The notes under the pieces: model-generated
Databases searched by the model: none
Seen by the model: only the letters and a program-made list of their open reading frames with translations
What the model was told of the DNA's origin: nothing
In this document: positions 1 to 44,376 of the stretch, piece by piece
Layout: the number at the start of each line of letters is the position of its first letter
Numbering within the stretch: position 1 is the stretch's first letter
Origin: Clostridiaceae bacterium
GTDB taxonomy: Bacteria; Bacillota; Clostridia; DSM-8532
Assembly (NCBI GenBank): GCA_012518025.1
Contig: JAAYTP010000070.1
Location: forward strand, 1-44,376
Reading direction: 5' to 3'
DNA: 44,376 bases
Translations under genes and position numbers: made by a program

Positions 1-39
1 GTGAATATTTCACACATCATATATTTTAATAAAAAAGGT

Positions 40-68
40 TTGAACATCATTATCTTATACATTATAAT
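40..68 (+). promoter_or_regulatory. Sigma-A-type promoter for asd
   Basis: A -35 TTGAAC at 40-45 and a consensus -10 TATAAT at 63-68 are separated by 17 bases, upstream of the aspartate-semialdehyde dehydrogenase gene. Initiation would be near 75, giving a leader of roughly 150 bases before the start codon at 229. Confidence 0.75.
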
Positions 69-74
69 GCTATT

Positions 75-228
75 AACACACTAAAGTCCATCCAAACCTA
101 TAGGATTAAAGCACATGCGCGGCGGCATAACAGGGTACAGATATACCCCCGTGCAGCATATTTATATCAGTAAATACATCCAGCAGTATTCAAGGAACAA
201 TTATCGCAGTCAGAAAGGAGAATTGATT
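75..228 (+). promoter_or_regulatory. Long structured 5' leader of asd
   Basis: About 150 bases separate the promoter from the asd start. The stretch can fold: GGGTA at 133-137 pairs with TACCC at 144-148, enclosed by GCAC 111-114 with GTGC 151-154, and AATAC/GTATT arms lie further down. I do not recognise a known riboswitch; the conserved pieces of the lysine riboswitch, which would suit this gene, are not visible. It may be an ordinary untranslated leader. Confidence 0.3.
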
Positions 229-1314
229 ATGGCAGGAAAATTGAAGGTTGGCATTGTCGGCGGAACAGGAATGGTGGGACAACGATTTGTTGCTCTTTTG
301 GAAGACCATCCCTGGTTTGAGGTGACCACCATTGCGGCGAGCAAGAATTCCGCAGGGAAGACCTATGAGGAATCGGTTGCAAACAGGTGGAAGCTTTCTT
401 CCAAGATGCCGGAAAGGGTAAAAAACATTGTTATCAAGGATGCAGCCAGGGTCGAAGAGGTGGCCAGTGAGGTTGATTTCATCTTCTGTGCCGTCGACAT
501 GAAAAAGGATGAGATCAGGGCACTGGAGGAAGCCTATGCAAAGACCGGAACACCGGTTGTTTCGAACAATTCTGCCAACCGCTGGACTCCGGATGTCCCC
601 ATGGTGATTCCTGAGATCAATCCTGACCATATCCACGTTATCGAGGCTCAAAGAAAACGGTTGGGAACCAGCACTGGTTTTATTGCCGTTAAACCCAACT
701 GCTCCATACAGAGCTATGTACCTGCGCTCCATCCATTGATGAAATACGGTCCCGTGAAGGTTGCGGCCTGTACCTACCAGGCTATCTCTGGCGCAGGAAA
801 ATCCTTTGCCGACTGGCCGGAAATGGTTGATAACGTGATTCCGTACATAGGCGGAGAAGAAGAAAAAAGTGAACAAGAACCCCTCAAGATATGGGGAGAA
901 CTGAAGGATAGCGTTATTGCCAAGGCTGGATCGCCCCTCATCACCACCCAGTGTATTAGGGTACCGGTAAGCGATGGGCACATGGCCGCAGTTTATGCCT
1001 CCTTTGAAAAGAAGCCCTCCAAAGAAGAGATTATCGAGTTGTGGCGTTCATATGTCGGCCGTCCCCAGGAATTGGATCTTCCCAGCGCCCCCAAGCCCTT
1101 CATCAACTACTTTGAAGAGGACAACAGGCCTCAGACCAAGCTGGACCGCGATTTGGGCAATGGCATGGGAATTGCAATCGGCAGGCTTCGGGAAGACACC
1201 ATGTTCGACTATAAATTTATAAGCCTTTCCCACAATACAGTAAGAGGCGCTGCTGGAGGCGCTGTGCTCATAGCCGAGCTTCTTAAGGCTGAAGGATATA
1301 TTCAGGCAAAATAA
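229..1314 (+). CDS. asd: Aspartate-semialdehyde dehydrogenase, archaeal/eukaryal type
   Basis: This cytosolic enzyme reduces aspartyl phosphate to aspartate semialdehyde with NADPH, the branch step to lysine/diaminopimelate, threonine and methionine. The 361-residue product begins with a Rossmann dinucleotide loop (GGTGMVGQ at residues 11-18) and carries the active-site cysteine in KPNCSIQ (Cys158). The overall pattern, including the long N-terminal domain with ANRWKLSS, matches the archaeal/fungal subfamily rather than the usual bacterial one. The ATG at 229 has an AAAGGAG site 9 bases upstream; an in-frame ATG at 115 would add 38 residues with no family resemblance and has no ribosome site, so I reject it. 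The gene stands alone, with its own promoter and terminator. Confidence 0.93.
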   Translation: MAGKLKVGIVGGTGMVGQRFVALLEDHPWFEVTTIAASKNSAGKTYEESVANRWKLSSKMPERVKNIVIKDAARVEEVASEVDFIFCAVDMKKDEIRALEEAYAKTGTPVVSNNSANRWTPDVPMVIPEINPDHIHVIEAQRKRLGTSTGFIAVKPNCSIQSYVPALHPLMKYGPVKVAACTYQAISGAGKSFADWPEMVDNVIPYIGGEEEKSEQEPLKIWGELKDSVIAKAGSPLITTQCIRVPVSDGHMAAVYASFEKKPSKEEIIELWRSYVGRPQELDLPSAPKPFINYFEEDNRPQTKLDRDLGNGMGIAIGRLREDTMFDYKFISLSHNTVRGAAGGAVLIAELLKAEGYIQAK

Positions 1315-1330
1315 TGCAAGGCTTAAGTCA

Positions 1331-1356
1331 GGGCGGAGATCATACTCCGCCCTTTT
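1331..1356 (+). terminator. Intrinsic terminator after asd
   Basis: An 8-bp perfect stem (GGGCGGAG 1331-1338 with CTCCGCCC 1345-1352) with a six-base loop is followed by a short T run, 17 bases after the asd stop. Confidence 0.8.
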
Positions 1357-1455
1357 CCGTTTGAACTTAAGATTTTAATACTTCGGCAAGAATTTGATAT
1401 AATTAACTCGTCCATGTTTTATATAATGGAAGAAAGCATGCGAGGAGGTAGAATG

Positions 1456-2469
1456 ATGAGAGCACTGTTTATTGGTGGAACCGGCACTATCAGCACCGCT
1501 GTTTCCAGACTTGCGGTTGAATTGGGATGGGAACTTTATCTTCTAAACAGGGGCAATCTGTCAGAAAGGGTGCCTGATGGCGCCAGAGTCATCCAGTGCG
1601 ATATAAATCAGGAATCAGAGGTGGCTCAGCTTATTGCAGACATGACCTTTGATGTGGTGGCTGATTTTATTGCCTTCGTACCTCAGCAGATTGAACGGGA
1701 TATCCGCCTGTTCACCGGAAAGACATCACAGTTCATCTTTATAAGTTCGGCATCGGCTTACCAAAAGCCGCTTTCCCATTACAGGATCACTGAAAGTACA
1801 CCCCTTGCCAACCCTTATTGGGAGTACTCCAGAAACAAAATAGCCTGCGAAGAAAGACTTATGGCAGAATACCGCCAGAAAGGATTCCCCATCACCATCG
1901 TCCGACCCAGCCATACCTATGATGAAAGGAGTGTTCCTCTGGCCGTTCATGGACGGAAGGGAAGCTGGCAGGTCATTGATCGGATGATAAAGGGAAAGCC
2001 CGTCATCATCCATGGCGATGGATCCTCTCTGTGGACCCTAACCCACAACTCGGATTTTGCAAAAGCGTTCGTGGGTATCATGGCAAATCCTGCGGCAATA
2101 GGTGAGGCCATCCATATCACCTCGGACGAATCCCTTACCTGGGATGCCATTTATGATTCCATCGGCCGGGCATTGGGGGTTACCGTTAAAAAGGTTCATG
2201 TCGCCACAGATTTTCTCATAGCTTGCGATCCCAGGCTTACAGGCAGTCTTTTGGGAGACAAGACCCATACAGTGGTTTTTGATAACAGCAAGATCAAACG
2301 GCTGGTCCCCGGATTTACCGCAACCATGCGTTTCGACCAGGGCGTGCGGTTATGTATTGACTATTTGCTGTCCCATCCGGAGTTACAGGTTGCCGATGAT
2401 GAATTTGACCTTTTCTGCGATAAAATAATAGCCGCACAAAACGAAGCACTGAAAATTTTTCAGTCTTAG
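1456..2469 (+). CDS. NAD-dependent epimerase/dehydratase family protein (extended SDR)
   Basis: A 337-residue cytosolic short-chain dehydrogenase of the extended (nucleotide-sugar epimerase) type. The N-terminal nucleotide-binding loop GGTGTIS is at residues 7-13, and the serine-rich strand FISSASAY and the catalytic pair YSRNK follow as expected for the S-Y-K triad. The C-terminal substrate half is divergent, so the sugar or other substrate cannot be named. AGGAGG at 1443-1448 fits the second of two adjacent ATGs (1456, seven bases away) better than the first (1453). A -10 like TATAAT sits at 1398-1403 without a good -35. It lies between two terminators, so it is probably monocistronic. Similar proteins are often labelled UDP-glucose 4-epimerase-like or isoflavone-reductase-like. 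Confidence 0.85.
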   Translation: MRALFIGGTGTISTAVSRLAVELGWELYLLNRGNLSERVPDGARVIQCDINQESEVAQLIADMTFDVVADFIAFVPQQIERDIRLFTGKTSQFIFISSASAYQKPLSHYRITESTPLANPYWEYSRNKIACEERLMAEYRQKGFPITIVRPSHTYDERSVPLAVHGRKGSWQVIDRMIKGKPVIIHGDGSSLWTLTHNSDFAKAFVGIMANPAAIGEAIHITSDESLTWDAIYDSIGRALGVTVKKVHVATDFLIACDPRLTGSLLGDKTHTVVFDNSKIKRLVPGFTATMRFDQGVRLCIDYLLSHPELQVADDEFDLFCDKIIAAQNEALKIFQS

Positions 2470-2483
2470 ATCTGTAAAAACAG

Positions 2484-2510
2484 GGCCTGTCCAGCCGGAC
2501 AGGCCTTTTT
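2484..2510 (+). terminator. Intrinsic terminator after the epimerase gene
   Basis: A perfect 9-bp stem, GGCCTGTCC 2484-2492 with GGACAGGCC 2497-2505, has a four-base loop and is followed by five T residues. Confidence 0.9.
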
Positions 2511-2626
2511 CCTGCCCTTTTCCGGTACAATGCCCTAAGGGTCAAACTAACAAGCATTAGCAATCATCGTCCTCCTGCATAATATGAAGTAGGACAAACT
2601 TATCCTGGGGGAAGGGAGGCGAAAAA

Positions 2627-2911
2627 ATGGATAAATACGAACTTGATAACCTGAAAAAAACGCTTAAAACCGAAATCAAGGCAGAGCTTAAGGCAGACCT
2701 GGATCTTGTATGGGATGACGAGGATCAGACCAATAAGCAAAGGCAGTTCAACAAGCAGATCAACTATAACGTTCTGACCCAGAAGCAGTACCAGGGACAG
2801 GGACAGACAGCTGATGCTGACAATGAGGCTAAAGCGGATAGCGGGTCCGAAGCCGAGATCGAGGTCGAGGCTGGAGCAGCAGATGATAAAAAGCCGCCTA
2901 AGCTTTATTAG
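2627..2911 (+). CDS. Small acidic protein of unknown function
   Basis: A 94-residue soluble protein that I do not recognise. The N-terminal third is a charged, probably helical stretch (LKKTLKTEIKAELKADLDL), the middle is rich in Gln and Asn, and the C-terminal third is strongly acidic with alternating Glu, Ala and Asp before a PPKLY end. It has no signal peptide or membrane segment. The start is backed by a GGGAGG site at 2614-2619. It is followed by a hairpin and then by another small Gln-rich protein gene in the same orientation; the two might be expressed together. Composition of this kind occurs in spore and coat-associated proteins of Clostridia, but that is only an impression. Confidence 0.65.
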   Translation: MDKYELDNLKKTLKTEIKAELKADLDLVWDDEDQTNKQRQFNKQINYNVLTQKQYQGQGQTADADNEAKADSGSEAEIEVEAGAADDKKPPKLY

Positions 2912-2920
2912 CAAAAAACG

Positions 2921-2944
2921 AGTGGGGATTATATCCCCACTTTA
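2921..2944 (+). terminator. Hairpin after the acidic-protein gene
   Basis: A perfect 8-bp stem (AGTGGGGA 2921-2928 with TCCCCACT 2934-2941) lies just after the stop. The T tract is short, so it may attenuate rather than stop transcription into the gene at 2986. Confidence 0.55.
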
Positions 2945-2985
2945 AGCCCTCTATATTCATACGGCATAAAGAAAGGGGTGGTAAT

Positions 2986-3438
2986 ATGGAGCCTCAAAAA
3001 GCATCGCCCGATGGCATAATTAAGAACGAAAAATCTATTAAGCTGGAGAAAGACAGTATACAATACAACGCTCAGGACATGGATCAGCAGCAGCGGGTTG
3101 ATGTCAACCCCAGCCAGCAGAACACCCAGAACCTTAACATATTTATAAGGAATAGCAATGAGCTGTCAGGAAAAATAACCGGAGTAGCATTAATTGAGGG
3201 CTCTGCCGAGCGGGTTGCCAATGCGGAGATCCTCTTGTATTTCGGCTCCGAGTGCAAGTCCCCGGTTCATAAAACCAATTCGGATGCCAACGGAAATTTC
3301 AGTATAGAGGATATTCCACCCGGCTTTTACACCATCTGTTCAAAATATGATGGTGACTACTGGTATAAATCCTGCCACATCAAGGTTCTGCCAGGCCAGA
3401 AGGTGTTTGAGTCCATACGCCTTAAAAAATCCGGCTAG
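2986..3438 (+). CDS. Small protein with a carboxypeptidase-regulatory-like (CnaB-type) beta-sandwich domain
   Basis: A 150-residue protein. Residues 1-55 are polar and Gln/Asn-rich without a signal peptide. Residues 60-148 form a CarboxypepD_reg/CnaB-like fold: it opens with LSGKITGVAL, has the typical ANAEILLY strand, a TNSDANGNFSIEDIPPG hinge and YTICSKYDG, and closes with VFESIRLK. Such domains act as rigid binding or structural modules, here probably not exported by the Sec route. An AAAGGGG site at 2972-2978 supports the start. It sits 74 bases after the acidic-protein gene. The role is unknown; a structural part of a spore or coat layer is a guess from composition and the absence of an export signal. 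Confidence 0.75.
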   Translation: MEPQKASPDGIIKNEKSIKLEKDSIQYNAQDMDQQQRVDVNPSQQNTQNLNIFIRNSNELSGKITGVALIEGSAERVANAEILLYFGSECKSPVHKTNSDANGNFSIEDIPPGFYTICSKYDGDYWYKSCHIKVLPGQKVFESIRLKKSG

Positions 3439-3456
3439 GCATTTCCGGGCATAGCT

Positions 3457-3485
3457 AAAGGCTGCCTGTTAAAGACAGCCTTTTT
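3457..3485 (+). terminator. Intrinsic terminator after the CnaB-like gene
   Basis: AAAGGCTG at 3457-3464 pairs with CAGCCTTT at 3476-3483, followed by T residues. It lies in the convergent gap facing khpA and could stop transcription weakly from that side too. Confidence 0.75.
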
Positions 3486-3552
3486 GCACGGGAATATACC
3501 TCATATTTTCGACAGTTTGCCCTGATACCATGGAGTATGACACACTGCCGGA

Positions 3553-3783
3553 TTACTGGATTATCTCAACCACAACCCGTTTGTTGTCGCGTATGGCTGA
3601 GGCCTTCATAACAGTGCGAATCGCCTTGGCAATCCGCCCCTGTTTTCCAATAACCTTACCCATATCGTCTTCCGATACCTTCAGTTCCAGTATGAGAGAA
3701 TGCTCTCCCTCCACTTCGTTTACCGAAACCTCTTCCGGATTATCGACCAACGATCTGGCGATATGTTCCAGCAATTCTTTCAT
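3553..3783 (-). CDS. khpA: KH-domain RNA-binding protein KhpA (YlqC family)
   Basis: A 76-residue protein made of one type-II KH domain with the RNA-binding GxxG loop in GKVIGKQGR. Family members (KhpA/YlqC) bind RNA, usually as a dimer with KhpB, and affect cell length and small RNAs in Gram-positive bacteria. The ATG at 3783 has GTGGAGGT just upstream; an in-frame start at 3804 would add seven residues that contain this ribosome site and is rejected. It is the last gene of the ylxM-ffh-rpsP-khpA unit, 31 bases after rpsP. The rimM-trmD-rplS genes that usually follow are absent. Confidence 0.92.
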   Translation of the reverse strand: MKELLEHIARSLVDNPEEVSVNEVEGEHSLILELKVSEDDMGKVIGKQGRIAKAIRTVMKASAIRDNKRVVVEIIQ

Positions 3784-3814
3784 TGATAGTACCTCCACTT
3801 GCAAAGAGTATGGA

Positions 3815-4057
3815 TTACTCTGTCACTCCTGCTATCTTAAGCAGCTTCTTAACGGTTTCTGTAGGCTGGGCACCGGTAGAAAGCCACTTCTTAGCCTTTT
3901 CAGCATCCACTTTTATCTCTGATGGATCTGTAAGAGGATTATAGGTACCGATCTGCTCAATAAACTTGCCATCCCTTGGAGACCTGGAATCAGCAACTAC
4001 AATTCTGTAAAAAGGCTTCTTCTTTGCACCAATCCTTTTCAGTCTTATCTTAACCAT
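3815..4057 (-). CDS. rpsP: 30S ribosomal protein S16
   Basis: The 80-residue product begins [20 protein letters not shown] and contains [20 protein letters not shown], the signature of bS16, which helps fold the 16S rRNA 5' domain. Length is normal. The start at 4057 is preceded by AGGTGGTGA; the longer start at 4075 would put the ribosome site inside the gene. It is cotranscribed with ffh (57 bases upstream) and khpA. Confidence 0.97.
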
Positions 4058-4114
4058 AATTTCACCACCTTTCATCTGTTCAACCAGTTGTCATGTAATT
4101 CCATTTATAATAGA

Positions 4115-5458
4115 TCAGAAGGGCATTCTGAACCCTCCAAGACCTTTCATCATTTTGCCGCCCTTCTTGCCCTGGAATGCCTTAATCATCTTCCGCACAT
4201 CCTCAAACTGTTTTAAGAGCCTGTTAACATCGGTGACTGAGGTGCCGCTGCCCTTGGCAATACGCTGACGCCTGCTGGCATTTAAAACATTGGGATTGTT
4301 TCTCTCCTGCGGGGTCATGGACTGGATGATCGCCAGTGTTCTTTCCATATGTTTTTCATCCAGATCAATCCCTTTCAGGGCTTTAGCATTAACTCCGGGC
4401 AGCATGCCCAGAATCTGATTCAATGGCCCCATCTTCTTAAGCTGCTGCATCTGCTCCAGAAAATCGTCAAGTGTAAACTGCTGGGAACGCATTTTTTTCT
4501 CGAGCTCCAGCGCCTTTTTTTCATCGAAGGCCTCCTGTGCCTTTTCTATAAGGCTTAAAACATCGCCCATCCCAAGAATTCGGGAAGCCATGCGATCAGG
4601 GTAGAAGGGTTCCAGATCATTGAGTTTCTCACCCATACCCGCAAACTTAATGGGTTTTCCGGTAACTGCTCTGGTGGACAGCGCCGCTCCGCCCCTTGTA
4701 TCACCATCCAGCTTGGTCAGGATAATTCCATCTATACCCAGCTGCTCATTGAATGAGCCGGAGACATTTACCGCATCCTGGCCTGTCATGGAATCCACAA
4801 CAAGAAGTATTTCATGGGGTTTAACGTTTTGCTTGATGCGTTTTAGCTCATCCATCAGCTCGGAATCCACATGTAGACGCCCCGCCGTGTCAATGATCAC
4901 TACATCAAACTGCATAGACTTGGCGTGGGCTACAGCCTTTTTGGCAATATCCACAGGATCGTTTCCGGTACCCATTTCAAAGACGGGGATGTTCAGCTGA
5001 CTCCCCACCACCTGAAGCTGTTTGACAGCAGCCGGACGGTATACGTCGCAAGCTACAAGGAGTGGTTTCTTGCCTTCCTTGCGAAGGAGGTTGGCAAGCT
5101 TACCGCTGGTAGTGGTTTTACCAGAACCCTGCAGACCCACCATCATAAAAACAGTGGGAGGAGCCGGAGAAAAAGTGATCCTGGCCGGAGTGGTTCCCAT
5201 GAGCTTTATCAGTTCCTCATGGACAATCTTGACAACCTGTTGCCCCGGTGTAAGGCTTTCCAGGACCTCACTGCCTACGGCTCGTTCGGTGATGCTGTTT
5301 ATGAAATCCTTGACCACCTTAAAGCTGACATCCGCCTCAAGCAGCGCCAGCTTTACCTCACGCATCATAGCCTTCACATCTTTTTCGGTGATGCGTGCCT
5401 GACCCTTTATTTTTTTCATCAGGTTCTGAAGCTTTTCAGATAATCCTTCAAATACCAT
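4115..5458 (-). CDS. ffh: Signal recognition particle GTPase Ffh
   Basis: Ffh binds signal sequences as they leave the ribosome and, with 4.5S RNA and FtsY, targets them to the membrane. The 447-residue protein has the N-domain four-helix bundle (1-90), a G domain with GLQGSGKTT (108-116), DTAGR (190-194) and TKLDGD (248-253), and a methionine-rich M domain (about 325-435) ending in a Gly-Lys-rich tail. Length is typical. It starts 20 bases after ylxM, in the order known from Bacillota. Neither ftsY nor the 4.5S RNA gene is in the window. Confidence 0.98.
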   Translation of the reverse strand: MVFEGLSEKLQNLMKKIKGQARITEKDVKAMMREVKLALLEADVSFKVVKDFINSITERAVGSEVLESLTPGQQVVKIVHEELIKLMGTTPARITFSPAPPTVFMMVGLQGSGKTTTSGKLANLLRKEGKKPLLVACDVYRPAAVKQLQVVGSQLNIPVFEMGTGNDPVDIAKKAVAHAKSMQFDVVIIDTAGRLHVDSELMDELKRIKQNVKPHEILLVVDSMTGQDAVNVSGSFNEQLGIDGIILTKLDGDTRGGAALSTRAVTGKPIKFAGMGEKLNDLEPFYPDRMASRILGMGDVLSLIEKAQEAFDEKKALELEKKMRSQQFTLDDFLEQMQQLKKMGPLNQILGMLPGVNAKALKGIDLDEKHMERTLAIIQSMTPQERNNPNVLNASRRQRIAKGSGTSVTDVNRLLKQFEDVRKMIKAFQGKKGGKMMKGLGGFRMPF

Positions 5459-5478
5459 GTATCAATCCCTCAATATGC

Positions 5479-5874
5479 TTATAATGAATCCATAACCTTT
5501 CCAAGAGCCTTTACCGCCTCCTGGAAAGACTTGTTCCCCGCAGCCTGGGGAACCTCCCTCTCCACCCTGTTCAGGCAGGAAAGGGCTTTTTTCATGATCT
5601 CTTCCTGCTCCCGGAATCGTGTTGCCAGACCCAGTCGCGCTTCATAGTTTTCCAGGGCTGTCCTACCTTTGCGGATGCTGTCGTGAACTCCCTGTCTGCT
5701 GATTCCAAGCTCCTCGGCAATCTCTCCCAAGGAATAATCATCATTGTAATACAGATCTAGGATTTCATACTGGCGGGCTGTGAGAAGCTGCCCGTAAAAA
5801 TCCAGTAGCATGGAAACCTCATAAAACTGTGTGCCTTCAGCCAAAGCGGCTTCGATTTTTATATTATCCTTCAT
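5479..5874 (-). CDS. ylxM: YlxM family putative helix-turn-helix protein, SRP operon
   Basis: YlxM (UPF0122) is a sigma-region-4-like winged-helix protein encoded before ffh in Gram-positive bacteria; in streptococci it has been reported to modulate SRP. Here the 131 residues contain LTARQYEILDLYYNDDYSLG and the recognition helix EELGISRQGVHDSIRK. I chose the ATG at 5874, which has AGGAT 7-8 bases upstream, over the ATG at 5883, which overlaps that site. The protein is longer than the 110-residue B. subtilis version because of a C-terminal extension of about 35 residues. It is first in its operon and has a consensus promoter. Confidence 0.9.
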   Translation of the reverse strand: MKDNIKIEAALAEGTQFYEVSMLLDFYGQLLTARQYEILDLYYNDDYSLGEIAEELGISRQGVHDSIRKGRTALENYEARLGLATRFREQEEIMKKALSCLNRVEREVPQAAGNKSFQEAVKALGKVMDSL

Positions 5875-5917
5875 GGGTTTCATCCTGTCAAGCTTTTTTA
5901 CTTTACATGACTATTTG

Positions 5918-5946
5918 ATTATATGACCATGCATCGCCCTTGTCAA
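5918..5946 (-). promoter_or_regulatory. Consensus promoter of the ylxM-ffh-rpsP-khpA operon
   Basis: Read on the minus strand: TTGACA (5946-5941), a 17-base spacer, then TATAAT (5923-5918), both perfect matches to the vegetative consensus. It lies 44 bases ahead of the ylxM start. Confidence 0.9.
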
Positions 5947-5964
5947 GATCTGATTGATGGAAGT

Positions 5965-6133
5965 TCTCACGTCCCACCTCCAGTATTGTCATTGTGAGGA
6001 GCAACGCACGAAGCAATCCCCTAGATTGCCACGCTCCACTTCGTTCCGCTCGCAATGACACGTACCTCTATGTCATTACGAGAAGGCGAAGCCGACGAAG
6101 TAATCTCACCTTCTGGGAGAACGCTCGCAATGA
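5965..6133. repeat. Dispersed palindromic repeat, two tandem units (copy A)
   Basis: This 318-base gene-free gap (5884-6201) is mostly repeat. Unit 1 (5988-6059) is a nested palindrome: outer arms GTCATTGTGAG and CTCGCAATGAC, inner arms GCAATC and GATTGC. Unit 2 (6072-6133) begins GTCATTACGAG and ends CTCGCAATGA, with a degenerate interior. A 19-base leader, TCTCACGTCCCACCTCCAG (5965-5983), precedes unit 1. Related sequences occur at 24408-24522, 26670-26748 and 31821-31869. No coding potential or transposase is present, so it resembles a non-autonomous REP- or MITE-like element. Confidence 0.85.
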
Positions 6134-6201
6134 ATAACATATAAACCCATGGCCTGAACCATACTAATGAGGGCAGCACCAAGCCGCCTGCGAGGTGTCG
6201 G

Positions 6202-6846
6202 ATGAAAAACAGATTTCTTGGATTAGTCTATGTTATCCTCTTCTCATTGCTGGTGATTACAGCCATTACCCAGTATGCCGAAAAAGGCACCTTGGTCATA
6301 TGGATGTCCCTTGCACTGGGAGCGCTCTACCTTCTGCCGGCGATGCTTGAAAGGCTTTTAGACATCATCATCCCGCCACTACTAAAATACGTGATCCTGG
6401 CTTTTTTGTTTTTATGCTTGCACGTGGGAGGCATCATGTCTTTCTACGAGAGATTTAACGGGTGGGATAGCTTCATCCATCTGATATCAGGCTGCTTAAC
6501 TCCTGCTCTTGCCCTGTCGATGATCAATATCCTTAACAGGAATCCTATGTTCCTCAAAAACCTGTCACCCGGATTTATCTTTGTTTTCATGTTTCTCTTT
6601 GCAGCAGGTGCAAGCCTTATATGGGAGTATCTCGAACTTTTCAGCGACTCCCTTTTCGGAACCAACCATCTGAACGACACAATTTTGGATAACGGTCAGG
6701 TGGATATCGGTCTTATTGATACCATGACCGACCTTTTGTTTTCCCAGTCGGCCTCCCTGTTGACTTCGTTCTGCCTGTACCGTGCCATCAAGAAGGACAG
6801 ATGGCTGAGCATTTCAAGAATACTGATCACACGGGAAGAGAAATAA
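6202..6846 (+). CDS. Integral membrane protein, YjdF/DUF2238-like
   Basis: A 214-residue protein with about six hydrophobic helices (roughly 5-22, 30-48, 58-78, 93-110, 122-145 and 175-195). Between helices it has conserved-looking polar patterns, NGWDSFIHLISG, ASLIWEYLELFSD and VDIGLIDTMTDLLF, which match the His/Glu/Asp pattern of the YjdF-like (DUF2238) family as I remember it. The function of that family is unknown. The ATG has GAGGTG 7 bases upstream. The gene follows the repeat array directly, and the repeats may have displaced an older upstream region. Confidence 0.7.
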   Translation: MKNRFLGLVYVILFSLLVITAITQYAEKGTLVIWMSLALGALYLLPAMLERLLDIIIPPLLKYVILAFLFLCLHVGGIMSFYERFNGWDSFIHLISGCLTPALALSMINILNRNPMFLKNLSPGFIFVFMFLFAAGASLIWEYLELFSDSLFGTNHLNDTILDNGQVDIGLIDTMTDLLFSQSASLLTSFCLYRAIKKDRWLSISRILITREEK

Positions 6847-6869
6847 GACAATTGACAAATACCCCCGGG

Positions 6870-6898
6870 TTTACTTAACGGTTGCCATGCCTTATAAT
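6870..6898 (+). promoter_or_regulatory. Probable trmB promoter
   Basis: A -10 TATAAT at 6893-6898 lies 17 bases after a -35-like TTTACT at 6870-6875, 35 bases ahead of trmB. A TTGACA at 6852-6857 has no matching -10. Confidence 0.55.
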
Positions 6899-6932
6899 CA
6901 TTTAAGGAATCACGATATTACCGAGGTGTCAC

Positions 6933-7589
6933 ATGAGACTGCGAAGTATTCCTAATGCCAAAGAATTGTTACCATCCTTCAGTAATTATGTACCAGAGCC
7001 TGGCTTGTTCAAGGAGCGATGGTCATCCTTCTTTGGGAACTTCAACGAGATTCAGCTGGAGATCGGTGCCGGTAAGGGAGAGTTCATCATTACACTGGCT
7101 CAGAAAAATCCCGGGATAAACTACATTGCCGTTGAGCGGTGCCACACCATTGTTCTTAAGCTTTTGAGAAAGATACCCGAAGAAGGTTTGCGCAATCTGG
7201 CTGTAACCAGTATTGATGCTGACTTTCTGGAGGAGTTCTTAAGAGAAGGGGAAGTCGGTAAACTGTATCTGAATTTCTCTGATCCATGGCCTAAGGGACG
7301 GCATGCAAAAAGGCGCCTGACCTCTCCCAAATATTTAAGACTCTATGAGAAGATTCTTAAGGATGGCGCAACCATTGAACTTAAAACAGACAATCGAAAG
7401 TTCTTCGATTACTCTCTGGAACAATTTGAAGATTCAGCCTTCGAACTTGTTACCATAACCAATGATCTTTATAACAGTGATCTTTTGGAAGGGAATATTC
7501 CTACCGAGTATGAAACCCGTTTTCATAATTTGGGTACTCCAATAAACAAGCTCATCGCACGGCTGGACAAGAAAAAAATTCAAGCATGA
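6933..7589 (+). CDS. trmB: tRNA (guanine-N7-)-methyltransferase
   Basis: TrmB uses S-adenosylmethionine to make 7-methylguanosine at position 46 of tRNAs. The 218-residue product has the SAM-binding LEIGAGKGEFI motif (about residues 47-57), VERCHTIVLKLLRKI, and the family signature LNFSDPWPKGRHAKRRLTS. Length and motif order are normal. GAGGTG precedes the ATG. A tRNA gene follows 75 bases after the stop but has its own promoter. Confidence 0.96.
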   Translation: MRLRSIPNAKELLPSFSNYVPEPGLFKERWSSFFGNFNEIQLEIGAGKGEFIITLAQKNPGINYIAVERCHTIVLKLLRKIPEEGLRNLAVTSIDADFLEEFLREGEVGKLYLNFSDPWPKGRHAKRRLTSPKYLRLYEKILKDGATIELKTDNRKFFDYSLEQFEDSAFELVTITNDLYNSDLLEGNIPTEYETRFHNLGTPINKLIARLDKKKIQA

Positions 7590-7620
7590 ATGAACAGGAC
7601 AGCGGCTGGCAAAAGCCATA

Positions 7621-7649
7621 TTGACAATGTAACTTCTTCATTGTATACT
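7621..7649 (+). promoter_or_regulatory. tRNA-Trp promoter
   Basis: TTGACA (7621-7626), 17 bases, TATACT (7644-7649). The predicted transcription start is a few bases ahead of the tRNA 5' end at 7665. Confidence 0.85.
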
Positions 7650-7664
7650 GTTATTCGTCAACTT

Positions 7665-7740
7665 AGGGGAGTAGCTCAGTTGGTAGAGCAGCGGTCTCCA
7701 AAACCGCGTGCCGCGGGTTCAAGTCCTGTCTCCCCTGCCA
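7665..7740 (+). tRNA. tRNA-Trp (anticodon CCA), CCA end encoded
   Basis: A complete cloverleaf can be drawn: acceptor AGGGGAG/CTCCCCT with seven pairs, D arm GCTC/GAGC, anticodon arm GCGGT/ACCGC around the loop CTCCAAA (anticodon CCA, tryptophan), and T arm GCGGG/CCTGT with two G-U pairs and the loop TTCAAGT. Discriminator G is at 7737 and the 3' CCA at 7738-7740 is in the DNA. It is a single-gene unit with promoter and terminator. Confidence 0.97.
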
Positions 7741-7747
7741 AGGTACG

Positions 7748-7793
7748 AAAAAATCCTATTCAGGCAAGTTACAAGCTTTGAATAGGATTTTTT
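7748..7793 (+). terminator. Intrinsic terminator of tRNA-Trp
   Basis: A-rich arm AAATCCTATTCA (ending 7762) pairs with TGAATAGGATTT (from 7779), giving a long perfect stem with a 16-base loop, then TTTTTATT. Confidence 0.85.
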
Positions 7794-7965
7794 ATTAACT
7801 ACACTTTCAATAACGCATCTCATTGATTAAAGGATTTGATGGCCGATGATGCAGAAGGGATCGGTATCCGCATGGCTCTTTGGTGTTTTCGAGAGTACCC
7901 AATGCAATCATTGGATATGCGCGAAAAACCCGGTATGGGCGGCTTCTCCATGATTTCTCCTTGCC

Positions 7966-7979
7966 ATGGGACGTCCCAT
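7966..7979. promoter_or_regulatory. 14-bp perfect palindrome upstream of the nuclease-helicase gene
   Basis: ATGGGACGTCCCAT is identical to its own reverse complement and ends 22 bases before the helicase start. It could be an operator. It does not match the clostridial/Bacillus LexA box. The rest of the 7794-8001 gap shows nothing I can name. Confidence 0.35.
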
Positions 7980-8001
7980 AAAGTAAAATACAAGTGAACA
8001 T

Positions 8002-10521
8002 ATGTTCTCAGAGAGGGAGAAAGCAGTATTGGCACGAAGGAGAAAGGCTAAAAAAACTGAAGGGGTCACAGGAGTTTTGGAAAATCCATCTGCTGATATG
8101 GACATCAAATCTTCTGCTAAGGCTGATGGTGCGGATCAGGAAAAGCCATCTACAGTCTTCAAGGTCTCAGTCCGAAACCTGGTATCCTTTTCGATCCCGG
8201 AGGACACCACCTGGTCTTTCACCACTTATTCCCAGCTTCAGGAGGGCTCCCATGCTCATACTGAAATCCAAAACAGGCACAAGACAGAAGGCACATATCA
8301 ATCGGAAGTTTACCTCACCTATCTATATCAGTCCCATAAGTACATGGTAGAAATCAGCGGGCGGGCTGATGGCATCTGGGAACTGGAAGATGGAACCATC
8401 ATTCATGAGATCAAAACCACTTCCACCCAGCTGTCGGAGATCCATGAGGATTTCAGTGAAGCCCACTGGGCTCAGGGAAAATGTTATGCCTTTATCCATG
8501 CCTCCAACAAAAACCTGAACAGTATCACTGTGCGCCTTACCTACTTCCACCGCCCCAGCGGGAAGGAAAAGAGTTTTGACAGGACTTTTACTATTGACAG
8601 GCTGGAGAAATTCATAAGTGGCCTGATCCATCCCTTTGCGGCATGGGCATTGTCTCAGGCCAAATGGCGTGAGATGCGGAACCTGTCCATAAAAGCCCTG
8701 GAATTCCCCTTCCCAGCCTATAGAGAAGGACAGAGGCTTCTGGCCTACAACACCTTCAGGTGTATACAGGATGGTAAACGGCTTTTTGCCCAGGCACCTA
8801 CGGGAACAGGCAAGACCATGGGGGTTCTGTATCCTGCCATCAAGACTCTCGCTGAGGGCACTATTGAACGAATCTTTTACCTTACCGCAAAAAACACCAC
8901 CCGAGCCGTTGCTGAAAATGCTTACAGACTTTTGACCCTTCAAGGCCTTCGACTCAGGGTTTTGACCCTGACCGCCAAGGACAAGATCTGTCCCCACCTC
9001 ATACGTGACTGCAATCCTGACAAATGCTCATATATTCAGGGCTATGCCCACCGTTCCAAAAAGGCCGTTAAGGAATTGATAAAAAAGACTGACGCCTATA
9101 ACATGGAAAACATAACCGAAACCGCCATGAAACACAACCTCTGCCCCTTTGAACTCAGTCTGGATCTTGCCCTTCAATGCGACTTGATCATCTGCGACTA
9201 TAATTATGTCTTCGATCCCAGGGTTAGTCTGAGACGTTTCTTCCAGCAAAAAACCCGTGAAGACTGCCTGATCCTTGTGGATGAAGCCCATAACCTCTTT
9301 GACAGGGCCCGGGAGATGTACTCAGCCTCCATTAGCAAAAAGGAGATTCTGGAGATGTCAAGGCTTATAAAGCAGGATCTTCCGGCAGTATACAAGGCAC
9401 TGCGCAGCATAAGCAGGGTTCTGGCATCTATTGAAAAGAAAACGGCAGCAGACAGGATAGAAGCCGGGGGCACCAGCTATTATGTCACGTCTGATTTTCC
9501 CGAATCCCTCACCGGCCCGGTGACCTGTTTCATTGACGAAACCGAGCATTGGATGCTTACCCGCGGGGACGAAGAGGAGGATTATACCGATGGTTTGATC
9601 ACTCTTTTCTTCGATCTTTTGCATTTTAAGAACATTTCGGAGCTATATTCTCCTGAATACCGCACGCTGATAACCGGGGATGGGAGCCGGCTAAAACTGA
9701 CTCTGCTGTGCCTGGATCCGGGCATCATGCTGGGTAAGGTCATGGATACAGCCCGATCATCCATTCTTTTCTCTGCCACCCTCTCGCCCCTGTCCTATTT
9801 TCGTGATATTCTGGGAGGCCGCAAAGAGGATGCAACCCTTAAACTGCCCTCTCCCTTCCCCCGGGAGAATCTGCTTGTGGTTATTGAGGACTGTGTGGAA
9901 ACCCGTTTCCGATACAGGCAGAAGTATATGGAACGAACCTCTAATGCAATTTATCAGTGGGTAAAAAACCATATCGGCAATTATATGGTCTTTTTCCCGT
10001 CTTACAAGTATATGACCGATGTTCTGGAAGTCTTTACGAACCTGGAGGGTGATTTTAAGATACTATACCAGGAGAAGGACATGGATGAATCTTCGAGAAA
10101 TTCCTTTCTGGGTGAGTTCGAAAATTTTGGGGATATCATCCGGATCGGTTTTTGTGTCATGGGAGGGATCTTCGGGGAGGGTATCGACCTTTCCGGGGAT
10201 CGCCTCACCGGTGTGGTAATTGTCGGGGTGGGACTGCCCCAGGTATGTCCGGAACAGGAGATCATGCGCAGCTATTATCAGGATAAAATGGGGAACGGTT
10301 TTTCCTATGCCTACACCTATCCCGGCATCAATCGTGTACTCCAGGCCTCGGGACGGCTGATACGGTCGGAAACCGACAGGGGAGCGCTTCTTCTGATAGA
10401 TTCGCGCTTCGGACAAACCGACTATTTGCAGCTCCTGCCCGATGAATGGCATCCAGTTCCCCGGACGTCCGCAGGAATGGATCTTGAAGCAGGGACAAGG
10501 CAGTTTTGGGAGAAGAGATGA
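8002..10521 (+). CDS. PD-(D/E)XK nuclease fused to a DinG/XPD-like iron-sulfur helicase
   Basis: An 839-residue superfamily-2 DNA helicase with a nuclease-like N-terminus. Residues 100-185 carry a Cas4/RecB-type PD-(D/E)XK pattern: Asp123 in GRADGIW, Glu136 and Lys138 in HEIKTT, then HWAQGKCYAF (Gln158, Tyr162). The helicase follows with Walker A APTGTGKT (265-272), four candidate Fe-S cysteines (330, 337, 342, 381), and the DEAH box in LVDEAHNLF (427-430); the C-terminal motor has the ending VLQASGRLIRSETDRG. Enzymes of this architecture in Bacillota probably unwind and cut damaged or branched DNA, but the exact role is unproven. No clear ribosome site precedes the ATG; a TTG at 8029 with GAGAGGGAGA upstream is an alternative. 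It is solitary and converges with the next gene, 15 bases away. Confidence 0.9.
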   Translation: MFSEREKAVLARRRKAKKTEGVTGVLENPSADMDIKSSAKADGADQEKPSTVFKVSVRNLVSFSIPEDTTWSFTTYSQLQEGSHAHTEIQNRHKTEGTYQSEVYLTYLYQSHKYMVEISGRADGIWELEDGTIIHEIKTTSTQLSEIHEDFSEAHWAQGKCYAFIHASNKNLNSITVRLTYFHRPSGKEKSFDRTFTIDRLEKFISGLIHPFAAWALSQAKWREMRNLSIKALEFPFPAYREGQRLLAYNTFRCIQDGKRLFAQAPTGTGKTMGVLYPAIKTLAEGTIERIFYLTAKNTTRAVAENAYRLLTLQGLRLRVLTLTAKDKICPHLIRDCNPDKCSYIQGYAHRSKKAVKELIKKTDAYNMENITETAMKHNLCPFELSLDLALQCDLIICDYNYVFDPRVSLRRFFQQKTREDCLILVDEAHNLFDRAREMYSASISKKEILEMSRLIKQDLPAVYKALRSISRVLASIEKKTAADRIEAGGTSYYVTSDFPESLTGPVTCFIDETEHWMLTRGDEEEDYTDGLITLFFDLLHFKNISELYSPEYRTLITGDGSRLKLTLLCLDPGIMLGKVMDTARSSILFSATLSPLSYFRDILGGRKEDATLKLPSPFPRENLLVVIEDCVETRFRYRQKYMERTSNAIYQWVKNHIGNYMVFFPSYKYMTDVLEVFTNLEGDFKILYQEKDMDESSRNSFLGEFENFGDIIRIGFCVMGGIFGEGIDLSGDRLTGVVIVGVGLPQVCPEQEIMRSYYQDKMGNGFSYAYTYPGINRVLQASGRLIRSETDRGALLLIDSRFGQTDYLQLLPDEWHPVPRTSAGMDLEAGTRQFWEKR

Positions 10522-10536
10522 CATAGAGGCGGCCTT

Positions 10537-11769
10537 TTAGAATATCCCCAGGAACTTTTTTGGAACATTTATCTGAACCGATACCAGCTTTCCACCGCTA
10601 AACACGTAAGCCAGGTCTTCACTGGCAAGATAGATGCTTTCCACCTTGGAAAGGGAGGTATATACATCTACAACCTCACCGTTCCCATTGAGGAAATATA
10701 CCTCTGAACCGGCCGCACAGGCAATGGTACGCCCTTTGGTTTTTATCTGGGTCACCTCGGCATCCACCACAAGCCACTCATGGGCCGATCCCTTGCCATC
10801 GATGGCCTTAAGTGAGGTTTGCTTTCGTTTTTCCCTGCTGAGAATCTCGCCGTCCAATATGGCAGCTATGGTAGTATCATCGGGAGTTATCCCGCATGTG
10901 GTAAGAAGATCACCCTCCAGATCCAAACGCCAGATCATACCAAGATCTTTACCCACACACATCAAATCCTTCTCACCATAAAGAAGCAGCCTCTCACTGG
11001 AGAATGGCAGGGCTCCCCCAAACAAATCTTCCCTGCCCTGGCTGTCACGGATACTCCCCCTCTGATTCATGGAGAGATCAAGAAATTCAAACAATGAAAT
11101 GGTTTCAAGGCTTTGGGCATCAATACCGCAAACAATAAAGGCCGTATGATCGAAGCTGGGGTAATGGTAAACTGCAAAGGGATAATAATCGGATATATTC
11201 CTTAGCACAATCTTTTCCCCTTCGTGGGAAAAGGCATGTATGATCCTTTTATACCCCGCCTGATCGCTCTTGGTGATAACAAGTATCCAGTTCTCATATA
11301 TGCCGGCATTTACAATGTCCACATCCAGGGTTTTATCCCATAAAATAGTTCCATCCCTGATAACACCCAGATACCTTCCCCCCATATCGGCTACCAGAAC
11401 ATTATTGTTATGGGTCTGGATAAGGGGTTTTTTAAGGCTGACAGGCACATGCCAGAGTTGGTTTCCCATCCTGTCGAAGCATTTAACTGAGCTTATGGAT
11501 CCTACAATTATATGATCCGACAAGGTAGCATGGCTTGTCTGGGCAGAAGCGCCGTCGGATGGAATTTCTATAATTTTTTGATTGGACTCTTCCACAACAT
11601 CAAGCACTTGTTTGTAGGTGCCGCCAAAGCCTGTTTTGAAGATATCCAGGGGGTTGATTTGGAAAAAAGAGTACAATGCGACAACTATCACTGCCAGCAC
11701 CAGGACAATGAACATAAGAAATCTGCGCAAGTGGAACCTGTACTGTGCCGCTTCCTTTGTTTCCTGCAT
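10537..11769 (-). CDS. Membrane-anchored beta-propeller protein (DUF5711-like)
   Basis: A 410-residue protein with a short basic N-terminus, one membrane helix (about 17-38) and an extracytoplasmic domain of repeated beta-strand units such as VSLKKPLIQTHNNNVLVADM and GGRYLGVIRDGTILWDKTL. The strand pattern suggests a PQQ/WD40-like propeller of the kind grouped as DUF5711 in Clostridia; no enzymatic residues are evident. AAAGGAG lies 12 bases upstream of the ATG. It begins 68 bases after the Ctp protease gene and is probably cotranscribed with it, so a role in envelope sensing or protease assistance is possible but unproven. Confidence 0.7.
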   Translation of the reverse strand: MQETKEAAQYRFHLRRFLMFIVLVLAVIVVALYSFFQINPLDIFKTGFGGTYKQVLDVVEESNQKIIEIPSDGASAQTSHATLSDHIIVGSISSVKCFDRMGNQLWHVPVSLKKPLIQTHNNNVLVADMGGRYLGVIRDGTILWDKTLDVDIVNAGIYENWILVITKSDQAGYKRIIHAFSHEGEKIVLRNISDYYPFAVYHYPSFDHTAFIVCGIDAQSLETISLFEFLDLSMNQRGSIRDSQGREDLFGGALPFSSERLLLYGEKDLMCVGKDLGMIWRLDLEGDLLTTCGITPDDTTIAAILDGEILSREKRKQTSLKAIDGKGSAHEWLVVDAEVTQIKTKGRTIACAAGSEVYFLNGNGEVVDVYTSLSKVESIYLASEDLAYVFSGGKLVSVQINVPKKFLGIF

Positions 11770-11837
11770 GGGCTATGCGTTCTCCTTTGTTTTTCGGGCA
11801 TGGCTGTCCATACCTGTTTCTATCTTTAGCCTGGACT

Positions 11838-13298
11838 CTAAAACAACTTGAGTATTTCCATTCCCTTGACATATTGAGGATCGTTTTGAGTCCTTAACGT
11901 GTCAAGGAGACCATTGAGTCCATCCCTTGTAATGGCATCTATATTCCCGCTGACGGGTATATTATTGGCTGATTGGAACTTTTTAATGGCTTCCCGGGTC
12001 TCTTCATCCAGTCTCTTGTCGGGAATACCCTCAAAATAGCCGGCAGCCCGCAGAATCCTTTCGGCCTGATAAACACTGTCTCCATAGTCATTCAGGGTCA
12101 GCGTCCCGTCATTGGTCAAACCACTCACCAGCATAAGATCAATCCCGTTGGGAAGGGTTCTGTTCGCGGCCTCAACATTTGGCATAAGCCCTACACCATG
12201 GATTTCTCTGCCATTACGTGTCAGATAGTGGCCGGTGGTTATCTTAATAGTACCCAGGATTTCATCGGGTGACAGGAATACGCCGCGATAGACCAGCCAT
12301 TCAATCTCTGATATATATCTTGCGCCATGCTGCCGGCTGTATTTGGCATAGGCCTCCGGGGTAAGAACGTAAAACATGTTCTGGACAATGCCCTTTCCAT
12401 AGGTTTTCTGTCCTATCAGAACACCCTTTCCCGCATCCTGTATGGCACCAGCCAGTATCTCAGCGGCGCTTGCCGTATTCTCGTTCACCAGGACAGCTAT
12501 CAGCCAGGGCGACTCCTTAAGCTCCGAATAGTAGTCCTTGTCGGAGAGTCTTTCAGACTTGAAATCAAGGCTTGTGATCAAACCTTCAGGGATCAGCCTG
12601 CGGGCAACGGCCACAGCCTCATCCACAAATCCGCCGGAATTGTCCCTTAAATCCAGCAGGATCTTGGTTATCCCCATTCGCTCTATCTCATCCATAGCCT
12701 TATTGAACTTATCGGCTGTATTGCTGTTGAAGGACTCGATATAGATGTGTGCCACATCATTTTCTATCCTCCATACCACCGGACTTATCACAACAAGCCC
12801 TCTTTGAATTGTGACATCCATCCTGGCTGACTGGCGCTGGATGGTCAGTGTCACCTTGGTGCCCTCCTCCCCTCTTATCTCGGAGGCTACAATATCGGGC
12901 TCCTTGCCAAATGTGGATACACCGTCCACGGCCAGAATGATATCCCCGTCGCAAAGCCCGGCCCTTTCGGCTGGTGAGTCCTCATAAACCTTTACAATCC
13001 GAACCCCTTCCGGGCATTTTTCGAGAGAAGCACCTATCCCGATGAAATTTCCCTGGAGGCTTTCATTAAGCTGCTGTGTCTCCTTCTTATCATAAAAACC
13101 GCTGTATGGATCCAAACCGCTGAACATTCCCTTTAGCGCCGTCTTAAGTGCCTCTTCATCGTCCATGTCCAGATAATACATATCCTGCATGAACTCAACA
13201 GCACTATTGAGGTAGTCCCCATAGTCCATGCCCATGGATGTGGTGAAGGATGTAAGGAGCATGACACACAGAACCAATAAGGCTGCAGCTTTCTTCAT
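11838..13298 (-). CDS. Secreted carboxy-terminal processing protease (S41) with PDZ and peptidoglycan-binding domains
   Basis: A 486-residue S41 peptidase. It has a signal peptide (1-23), a helical N-terminal segment, a PDZ domain (about 85-155, with GIGASLE and AERAGLCDGDIILAVDG), the S41 core with the Ser277/Lys302 dyad (NENTASAAEI and KTYGKGIVQ), and a C-terminal peptidoglycan-binding repeat (405-465, IKKFQSANNIPVSG). Such enzymes cleave exported proteins at their C-termini and in spore formers can act in envelope signalling. A stretch of about 30 residues (311-340, with YSRQHGARY) lies between the Lys and the last core strands and looks like an insertion. GGAGG precedes the ATG by 10 bases. 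The neighbouring genes are also envelope proteins. Confidence 0.9.
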   Translation of the reverse strand: MKKAAALLVLCVMLLTSFTTSMGMDYGDYLNSAVEFMQDMYYLDMDDEEALKTALKGMFSGLDPYSGFYDKKETQQLNESLQGNFIGIGASLEKCPEGVRIVKVYEDSPAERAGLCDGDIILAVDGVSTFGKEPDIVASEIRGEEGTKVTLTIQRQSARMDVTIQRGLVVISPVVWRIENDVAHIYIESFNSNTADKFNKAMDEIERMGITKILLDLRDNSGGFVDEAVAVARRLIPEGLITSLDFKSERLSDKDYYSELKESPWLIAVLVNENTASAAEILAGAIQDAGKGVLIGQKTYGKGIVQNMFYVLTPEAYAKYSRQHGARYISEIEWLVYRGVFLSPDEILGTIKITTGHYLTRNGREIHGVGLMPNVEAANRTLPNGIDLMLVSGLTNDGTLTLNDYGDSVYQAERILRAAGYFEGIPDKRLDEETREAIKKFQSANNIPVSGNIDAITRDGLNGLLDTLRTQNDPQYVKGMEILKLF

Positions 13299-13428
13299 AG
13301 TTTTTTAAACCTCCAGGCACAAATTCTCTCCTATAAACGAGGAACCCTGCCGGTCCGCTATTCCAGACAGGAACCCCAGGGATCCACAAAACTATTCTAG
13401 CATATTGGCCGGGTAAAAAGAATCTGTT

Positions 13429-14955
13429 TCAGAATGAAAGAATTCTGTCCGAGTAATCCTTTACCAGCTCATCGCCCATATATTGAATCAGGTTGTAAAA
13501 GAGCTTCGCGGCCTGCTCATTGGTAATCCTGCCGGAAGGGTTGAAAAATCCTCTCTCGTCGCCCTGGAAGATACCCAGGCTATAGGCTACAGATGCTGCG
13601 TTCCTGGCATAGGCTGGTATGCTGTCGTTATCTACATAGGGGGTGTTGGTGTTTGGCCAGGGAGCCAGGTTTTCCAGGCCAAGAGCGCTCACAATCATTT
13701 TTATGGCCTCTGCATAAGTGATATAGGACTCCGGCTCGAAATAGTATCTTCCGGTTCCCGCGGTGATCCTGTTCTCGTAAGCCCTTTTAATCAAGGAATA
13801 GTCGGGATCATCCAGCGAAACGTCGATGAACGGCGATACCTCAACTGTCTTGTTTCTGTTCCTTGTAGCAAGCGAGGAGGTCCTGACATTTGGATCCGCT
13901 GGTATATCCCTCACAGCCTGCATGAGCATGATGACAAATTCACGGCGGGTGATGTATTTATTGATGTTATAATCATCTCCCGTTCCCGGAATAACCTCAA
14001 GGCCGAAAAGGATGCTGACAGGCTCTTGTGCCCAGTGTCCGTTAAGCTGCTTGATATTGGGCACCATCAGTCTTTCCAGAACAGGCGGTGTGGAGATGCC
14101 TGTCCTGCTTTTATAGTCCTTGAGTACAGGAGTGGGCCTGTTTTCACTGTCCATTTCGGGCAGCCTTGCATGATAATCCAAAACAGCCTCCTCCCAGGTT
14201 CTCCTCACATAGCCTCCGTCAAAGCTGATCTGCCAGGGTTCATTTTCAGAGAACTTAATCTGTTGGCGGGTGGTGGTGGATACGGTCACTTCAGCTGAGC
14301 CGCCCCACTGATAGGGATCGTTCTCCCCCATCATTCGCGCTTCCAGAGTGTACTGTATCTTCTGGGTCTGGGTGGAGCTCCAGTATTGATCATAGGCATA
14401 GAGTCTCCCCGATATCCCCACTGAAATGGTATTATCCCTGTTACCGTTGACCACATAGGTCTTCCTGCCTGCGAATTCTCCTGCATAATAGTTCAGGGCA
14501 GGTTTGGGGTCGGTCAGAAGGGATCTTGAAAAATTATAATCACTCAGGGTATATATGTCTCCTCCAATGGTGATCCGTTCGGTGGGCAGCCGTGTAAGAC
14601 GTGTGGATTCGGTAATCTGCCCGTTGACCTTTGTGTCGGAGACCGTCTCATATATGACCACCCGTGTCAGGGCTGCCGCCTCCTCGGCGTTTTCCAGCCT
14701 GTAGGTATAGGTAGCTGTCTCAATATCATTCCTTACGCGCTTGTCAATGGTCAGGGTTCCCGAAAGAAATATGGGCTTTCCGGTAAGGAAGCACATTTCA
14801 GTATAGTAATACTCATTATCTTCGCTAACATTTACGGCCGATATGCCGCCTTCATAACCAAGGGTTCCCTCAACAGCCAAAGCTTCCATGGGCATCAGGA
14901 TAATGACTGCTGCCACTACGAAAAAGCCTATCCATTTCATCAATCCTGCTTTCAT
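13429..14955 (-). CDS. Secreted S-layer-homology (SLH) domain protein
   Basis: A 508-residue exported protein with a signal peptide (about 1-27, ending MEALA), a long beta-rich central region (30-310) that I cannot assign, and C-terminal SLH repeats beginning at LNGHWAQEPVSILFGLEVIP and including the ITRREFVIMLMQA and YENRITAGTGRY blocks. SLH domains bind pyruvylated wall polymers and hold proteins at the surface. I chose the ATG at 14955, which has TGGAGGT 7 bases upstream; an ATG at 14973 overlaps the upstream stop (TAATG) and would add six residues before that site. It follows the 539-residue protein gene directly and the pair is probably cotranscribed and translationally coupled. Confidence 0.85.
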   Translation of the reverse strand: MKAGLMKWIGFFVVAAVIILMPMEALAVEGTLGYEGGISAVNVSEDNEYYYTEMCFLTGKPIFLSGTLTIDKRVRNDIETATYTYRLENAEEAAALTRVVIYETVSDTKVNGQITESTRLTRLPTERITIGGDIYTLSDYNFSRSLLTDPKPALNYYAGEFAGRKTYVVNGNRDNTISVGISGRLYAYDQYWSSTQTQKIQYTLEARMMGENDPYQWGGSAEVTVSTTTRQQIKFSENEPWQISFDGGYVRRTWEEAVLDYHARLPEMDSENRPTPVLKDYKSRTGISTPPVLERLMVPNIKQLNGHWAQEPVSILFGLEVIPGTGDDYNINKYITRREFVIMLMQAVRDIPADPNVRTSSLATRNRNKTVEVSPFIDVSLDDPDYSLIKRAYENRITAGTGRYYFEPESYITYAEAIKMIVSALGLENLAPWPNTNTPYVDNDSIPAYARNAASVAYSLGIFQGDERGFFNPSGRITNEQAAKLFYNLIQYMGDELVKDYSDRILSF

Positions 14956-14972
14956 GCTGATACCTCCATTCA

Positions 14973-16592
14973 TTATTCCACGATGATTATGATGCCATCA
15001 TGGCTTGCGCTGTTGCTTACCATGTGCACATTGTCCCCAGGGCGGATGGACGATAAATGGGTTATAACCCCGTCTTTTATGACAATGGCTCCTGCCGGGA
15101 CAGCGACATCTCTGGTGGATGCGTTTTCCCAGATATGGCTATCGTTATCGTACTCCATGACTTCCGTGAGGCTGAACCCGGAATCGGTAAGGCTCAGAAC
15201 CCTGCCCCTGCTGTGAACATCGGCGTAGGGTGAAGTGCTGACCAACAGGGTTTTTCCTCCTTCTTCCACTATATAAACGCTTTGGTTGATATAACTATCA
15301 TCAAAGTTCAGCATGTTTCCTGTCCCCTCATTTTCCAGAAACCTGGTAACCGAGGGATCAATATTAAAGGTTTTTGGGGTATTGCTGAAGGACCAGCCGG
15401 TACCGGAAAGCTCGGCAAATGACTCTACAGTAAAGGATTTCAGGGGATCCACAAGCTTTATCCTTCCCCTGTAAATGGAAAGGCTTCCCTTACCAGCACG
15501 GGTATTGCTCACCACAACCTGACTCACAAGCATATTCGAACCCACAGATTTATCGGCTGAAAGCTGAACAGGATCCATTATATCCAGTGAACTGACGTCC
15601 ACAAGTCTGCCGTCCTTGACTGCTATTGTGCCGGAATCAAATCCGATCATATGGGATGAGTTTTCAAGCTCAAGCCTTTTGAGGGTGTTGGAGAGGGCGA
15701 GAACATTATCTGTGAAAACCACTTCATATTGGGGCTGAGACCTGAATGACGCCATTACAATGCTGTCTTCCCCAAGAAGATCCTGCTGAACCGCAATGTA
15801 GGCCATGCCGAAGATGCGGCCCGATGGTCTGTCCTTATAGTCGCGGTTATAGGCAAAGGTTTTGATGCCCATTACCGGTAGGTGCTCCCACCGACCATTC
15901 ACAAACTCTTGTATGCCCGACAGAGCCAGTTTATTGTTTATATCATCATAGTATTCAATGTTTCCCCGGAAGATGGCCGAAACAGGTTTGGGATCCTTTA
16001 TAAGATCGATCCCGGCCACATGGATGCTGGTGCCATCAATCTGTGCCAGTATCCTGACCCGATCGCCTTCATGAACCTCGCTGCGGGATATGGGACGATC
16101 ATTGCGGTAGACCGGTACATCCGCCGGAACGGCAATGCTCCGGTAGGTGCCATCATCCAGCTTAAGCACCAGGTTTACCGGACTCATCATATACACAGTA
16201 CCGTACACAGGCTCATAATAGCTTCGGGTACTCAACCTGTCTATATATCCGTCCTCATCTAGCATGATGAAAGCAAAATCGCCAGGCCGTATATCCTCAA
16301 GCGCGGCCTGGTATCCGTCTCTCATAACGGGAATGCTGTAAGCAAAGCTGAAGGTTCTGAGCCTTGACAGGCTATCCTGAGCATCAGGTGATACGCCAGA
16401 ACCGTCCCCATGGTAAAGGGTGATATAACCGAGGGATGGGTTGATCTCCTTTACCACACCGCTGATAAAACCTGCCCCTTCCAAGATGCTTGTGCTGGCA
16501 GCCTCCCCTGCCGCTGAAACAGGAGCCGCCTGATAGCTCAATATTAGGCAAAACAGCATGATGATGACGGCTGTTGTTTTTATATAACGCAA
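14973..16592 (-). CDS. Secreted protein of unknown function with repeated small beta domains
   Basis: About 539 residues with a signal peptide and a mature part of repeated beta-rich modules. Each has a pattern like GYITLYHGDG, a strand with a named residue, then ALEDIRPGDFAFIMLDEDG; a similar unit returns at the C-terminus (VIKDGVITHLSSIRPGDNVHMV). This recalls OB-fold-like (DUF5666-type) modules, but I cannot assign the family firmly. I favour the TTG start at 16592 because GGAGG lies eight bases upstream, inside the codons of the ATG at 16607 that would otherwise be chosen. The stop overlaps the alternative ATG of the SLH gene, and it probably acts with that protein at the surface. Confidence 0.65.
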   Translation of the reverse strand: MRYIKTTAVIIMLFCLILSYQAAPVSAAGEAASTSILEGAGFISGVVKEINPSLGYITLYHGDGSGVSPDAQDSLSRLRTFSFAYSIPVMRDGYQAALEDIRPGDFAFIMLDEDGYIDRLSTRSYYEPVYGTVYMMSPVNLVLKLDDGTYRSIAVPADVPVYRNDRPISRSEVHEGDRVRILAQIDGTSIHVAGIDLIKDPKPVSAIFRGNIEYYDDINNKLALSGIQEFVNGRWEHLPVMGIKTFAYNRDYKDRPSGRIFGMAYIAVQQDLLGEDSIVMASFRSQPQYEVVFTDNVLALSNTLKRLELENSSHMIGFDSGTIAVKDGRLVDVSSLDIMDPVQLSADKSVGSNMLVSQVVVSNTRAGKGSLSIYRGRIKLVDPLKSFTVESFAELSGTGWSFSNTPKTFNIDPSVTRFLENEGTGNMLNFDDSYINQSVYIVEEGGKTLLVSTSPYADVHSRGRVLSLTDSGFSLTEVMEYDNDSHIWENASTRDVAVPAGAIVIKDGVITHLSSIRPGDNVHMVSNSASHDGIIIIVE

Positions 16593-16667
16593 TTTATATG
16601 CCTCCATTTCAATACTGCACTCTTTAAAAATATCGGCATATAAAGGCGCCATATAAAGCCGTCAGGA

Positions 16668-17597
16668 TTACCGTTCTGTTACATTATGATGCGGATTTTC
16701 AGTGGTGGATTTCCTGAGATCCCTGAACCTGACCTCAGTTACCATCATTCCAACAAAAATCAGAAGGCATCCCATAGCCGTGCTCAGGGTAAGCTTTTCA
16801 GTGATTCCTCCAGGACCGGGTATGGTCAAGGCGAAGAGAGCCCCAAACACAGGTTCGAAAGTGAGAAGAAGCGCCGTACGGGTTGGGGTGGTATACTGCT
16901 GGGCTATGGTCTGAACACTGTACGCAAAAGCAGTGCCCAGTGCGCCAGTATACAGGGCGGTTAAGATAACCCGGCTGTTGATCGCAATGGACACAGGTTG
17001 GGTCAAAAGCCCATAACCTGCCCAAAGAATACCGTACATGACAGCGGCTGAAAAAATCTGTACGACAGCCAGATGCCTGGCATCGGACTCTTGGGTGAAC
17101 TTGTCAATAAAGATTATCTGGAGCGCAAAGCATACAGCGCATAATAGAGTAAGGGTATCACCAATATTCCAGTCTCCCGAAAATCCTCCGCTCAGAAGAA
17201 ATAATCCTGTTGTTGCCAACAAAACCCCTATCGCAGCCCTTACCGGGGGTTTTTTCTTAAGGTAAAATGCTGAAATCACAGGCACCATAACAACATTCAG
17301 CCCGGTGATAAAAGCCGAATGAGACGCACTGGTGTAGTTCAGGCCGACGTATTGCAAAGACATTCCCGCAAAAAGGGTAAAACCGATAATAGTTCCCTGA
17401 ATCAAAGCTTTGCGGTTAATTTTTCCCATTTGTCTGGCAAAAATCATAGCCAGGATGATCCCGGCTATGGAAAATCTGAGAAACAGATAAGCGTAATAAG
17501 GTATGTTCTCAGTGATATTTTTCATCAGAATGAACGACGACCCCCAAACTACAGTAATACTGAGTATGGAAAGGTCGGCTTTAATCTGTCGTGTCAT
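16668..17597 (-). CDS. EamA/DMT-superfamily transporter
   Basis: A 309-residue polytopic protein with about ten transmembrane helices in two homologous EamA halves (residues about 6-140 and 150-290). The N-terminal VVWGSSFILMKN, the FLRFSIAGIILA helix and the TYQ/FEPVFGAL pattern of the second half are typical of drug/metabolite exporters. The substrate cannot be told from sequence. AAGGATGT lies ahead of the ATG. It lies between the CvpA-like gene (85 bases upstream) and the secreted-protein gene. Confidence 0.9.
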   Translation of the reverse strand: MTRQIKADLSILSITVVWGSSFILMKNITENIPYYAYLFLRFSIAGIILAMIFARQMGKINRKALIQGTIIGFTLFAGMSLQYVGLNYTSASHSAFITGLNVVMVPVISAFYLKKKPPVRAAIGVLLATTGLFLLSGGFSGDWNIGDTLTLLCAVCFALQIIFIDKFTQESDARHLAVVQIFSAAVMYGILWAGYGLLTQPVSIAINSRVILTALYTGALGTAFAYSVQTIAQQYTTPTRTALLLTFEPVFGALFALTIPGPGGITEKLTLSTAMGCLLIFVGMMVTEVRFRDLRKSTTENPHHNVTER

Positions 17598-17681
17598 ATT
17601 ATGCTTACATCCTTATGCGTTCAAATTGAGTATTGTATTTTATCATTTCAAATGTCTTTTCCCTTATGCTATTCACTTAAG

Positions 17682-18512
17682 TCACCCGGAACCACTGAGG
17701 GCTATAATCAGATTGCTGAACCATCCCATAACAATAGAGTCTGAGAAGGGTTCGGGTATGCTGATAATATTAAGTGACCCGATAAAAGGAATTACAAGGG
17801 CAAAGATCAGGTAGGTCACAATAATACCTACACCAAGTCCCAGTGCCATGCCTCCGGTTCTGTTTGCTGTGCTCATGATGGTGCTGTAATTAAGAACGGA
17901 GGTCAGGATCTTTCCAATCAAAACAACCAGCAGCTTGACAACAATAAAAATAACAATGATGGCCAATACCTTCATGATAGTGAAGGTAAGCATATCATTC
18001 ATGGTAACAACTGTTTCCTGATAGGATGTTCCTGTATCTGCCGCCGAATTGGTTATCATCATGAGTTGCTTGAGAAATGGGCTTTCGGACATGGCTTCAT
18101 TGAGCTGAGGACTTTTTTCGAAAAGATCCGAAGAGGATCCCAAACCACCAAGGTTTATGGCTGGCAACTGGGAAACAGCAGGAAGAATCCTGTCTATTCT
18201 TTCACCAATAGCTTTCCCGATACCCGTCTTCTGCATCGCCAGGAGTGCCAGTTTGGAAGAAAACGCATAGGCACAGATAATGCCAAGTATGTATCCTGCA
18301 AGGCTGAAAACTGTGTTAACGAGGCCGCGGATATAGCCCTTCAATCCAAATAATGCGATTATGATAACAACAGCATAGTCAACCCAGTTGAAATCAAAAC
18401 CAAACAAGAGGTCGGCGGCGATGAAGAGGCCTACTGCCAAAAAAAGAAGGGCAGCCGGAAGTTTGCTTACTGCTGCAGATGCAGGTCTTGGTCTTCTATA
18501 GCCATATCCCAA
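17682..18512 (-). CDS. CvpA family membrane protein
   Basis: A 276-residue protein with a 15-residue basic, Pro-rich N-terminus and four or five membrane helices. The block LFGLKGYIRGLVNTVFSLAG is characteristic of the CvpA (colicin V production) family, whose role in Bacillota is unclear. A loop of about 100 residues with Ser/Asn-rich sequence separates helices 3 and 4. The start is a TTG at 18512 with GGGGGTG five bases upstream. A 30-codon membrane peptide gene lies upstream on the same strand. Confidence 0.85.
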   Translation of the reverse strand: MGYGYRRPRPASAAVSKLPAALLFLAVGLFIAADLLFGFDFNWVDYAVVIIIALFGLKGYIRGLVNTVFSLAGYILGIICAYAFSSKLALLAMQKTGIGKAIGERIDRILPAVSQLPAINLGGLGSSSDLFEKSPQLNEAMSESPFLKQLMMITNSAADTGTSYQETVVTMNDMLTFTIMKVLAIIVIFIVVKLLVVLIGKILTSVLNYSTIMSTANRTGGMALGLGVGIIVTYLIFALVIPFIGSLNIISIPEPFSDSIVMGWFSNLIIALSGSG

Positions 18513-18565
18513 AATAACACCCCCTGGTCCCGAACGGTCTGGTAAAATCCTAAGCTGGGCAATAT

Positions 18566-18658
18566 TTACTTAAGTAATGTAGTAACGTTAATGCTTATCA
18601 GCAATAATATCGACATAATCAAAACGCCTATCATAACGGATCTTCGTTTGAATATCAC
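18566..18658 (-). CDS. 30-residue small membrane protein
   Basis: A GTG start at 18658 has a strong GGAGGG six bases upstream. The peptide reads roughly IFKRRSVMIGVLIM, then SILLLISINVTTLLK: a positively charged N-terminus followed by one hydrophobic helix and a stop. It would insert in the membrane with the basic end inside. It lies 53 bases before the CvpA-like start and is probably cotranscribed. No function is known to me. Confidence 0.6.
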   Translation of the reverse strand: MIFKRRSVMIGVLIMSILLLISINVTTLLK

Positions 18659-18798
18659 TTAAATCCCTCCTATTACTAAGGCTTTCGGATTTCCCGACCC
18701 ATTATATCATTTTGCATTTATTTTGTAAAATAAATTTAAGATTAGTGAAATATAAAGTCTGCTAGAATAGTGCTATTGGCTTATGGAGGTTTTTATAA

Positions 18799-20544
18799 AT
18801 GCCCTTTGACGGAGTATTGACTCATTTTATGGCGGAAGAACTAAATAGCAGGCTCTCTGGAGGAAGGATCGGAAAGATCTATCAGATTTCCAGGGATACC
18901 ATCATCCTTCAGATCCGGGCCGGTGGCGAAAATTACAGGCTGCTCATATCCAGTAATGCTTCCTCACCTCGTATCCATCTGACTGAGAAGCAGTATGAGA
19001 CGCCGGATAATCCACCTGTTTTTTGCATGGTCCTTCGAAAGCACCTGTCAGGAGCAAAGATCCTGGGCTTTGAAGCTGCCGGTTTTGAGCGTGTGATCAC
19101 AATGGAGGCCGAAGCTACTGATGAGCTGGGCGACAGATCCGTAAAAAAGCTGGTTGCCGAGATCATGGGAAAGCATAGCAATATCATACTCCTGAACAGG
19201 GACAACCGGATTATTGATGTAATTCGTCATGTGGACAGCCAGGTGAACCGTGTAAGGGAGCTGCTTCCTGCCAGAACCTACATGTCCCCCCCAGCTCAGG
19301 ACAAACTTGATCCTTCATGCGACGACACCCACACATCTGTTTTGAGCGATTTGAAGGAGTCTGGCCGCAGGATTGAAAACTATCTGCTGGATAAGCTCCA
19401 GGGTTTCAGCCCGGTATTGTGCAGGGAATTATGCAGCCGTGCGTTAGTGGACGAAAGAAAATCCGCCGCTGACCTGACTTCCGATGAAGCTGTCCGACTT
19501 GTTGGTGCATTGCATGATATGATGCACACTCTGCTTAATCAGGGTCCAACCCCCGTTGTAATCCAGGATTCATCCGGGAAGGCCATAGATTTCCATGTCA
19601 CCGATCTGGTTCAATATCCTTCAAGAAAGCATTATGACACCATCAGTCAGGCCATCGACTCCTATTATCAATCGCGACAGTTGAAAGAGACCCACTCGCA
19701 AAAGACCCTTGAACTGGTCAAGACCGTTGGAAAGCTCATAGAAAAGTGCGAGAGGCGTTTGTCTATTAATGTTCAGGCCTATGAAGAGAATAAGAACTTT
19801 GAGCAGTTCCGCCTTTTCGGCGAACTCATCACTTCCTCCATTTATGCGCTTAAAAAGGGTATGAACAGTGCCCGCATACGAAATTATTACGCCGAGGGCG
19901 AGGAATATGCGGAGATACCGCTGGATCCCCATAAAACCCCGCAGGATAACGCCCAACACTATTTCAAGCGCTATGGAAAAGCCAGAACCGCATTCAACTA
20001 TGCCAAGAACCAGATAGAAAACCTGAAAAAAGAATTGTTATGGCTGGAGAGTGTCATGCTCTCCATTGAAAGCGCTGAAGACAACAACCAGCTTCAGGAT
20101 ATCCGTCTGGAGCTGTACGAGCAGGGTTACCTGAAGGCCTTCCCAAAAAAGGGGCGTAAGGACACCCAGCTTAAGTCTTCCCCCATCAGAGTGGTATCTT
20201 CCGATGGATTTGAGATCTTTATAGGGCGAAACAACAAGCAGAATGACAGATTAACCCTGAAAAGCGCAAGACATGAGGACATATGGCTTCATGTCAAGAA
20301 TTTCCCCGGCTCCCATGTGATCATAAAAGCAGGAGGGCGCCAGATCCCCGACAGCACTCTGGAGGAAGCGGCAGGGTACGCAGCCTGGTACAGCAAAGCC
20401 CGCTCAGCTCCGAAGGTCGAGGTAGATTACACATCGGTTCGCAATGTAAAAAAACCATCCGGGTCAAAGCCCGGAATGGTCATTTATGTTAATTACAATA
20501 CCATTATGGCAACACCAAAAGCTCCTGAAACAGTCGACGATTGA
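18799..20544 (+). CDS. rqcH: Ribosome quality control protein RqcH (NFACT family)
   Basis: RqcH binds stalled 50S-peptidyl-tRNA complexes and adds C-terminal alanine tails that mark the chain for degradation. The 581-residue protein has an NFACT-N domain from residue 1 (DGVLTHFMAEELNS, FCMVLRKHLSGAKIL, VAEIMGKHSNIILLN), a helix-hairpin-helix region, a coiled coil around 290-450 and the NFACT-R domain with IFIGRNNKQNDRLTLKSA and DIWLHVKNFPGSHVII near 470-510. Length is normal. GGAGG lies 9-10 bases ahead of the ATG. It was earlier annotated as a fibronectin-binding protein; that label is not supported by the fold. Confidence 0.95.
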   Translation: MPFDGVLTHFMAEELNSRLSGGRIGKIYQISRDTIILQIRAGGENYRLLISSNASSPRIHLTEKQYETPDNPPVFCMVLRKHLSGAKILGFEAAGFERVITMEAEATDELGDRSVKKLVAEIMGKHSNIILLNRDNRIIDVIRHVDSQVNRVRELLPARTYMSPPAQDKLDPSCDDTHTSVLSDLKESGRRIENYLLDKLQGFSPVLCRELCSRALVDERKSAADLTSDEAVRLVGALHDMMHTLLNQGPTPVVIQDSSGKAIDFHVTDLVQYPSRKHYDTISQAIDSYYQSRQLKETHSQKTLELVKTVGKLIEKCERRLSINVQAYEENKNFEQFRLFGELITSSIYALKKGMNSARIRNYYAEGEEYAEIPLDPHKTPQDNAQHYFKRYGKARTAFNYAKNQIENLKKELLWLESVMLSIESAEDNNQLQDIRLELYEQGYLKAFPKKGRKDTQLKSSPIRVVSSDGFEIFIGRNNKQNDRLTLKSARHEDIWLHVKNFPGSHVIIKAGGRQIPDSTLEEAAGYAAWYSKARSAPKVEVDYTSVRNVKKPSGSKPGMVIYVNYNTIMATPKAPETVDD

Positions 20545-20590
20545 CGCCGGCAGGGCAAGTGACGTGATAAGATTTTGCTTTTCGGCCTTT

Positions 20591-21889
20591 TCAGCTAAAA
20601 AGCCTCTTACAGACCTTCTCCAGATGATAATAGACCTTCTCCCTGTCTATGGTTTTGAATTCACCGTCCTGATACAGGATGCGGCCATCCACCATGGTCA
20701 TGGATACATCTGAACCCTGAGCTGAGTATACCAGGGCTGAACACAGATTATGCAGCGGCTTCAAATGCGGCTTTTCCAGATCTACCATGATCAGATCAGC
20801 TTTATTGCCTTCCTGGATGGAGCCCACATGGGGCATTCCAAGAGCCCTTGCTCCGTTGACCGTGGCCATTTTAAGAACCTCATCGGCCGTGATGAGTCTG
20901 GGATTTCGGGTACTACCCTTATGGAGTATGGAAGTCAGGTACATATCCTCCCACATATTCAGGTTGTTATTGCTTGAGGCACCATCGGTTCCGATACAAA
21001 CATTCAGACCTGCTGAAAGAGCCTCTGGAACGGGTGCGATACCACTGGCCAGCTTCAGATTGCTGGCAGGGTTGTGGATGACCGATACGCCCTTCTCCCT
21101 CAAAAGGCTCATATCGTCTTCGGTTATGAAGACGCAATGGGCCGCTATGGTTTTCAGTTCAAACAGTCCAAGATCATAGAGATGGGCTGTGGGAGTTTTT
21201 CCATGGGTTCTAAGGCAATCCTCATGTTCACGCACAGTCTCATCCAGGTGGACATGGATGGGCACTCCCAGCTTCTCAGCATTATTAGCAATGGCCTGGA
21301 TATAGGAAGGAGAACAGGTATAGATGGCATGGGGGGCCATTGCGGCAGTAATCCTGCCCTCAGCGGCACCGTTCCACTTCTTTACAAAATCCACGCTCTC
21401 CTTCATGGCCCGATCCTCGGAAAAGTCAGGCCCTGCATTATTGGAGGTCTGCCCCCTGGAGAGCTGGGCTCTTATGCCGGAAAGTTCAACAGCCGAGGCA
21501 ATATCATCCATATGATCATACATGTCGGCAAAACAGGTCGTGCCGGTTGACAGCATCTCCATGATCCCCAGAAGGGACCCCCAGTATACATCATCCCCAT
21601 TCAACCTGTCTTCCACAGGGAAAATATGGTCAAAAAGCCATGTTTGAAGATCCATATCGTCGGCATAATTGCGAAGCAGTGTCATGGGAACATGACAGTG
21701 GCCGTTGATCAGACCCGGCATCACCAGTTTGCCGCTTCCGTCGATAATATGGGCATCCTCTGAGGTTTTTGAAATATCCGAACCAATTTTCGTAATGGTC
21801 CCGTTCTCTATCACAACATCCACGTGTTCCAGGACTTCATTTTGGTCGTTCATGGTCAGTACCGTGGTATTCCGAATGATATGATTCAT
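20591..21889 (-). CDS. mtaD: 5-methylthioadenosine/S-adenosylhomocysteine deaminase
   Basis: A 432-residue amidohydrolase. It has the metal-binding GHCHVPM motif near residue 63, later HxH (VPIHVHLDE), AHCVF and the metal ligand Asp in IGTDGASSNNNLNMWED. These are typical of MtaD/SAH deaminase, which converts methylthioadenosine or S-adenosylhomocysteine to the inosine form and ammonia. Close paralogues include other guanine and atrazine-type deaminases, so the substrate is inferred. GGAGGC precedes the ATG. It is the last gene of a cdaA-cdaR-mtaD unit, 37 bases after cdaR. Confidence 0.88.
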   Translation of the reverse strand: MNHIIRNTTVLTMNDQNEVLEHVDVVIENGTITKIGSDISKTSEDAHIIDGSGKLVMPGLINGHCHVPMTLLRNYADDMDLQTWLFDHIFPVEDRLNGDDVYWGSLLGIMEMLSTGTTCFADMYDHMDDIASAVELSGIRAQLSRGQTSNNAGPDFSEDRAMKESVDFVKKWNGAAEGRITAAMAPHAIYTCSPSYIQAIANNAEKLGVPIHVHLDETVREHEDCLRTHGKTPTAHLYDLGLFELKTIAAHCVFITEDDMSLLREKGVSVIHNPASNLKLASGIAPVPEALSAGLNVCIGTDGASSNNNLNMWEDMYLTSILHKGSTRNPRLITADEVLKMATVNGARALGMPHVGSIQEGNKADLIMVDLEKPHLKPLHNLCSALVYSAQGSDVSMTMVDGRILYQDGEFKTIDREKVYYHLEKVCKRLFS

Positions 21890-21926
21890 GGCTGTGCCTC
21901 CGAAATATTAATACCTATAACCCCTG

Positions 21927-23207
21927 TCATCCACCCGGGGTTGGAGTCGGTGCGGGATCGGGTGTAGGATTTGTTGTAGTTTCATGAGCGACGGCAGTTA
22001 TAACAACCGTAACACTGGGTCTTTCCCTTAACGAGACCCCAGTGGGCAGGCTGACCGTAACCGGCACCTGATGATCGCCCTCTCCCAGATCCTTGACACT
22101 GATACTGCATTTTATGTTATCGGCCTTAAGATCCTGAATCAATTCAGGACGTCCCTCCACGGGAATATTAACCGAACTGTGAACAATCGCATATTCAAAG
22201 GATCCTGTCGTGTCACTGTCGTATATGGAAATCATATTTGTGGAAAATTGTATTGTTCGGGTGGACAACGGATCTATACTGACCAGAGCCGTAACGGGAC
22301 GGCTCGTTTCCGCGAGGGCCGCCCCCTGGGGCACAATCAGGTTCAACTCGGTTTTAAAGGTCTCCGATTTACCTTCAATGTCAATAGCCTCCGCCTCTAT
22401 TCTGGAAAGGGAATCCAGAAGGTTCTTCGTTCCTATAACCAAAACACTGGATGGGTCAGGAATAATCTCCTTGAAATAGTACCCGGTTTTTGGCTTTCCC
22501 TTTATTGGCGTAGCAAGGGGAAGCTTCCGCGCCAGATCAAAGCTGACAATGGCAGGGTATTTGCCCTCAAATTGGGACATGGGTTTCCCTTCAATATCAT
22601 AGACAGTGGCTCTAACCACAAGTTCCTTTGTAACGCTTAAATCGTTCAGATTAACCAAAGCCACTACCCTTCCAACCCTTGAAAGGGTACCCTCCTTCTC
22701 CTCTATCAGGATGATACCGGGATCCACTCTCTGGTTAACTACCTGGTAGCCTTCTGGCAGACTTCCGGTGAACTCGATGGTCACCGGGTACTGCTTGCCG
22801 ACAACTCTTTCAAAATGGAGCCTGACTGATGTCGGGTTGGTACCTATGATAATGATATCCTTATCTCCGGTATACTCGGGTGATCCCACATCAACAGACT
22901 TTATACCCGAGCCTTCTACTTCCGAAAGGTCGAGGAAAACACTGAAATCACCGCTGGAAACGCTATCCACCCTCTTCCTCCGACCCTTAATCCGGATATC
23001 AACGGTGGCTGGGATGCTTGATCCGATGATCTGAAGATTCTTTGCATCCAACACCTCCACATTGCTGGTCAGAGGAACAGTGATGGTTCTTTCTGTGAAT
23101 GGATTATCCTGATCCAGTACAAGAAACCAGATCAGGATGGCTATGAGCACAGAGAGAACCTTTACAACAACATCTTTTTCAAATAATCTATCTATCAGCT
23201 TGTTCAC
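21927..23207 (-). CDS. cdaR: YbbR-domain protein CdaR, regulator of c-di-AMP synthesis
   Basis: CdaR is membrane bound, exposed outside, and controls the CdaA diadenylate cyclase. The 426 residues have one N-terminal membrane helix (about 15-30, VKVLSVLIAILIWFLVLD), then four YbbR repeats, for example residues 40-125 and 130-210. The C-terminal tail is Pro/Thr-rich (TPDPAPTPTPGG). It begins with GTG at 23207, inside cdaA (20-base overlap), with GGAAGGTG upstream, so translation is coupled. Confidence 0.9.
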   Translation of the reverse strand: MNKLIDRLFEKDVVVKVLSVLIAILIWFLVLDQDNPFTERTITVPLTSNVEVLDAKNLQIIGSSIPATVDIRIKGRRKRVDSVSSGDFSVFLDLSEVEGSGIKSVDVGSPEYTGDKDIIIIGTNPTSVRLHFERVVGKQYPVTIEFTGSLPEGYQVVNQRVDPGIILIEEKEGTLSRVGRVVALVNLNDLSVTKELVVRATVYDIEGKPMSQFEGKYPAIVSFDLARKLPLATPIKGKPKTGYYFKEIIPDPSSVLVIGTKNLLDSLSRIEAEAIDIEGKSETFKTELNLIVPQGAALAETSRPVTALVSIDPLSTRTIQFSTNMISIYDSDTTGSFEYAIVHSSVNIPVEGRPELIQDLKADNIKCSISVKDLGEGDHQVPVTVSLPTGVSLRERPSVTVVITAVAHETTTNPTPDPAPTPTPGG

Positions 23208-24072
23208 TGTTTTTCACCTTCCTGAAAGTAAAGCGCCTTTTATCATTCTTGTTTTCAAGAAGGAATCTGGACAGAGCTTTTCTCAGCATATCAGGGGTCA
23301 GATTCCTCGTGAGGCCTCCATTGTGGGCATAGGATATCTTGCCCGATTCTTCCGAAACAACAATGGCTATGGCATCGGAAACTTCGGTAATGCCCAATGC
23401 GGCCCGATGCCTTGTACCAAGATCCCTTGAGAGGCCGGCATTCTGAGTAAGGGGCAGATAACAGGCGGCCGCTGTTATGATACTGTTCCTGATAATGACA
23501 GCTCCGTCATGGAGGGGAGTTTTTGGTGTAAATATATTCACCAGAAGTTCTTCAGACAAAGCTGCATCCATTCGGGTGCCTGTGTTGACAATATCACCAA
23601 TCTTTGTATCCCTCTCGATGACTATCAAGGCTCCAATATAGTCTTCTGCACAACGTGCACATGAGTTGACTATGGTCTCAATGGAGGCAATAGTTTTAAG
23701 CCGCTCCTCATCATCCTTTATAAGCAATATATCCTGAAAACCGCTGCTTCCCAGCTTTTCAAGAGCCCTTCTGAGCTCTGGCTGAAAGAGCACTATCATT
23801 CCGAAACCGAAAAGCTGAATGGTTCCCTGGAGCAGGAAAGCGACGGTCTTAAGTCCAATGATTTCAGAAAGTTTGGACAGGATGAGTATAAAAAGGAGGC
23901 CTTTGACCAGCTGCATGGCACGGGTTTCACGCACCAGTTGAATAACTTTGTAGACTATATAGGACACAAGAGAAAGCTCGACTAGCATTCGAATTAGATC
24001 AAATGGGCCGCTCAAATCAAGAAAATTCATAATATATGAAATGATGTCTTTAAAAAGGCCTTGTCCCGACAC
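23188..24072 (-). CDS. cdaA: Membrane diadenylate cyclase CdaA
   Basis: CdaA makes the second messenger c-di-AMP from two ATP at the membrane; it controls potassium uptake and cell-wall balance. The 294-residue protein has three membrane helices (about 24-90) and a DisA-N catalytic domain with the DGA (189-191) and RHR (221-223) motifs. The start is a GTG at 24072 with GGAGGGG seven bases upstream. It heads the operon with cdaR and mtaD. A TATAAT-like -10 on the minus strand (24218-24213) may drive it, without a strong -35. Confidence 0.95.
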   Translation of the reverse strand: MSGQGLFKDIISYIMNFLDLSGPFDLIRMLVELSLVSYIVYKVIQLVRETRAMQLVKGLLFILILSKLSEIIGLKTVAFLLQGTIQLFGFGMIVLFQPELRRALEKLGSSGFQDILLIKDDEERLKTIASIETIVNSCARCAEDYIGALIVIERDTKIGDIVNTGTRMDAALSEELLVNIFTPKTPLHDGAVIIRNSIITAAACYLPLTQNAGLSRDLGTRHRAALGITEVSDAIAIVVSEESGKISYAHNGGLTRNLTPDMLRKALSRFLLENKNDKRRFTFRKVKNSEQADR

Positions 24073-24407
24073 TCCAATGCCCCTCCGTCAAAGCTTCCTT
24101 GTGGTTGTATGGTTAGGGTGTTTATACATGGATGCTACACAAAAAAATGCCACCTGATTCAATTTACCCGATAAAACCATAAAAGAATCATTAAAGAAGC
24201 AGCACATTTAGAATTATACCCTCTTCATACCTGCTTTTGTATATTTTACAGCCTAATGTAACAAAAATGCAATATGCAAAAGTGTTATAAAACGCATGGT
24301 TCAGGCGTGATATTCGCAACCCTTTGCCAATTTCATCCGACCCGTACACCATTTCGAGCGCGGTAATCTCCGACCCCGAAGCCCTTCTTAAATTCTCACT
24401 TCTAACC

Positions 24408-24522
24408 TCTCACATCCAACCTCCAGAAGACTGAGATTGCTTCGTCGGCAAGACCTCCTCGCAATGACACACCCGAATTGTCATTGCGAGCGAAGCGACA
24501 GCGGAGCGCGGCAATCTGCTTC
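24408..24522. repeat. Dispersed palindromic repeat (copy B), abutting the pstB stop
   Basis: The gene-free stretch 24073-24520 holds the cdaA leader and this repeat. A leader TCTCACATCCAACCTCCAG (24408-24426) matches 17 of 19 bases of the one at 5965. Then GAGATTGCTTCGTC...CTCGCAATGAC (24433 on), an 11-base spacer, and GTCATTGCGAGCGAAGCG...GGCAATCTGCTTC follow. The last bases supply the TCA at 24521 that is the stop codon of pstB read on the minus strand. The segment 24390-24420 also contains two degenerate CTCACWTCYAAC direct repeats. I saw nothing coding in the rest of the gap. Confidence 0.85.
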
Positions 24523-25291
24523 AGCCAAACTTACCGGCAATATAGCGCTCGGTTCTCTCATCCTTAGGCCTGCTGAAGATCTTTTTGGTGGCATTATACT
24601 CAATCAGCTCACCCAGCAGGAAGAAGGCTGTCCTGTCAGAAATGCGGCTTGCCTGTTGCATGTTATGTGTAACCATGACAATGGTATAGTCCTCTTTCAG
24701 TTGGCTGCAGAGCTCCTCGATACTCATTGTGGATATGGGATCCAGAGCTGATGTGGGCTCATCCATTAAAATCACTTCCGGTTGCGTCGCCAATGCCCGG
24801 GCTATACAGAGTCGCTGCTGCTGCCCACCGGAAATCCCCAATGCGTTCTTGTGCAACCTGTCATGGACCTCATCCCAAAGGGCAGCTGCTCTCAGGCTTT
24901 CTTCAACAATATCATCCAATACGGACTTTTTTTTAATTCCCTGAACTCTGAGCCCAAAGGCTACATTATCGTATATGGACATGGGGAACGGGTTTGGCTT
25001 TTGAAAAACCATGCCTACCCGCCTTCTCAGATCCACCACATCGATATCCCCAAGGATTTCACAGCCATCAAGCTTTATGCTCCCGCTAATCCGGACATTC
25101 TCTGCCAGATCGTTCATCCTGTTCAAGGTTCTCAGGAAGGTGGACTTACCACAGCCAGAGGGTCCAATCAGAGCGGTTATCTCCTTCTGACAAATATCCA
25201 TGCTTATATTCTTTAAGGCATGGAATGAGCCGTAGTACAGATTCAGACCACGAACCGATATTTTTATAGCCGGTTTCATGCGTTCATCCAT
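24521..25291 (-). CDS. pstB: Phosphate ABC transporter ATP-binding protein
   Basis: PstB energises phosphate import with PstS, PstC and PstA. The 256 residues have Walker [10 protein letters not shown] (43-51), the phosphate-family pattern LNRMNDL, the ABC signature ISGGQQQR and Walker [15 protein letters not shown] chose the ATG at 25291 with GGGGG nearby; the longer start at 25384 adds 31 residues without family resemblance. pstB is not in the pstS-pstC-pstA cluster at 29.2-31.8 kb but lies alone on the other strand, and no phoU is present. Its stop codon lies at the edge of a repeat. Confidence 0.95.
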
Positions 25292-25432
25292 ATGAACCCC
25301 CGAATGCTCATACTGTATGCAAATATTTACTGTACCAATGTATGTACGCCCGAAATGCCTGTAAACAACGGAAGATTTTGTCACGTGTTCCCACAGTTTC
25401 AGACTGAGAAAGTAAATATCTGAGCCCGTGAG

Positions 25433-26569
25433 CTATAGATAATTAAAAAGCATCTCCAGTGAAAGTCGGGGCGACATTTTTCCGGTCTTCCACGCATTAT
25501 CGGCTTCGGCACATTTTTTCAGAAATCCCGCCAGATAAGCACTGTCCGATTTCCCGGCCTGTTCGGTCAACTTTCTGAAGGCGAAGGGGTGTTTTCCGGG
25601 AAAATACCGGCTGATCTGGGAAGAGGGGAGACGCCTGTCCATCAATAGCCTGAGTTTTAATATTTCACCGGTTTGCTTTGATACCATGGCAAGTATTTTT
25701 TGCTCCGGCTCTTTTAATGACAGCATATCATCCAGGTAGCTCAATGCCTTTGCCCTGTCCCTGGCCGCAACGGCATCCATGAGGTCAAAGATAACGCTTT
25801 TGATGGTTACTGTGGCCACTGCCCTGATATCATCAAGGGTCACTGTTTCCCGCTCTCCGGTATAGTTTATGACTTTAAAGATTTCATTTCTAAGGGAATA
25901 CATATCCGGATCACTGATGCTGACAAGATACTGAGCTGCATCCGGATGGATGGTTTTACGGCTTTGCCTGAATCCCTTAATCACCCATTTTGTCAGATCA
26001 TCTTCTTTCAGGTGATCCTGATGGATATGGAGACCATACTTCTGAATGGCCTTGTAGAGCCCCAAACGCTTATCCACATTGTCTTCGACCATGACGAGGC
26101 AGGTGCTTTCAGGAATGTTGGGAATATACTGCTTGAGAGTTTCCTGGGCTTTACCACCGGCAGAGGATCCACCCTGGGCAGAGTGGTCGCTTCCCTCGCC
26201 CATGTCTTCTTCCGGCTCAGATCCCTCCCCCTCCTGCCTGGAAGAGGTTTTCTTCCTTGCTGTCAAAAGATTGGAGTTTTTCACCAGCACCACCTTGCGG
26301 GCTGAAAAGATGGGGTAGGTATCGCATGCATCAATGAGCTGGTCAGCATCTATCCTTCCCTCAAACTGCACCAGATTAAGGCCGTTATGATCATCCTTCA
26401 AGGCAATTCTTTTTATTTCATCCACATAGTAATCCACCAGAAAACGCTCGTTCCCTGAAAAGAGGTATACACCTTTTATGTTTCCGGTTTTGAGTTGCTC
26501 TTTAAACAGGGCAAGTTGGCTCTGTGCCCCGGACTTCTTTCTGGTTCCATAGCTTCCAGGTGAAGGCAT
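25433..26569 (-). CDS. holA: DNA polymerase III subunit delta
   Basis: HolA (delta) opens the beta clamp within the clamp loader. The 378-residue protein has the YLFSGNERFLVDYY start of the delta AAA-like fold, a central domain with LMDAVAARDRAKAL, and a C-terminal collar ending KMSPRLSLEMLFNYL. The ATG at 26569 has GGAGGG upstream; the ATG at 26587 precedes that site. An unusual segment (about residues 105-142) is Glu/Ser/Gly-rich, with SEPEEDMGEGSDHSAQGG, apparently a loop insertion in the first domain. The gene is 142 bases before pstB on the same strand. Confidence 0.9.
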   Translation of the reverse strand: MPSPGSYGTRKKSGAQSQLALFKEQLKTGNIKGVYLFSGNERFLVDYYVDEIKRIALKDDHNGLNLVQFEGRIDADQLIDACDTYPIFSARKVVLVKNSNLLTARKKTSSRQEGEGSEPEEDMGEGSDHSAQGGSSAGGKAQETLKQYIPNIPESTCLVMVEDNVDKRLGLYKAIQKYGLHIHQDHLKEDDLTKWVIKGFRQSRKTIHPDAAQYLVSISDPDMYSLRNEIFKVINYTGERETVTLDDIRAVATVTIKSVIFDLMDAVAARDRAKALSYLDDMLSLKEPEQKILAMVSKQTGEILKLRLLMDRRLPSSQISRYFPGKHPFAFRKLTEQAGKSDSAYLAGFLKKCAEADNAWKTGKMSPRLSLEMLFNYL

Positions 26570-26669
26570 GTGATCCCTCCGTGTCATTTGAATATAGATA
26601 TTATAGCATTTTTATGCCGGTGGTACATCGAATGAGGTATTTCCCCCATGGTGGGGTGACGCCCCACCT

Positions 26670-26748
26670 TTCACGTCTTTCTGAGGAGGCTAAGCCGACG
26701 AAGCGATCCACAAGATTACCTCACTTCGCTTCGCTTGGTTCGCTATTA
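26670..26748. repeat. Degenerate palindromic repeat remnant (copy C)
   Basis: Contains GAGGAGGCTAAGCCGACGAAGCGATC and CTCACTTCGCTTCGCTTGG, which are recognisably related to copies A and B but shorter and decayed, without the intact GTCATTGCGAG arms. It lies between the thrS terminator and holA. A separate 7-bp hairpin, GGTGGGG/CCCCACC, lies at 26650-26668. Confidence 0.55.
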
Positions 26749-26751
26749 CAT

Positions 26752-26779
26752 AAGCAAAAGCGGGGAATCCTCCCCGCTT
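26752..26779 (-). terminator. Intrinsic terminator of thrS
   Basis: On the minus strand AAGCGGGGA pairs with TCCCCGCTT (9 bp, four-base loop), then TTTGCTTA follows. It begins 8 bases after the thrS stop. Confidence 0.85.
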
Positions 26780-26787
26780 CATAGCAT

Positions 26788-28689
26788 TTACAGAGCCTTT
26801 GAATTGATCTCCGACAGGATTTTTTCGATGAATTCATCCAGCGGCATTGAGCCCATATCCCCTTCCTTGCGGGATCTGACTGCCACATGTCCGGCCTCGG
26901 CTTCCTTGTCACCAAGGACAAGCATGTAGGGCACCTTCTCCAGTTGTGCTTCTCTGATCTTGAAGCCGATCTTTTCATTGCGGCCGTCCAGTTCAACCCG
27001 AATTCCCTTTTCTTCAAGCCTTCTCTTTACTTCCTCAGCATAGGGAATATGCTTTTCAACAATGGTGAGTATCTTTGCCTGGACTGGCGAGAGCCATACC
27101 GGAAAAGCGCCGGCAAAATGCTCGGTGAGAATGGCAATAAACCGCTCAATACTACCGAACACCACCCTGTGGATCATGACAGGCCTGTGCTTTTCGCCAT
27201 CAGGACCTATATAGTTCAAATCAAAGCGTTCAGGCATGTTCATATCCAGCTGTATGGTTCCGCACTGCCATGTACGGCCAATTGAATCCTCCAGATGGAA
27301 GTCGATCTTCGGTCCGTAGAAGGCACCGTCACCCTCATTGAGCTTATACTCTATACCCTGATCCTGTAAAGCCTCACTCAATGCAGTGGTGGATTTCTCC
27401 CATAACTCGTCAGAACCAATGGATTTTTCAGGCCGGGTGGATAACTCCACATGGTGTTTGAATCCAAAAGTTTTGTAGAATTCGTCAATGAGCTTGATAA
27501 CACCAATAACCTCATCCTTGATCTGGTCAGGGGTCATGAAGATATGAGCGTCATCCTGGGTGAAGCAGCGAACCCTCATCAGGCCATGCAGGGCTCCGGA
27601 CAGTTCATGCCGGTGTACAAGACCCAGCTCACCCATTCTTTGGGGAAGATCCCTATATGAGTGGAGCTTGCGTTTAAACACCAGAATGCCGCCCGGACAG
27701 TTCATGGGCTTGACGGCAAACTCAGCATCGTCAATCTCCACACTATACATATTGTCCTTGTAATTATCCCAGTGCCCGGAACGATACCAGAGCTCCTTTG
27801 TCAGCATAATGGGGGTTTTAATCTCCTGGTACCCCCTCTTCTCATGTTCTCTGCGCCAGTAATCTTCCAGAAAGTTCCTCAAAACCATGCCCTTTGGCAA
27901 GAAGAACGGGAAGCCCGGGCCTTCTTCATAAATATCATAGAGATCGAGCTCCCTGCCCAGCTTGCGATGATCGCGTTTTTTGGCCTCTTCCAGCCTGTGC
28001 AGGTACTCATCCAGATGGCTCTTCTTCGGAAAAGCCGTACCATAAATCCTCTGGAGCATTTTGTTCTTTTCGCTGCCGCGCCAGTAAGCCCCTGCCAATT
28101 GCATAAGCTTGAAGGCCTTCACCTTTCCCGTGGAGGGCAAGTGGGGTCCGGCACATAAATCGGTAAACTCACCCTGTTTATAGAAGGATATCTCAGAATC
28201 CTCCGGCAGTTCATTGATCAGTTCCACCTTGTAGGGCTCATCCTTCACGAGCTCGAGGGCCTCATCCCTTGGGAGAGTAAAACGCTCAACACCGAGATCC
28301 TCCTTGATAATCCTTCTCATTTCTTCTTCGATGGCCTGCATGTCTTCAGGCGTAAAGGGCTTCTCGGAATCAAAGTCGTAATAAAAGCCGCTATCGATAG
28401 CCGGTCCTATTGCCAGTTTGACACCGGGGTAAAGGCGCTTGACGGCCTGAGCCATGATGTGGGAAGCTGTATGCCAATAGGTATGCCTGCCTCCCTCGCT
28501 GTCAAAGGTCAGTATGTTCAGATTGCAATCCTCTGTAACAGGCGTGAAAAGATCCTTCACCACACCGTTGACTTCGCCGGCCACGGCTACTCTTGCAAGC
28601 CCCTCGCTTATACCCCTTGCGATATCCAGTATGGTTTTTCCGCTTTCAACCTGGATCCTGTTTCCGTCCTTCAATGTTATTTGGATCAT
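26788..28689 (-). CDS. thrS: Threonyl-tRNA synthetase
   Basis: A class II synthetase that charges tRNA-Thr and edits Ser. The 633 residues show the TGS domain (1-62), the editing domain with HTASHIMAQAVKRLYP, HxxxH and the SxxDxC-like CAGPHLP, the catalytic core with RSGHWDNYKDNMY, the zinc and motif-2 region MNCPGGILVF and VHRHELSGALHGLMRVR, and the anticodon-binding domain from about 535 with LDGRNEKIGFKIREAQ. The ATG at 28689 has AAAGGGA upstream with an eight-base gap; ATGs at 28698 and 28707 lie too near or ahead of that site. It has a T-box leader and its own terminator. Confidence 0.97.
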   Translation of the reverse strand: MIQITLKDGNRIQVESGKTILDIARGISEGLARVAVAGEVNGVVKDLFTPVTEDCNLNILTFDSEGGRHTYWHTASHIMAQAVKRLYPGVKLAIGPAIDSGFYYDFDSEKPFTPEDMQAIEEEMRRIIKEDLGVERFTLPRDEALELVKDEPYKVELINELPEDSEISFYKQGEFTDLCAGPHLPSTGKVKAFKLMQLAGAYWRGSEKNKMLQRIYGTAFPKKSHLDEYLHRLEEAKKRDHRKLGRELDLYDIYEEGPGFPFFLPKGMVLRNFLEDYWRREHEKRGYQEIKTPIMLTKELWYRSGHWDNYKDNMYSVEIDDAEFAVKPMNCPGGILVFKRKLHSYRDLPQRMGELGLVHRHELSGALHGLMRVRCFTQDDAHIFMTPDQIKDEVIGVIKLIDEFYKTFGFKHHVELSTRPEKSIGSDELWEKSTTALSEALQDQGIEYKLNEGDGAFYGPKIDFHLEDSIGRTWQCGTIQLDMNMPERFDLNYIGPDGEKHRPVMIHRVVFGSIERFIAILTEHFAGAFPVWLSPVQAKILTIVEKHIPYAEEVKRRLEEKGIRVELDGRNEKIGFKIREAQLEKVPYMLVLGDKEAEAGHVAVRSRKEGDMGSMPLDEFIEKILSEINSKAL

Positions 28690-28732
28690 AATGCTCATCC
28701 CTTTCATTTATAAAGCAAATCTATAATTCTAC

Positions 28733-28999
28733 AAATAAAAAAGCACCCATCCATCCAAGGATGAGAGCTTCAAGCCCACACGGTTCCACCCTGGTTGCAG
28801 AACAAAGCAAATGCTATGGTCTGCCCCTCAATGATTATAACGTAATCAACGCAAGAGCTTACTGCAACCTTTTCAGCCCCCGGGCTCCAGGGTGGTATCA
28901 AAACCTGAATCTACCGGAACAGCTTTCAGCCTGCGGCTGTCCCTCTCTTATTGGTGTTCGTATGGCTCGACTTGTCCCTTTCAAAGCCTTTTACAATTA
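28733..28999 (-). promoter_or_regulatory. T-box riboswitch of thrS
   Basis: T-boxes sense uncharged tRNA and switch between a terminator and an antiterminator. On the minus strand the T-box sequence AGGGTGGAACCGTG lies at 28792-28779, followed by a terminator stem (28770-28741, AAGCTCTCATCC with GGATGGGTGCTT, one mismatch) and a T run. The 5' part has a stem I region with an AGAGAGGGA motif. The likely specifier is ACC (28955-28953) or the overlapping ACA (28957-28955) in the sequence GAACACCAA; both are threonine codons. This agrees with the downstream gene. Confidence 0.9.
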
Positions 29000-29005
29000 A
29001 TTTTC

Positions 29006-29034
29006 ATCATACCATAGGCCTATTACGCTGTCAA
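29006..29034 (-). promoter_or_regulatory. Consensus promoter of the thrS T-box transcript
   Basis: TTGACA (29034-29029), a 17-base spacer and TATGAT (29011-29006) read on the minus strand, just upstream of the T-box start. Confidence 0.85.
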
Positions 29035-29234
29035 CGGATACGTTTTGGGACGAAATAATCAGCAAAAATCTTATACGTTGAATTTAGGAATCTCAAGGCG
29101 TATTAAAAAATTGTCATATTTGATTTCGATGCATTGTAACTTATAGGCAGTGGGCAGCATGGGCGAAACTTATGATCTTTTGTCTGACCTGAGTATTTGC
29201 TGTTTTGTTCCTGACCGGAAACGGAGCGTGTGTA

Positions 29235-30047
29235 ATGAACCAACACTGCAATTACATCATCGTACTGATATTATTGATTGTTGCTCTCACATTTCCCGGA
29301 TGCAGAGAGCCTTCATCAGCCATGCTGACTTGCGAGGGATCTACCTCTATGCAGAAAATGATGCAGGAAATGGCAGATACCTATATGGCCACTCATACCA
29401 ATATTACAGTGGAGTATACGGGCAATGGGTCAAGTGCAGGCATAAGAGCTGTTATTGCCGGAACTGCAAATATTGGTGCCGTCTCCAGAGTAGTAATGGA
29501 GGAGGAACTCAATCAGGGACTCCAGGCTGTTCATGTTGCCTGGGATGCAATTGCGGTCATTGTCCATCCCTCGAATAGTGTCCAGGACCTGACCAGTGAA
29601 CAGGTTGCACGGATCTATAAAAAGGAGATCACAAACTGGTCCGAGGTTGGTGGCCCGGACTCGGAGATTGTGGTTATCACCCGTGACCCGGCCTCTGGTA
29701 CAAGGGAGGCTTTTGATAGCCTCTTCGGGATACGGGATGAGGTTAAGGCCGATCAGGAAGCTGCAAAAACAGGGGAAACACTTTTAGCTGTGGCACAGAA
29801 CCCCCATGCTGTGGGCTATATATCTTTGAACTACGTAAGGAAGGGGGTTAAAGCCCTTCGTATCGATGGTAAAGTGCCATCTTCTGAAAATGTTCTGAAC
29901 GGCAGCTATGAAATAAGGCGCCCGCTGATGATCGTAACAAAAGGAGACCCTGATGCTATCGAGCAGGAATTCATAGATTTTATGTTTTCAGAAGAAGGAA
30001 AAGCCGTTATTGGGCGGGAGGCAATACCTGTTGAAAGAAACAGGTGA
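29235..30047 (+). CDS. pstS: Phosphate-binding lipoprotein PstS
   Basis: PstS binds phosphate outside the membrane and delivers it to PstC/PstA. The 270-residue precursor has a lipoprotein signal ending LTFPGC (lipid-attached Cys near residue 23). Family motifs are GSTSMQKMM, GNGSSAGIRAVIAGTANIG, and the phosphate-binding RDPASGTREAFD. The ATG at 29235 has GGAG 10 bases upstream; the longer start at 29205 spoils the signal peptide. It is a short PstS, of the Gram-positive type. pstC follows after 30 bases. Confidence 0.92.
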   Translation: MNQHCNYIIVLILLIVALTFPGCREPSSAMLTCEGSTSMQKMMQEMADTYMATHTNITVEYTGNGSSAGIRAVIAGTANIGAVSRVVMEEELNQGLQAVHVAWDAIAVIVHPSNSVQDLTSEQVARIYKKEITNWSEVGGPDSEIVVITRDPASGTREAFDSLFGIRDEVKADQEAAKTGETLLAVAQNPHAVGYISLNYVRKGVKALRIDGKVPSSENVLNGSYEIRRPLMIVTKGDPDAIEQEFIDFMFSEEGKAVIGREAIPVERNR

Positions 30048-30077
30048 AATGCAGCCGGGAAAAGGTTGGGGGAACTG

Positions 30078-30992
30078 ATGACTAAAAGAATGCAAAACAC
30101 AAGAGCAAATCCGAAAATTCCGAGCTTTGAGAAAACTATGGAGATTGTTTTTGCGGTAAGCGCCTGGGTCAGCATCATATCAGTCGTTCTGATCACGGTC
30201 TACATCTTTGCAGCGGGACTGCCTCCAATTATAAAAATAGGTGTCTCCAGGTTTATTTTTGGATCCCAATGGAAACCCTCTGCTGAATCTCCCCAATTCG
30301 GTATTTTCCCCATGATCGTGGCCTCCCTGTTGGGAATGGTTGGCGCCATGGTCACAGGCGTTCCTGTGGGTCTGTTTACAGCCATTCTGCTTTCCGAACT
30401 GGCGCCGAAAAGGTTGGCAGCTTTCCTGAGAGGTTGCATGGAGCTTATGGCGGGCATTCCATCGGTTGTTTACGGATTCTTTGGATTGACGGTCATCGTA
30501 CCCTTTATTAGAGTTCGTCTGGGAAGTCCGACCGGCAACAGCCTTTTGGCCATGATAGTTATTCTGTCTGTCATGATCCTGCCAACTATTGTGAGCATAT
30601 CTGAAACATCCCTTCGAGCCGTCCCCAAAGAGTACAGGGAGGGATCCCTGGCCCTGGGCGCTTCAAGGGTGGAAACCATTTTCAAGGTGACCATCCCTGC
30701 GGCAAAATCGGGAATCATGGCCTCGGTGGTGCTTGGAATGGGACGGGCTGTCGGCGAAACCATGGCTGTTATCATGGTGTGCGGCAATATCTCACGCATC
30801 CCTCGTTCTCTTCTGGATACGGTGAGCCCCATGACCGCCACAATCGCAAAGGATATGTCATACGCAGGCCCTTTCCATCAGTCTGCACTTTTTGGTATCG
30901 GTGCGGTGCTTTTTCTTTTAATAATTGTTCTCAACCTTGTTCTTAATGCGGTGGTTCAAAGATCGGCTGAAGGAAAGCAGGTCAATAAATGA
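30078..30992 (+). CDS. pstC: Phosphate ABC transporter permease PstC
   Basis: The 304-residue permease has six membrane helices and the binding-protein-dependent permease EAA-type loop EYREGSLALGASRVETIF. Its length and first helix (SAWVSIISVVLITVYIFAAG) are typical of PstC. The ATG at 30078 has GGGGGAA seven bases upstream. It overlaps pstA by four bases (ATGA). Confidence 0.93.
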   Translation: MTKRMQNTRANPKIPSFEKTMEIVFAVSAWVSIISVVLITVYIFAAGLPPIIKIGVSRFIFGSQWKPSAESPQFGIFPMIVASLLGMVGAMVTGVPVGLFTAILLSELAPKRLAAFLRGCMELMAGIPSVVYGFFGLTVIVPFIRVRLGSPTGNSLLAMIVILSVMILPTIVSISETSLRAVPKEYREGSLALGASRVETIFKVTIPAAKSGIMASVVLGMGRAVGETMAVIMVCGNISRIPRSLLDTVSPMTATIAKDMSYAGPFHQSALFGIGAVLFLLIIVLNLVLNAVVQRSAEGKQVNK

Positions 30993-31819
30993 ACAGAAAA
31001 AGAAGAGTGAAAGATCTGGTTTTAACCATTTTAATATGGACGTTTTCTCTGATCGGCGCTGTTTTTTTGATCTGGATGCTGATCTCGGTGATATCCAAAG
31101 GACTTCCCGGCATCAATCCGGAGTTTTTAACAAGTGAGTACAATCTTTACAAGGGAAGCACAGGTATACTTCCCATGATAGTCGGAACTCTGGTCCTGAT
31201 TTTTTCCACCCTGGTTATAGCAGTTCCCATAGGTATCTGCGCAGCCATCTATCTGACCGAATATGCAAAACAGGGCTTGCTGGTAAGAGCCATCAGAATT
31301 ACCACAGAAAGCCTTTCCGGAATTCCTTCCATCATCTATGGCCTTTTCGGCTTTATCTTTTTTAAGAACAAACTCGGACTTGGGTTCTCAGTTCTCTCCG
31401 GTGCACTGACGCTCAGCATAATGGTCTTACCTCTGGTGGTCAGAACCACTGAGGAGGCGCTGAAATCAGTGGATCCCGGTTATCGCGAGGCCAGCCTGGC
31501 CCTTGGAGCCCCAAGGCTCTATACTATCTGCAGAGTTGTTCTCCCCTGTGCCATTCCCGGTATTCTTACAGCCGTCATCCTCAGCATGGGAAGGGTGATT
31601 GGCGAAACGGCGGCCGTGGTATTCACTGCAGGCTCAGTACCCAAGATCCCTCGGTTGGGACGTTTTTTGACTTCCAGTATCCGAACCCTTTCTGTACACC
31701 TCTATGTGGCGGCACTGGAGGAGGGTGATTTCACGGGTGCTTATGCCACAGCCGCCATATTGATGTTAATCATTGCGGTACTCAACTTCATCGCCAAGAG
31801 AATAGCACGGCGACTATAA
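30989..31819 (+). CDS. pstA: Phosphate ABC transporter permease PstA
   Basis: The 276-residue partner permease has six helices and the matching loop GYREASLALGAPRLYTICRV. The first residues, RKRRVKDLVL, are cytoplasmic and basic. Translation is coupled to pstC by an ATGA overlap. The usual pstB and phoU do not follow; instead a repeat starts two bases after the stop. Confidence 0.95.
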   Translation: MNRKRRVKDLVLTILIWTFSLIGAVFLIWMLISVISKGLPGINPEFLTSEYNLYKGSTGILPMIVGTLVLIFSTLVIAVPIGICAAIYLTEYAKQGLLVRAIRITTESLSGIPSIIYGLFGFIFFKNKLGLGFSVLSGALTLSIMVLPLVVRTTEEALKSVDPGYREASLALGAPRLYTICRVVLPCAIPGILTAVILSMGRVIGETAAVVFTAGSVPKIPRLGRFLTSSIRTLSVHLYVAALEEGDFTGAYATAAILMLIIAVLNFIAKRIARRL

Positions 31820-31820
31820 C

Positions 31821-31869
31821 GAGATTGCCGCGCTCCGCAGTGACATCCATATATGTCATTGCGATAAGG
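31821..31869. repeat. Truncated palindromic repeat (copy D)
   Basis: GAGATTGCCGCGCTCCGCAGTGAC, an 11-base spacer and GTCATTGCGATAAGG keep the central half of copies A and B in outward orientation. It begins two bases after the pstA stop, in the convergent gap with the comEA-like gene. Confidence 0.75.
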
Positions 31870-31912
31870 CACCGAAACATCCTGTGAGAATGAGAAAAAA
31901 GCAGTCTATGTC

Positions 31913-32371
31913 TTATTCGAAAACGATAAAGTCCTTGATTCGCTCCAGGGTCTTGGGTCCAATCCCCTTCACGTTCAAAAGATCCTCTGGGGTTTTGAAG
32001 GGTCCGTGCTCGTCCCTGTATGCAATGATGGCTCTGGCTTTGACCTCTCCTATATATGGCAGGGAGATAAGCTCATCCATGCCGGCTTTATTGATATTTA
32101 CCTTTAAAGTCCCCGGCGGCTCAAAGCCGGGCTTGCTTTCCACATCATCTTCATCAGGAACATCATAGAAACTGTCATCGTAGGGCACAGCATCCTGGTC
32201 AGGTCTTTCGGAAACCAGAGGGGTTTGGGTGGTCAAAACCCGTATGGTTTCACTCTGCTCATGCCCCACTTTCCATACAATCATGATGGTGAGAGCCAAC
32301 AAAACCAGAAAGAGTGCCACAAGATACTCCCAGGGTATTTTCAGTTCCAGCTTTCCGATCCGAATACGCAT
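31913..32371 (-). CDS. ComEA-like helix-hairpin-helix protein
   Basis: A 152-residue protein with one membrane helix (about 15-35), a linker rich in Asp, Glu and Pro (60-85), and a C-terminal DNA-binding helix-hairpin-helix pair: VNINKAGMDELISLPYIGE and LLNVKGIGPKTLERIKDF. ComEA binds DNA on the cell surface for uptake in competent bacteria. It is shorter than typical ComEA, and no comEC follows, so transformation is not implied. The start has GGGGAT upstream, with a promoter at 32425-32453. Confidence 0.88.
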   Translation of the reverse strand: MRIRIGKLELKIPWEYLVALFLVLLALTIMIVWKVGHEQSETIRVLTTQTPLVSERPDQDAVPYDDSFYDVPDEDDVESKPGFEPPGTLKVNINKAGMDELISLPYIGEVKARAIIAYRDEHGPFKTPEDLLNVKGIGPKTLERIKDFIVFE

Positions 32372-32424
32372 AGTATCCCCGTCCGGTTATATTACTGTTC
32401 CAGGTTTCTTATCCTGTTTATTCC

Positions 32425-32453
32425 ATTATATATTAATCATTCCATTAACTCAA
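32425..32453 (-). promoter_or_regulatory. Promoter of the comEA-like gene
   Basis: TTGAGT (32453-32448), 17 bases, TATAAT (32430-32425) on the minus strand. It shares the TTGAGT -35 with the divergent dacF promoter. Confidence 0.75.
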
Positions 32454-32482
32454 GGAAAATCTTGACTTCTCCCCTTTATGCC

Positions 32483-32511
32483 TTGAGTATGTACTCAACC
32501 TAACCTATAAT
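32483..32511 (+). promoter_or_regulatory. dacF promoter with dyad over the -35
   Basis: TTGAGT (32483-32488) and TATAAT (32506-32511), spaced by 17 bases. The -35 is the left arm of a perfect inverted repeat, TTGAGTATGTACTCAA (32483-32498, arms of seven), which suggests a repressor or activator site. Confidence 0.7.
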
Positions 32512-32563
32512 AAAGGTAAGGGATCTCATTTTTCCTACAGAAAAAACAACTAAATGCGAAAGA

Positions 32564-32585
32564 TGCCATGCCTTATGGGATGGCA
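32564..32585 (+). promoter_or_regulatory. Hairpin directly before the dacF ribosome site
   Basis: TGCCATGCC at 32564-32572 pairs with GGGATGGCA at 32577-32585, with one mismatch. It ends one base before the AGGAG of the ribosome site, so it could limit or protect translation initiation. Confidence 0.4.
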
Positions 32586-32600
32586 CAGGAGTGATACATT

Positions 32601-33968
32601 TTGAAAAAGTTGTCAGCAGCATACTTTCTTCTTGTTTTTTTAGTCTTTTTTCAATTTGGATTTCCCGCCTTTGCGGATGAAGTGCCGGATATTAATGCAG
32701 AGGCCTTTATCCTGATTGACATGGAATCGGGAGAAGTACTTTGCGAGAAAAATGCCACTCAGGAAAGATCTCCAGCCAGCACCACCAAAATACTTACTTC
32801 AATAATCGCCCTGGAGCGTGCTTCCCTTGACACAGAGATGACTGCGTCACAAAGAGCCATTGACAGCGTCGACATTTATAACTATGTTACAGCAGGGATA
32901 AAGCCTGGCGAAATCATAAAACTGGAGAATCTGCTTGAGCTGATGCTGGTTACCTCAGCTAATGAGGTAGGATATATCATTGCGGAAAATGTCTCACCTG
33001 ACGGAACTATTGCAGGTTTTGTGAGGTTGATGAACCAAAAGGCTGAAGAACTCGGACTTACAGGAAGTCATTTCACCAATCCATGTGGTTTGGAAGACCC
33101 GGATCATGTCTCCACTGCCAGGGATCTGGCCATATTGGGTCGCGAGGCTATGAAATATGATGCTTTTCGCGAGATTGTGGCAAAAACCGAAATCACCATG
33201 CCCGATACGAATTTCAGGAAGGGTCAGGATTGGAACGCCAGTTACCTGACCTACACCAACAGGCTGCTCACATCCCGCTCTAAGTACTATTCCAAGGTAA
33301 CGGGCATCAAGACAGGCTACACCGACCCAGCCGGACGCTGCCTGGTGGCTTCAGCCGTCAATCCCGACGGAATGGAACTGATCAGCGTTGTCCTGGGGTC
33401 TGATATCCAGAATCCGAATATAGTGTTTGAGGAATCCCAAAAGCTTTTGGAGTATGGTTTTGCCAATTACAGCGTACAGGATGTGGTTAAAGACGGCGAA
33501 TATATAGGCAGGTCAGAGGTTGCAGACGCCGTTGACGCCAAAAAAGTTGAGTTGATCTCCCAGGGAAGCATACGGCATATCCTACCCCTTAACACCGAAA
33601 AGCTGAATCAGAATCTTACCCTGGTGAAAAAGCTGAATGAACCCTTTAAGGCTCCCATCGAGAAGGGGCAGGTCTTAGGCAGCCTGGAATATTTTTATAA
33701 AGGTAAATCCATAGGTTCGGTCAGTATAATAGCCAATAATTCCATTGAAAAAACCACTATTGCACAGATTCGCGACAAGTATATGGAGATTGTAAATGAC
33801 AAACGATTTACCCTGGGCTTGAAGATAGCTGGTGGACTCATCATTGTCCTGATAGTTTTAAGGCTGGTCTTCAAGGCCGTTTCGCGAAGATCCAACAGAA
33901 GAAGACGCTATTATTCTTCTGCCTCTTCAAGAAAAAAGAAGAATGTGAGGTTCAGAAACCTCAGATAA
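32601..33968 (+). CDS. D-alanyl-D-alanine carboxypeptidase (DacF/PBP5-like)
   Basis: A class-A low-molecular-weight PBP that removes the terminal D-Ala of muropeptides. The 455-residue precursor has a signal peptide (1-25) and the three motifs SxxK (Ser60-Lys63), SxN (119-121) and KTG (237-239), then a beta-rich C-terminal domain. It ends with a membrane helix (around residue 400-425) and a basic Ser/Arg tail, rather than the usual amphipathic anchor. The start is TTG at 32601 with AGGAGTGAT upstream. DacF and DacB type enzymes act in sporulating cells; which class this one belongs to I cannot say. Confidence 0.92.
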   Translation: MKKLSAAYFLLVFLVFFQFGFPAFADEVPDINAEAFILIDMESGEVLCEKNATQERSPASTTKILTSIIALERASLDTEMTASQRAIDSVDIYNYVTAGIKPGEIIKLENLLELMLVTSANEVGYIIAENVSPDGTIAGFVRLMNQKAEELGLTGSHFTNPCGLEDPDHVSTARDLAILGREAMKYDAFREIVAKTEITMPDTNFRKGQDWNASYLTYTNRLLTSRSKYYSKVTGIKTGYTDPAGRCLVASAVNPDGMELISVVLGSDIQNPNIVFEESQKLLEYGFANYSVQDVVKDGEYIGRSEVADAVDAKKVELISQGSIRHILPLNTEKLNQNLTLVKKLNEPFKAPIEKGQVLGSLEYFYKGKSIGSVSIIANNSIEKTTIAQIRDKYMEIVNDKRFTLGLKIAGGLIIVLIVLRLVFKAVSRRSNRRRRYYSSASSRKKKNVRFRNLR

Positions 33969-34017
33969 TCGATGCTTTTTACTCAGGCACGTATTATCAA
34001 CCAAACAGATGTAATAG

Positions 34018-34056
34018 GAGGCTGTCTCAAGCAGATTGCAAGGCAGCCTCTTGTTG
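34018..34056 (+). terminator. Probable terminator of dacF
   Basis: GAGGCTGTCT (34018-34027) with AGGCAGCCTC (34041-34050) gives a 10-bp stem with one G-U pair, followed by a weak TTGTTG tract. Confidence 0.6.
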
Positions 34057-34068
34057 ATCTCAAATAGA

Positions 34069-34094
34069 AAAGGCAGGTTCTAAAGAACCTGCCT
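34069..34094 (-). terminator. Intrinsic terminator of rnj
   Basis: AGGCAGGTTC and GAACCTGCCT (34071-34094) form a perfect 10-bp stem with a four-base loop. The minus strand continues TTTTCTATTT. It lies 21 bases after the RNase J stop. Confidence 0.85.
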
Positions 34095-34114
34095 GCCAAA
34101 TGCGTAAACAAGGC

Positions 34115-35836
34115 CTACATGGGCAGCTCAGGCGATCTGACGCCCACCAGTCTGTTGTTCACCTGGGGCTGTACCTCTACAATGATGGGGATGATCATGG
34201 GTCTTCTCTTGGTCTTTTTATACAGGAAAGAATTCAATTCATCCTTGATGGCATTTCGCATGGATGTCCAGTTGTTGCCTCTCCTGTTCACAGATTTAAC
34301 CAGTGCATCCTTAGCCAGAACCTTAACCTCTTCGATCAGTTCCTCAGATTCCCTGACGTAAACAAAACCCCTTGAAATTATCTCCAGATCGGCCATTTGG
34401 TTGCCATCGGAGTCTATGGCTGCCACAACTATGATCAGCCCATCCTCAGAAAGAATCCTCCTGTCGCGAAGAACTATCTCCCCCACATCTCCCACACCAA
34501 GACCATCAACCAGAACGCTGCCTGATTGAACCGAGCCCGTTATTTTAGCGGTTCTTGATGTCAGCTCCAGCACCTTTCCATTCTGCATGGTAAATATATT
34601 CTTCTCAGGCATCCCCATGGATTCTGCCAGTTTGGCATGCATCTTCAGGTGCCTGTATTCACCATGGATGGGAATGAAGAACTTGGGCTTGGTAAGCCTG
34701 TGCATAAGCTTGAGCTCCTCCTGCTTGGCATGGCCCGAAACATGGATGTCGATAAGGTCGTCGTAGATAACCTCTGCACCCTTTTTGAACAATTCATTGA
34801 TCACATTGTAGATCATCTTCTCATTTCCGGGGATGGGACTGGCTGATATGATGACCAGATCCCCCTCATTGATTTCTACCTTCTTATGGGTGGAACTGGC
34901 TATGCGGGACAGGGCGGACATGGGTTCACCCTGGCTTCCAGTAGTAATGATCACCAGCTCCTCCGGCTTAAACCGCTTAATGCGGTCGATGTCGATCAAA
35001 GTGTCTTCAGGAAAGGACAGGTATCCAAGCCTGATGGCTGCAGTGGCCACATTTATCATGCTGCGGCCGCACAAAGCAACCTTCCTTCCATATTTAACAG
35101 CAGAGTTCAGCACCTGCTGGATGCGGTGGATGTTGGATGCGAAGGATGCCACAATAATCCTGGATTTTGCTCCCCTGAAAATATTGTCAAAGGTATCCCC
35201 TACTACTCGCTCGGACATGGTGTAACCGGGCCTTTCCACATTGGTACTGTCCGACATTAAAAGCAGTATGCCCTTTTTCCCCAGTTCAGCAATTCTGGCC
35301 AGATCCATGGGTTCTCCCTCAATAGGAGTCTGATCAATCTTGAAATCACCAGTATGGAGAACCGTCCCAACAGGTGTATTGATAGCCAGAGCAACCGCAT
35401 CAGCAATGCTGTGGGTGGATCTTATGAACTCCACCTTGAAAGGCCCCAGTTGAATGGTTTGCCCCTGCTTGACGATCTTAAGCTCCGCCCTGTCGCTTAA
35501 TTGATGCTCAATGAGCTTGTTCTCCAGAAGAGCCAGGGTCAGTTCGGTTCCATAGACCGGTACCTCAAGCCGCTTTAACACATAGGGAAGGGCTCCGATA
35601 TGATCTTCATGCCCATGGGTCAATACGATGCCCCGCACTTTTTCTGCATTCTTTTCCAGATAGGTAATATCAGGAATAACCAGGTCAACACCCAGCATCT
35701 CATCTTCCGGAAAGGCCAGGCCGCTATCCACCACTATGATGCTTTCTCCATATTCGAAAACGGTCATGTTCTTTCCGATCTCTTCCATTCCCCCAAGGGG
35801 AATTATCTTCAGTTTATTCTTTTTTCTTGTTGCCAC
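34115..35836 (-). CDS. rnj: Ribonuclease J
   Basis: A metallo-beta-lactamase-type RNase that cuts and 5'-trims RNA in bacteria without RNase E. The 573 residues show IIPLGGMEEIGKN, the zinc motif HGHEDH (74-79), the beta-CASP region with SDSTNVERPG and VHVSGHAKQEE, and a C-terminal domain of about 120 residues. The most likely start is the GTG at 35836, with GGAGG five to six bases upstream; the alternative GTG at 35848 overlaps that site. Only one RNase J is in the window. It is divergent from cca. Confidence 0.95.
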   Translation of the reverse strand: MATRKKNKLKIIPLGGMEEIGKNMTVFEYGESIIVVDSGLAFPEDEMLGVDLVIPDITYLEKNAEKVRGIVLTHGHEDHIGALPYVLKRLEVPVYGTELTLALLENKLIEHQLSDRAELKIVKQGQTIQLGPFKVEFIRSTHSIADAVALAINTPVGTVLHTGDFKIDQTPIEGEPMDLARIAELGKKGILLLMSDSTNVERPGYTMSERVVGDTFDNIFRGAKSRIIVASFASNIHRIQQVLNSAVKYGRKVALCGRSMINVATAAIRLGYLSFPEDTLIDIDRIKRFKPEELVIITTGSQGEPMSALSRIASSTHKKVEINEGDLVIISASPIPGNEKMIYNVINELFKKGAEVIYDDLIDIHVSGHAKQEELKLMHRLTKPKFFIPIHGEYRHLKMHAKLAESMGMPEKNIFTMQNGKVLELTSRTAKITGSVQSGSVLVDGLGVGDVGEIVLRDRRILSEDGLIIVVAAIDSDGNQMADLEIISRGFVYVRESEELIEEVKVLAKDALVKSVNRRGNNWTSMRNAIKDELNSFLYKKTKRRPMIIPIIVEVQPQVNNRLVGVRSPELPM

Positions 35837-35976
35837 AAAAACCTCCACAATTCTATATCTGTCTTTTTGTATATTTCCTAATTCTTATTGCCTTTATTTG
35901 TTTTACTCCATCAAGTATAATCAAAATATATAATCGTCTCCCTAAGCTAAATACAGCATTGGGATGGTGAATTCAT

Positions 35977-37188
35977 ATGCATATTATTCTTCCCAAAAAA
36001 GTCCGCTCTATAATCGCTATTCTTAACCATGGGGGTTTTACCGCCCATGTGGTTGGAGGCTGCGTCCGTGATATGCTCATGGGCAAAGAACCCCATGATT
36101 GGGATATCACCACCTCCGCAAGGCCGGAACAGATCAGGGAGCTGTTTCAAATCACCCTGGAAACCGGCTTAAAACACGGCACAGTTACCGTAATTTTCGA
36201 AGGTCAGCTATGCGAAATAACCACCTGGCGCACCGACCTGGGCTATATAGATCATCGGCATCCTGAACAGGTAGAGTTTACCGATTCCCTGGAATCCGAC
36301 CTTGCCCGAAGGGATTTTACCATCAATGCCATGGCCTTTCATCCCGATGAAGGCATCACAGATCCCTTTGGAGGCATGGGAGACATCAGCATAAAGCTCA
36401 TCCGGTCGGTGGGGGATCCGGTTGAACGCTTCAGTGAGGACGCCCTGCGAATGCTCAGGGCTATTCGCTTTTCCGCCCAGCTTGGTTTTGATATTGAGAA
36501 CCAGACCTATCATGCCATAAAAACCCTCCACAGGGACATTGGCTATATCAGCTTCGAAAGGATCCGGATCGAGCTGGACAAAATCATGTCATCCGCGCAT
36601 CCAGACAAGATTGGTCTGATCTGGGATACCCAGCTATCAACCCATATCTTCCCGGGCATACCCGCCTTTCCCGAACTCATGATGAAAGCATGCCAAGCTC
36701 CACATGACAGGAGGGATCCGGTTTTTATCCTAAGCAGCCTCTTTTACGGGGCATTTGAGCAGGAGAGTGCAGAGCATGCCGGCTTCCTTCTCAGGCGGCT
36801 GAAATATGATAATCGTACCATTTCAAGTGTAAAGAAAGTCCTTAATGCCGCAGATCTTCTTAAAACTCCGACTCAGCGCAATATCAGGTGTGCCTGCCAT
36901 CTTTACGGGGTAAAGGCCGCAGAGCTGGCATTGAGCATGCTGTCATTGGACCATTGCCACCAAAATAAGGGCAACATTGATTCTTCGCTAATAGATGAGC
37001 TGCGCGCCCTTCGGATCTCAGGCACCGACCTGATCCGGTCGGGTATCGATGAGGGAAGAGAGATTGGCATCATTCTCTCATTATTGAACCTGTGCCTCTA
37101 TGAGAAACCCCAGCTCAACCATACCGATATCCTGCTTCTGCTTTCTGAGGAGTTCCGTAAAAAACTCCATGGGAACAATCTCTTATGA
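35977..37188 (+). CDS. cca: CCA tRNA nucleotidyltransferase / poly(A) polymerase family protein
   Basis: A class II nucleotidyltransferase that adds CCA to tRNA 3' ends. The 403 residues have VVGGCVRDMLMG, the catalytic DWD (41-43), ARRDFTINAM and DALRMLRAIRFSAQLGF motifs, then helical neck and body regions. It has no HD domain and the C-terminus is shorter than in the Bacillus enzyme. Some relatives add only A or only CC, so substrate scope is inferred. GGGATGGTGA precedes the ATG. Since tRNA-Trp here encodes CCA, this enzyme may serve mainly in repair and in other tRNAs. Confidence 0.9.
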   Translation: MHIILPKKVRSIIAILNHGGFTAHVVGGCVRDMLMGKEPHDWDITTSARPEQIRELFQITLETGLKHGTVTVIFEGQLCEITTWRTDLGYIDHRHPEQVEFTDSLESDLARRDFTINAMAFHPDEGITDPFGGMGDISIKLIRSVGDPVERFSEDALRMLRAIRFSAQLGFDIENQTYHAIKTLHRDIGYISFERIRIELDKIMSSAHPDKIGLIWDTQLSTHIFPGIPAFPELMMKACQAPHDRRDPVFILSSLFYGAFEQESAEHAGFLLRRLKYDNRTISSVKKVLNAADLLKTPTQRNIRCACHLYGVKAAELALSMLSLDHCHQNKGNIDSSLIDELRALRISGTDLIRSGIDEGREIGIILSLLNLCLYEKPQLNHTDILLLLSEEFRKKLHGNNLL

Positions 37189-37217
37189 TGTTGTGATATA
37201 TCGATATCATGCCTTAC

Positions 37218-37249
37218 GAGAAAGGGATTGACCTACAATAGCCAATCCC
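37218..37249 (-). terminator. Weak terminator of fba
   Basis: GGGATTG (37224-37230) and CAATCCC (37243-37249) form a 7-bp stem with a 12-base loop. On the minus strand the stem is followed by TTTCTC. It lies between the converging cca and fba genes. Confidence 0.5.
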
Positions 37250-37283
37250 CCTATCGCCTATTAAATAACCTGACTGCAAGAAA

Positions 37284-38213
37284 TTATGCCTTTCCGGCGC
37301 AGCCCAGAACATTGATCAGCTTATGCTTCACAAGTTTTTTGATCTCTTCCCTGGCAGGACCTAGGTACTTTCTGGGATCAAACTCAGCGGGACTCTCGGC
37401 AAACACCTTACGGATTGTGGCGGTCATGGCAAGCCGGAGATCTGAGTCGATGTTGATCTTGCATACTGCCATGGAAGCAGCCTTTCTCAGCATTTCTTCA
37501 GGAACACCTTTGGCTCCGGGCATGTTGCCGCCGAACTTGTTGATCTGCTCAACATATTCCGGTATAACCGATGATGCACCGTGCAATACGATGGGGAATC
37601 CGGGGAGTTTTTTCTGGATCTCCTCAAGGATATCAAAGCGGAGCTTTGCTTCGCCCTTGAACTTGAAAGCACCGTGACTGGTTCCGATGGCAATGGCCAG
37701 AGAATCAACTCCGGTACGACCGACAAATTCCTCAACCTCTTCTGGTCTTGTAAAGGCGGCGTCTTCTTCACTTACATTAACGGCATCCTCAATACCGGCG
37801 AGCCTTCCCAGCTCACCTTCAACGGTTACTCCCTTGTCATGAGCATATTCTACAACCTTTTTGGTCAGAGCGATATTCTCTTCGAAGGGCAGATGGGAAC
37901 CGTCGATCATAACTGAGGTAAAGCCACCGTCGATACAGGACTTACAAAGCTCAAAGCTATCACCGTGATCGAGGTGTACAGCAATAGGAAGATCGGTTTC
38001 GGCCAAAGCAGCTTCGATAAGCTTCATCAGATAGGTATGATTGGCATACTTGCGGGCACCTGATGAAACCTGCAGGATGAGCGGAGCGTTAACTTCCTTA
38101 GCTGCTTCAGTGATTCCCTGAACAATTTCCATGTTGTTGACATTGAAGGCGCCAATGGCATAACCGCCTTCATAAGCCTTCTTGAACATATCAATGGTAT
38201 TTACAAGCGGCAT
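37284..38213 (-). CDS. fba: Class II fructose-1,6-bisphosphate aldolase
   Basis: A zinc-dependent aldolase that splits fructose 1,6-bisphosphate in glycolysis and makes it in gluconeogenesis. The 309 residues have GAFNVNNMEI at the N-terminus, the catalytic Asp82 and zinc His83 in VHLDHGDS, SHGAFKFKGE and LHGASSVIPE. A normal length. AAAGGAGAT precedes the ATG at 38213; a longer start at 38255 is rejected. Its leader has a Rex-box-like dyad. Confidence 0.96.
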   Translation of the reverse strand: MPLVNTIDMFKKAYEGGYAIGAFNVNNMEIVQGITEAAKEVNAPLILQVSSGARKYANHTYLMKLIEAALAETDLPIAVHLDHGDSFELCKSCIDGGFTSVMIDGSHLPFEENIALTKKVVEYAHDKGVTVEGELGRLAGIEDAVNVSEEDAAFTRPEEVEEFVGRTGVDSLAIAIGTSHGAFKFKGEAKLRFDILEEIQKKLPGFPIVLHGASSVIPEYVEQINKFGGNMPGAKGVPEEMLRKAASMAVCKINIDSDLRLAMTATIRKVFAESPAEFDPRKYLGPAREEIKKLVKHKLINVLGCAGKA

Positions 38214-38239
38214 TTTGTCATCTCCTTTGTTATATAAAT

Positions 38240-38257
38240 TTGTGAAAAAATTCACAT
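38240..38257. promoter_or_regulatory. Rex-box-like operator in the fba leader
   Basis: TTGTGAAAAAATTCACAT has perfect TGTGAA/TTCACA arms separated by four A residues, one base off the published Rex consensus TTGTGAA-N4-TTCACAA. It lies just downstream of the proposed -10, where NADH-sensitive Rex repressor would block transcription. No rex gene is in the window. Confidence 0.55.
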
Positions 38258-38269
38258 CGTGCCATCATT

Positions 38270-38297
38270 ATTTTACCAGAATATCATAACAAATCAA
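38270..38297 (-). promoter_or_regulatory. Probable fba promoter
   Basis: TTGATT (38297-38292), 16 bases, TAAAAT (38275-38270) on the minus strand; start predicted near 38264, with the Rex-like dyad immediately after. Confidence 0.55.
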
Positions 38298-38309
38298 GAC
38301 TGTTTGAGC

Positions 38310-38627
38310 TTACAGCCCGTCAACAATTTCGGAGCTGTATTGGTTCTCATCCTGATACCGAACCTTGTAATACCGGTTTCGATCCGCCTTAAAATAAAGG
38401 ATTCCACTTTTTCTTATATCAATACGTATTCTGTCAAACACGTCAGCCTGGATAAGATTGACGATGTCGGGGATATAATCAACGGGATTGTGATCTGTTT
38501 TAGCCTCTACCAGTATGGGTATCCCACCGTCTTTTCCAGGCTGGAATACCGTGATATGTACACTGCCAATTTCAAAATCCTTAGCTGTGGGATACAGAAG
38601 ATCCCGCTCAAACATGGCCTGATTCAT
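38310..38627 (-). CDS. Small protein of unknown function
   Basis: A 105-residue soluble protein without signal peptide or membrane helix. It has an alternating pattern with GSVHITVFQPGKDGGIPILVE and VEAKTDHNPVDYIPDIVNLI and a C-terminal charged segment. The D...ExK arrangement (IPILVEAK) resembles the core of a PD-(D/E)XK fold, but it is short and this is speculative. The ATG at 38627 has GGAGGG seven bases upstream; the start at 38666 lacks one. It is immediately upstream of fba on the same strand, but fba has its own promoter. Confidence 0.6.
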   Translation of the reverse strand: MNQAMFERDLLYPTAKDFEIGSVHITVFQPGKDGGIPILVEAKTDHNPVDYIPDIVNLIQADVFDRIRIDIRKSGILYFKADRNRYYKVRYQDENQYSSEIVDGL

Positions 38628-38735
38628 ATGGGAATCCCTCCGGTAAGCATATTCTGCAAACTTCACTAAACAGTTTATACCATTGATGTCTCCCGTTCAA
38701 GTATCATCACAACTATTTTATCCTGTTTGCATATG

Positions 38736-38764
38736 TTGCCGGGTTAGAAGAGACGTGTTATTCT
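38736..38764 (+). promoter_or_regulatory. Possible promoter of the aldo/keto reductase gene
   Basis: TTGCCG (38736-38741), 17 bases, TATTCT (38759-38764). A hairpin with arms TCCGGA (38834-38839 and 38856-38861), containing a palindromic CATTTATAAATG, follows in the leader. Confidence 0.4.
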
Positions 38765-38903
38765 AGTAATAGGCCTGCTTTGCAGTGCTGTTTTAAGTCC
38801 ACGCAATTCTATGAAATGGGGGGCTCATGTCAGTCCGGAGCATTTATAAATGACATCCGGATTCTTGTTTCATGAAAGGAAAAACGATCAGGGAGGTTCA
38901 ATA

Positions 38904-40070
38904 ATGCAGTACAGAAATTTCGGTCAGTGTGGCTTTCAGGTCTCGGCGCTGGGATTTGGAACCATGCGTTTTCCCACCGATGACAAAGTGAATGAAAGGG
39001 TTGGAGACAGGTTCAGCAATAATATAGTAGAACCCGAAGCCATCCGCATGATCCGATATGCCATCGACCAGGGAGCAAATTATATTGATACCGCTTATGG
39101 CTATCACGGAGGGTTCAGCGAGGTCGTAACCGGTAAGGCTTTGAAGGACGGCTACAGGGAAAAAGTGATCCTGGCTACCAAATCTCCCGTCTGGCTTGTA
39201 GAAAAGCCCGAGGATTTTGACAAGCTTTTGGATGAACAACTTAAAAGGCTTCAGACAGATGTTATTGACTGCTATATGCTTCACAGTCTTTCCAGGGATA
39301 CATGGGAGAATAAAGTCCTTAAGCACAATTTGGTTGAGAAGGGCGAAGCTGCAAGGAAAGCCGGGAAGATCAGGTATTTTGGATTCTCTTTCCATGACAA
39401 TCTGGATACCTTTAAGGAGATCGTGGATTATCATGACAAATGGGATTTCTGTCAGATCCAGTACAACTATATGGATACTGAGAATCAGGCTGGTACCGAA
39501 GGTTTGAAATATGCAGCGTCCAAAGGATTGGCCGTAATTATTATGGAACCCCTCCTGGGAGGCCGCCTGGCAAATCCGCCCAGAGAAGTGATTGATATCT
39601 TCGAGGCAACCGGTAAAAAGGATTCGCCCGCTTCCTGGGCTCTTAAATGGTTGTGGGATCAACCCGAGGTTTCGGTGGTGCTCAGCGGTATGAGCAATAT
39701 TCAGCAGGTAAAGGAGAATATCGAAACTGCCAATGATTCAGGAATCGGTCTTTTCAGTAAAGAGGATTTTGAGACCATAGCAAAGGTTCGTGGATGCTTT
39801 GAGGCAAGGGCGACCATACCCTGCACCAAATGCCGCTATTGCATACCCTGTCCCAACAATGTGGATATCCCCCGAAACTTTGAGTTGTATAACGAAAGCA
39901 TTATCTATGATGATCCTCAGACATCACGGAATTCCTACAAGCATTTCTTTGATGAGGATGCCAAGGCCAATCTGTGCATTGGCTGCAAGGTCTGTGAGGA
40001 AGTTTGTCCTCAGCATATCCCTATAAGCGAATGGATGCCCAAGGTTCATGCAGCATTGACAGAAGAATAA
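38904..40070 (+). CDS. Aldo/keto reductase with C-terminal 2[4Fe-4S] ferredoxin domain
   Basis: A 388-residue oxidoreductase. The N-terminal TIM barrel has the tetrad Asp62, Tyr65, Lys93 and His127 (DTAYGYHGG, LATKSP, MLHSL). The C-terminus carries two clusters, CTKCRYCIPCPNNVDIP and CIGCKVCEEVCPQHIP. It is a known clostridial type of unclear substrate, likely using ferredoxin-linked electrons. GGGAGG is 7-9 bases before the ATG at 38904; the upstream in-frame ATG at 38850 is rejected. A terminator follows. Confidence 0.92.
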   Translation: MQYRNFGQCGFQVSALGFGTMRFPTDDKVNERVGDRFSNNIVEPEAIRMIRYAIDQGANYIDTAYGYHGGFSEVVTGKALKDGYREKVILATKSPVWLVEKPEDFDKLLDEQLKRLQTDVIDCYMLHSLSRDTWENKVLKHNLVEKGEAARKAGKIRYFGFSFHDNLDTFKEIVDYHDKWDFCQIQYNYMDTENQAGTEGLKYAASKGLAVIIMEPLLGGRLANPPREVIDIFEATGKKDSPASWALKWLWDQPEVSVVLSGMSNIQQVKENIETANDSGIGLFSKEDFETIAKVRGCFEARATIPCTKCRYCIPCPNNVDIPRNFELYNESIIYDDPQTSRNSYKHFFDEDAKANLCIGCKVCEEVCPQHIPISEWMPKVHAALTEE

Positions 40071-40089
40071 AGAAAACACAAAAGCTTTT

Positions 40090-40123
40090 AAAGGCAGACC
40101 GCGAGTCTGCCTTTATTATTTTG
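40090..40123 (+). terminator. Intrinsic terminator of the aldo/keto reductase gene
   Basis: AAAGGCAGAC pairs with GTCTGCCTTT (perfect 10 bp, five-base loop), followed by ATTATTTT. Confidence 0.85.
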
Positions 40124-40195
40124 TATAAGATCAAGCCTTTGAAACAGATCTGAACGAAGGTCAAGGATTTCATTATCAATTAAGGCAGCATAGGG

Positions 40196-40225
40196 TTGAC
40201 AGTTGTTGGGATATTATTGTAATAT
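40196..40225 (+). promoter_or_regulatory. Promoter of the SPFH-RHH pair
   Basis: TTGACA (40196-40201), an 18-base spacer, TAATAT (40220-40225), 45 bases ahead of the SPFH start. Confidence 0.75.
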
Positions 40226-40270
40226 TAAACTGATATCATAACGATACCTATTGAAAGGAGGATCATAGTT

Positions 40271-41314
40271 TTGGCAAACTTGAATCATGCAAATCAAAAA
40301 CAGATGATCTACGAGGAAATACCGGCGAAGTACAAAAGCGGAATGGGCATGCTCCTGCTGAACATCTTTCTAACCCTTATATCCATAGGCGTATTCATCT
40401 TAGGAATAATCATGGAAAATGGGCTGGGTACTGTAATAGCAGTGGCAGGCCTTCTCTACTTCAGCGTTATAGGGCCTATCCTCTTTGGCGGGCTTAAGGT
40501 TCTCAAGCCCAATGAGGCTTACGTCCTTACCCTTTTTGGAAGATACTACGGTACCCTGAGAGGAGCGGGATTCTACTTTGTTAATCCCTTTGTCTCAGCC
40601 TTCAATCCGGCAGCTCCCGCTACATCAACAGGAAAGCTTGGAACGGCTGAAAGCGTATCTGCCATCACAAAAGGGTCCATCGGCGAGGCCGCAGTTGCAT
40701 TGAACACCTACAGATCCGGAAGGAAAAAAATATCTCTCAAGGCCATGACCTTGAACAACGACAAGCAAAAGATAAACGATCAGCTGGGAAATCCTATCAT
40801 AATCGGCATTGTAGTAGTATGGAGAGTCGTCAATACGGCAAAGGCAGTATTCAATGTTGATAACTATACCGAGTATCTGTCCATCCAGGCCGATTCAGCC
40901 CTTCGAGATATCGTCAGGCTTTATCCCTACGACACCTCCCTTGACGACAATAATGAGAAATCCCTTCGCGGAAGCAGCCAGGAGGTTGCCGACAGAATAA
41001 AGGCTGAGCTGCAATCCAAGGTAGAAATAGCCGGATTGGAGATTCTGGAGACACGCATCACCCATCTGGCTTATGCCCCTGAAATTGCGGCAGCTATGCT
41101 CCAGCGCCAGCAAGCAACAGCCATCATCGATGCAAGGCAAATGATTGTAGAAGGCGCTGTTGGAATGGTGGAAATGGCTCTGTCCAAGCTTAACGAAAAC
41201 AATATAGTTGATCTGGACGAAGAACGCAAAGCAGCAATGGTAAGCAACCTATTGGTTGTGCTCTGCGGAAACCGTGATGCTCAACCCGTTGTAAACAGCG
41301 GATCATTGTATTAG
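40271..41314 (+). CDS. SPFH/band-7 domain membrane protein
   Basis: A 347-residue protein with two hydrophobic helices (about 27-49 and 55-74), then an SPFH domain from [19 protein letters not shown] through the AEIQ-rich coil [19 protein letters not shown], and a C-terminal tail. SPFH proteins (flotillin/stomatin class) form membrane scaffolds; this subtype has an insertion of about 60 residues (112-165, with [14 protein letters not shown]-like sequence). The TTG start is preceded by AAAGGAGG at nine bases. A 58-residue RHH gene follows after 35 bases and is likely cotranscribed. Confidence 0.9.
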
Positions 41315-41349
41315 TTTTTGCGCTCTTATCTGAAAGGATATGGTGATTA

Positions 41350-41526
41350 TTGGAGAACAAGGATAATAAGAAAAAACAGCTGCTGCTCCGGCTGTCACCG
41401 TCCCTTTGGAAAGAACTGGCGGCCTGGGCTGCAGATGATTTCAGATCCATTAACGGACAAATTGAATATTTGTTGACCGAGTGCGTCAAGCAGCGAAGAA
41501 AATCCAGGGAAAAAACTAAGGAGTAG
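41350..41526 (+). CDS. Small Arc/MetJ-type ribbon-helix-helix protein
   Basis: The 58-residue peptide begins at TTG 41350 and reads ENKDNKKKQLLLRLSPSLWK, then ELAAWAADDFRSINGQIEYLL and a basic tail. This is the ribbon-helix-helix pattern: a beta strand (QLLLRLS), helix A (PSLWKELAAWAADD) and helix B (SINGQIEYLLTECVK). Such proteins bind DNA as dimers or act as antitoxins. AAAGGA lies 11 bases upstream. The end overlaps the 3' end of the convergent kinase gene by 11 bases. It probably regulates or partners the SPFH gene. Confidence 0.8.
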   Translation: MENKDNKKKQLLLRLSPSLWKELAAWAADDFRSINGQIEYLLTECVKQRRKSREKTKE

Positions 41527-43333
41527 GATCCATGTCGGAGAATTCAACTCTTGCGATCGAAAGCAGCCTGTTGTCATCCTTCATGGATTCTATTCCAGCC
41601 TGGCTCAGTTCGGTGTTTCTCAAAGCCGGAAGAAACACCGAAAAATTACTTCCCTGCCCTACCCTGCTTTTTGCGATCATGGCGCCTCCAAGAAACTCGG
41701 TGAATTTCTTGGCCAGATATAAACCGATTCCAACACCTTCTGCCTGCCTTGTGAAAGAGCTATCCACCTGGACAAAACGGTCAAAGATGCACTCCATCTT
41801 CTCGCTGGGTATACCCATACCCTCATCCCTTACTTCTATGCAAATCATACGACTTCCGTGCCTCTTCTTCATGGACAATCCAACAATAACAGACTTGCCT
41901 TCAGAGGTAAACTTGATGGCGTTCGACAGAAGATTCAGGAGGATCCGTTCATATTTTTCCTGATCAACTCTAATAATCTTCTGCTTTATACTGGAATTAA
42001 ACTCCAGGATAATGTTTTTCTGCTTTGCAAAAACCTCAACCGACCTGGTAATATCCCTGGTCAGAGCCACTATATCGATGTCTTTCCAGTTAAGGCTGAG
42101 CTCGCCTGAATTGATTCGCGTAATATCCAGCAGATTGTTAACCAACCTTAACTGGCGAAGCGAATTCTGCCTGATCTTACTGATGAATCCCCTGGCTTTT
42201 TCGGTCAATTCACTGCCGCAGGTATGCTCCATGGTCTGGATCGCAGAAAAGATGACGGCAAGGGGAGTTTTGAATTCATGAGAAATGATCGATAAAAACT
42301 CATCCTTTATTTCAATGGATCTTTTAAGAGCATCTATCCGTTCGCGTTCGGATTTCAGTATCTGCTGATGCTGTTGGTTCATAGCACGTTCAGTTCTGAC
42401 CCTGTTTATAGCGATAGCCATCAGGTCGGATACAGCCTTCATCAATGCAAGATCATCCTGGCTGAAGGTATCTTTCTTCCTGCTTGCAAAGGCAAGGGTT
42501 CCAACAACCTTACCCTTTTCAACCAAAGGATGGCATGCATAAGCCCGGATTCCGTCCATTCTGATACATTCTGTATCGATATCATTTGAATTCTGGATAT
42601 TTTCAGCTATCACCCTGGTTTTGTCCCGGGCGGTACGACCACATAATGAGGCACCGTAATCCAGCCACTCCAATTTCTTTTTTGCCTGATCATCCAGGCC
42701 CCAACAGGCATTCATCTTCAATTTATTCTTCTTCTCATCCACCAAATAATTGATGAATACCTGACAATCCAAAAAATCATTAACCTTCAGGCACAGTTTT
42801 TTGATAATACTCTGGGGCCTGTTGCTGGTATGGAGTTTTTCCGCCACTTCATAGAGCAGATCAGCTTTCCTTCTGTATCTGAAGACTTCCTTTTGGGCAT
42901 GCTTGTATTTCGTTGCGTCCTCCCAATACACAATTATCCCCGAGGCTGATGGATGGACACTGCAGTTGAAATGCTGACTGCGATCAGAACAATAATACTC
43001 AAAATTTAAGGACTTGCGCTTTTGCATAGCCCGGCGAAGATGCTCCCCTATTTCGGCTTTGTTCACAAATTCCATGCAGTCCCACACAACCCGACCGAGC
43101 AGGTTCTCTGGCTCATAACCCAGATCCAGTGCAGCCTGACGATTGATATATGTAAACCGCCAGTCCTGATCCAATGTAACGAATCCCAGACAGATACTCT
43201 CTAAAAAATTGACAATGTCTTTCCCGGAATAGCCTGTTTGCTCAAACAAAACCTTGTTCATCCCGGTAACAACAGATGATTGGCGGGAAAAAAAGGAGTG
43301 GGGGCTGTATTTGTCGGCGTTTTTGCATTTCAT
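41516..43333 (-). CDS. Sensor histidine kinase with PAS and GAF domains
   Basis: A 605-residue soluble kinase. Domains: PAS (about 40-145, with LGYEPENLLGRVVWDC), GAF (about 160-310), a coiled segment, HisKA with His352 in ISHEFKTPLAV, and an HATPase domain with NLLSNAIKF, DEGMGIP and GVGIGLYLAKKF. No membrane helix is evident, so it senses an internal signal. There is no response regulator in the window (orphan kinase); in Clostridia such orphan kinases include those acting on Spo0A. AGAGGAA precedes the ATG, with a consensus promoter at 43390-43417. Confidence 0.94.
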   Translation of the reverse strand: MKCKNADKYSPHSFFSRQSSVVTGMNKVLFEQTGYSGKDIVNFLESICLGFVTLDQDWRFTYINRQAALDLGYEPENLLGRVVWDCMEFVNKAEIGEHLRRAMQKRKSLNFEYYCSDRSQHFNCSVHPSASGIIVYWEDATKYKHAQKEVFRYRRKADLLYEVAEKLHTSNRPQSIIKKLCLKVNDFLDCQVFINYLVDEKKNKLKMNACWGLDDQAKKKLEWLDYGASLCGRTARDKTRVIAENIQNSNDIDTECIRMDGIRAYACHPLVEKGKVVGTLAFASRKKDTFSQDDLALMKAVSDLMAIAINRVRTERAMNQQHQQILKSERERIDALKRSIEIKDEFLSIISHEFKTPLAVIFSAIQTMEHTCGSELTEKARGFISKIRQNSLRQLRLVNNLLDITRINSGELSLNWKDIDIVALTRDITRSVEVFAKQKNIILEFNSSIKQKIIRVDQEKYERILLNLLSNAIKFTSEGKSVIVGLSMKKRHGSRMICIEVRDEGMGIPSEKMECIFDRFVQVDSSFTRQAEGVGIGLYLAKKFTEFLGGAMIAKSRVGQGSNFSVFLPALRNTELSQAGIESMKDDNRLLSIARVEFSDMDPTP

Positions 43334-43389
43334 GGGCAGTTCCTCTAAATTCTTCTTATACTGATATATTTTATTGATCAGTTCTAAAG

Positions 43390-43417
43390 TTTATAGCATG
43401 TTTTTGCAATTTGTCAA
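43390..43417 (-). promoter_or_regulatory. Promoter of the histidine kinase gene
   Basis: TTGACA (43417-43412), 16 bases, TATAAA (43395-43390) read on the minus strand. Confidence 0.8.
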
Positions 43418-43455
43418 GCATAATTGCAGATACTAGTATATTTTGTCAAAGATGC

Positions 43456-43485
43456 AAAAAGACCGCCTTTGACGGCAGTCTTTTT
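43456..43485 (-). terminator. Terminator of the Ig-like gene
   Basis: AAAAAGACCGCC and GGCAGTCTTTTT make a stem with one mismatch and a short loop, with A and T tracts at both ends, so it can act in either direction. It lies 45 bases after the stop of the gene at 43531. Confidence 0.85.
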
Positions 43486-43530
43486 GTTCAGATGCACCAT
43501 ATCAGCGCTGTATATGTACGAATGATGTTA

Positions 43531-44376
43531 TTACTGAGCTTCAAGACGAAAATCCTTTTCCAGACCCTTAACGATGTTGCCCGATAAATCGATCAGCTGG
43601 GATACCTTCAATGTATACGGTGTATCGTAATCCAGCGAATCAAATTTAAGTATCAGGGTTTTTGCATCACTGTAAATCACACTGATGGGTACCTTTTTAA
43701 TGCTGATAAAGTTATGGCTGTACTCCAGGGTAAAATTGGCGGGAAGCAGATTGTCGGCGCTAAAGATTACCTCCTGGGAAAGAGTGAGCTTAACCGCATC
43801 GGTTGATATTGCTACAGCTTCTTCAACCTTATTGGCTTCCCGGTTATTATTGGTTCCGGAAAACCGCTCCCTTGTTGATTCAATTCCGTTTCCAAGATAG
43901 TCCTTAACACTGTCGCTGTCAATTCTAACCGTATAGTCGTTTTGTTTCTGGAGCCTGTCGCCATAAGCCAGATACAGCTTTACCTTATACCGGTTGAGTG
44001 GGTCAAAGTAGACCTTCTCAGGACGAACACCGGAAGAAGAACCATAGCGGGTAATGGAATAATTACCTGCATCCGCTGCTGTTTCACCATCCAGCGGCTT
44101 GTTAAAGGTAAGCTCAATGGTCTGATTATCCAGAGCGGTAACCCTGTTCAATTTGAACTTGGTGGTTGAGCCATAGTCGGCCTTGAAGGTGTAGATCTTC
44201 TCTGTAATGAATTCCTGCTTGGTGATATCATTGAGATTGTTTATGGTCAGATAATACATATTATTCTTACTCATCTCTTCACCCAGGTTGAGATAGAGGG
44301 CGCGACCATTAATGTCGATTGTTGTGCTGCTTATGGGAAGAGGATTATTATCCGCATCGGTCAGATAGAAGTTGAA
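43531..44376 (-). CDS. Ig-like (Big_5/SbsA-type) surface protein, C-terminal part
   Basis: The reading frame is open to the right edge, so only the last 281 residues are seen and the true start lies outside the window; an internal ATG at 44274 is not the start. The visible part has two SbsA-type Ig-like domains, with VTALDNQTIELTFNKPLDGE and VAISTDAVKLTLSQEVIFSA as opening strands and YDTPYTLKVSQLIDLSGNIV as a closing one. Such repeats occur in S-layer and other secreted proteins. The C-terminus (EKDFRLEAQ) has no LPXTG or SLH repeat. Confidence 0.85.
   Translation of the reverse strand, partial: FNFYLTDADNNPLPISSTTIDINGRALYLNLGEEMSKNNMYYLTINNLNDITKQEFITEKIYTFKADYGSTTKFKLNRVTALDNQTIELTFNKPLDGETAADAGNYSITRYGSSSGVRPEKVYFDPLNRYKVKLYLAYGDRLQKQNDYTVRIDSDSVKDYLGNGIESTRERFSGTNNNREANKVEEAVAISTDAVKLTLSQEVIFSADNLLPANFTLEYSHNFISIKKVPISVIYSDAKTLILKFDSLDYDTPYTLKVSQLIDLSGNIVKGLEKDFRLEAQ

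Follow-up and report, generated by a model that had tools for sequence, protein, structure and literature searches.

A predicted Rex operator in the leader of the class II fructose-bisphosphate aldolase gene of a Clostridiaceae bacterium

Direct control of a glycolytic aldolase by the redox-sensing repressor Rex, which the initial annotation of the DNA studied here implied to be new, has already been published (PMC6018154; PMC8457756). According to the first of these reports, Rex represses fba in Streptococcus pneumoniae D39, where deletion of rex raised fba 2.9-fold and mutation of the operator derepressed the fba promoter; both fba and gap were tested, and the possibility that Rex also targets fba in S. 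mutans is credited to RegPrecise (PMC6018154). For Rex_2471 of Clostridium thermocellum, DAP-seq peaks or predicted sites are given at aldolase/phosphofructokinase, gap, pgk, eno, hydrogenase and 2-hydroxyacid dehydrogenase, with a DAP-seq peak at the aldolase/phosphofructokinase promoter (PMC8457756). The general Rex consensus is TTGTGAANNNNTTCACAA, and glycolysis and fermentation are among the core targets across 11 taxonomic groups (Ravcheev et al. 2012, as cited). Rex motifs of clostridia and thermophiles have also been described, as has an S. mutans rex operator that overlaps the -35 (PMC9600882, PMC5886521, PMC3441419).

Here, we examined a stretch of 44,376 nucleotides from an uncultured, fermenting Clostridiaceae bacterium (the window), which carries fba on its minus strand. 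An 18-base site in the fba leader, described in the initial annotation as one base off the Rex consensus, was confirmed; it reads TTGTGAAAAAATTCACAT and has one mismatch to TTGTGAANNNNTTCACAA. It is the sole one-mismatch match to TTGTGAANNNNTTCACAA in the window. At the same threshold (at most one mismatch), the 2.02-Mb genome holds two sites, those of fba and pckA, against 0.44 expected under a base-composition model, which corresponds to about 0.01 per window. When up to three mismatches were allowed, the window gave five matches against 2.95 expected, which is at chance level, with 18 of 100 shuffles reaching five. A site model built from six other sites scored the fba site at 19.1 and the next best place in the window at 11.0; these six sites were chosen with the same consensus, so that the independent part is the gene context.

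The position just past the fba -10, also noted earlier, was borne out. The promoter-like site is TTGATT-16-TAAAAT with TG before the -10 (9 of 12 matches), and the distance from the predicted -10 to the start of the dyad is 12 nt, the same as at gap, a placement that is compatible with repression. The promoter scan is weak when taken alone (six found in the window versus 2.9 expected), and the hexamers align across relatives in the g1 and g2 leaders. The gene starts at ATG 38213-38211. A mechanical reading frame begins further upstream, at a GTG within the dyad (38255), and is open from there, which would make the dyad coding; a clear Shine-Dalgarno sequence before ATG 38213, family orthologs that start with MPLVNT or similar at this ATG, and a dyad-to-ATG leader whose length varies among relatives all speak against it, and we set aside such a coding extension as hardly conceivable. 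The coordinates are collected in Table 1.

Table 1. Predicted features of the fba locus (window positions) and Rex-like sites before other genes of the genome
Feature	Position	Strand	Basis
Predicted Rex-type operator (dyad; fba-strand ATGTGAATTTTTTCACAA)	38240..38257	-	consensus match, family conservation, same motif at other genes
fba -35-like hexamer TTGATT (predicted)	38292..38297	-	consensus scan; aligned across g1 and g2 leaders
fba -10-like hexamer TAAAAT, TG before	38270..38275	-	consensus scan; similar hexamers in leaders of relatives
Shine-Dalgarno AAAGGAG of fba	38222..38228	-	sequence; also present in leaders of g1 and g2
fba, class II fructose-bisphosphate aldolase, 309 aa	37284..38213	-	PF01116 1.8e-105; TIGR01859 378 bits (cut-off 343)
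gap site	from -44		TTGTKAANNNNTTMACAA scan, at most 1 mismatch
adhE, two sites	~70 and ~150 bp before start		TTGTKAANNNNTTMACAA scan, at most 1 mismatch
Site at NuoE-like first gene of hydrogenase-type operon	~33 bp before		TTGTKAANNNNTTMACAA scan, at most 1 mismatch
pgk site	~110 bp before gene		TTGTKAANNNNTTMACAA scan, at most 1 mismatch
pckA site	~175 bp before gene		TTGTKAANNNNTTMACAA scan, at most 1 mismatch
Less clear site	~250 bp before gene with weak, below-cut-off HMGL-like match; 265 bp before divergent gene		
Less clear site	~370 bp before 3-phosphoglycerate dehydrogenase-like gene		

The locus resembles that of S. pneumoniae D39 in having a class II fba with a Rex-type operator, whose form there is TTGTKAWAAWWTTCACAA, although D39 is a streptococcus and not a clostridial relative, and its operator was tested whereas ours is predicted (PMC6018154). 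With the Rex_2471 regulon of C. thermocellum it shares a clostridial Rex and aldolase, gap, pgk, eno and hydrogenase as candidate targets; in contrast, aldolase and phosphofructokinase are divergent in C. thermocellum and share two sites, while here a single site lies in the leader of fba itself, and pckA and adhE, both preceded by sites here, are absent from the highlights table (Table 4) of that report (PMC8457756). Unlike the Clostridiaceae consensus TTGTTAANNNNTTAACAA of Ravcheev et al. (2012), the sites of the present genome are mixed, with half-sites of both the TTGTGA and the TTGTTA type.

The dyad is kept upstream of fba in relatives, being present with at most three mismatches in 26 of 29 family orthologs. 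These 29 are the fba loci with upstream DNA among 32 family genomes, and the last 120 bases of each were scanned. Sites with at most one, two and three mismatches occurred in 5, 18 and 26 leaders, compared with 0, 0.33 and 3.1 in dinucleotide shuffles and 0, 0 and 2 for the reversed pattern. For gap, the corresponding numbers are 17, 28 and 29 of 29 (shuffles 0.03, 0.37 and 2.9; reversed pattern 0, 1 and 7). The 18-mer at fba is identical in all five genomes of the bacterium's own genus. Across 18 aligned g1 and g2 leaders, the dyad is 93.5% conserved, as compared to 70% in the 50 nt before it and 72% after it, and it ranks second of 133 alignment windows by conservation. The fba leaders of G022 and G023 have no site within three mismatches. 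In G002 (L051), the spacer of the fba dyad is 2 bp shorter and the gap site is intact.

Outside the family, we scanned the last 200 bases before 74 fba loci from public genome records, taken from the best 80 of at least 552 matches, and found sites with at most one, two and three mismatches in 1, 6 and 15 of them (shuffles 0.03, 0.80 and 7.3; reversed pattern 0, 2 and 9). Since only 6 of these 74 loci, drawn from the best 80 of at least 552, have a site with at most two mismatches, the Rex-fba link would be lineage-specific or patchy, and conservation of the dyad appears to lie mostly inside the family. Several loci were left out of the counts: an fba paralog with 33% identity (L056), six loci with 84-89% identity (L057-L062), a 53-aa fba fragment in G018, G020, which gave no fba match, and L210, a paralog of gap from G015, a genome in which gap proper is in two pieces. 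The leader sites of L057, L058, L059, L060 and L061 are the same as those of L046, L049, L051, L053 and L052, respectively, and L062 has no site within three mismatches in its 251 bases.

A dyad in a leader might instead act in the mRNA, as a 5' hairpin that influences stability or translation, and folding differs among the genera. The fba leader of the bacterium's own genus can form a 6-bp hairpin of -5.6 kcal/mol, and folding of the gap sites in g3, g5 and g7 gave values of -4.6 to -4.7 kcal/mol. However, the fba dyad of nine g3, g5 and g7 genomes gives 0.0 kcal/mol and is still Rex-like, the gap sites of g1 and g2 fold weakly (-0.4 to -1.6 kcal/mol), and at pgk and pckA more than 100 bp separate the site from the start codon. 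At fba, folding is seen in g1 and most of g2, not in g3, g5 and g7, and is not kept together with the dyad; we set the hairpin aside and regard it as highly improbable. Rfam gave no match at the gathering threshold in the fba locus (L003).

As places to look for the same motif elsewhere in the genome, the initial annotation had named adhE, bcd, ldh and gap. The pattern TTGTKAANNNNTTMACAA, which covers both published halves, TTGTGA and TTGTTA, gave nine sites with at most one mismatch, compared with one for the reversed-pattern control and 1.8 expected from base composition. At up to two mismatches the excess is modest, 41 sites against 23 for the reversed pattern, a contrast that makes only the best sites informative. 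adhE and gap were positive, as were pgk, pckA and a hydrogenase-type operon, while neither bcd nor ldh was recognised among the genes adjoining the nine sites. Enolase has a two-mismatch site about 97 bp upstream. The adhE gene runs off its contig, and its comparison covered the first 477 residues. By our reading of the predicted proteins and of matches to NuoE and HoxE, the latter below cut-off, the NuoE-like gene heads a putative hydrogenase operon. The pckA gene is convergent to rex on the same contig, with its site about 2 kb past the end of rex. Six of the nine sites are free of overlapping frames of at least 60 aa; the remaining three fall under the 5' extension of fba, a 78-aa frame (pckA site) and a 108-aa frame (pgk site), and the last two frames are taken to be spurious. 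Between the Rex-like site and the 3-phosphoglycerate dehydrogenase-like gene, there is a glycine riboswitch (Rfam RF00504, 61.4 bits; L019:1632-1721).

The fba site could also be read as the target of a regulator of the CRP/FNR family. The CRP core is TGTGA-N6-TCACA, to which the fba site is an exact match, and three proteins of the genome have a CRP-type helix-turn-helix above the Pfam cut-off (C118, C50 and C158). A scan of the genome for this core with at most one mismatch gave 50 places, fba, pckA, adhE and gap among them, and the reversed pattern gave 10. Among the 15 of these 50 that were inspected, 13 lie inside frames of 185-966 aa, and fba and one other are intergenic. Of the 13 g2 leaders, 8 match the core exactly and have the adjoining base of the Rex consensus changed to T, and the other 5 match it inexactly. 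Both halves of one adhE site are TGTTA, and a TGTTA-type half occurs in the other adhE site and at gap, pgk and the hydrogenase-type operon. The nine g3, g5 and g7 relatives keep a TTGTTA-type fba dyad without TGTGA, a Rex-type dyad that lacks the core. CRP/FNR fits less well than Rex, and we set it aside as very unlikely. At L143:1501-1516, an intergenic GGTGATTTTTTTCACA site stands about 55 bp before a 313-aa frame and resembles the g2 fba sites.

The Rex reading put forward in the initial annotation is supported by the computational tests made, and the fba dyad very probably serves as a Rex operator. A further feature of the predicted operators is the parallel between fba and gap. Within the bacterium's own genus, the site lies 12 nt past the -10 at both fba (5 of 5) and gap (5 of 5); the distance at fba is 10-13 nt in g2 except G002, and 4 nt in g3, g5 and g7, and at the hydrogenase-type operon it is 11 nt as judged by eye. 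In g3, g5 and g7, TTGTTA takes the place of TTGTGA in the better half-site of fba and also of gap, and ATGATA forms the weaker half at fba. The fifth letter of the better half (G or T) matches between the two genes in 23 of 24 genomes, 15 being G/G and 8 T/T, and the sole mismatch is G011, with C at fba. These 24 are the genomes with both genes and an fba site within three mismatches; G002, G022 and G023 make up the 3 of 27 left out, and in G022 and G023, which are outside that limit, the fba and gap letters disagree. The agreement may stem from one ancestral change, and we regard it as supportive rather than strong.

The rex gene itself is present in the genome. Its product, which matches the NCBIfam redox-sensing repressor Rex at 323.8 bits (cut-off 233), is a 210-aa protein with both the winged-helix domain PF06971 and the Rossmann NAD(H) domain PF02629, and this full-length Rex (G000:C43) is the one match of the Rex DNA-binding family in the genome. 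A rex match was found in 29 of the 32 family genomes searched, including all 24 with a completeness of 90% or more and a contamination of 5% or less. It was not found in G013, G017 and G020, which are 84-89% complete; G017, an 84% complete draft, has the fba and gap sites. In the 81% complete draft G002, the Rex-domain match is weak and divergent. The recognition helix is IRQDL in all 28 canonical family copies, and no change accounting for the half-site difference was found in this helix among them. In Thermotoga maritima Rex, Arg48 and Lys49, which neighbour this helix, contact operator G5, G7 and A8 (PMC8836258). In our own alignment, Gln occupies the place of Lys49 in the Rex studied here. 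Gln at this place would go with T-type half-sites, and the present genome has a mixture of G and T halves.

The site, its promoter-like context, the rex gene, the regulon context and the conservation were obtained directly in this work; that Rex binds and represses at fba, and which way the site responds to NADH, we infer from known Rex biology. When NADH is scarce, a Rex dimer loaded with NAD+ would occupy the 18-bp site right after the fba -10 and keep fba from being transcribed. As NADH/NAD+ rises, Rex would release the site, and fba would be switched on along with gap, pgk and the NADH sinks (adhE and the hydrogenase-type operon). It is counter-intuitive that an already high NADH level should raise glycolysis, a point that PMC8457756 makes as well. 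The common layout of fba and gap offers simple promoters for asking why high NADH would raise glycolytic genes. The Rex operator at fba, a prediction with good support, represents a known kind of regulation in a new lineage. One more anaerobic lineage is thereby added in which the supply of glycolytic enzymes, and not the fermentation outlets alone, appears to be under the NADH sensor. A wider proposal, for which we would give slightly less than even chances, is that Rex is a family-wide master switch of lower glycolysis and fermentation, with fba, gap, pgk and probably eno sharing an operator code with adhE, the hydrogenase-type operon, pckA and rex, and with mixed G- and T-type halves that change together at fba and gap from genus to genus (TTGTGA or TTGTTA) under an unchanged IRQDL helix.

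Upstream of rex, a candidate site for Rex autoregulation was observed, by its looks in the sequence. The 18-mer TTGACAAAAAAATMACAA is almost invariant, occurring in 27 of 28 canonical family rex loci when whole loci were scanned on both strands. At L001, it lies about 117-100 bp before rex and overlaps a -35-like TTGACA, which is followed by a TATAAT-like -10, as judged by eye. Upstream of adhE (L017/L011), there is, in addition to the two Rex-like sites, a stretch of TTGACAAATATTTAACAC that overlaps with a -35-like TTGACA, as at rex.
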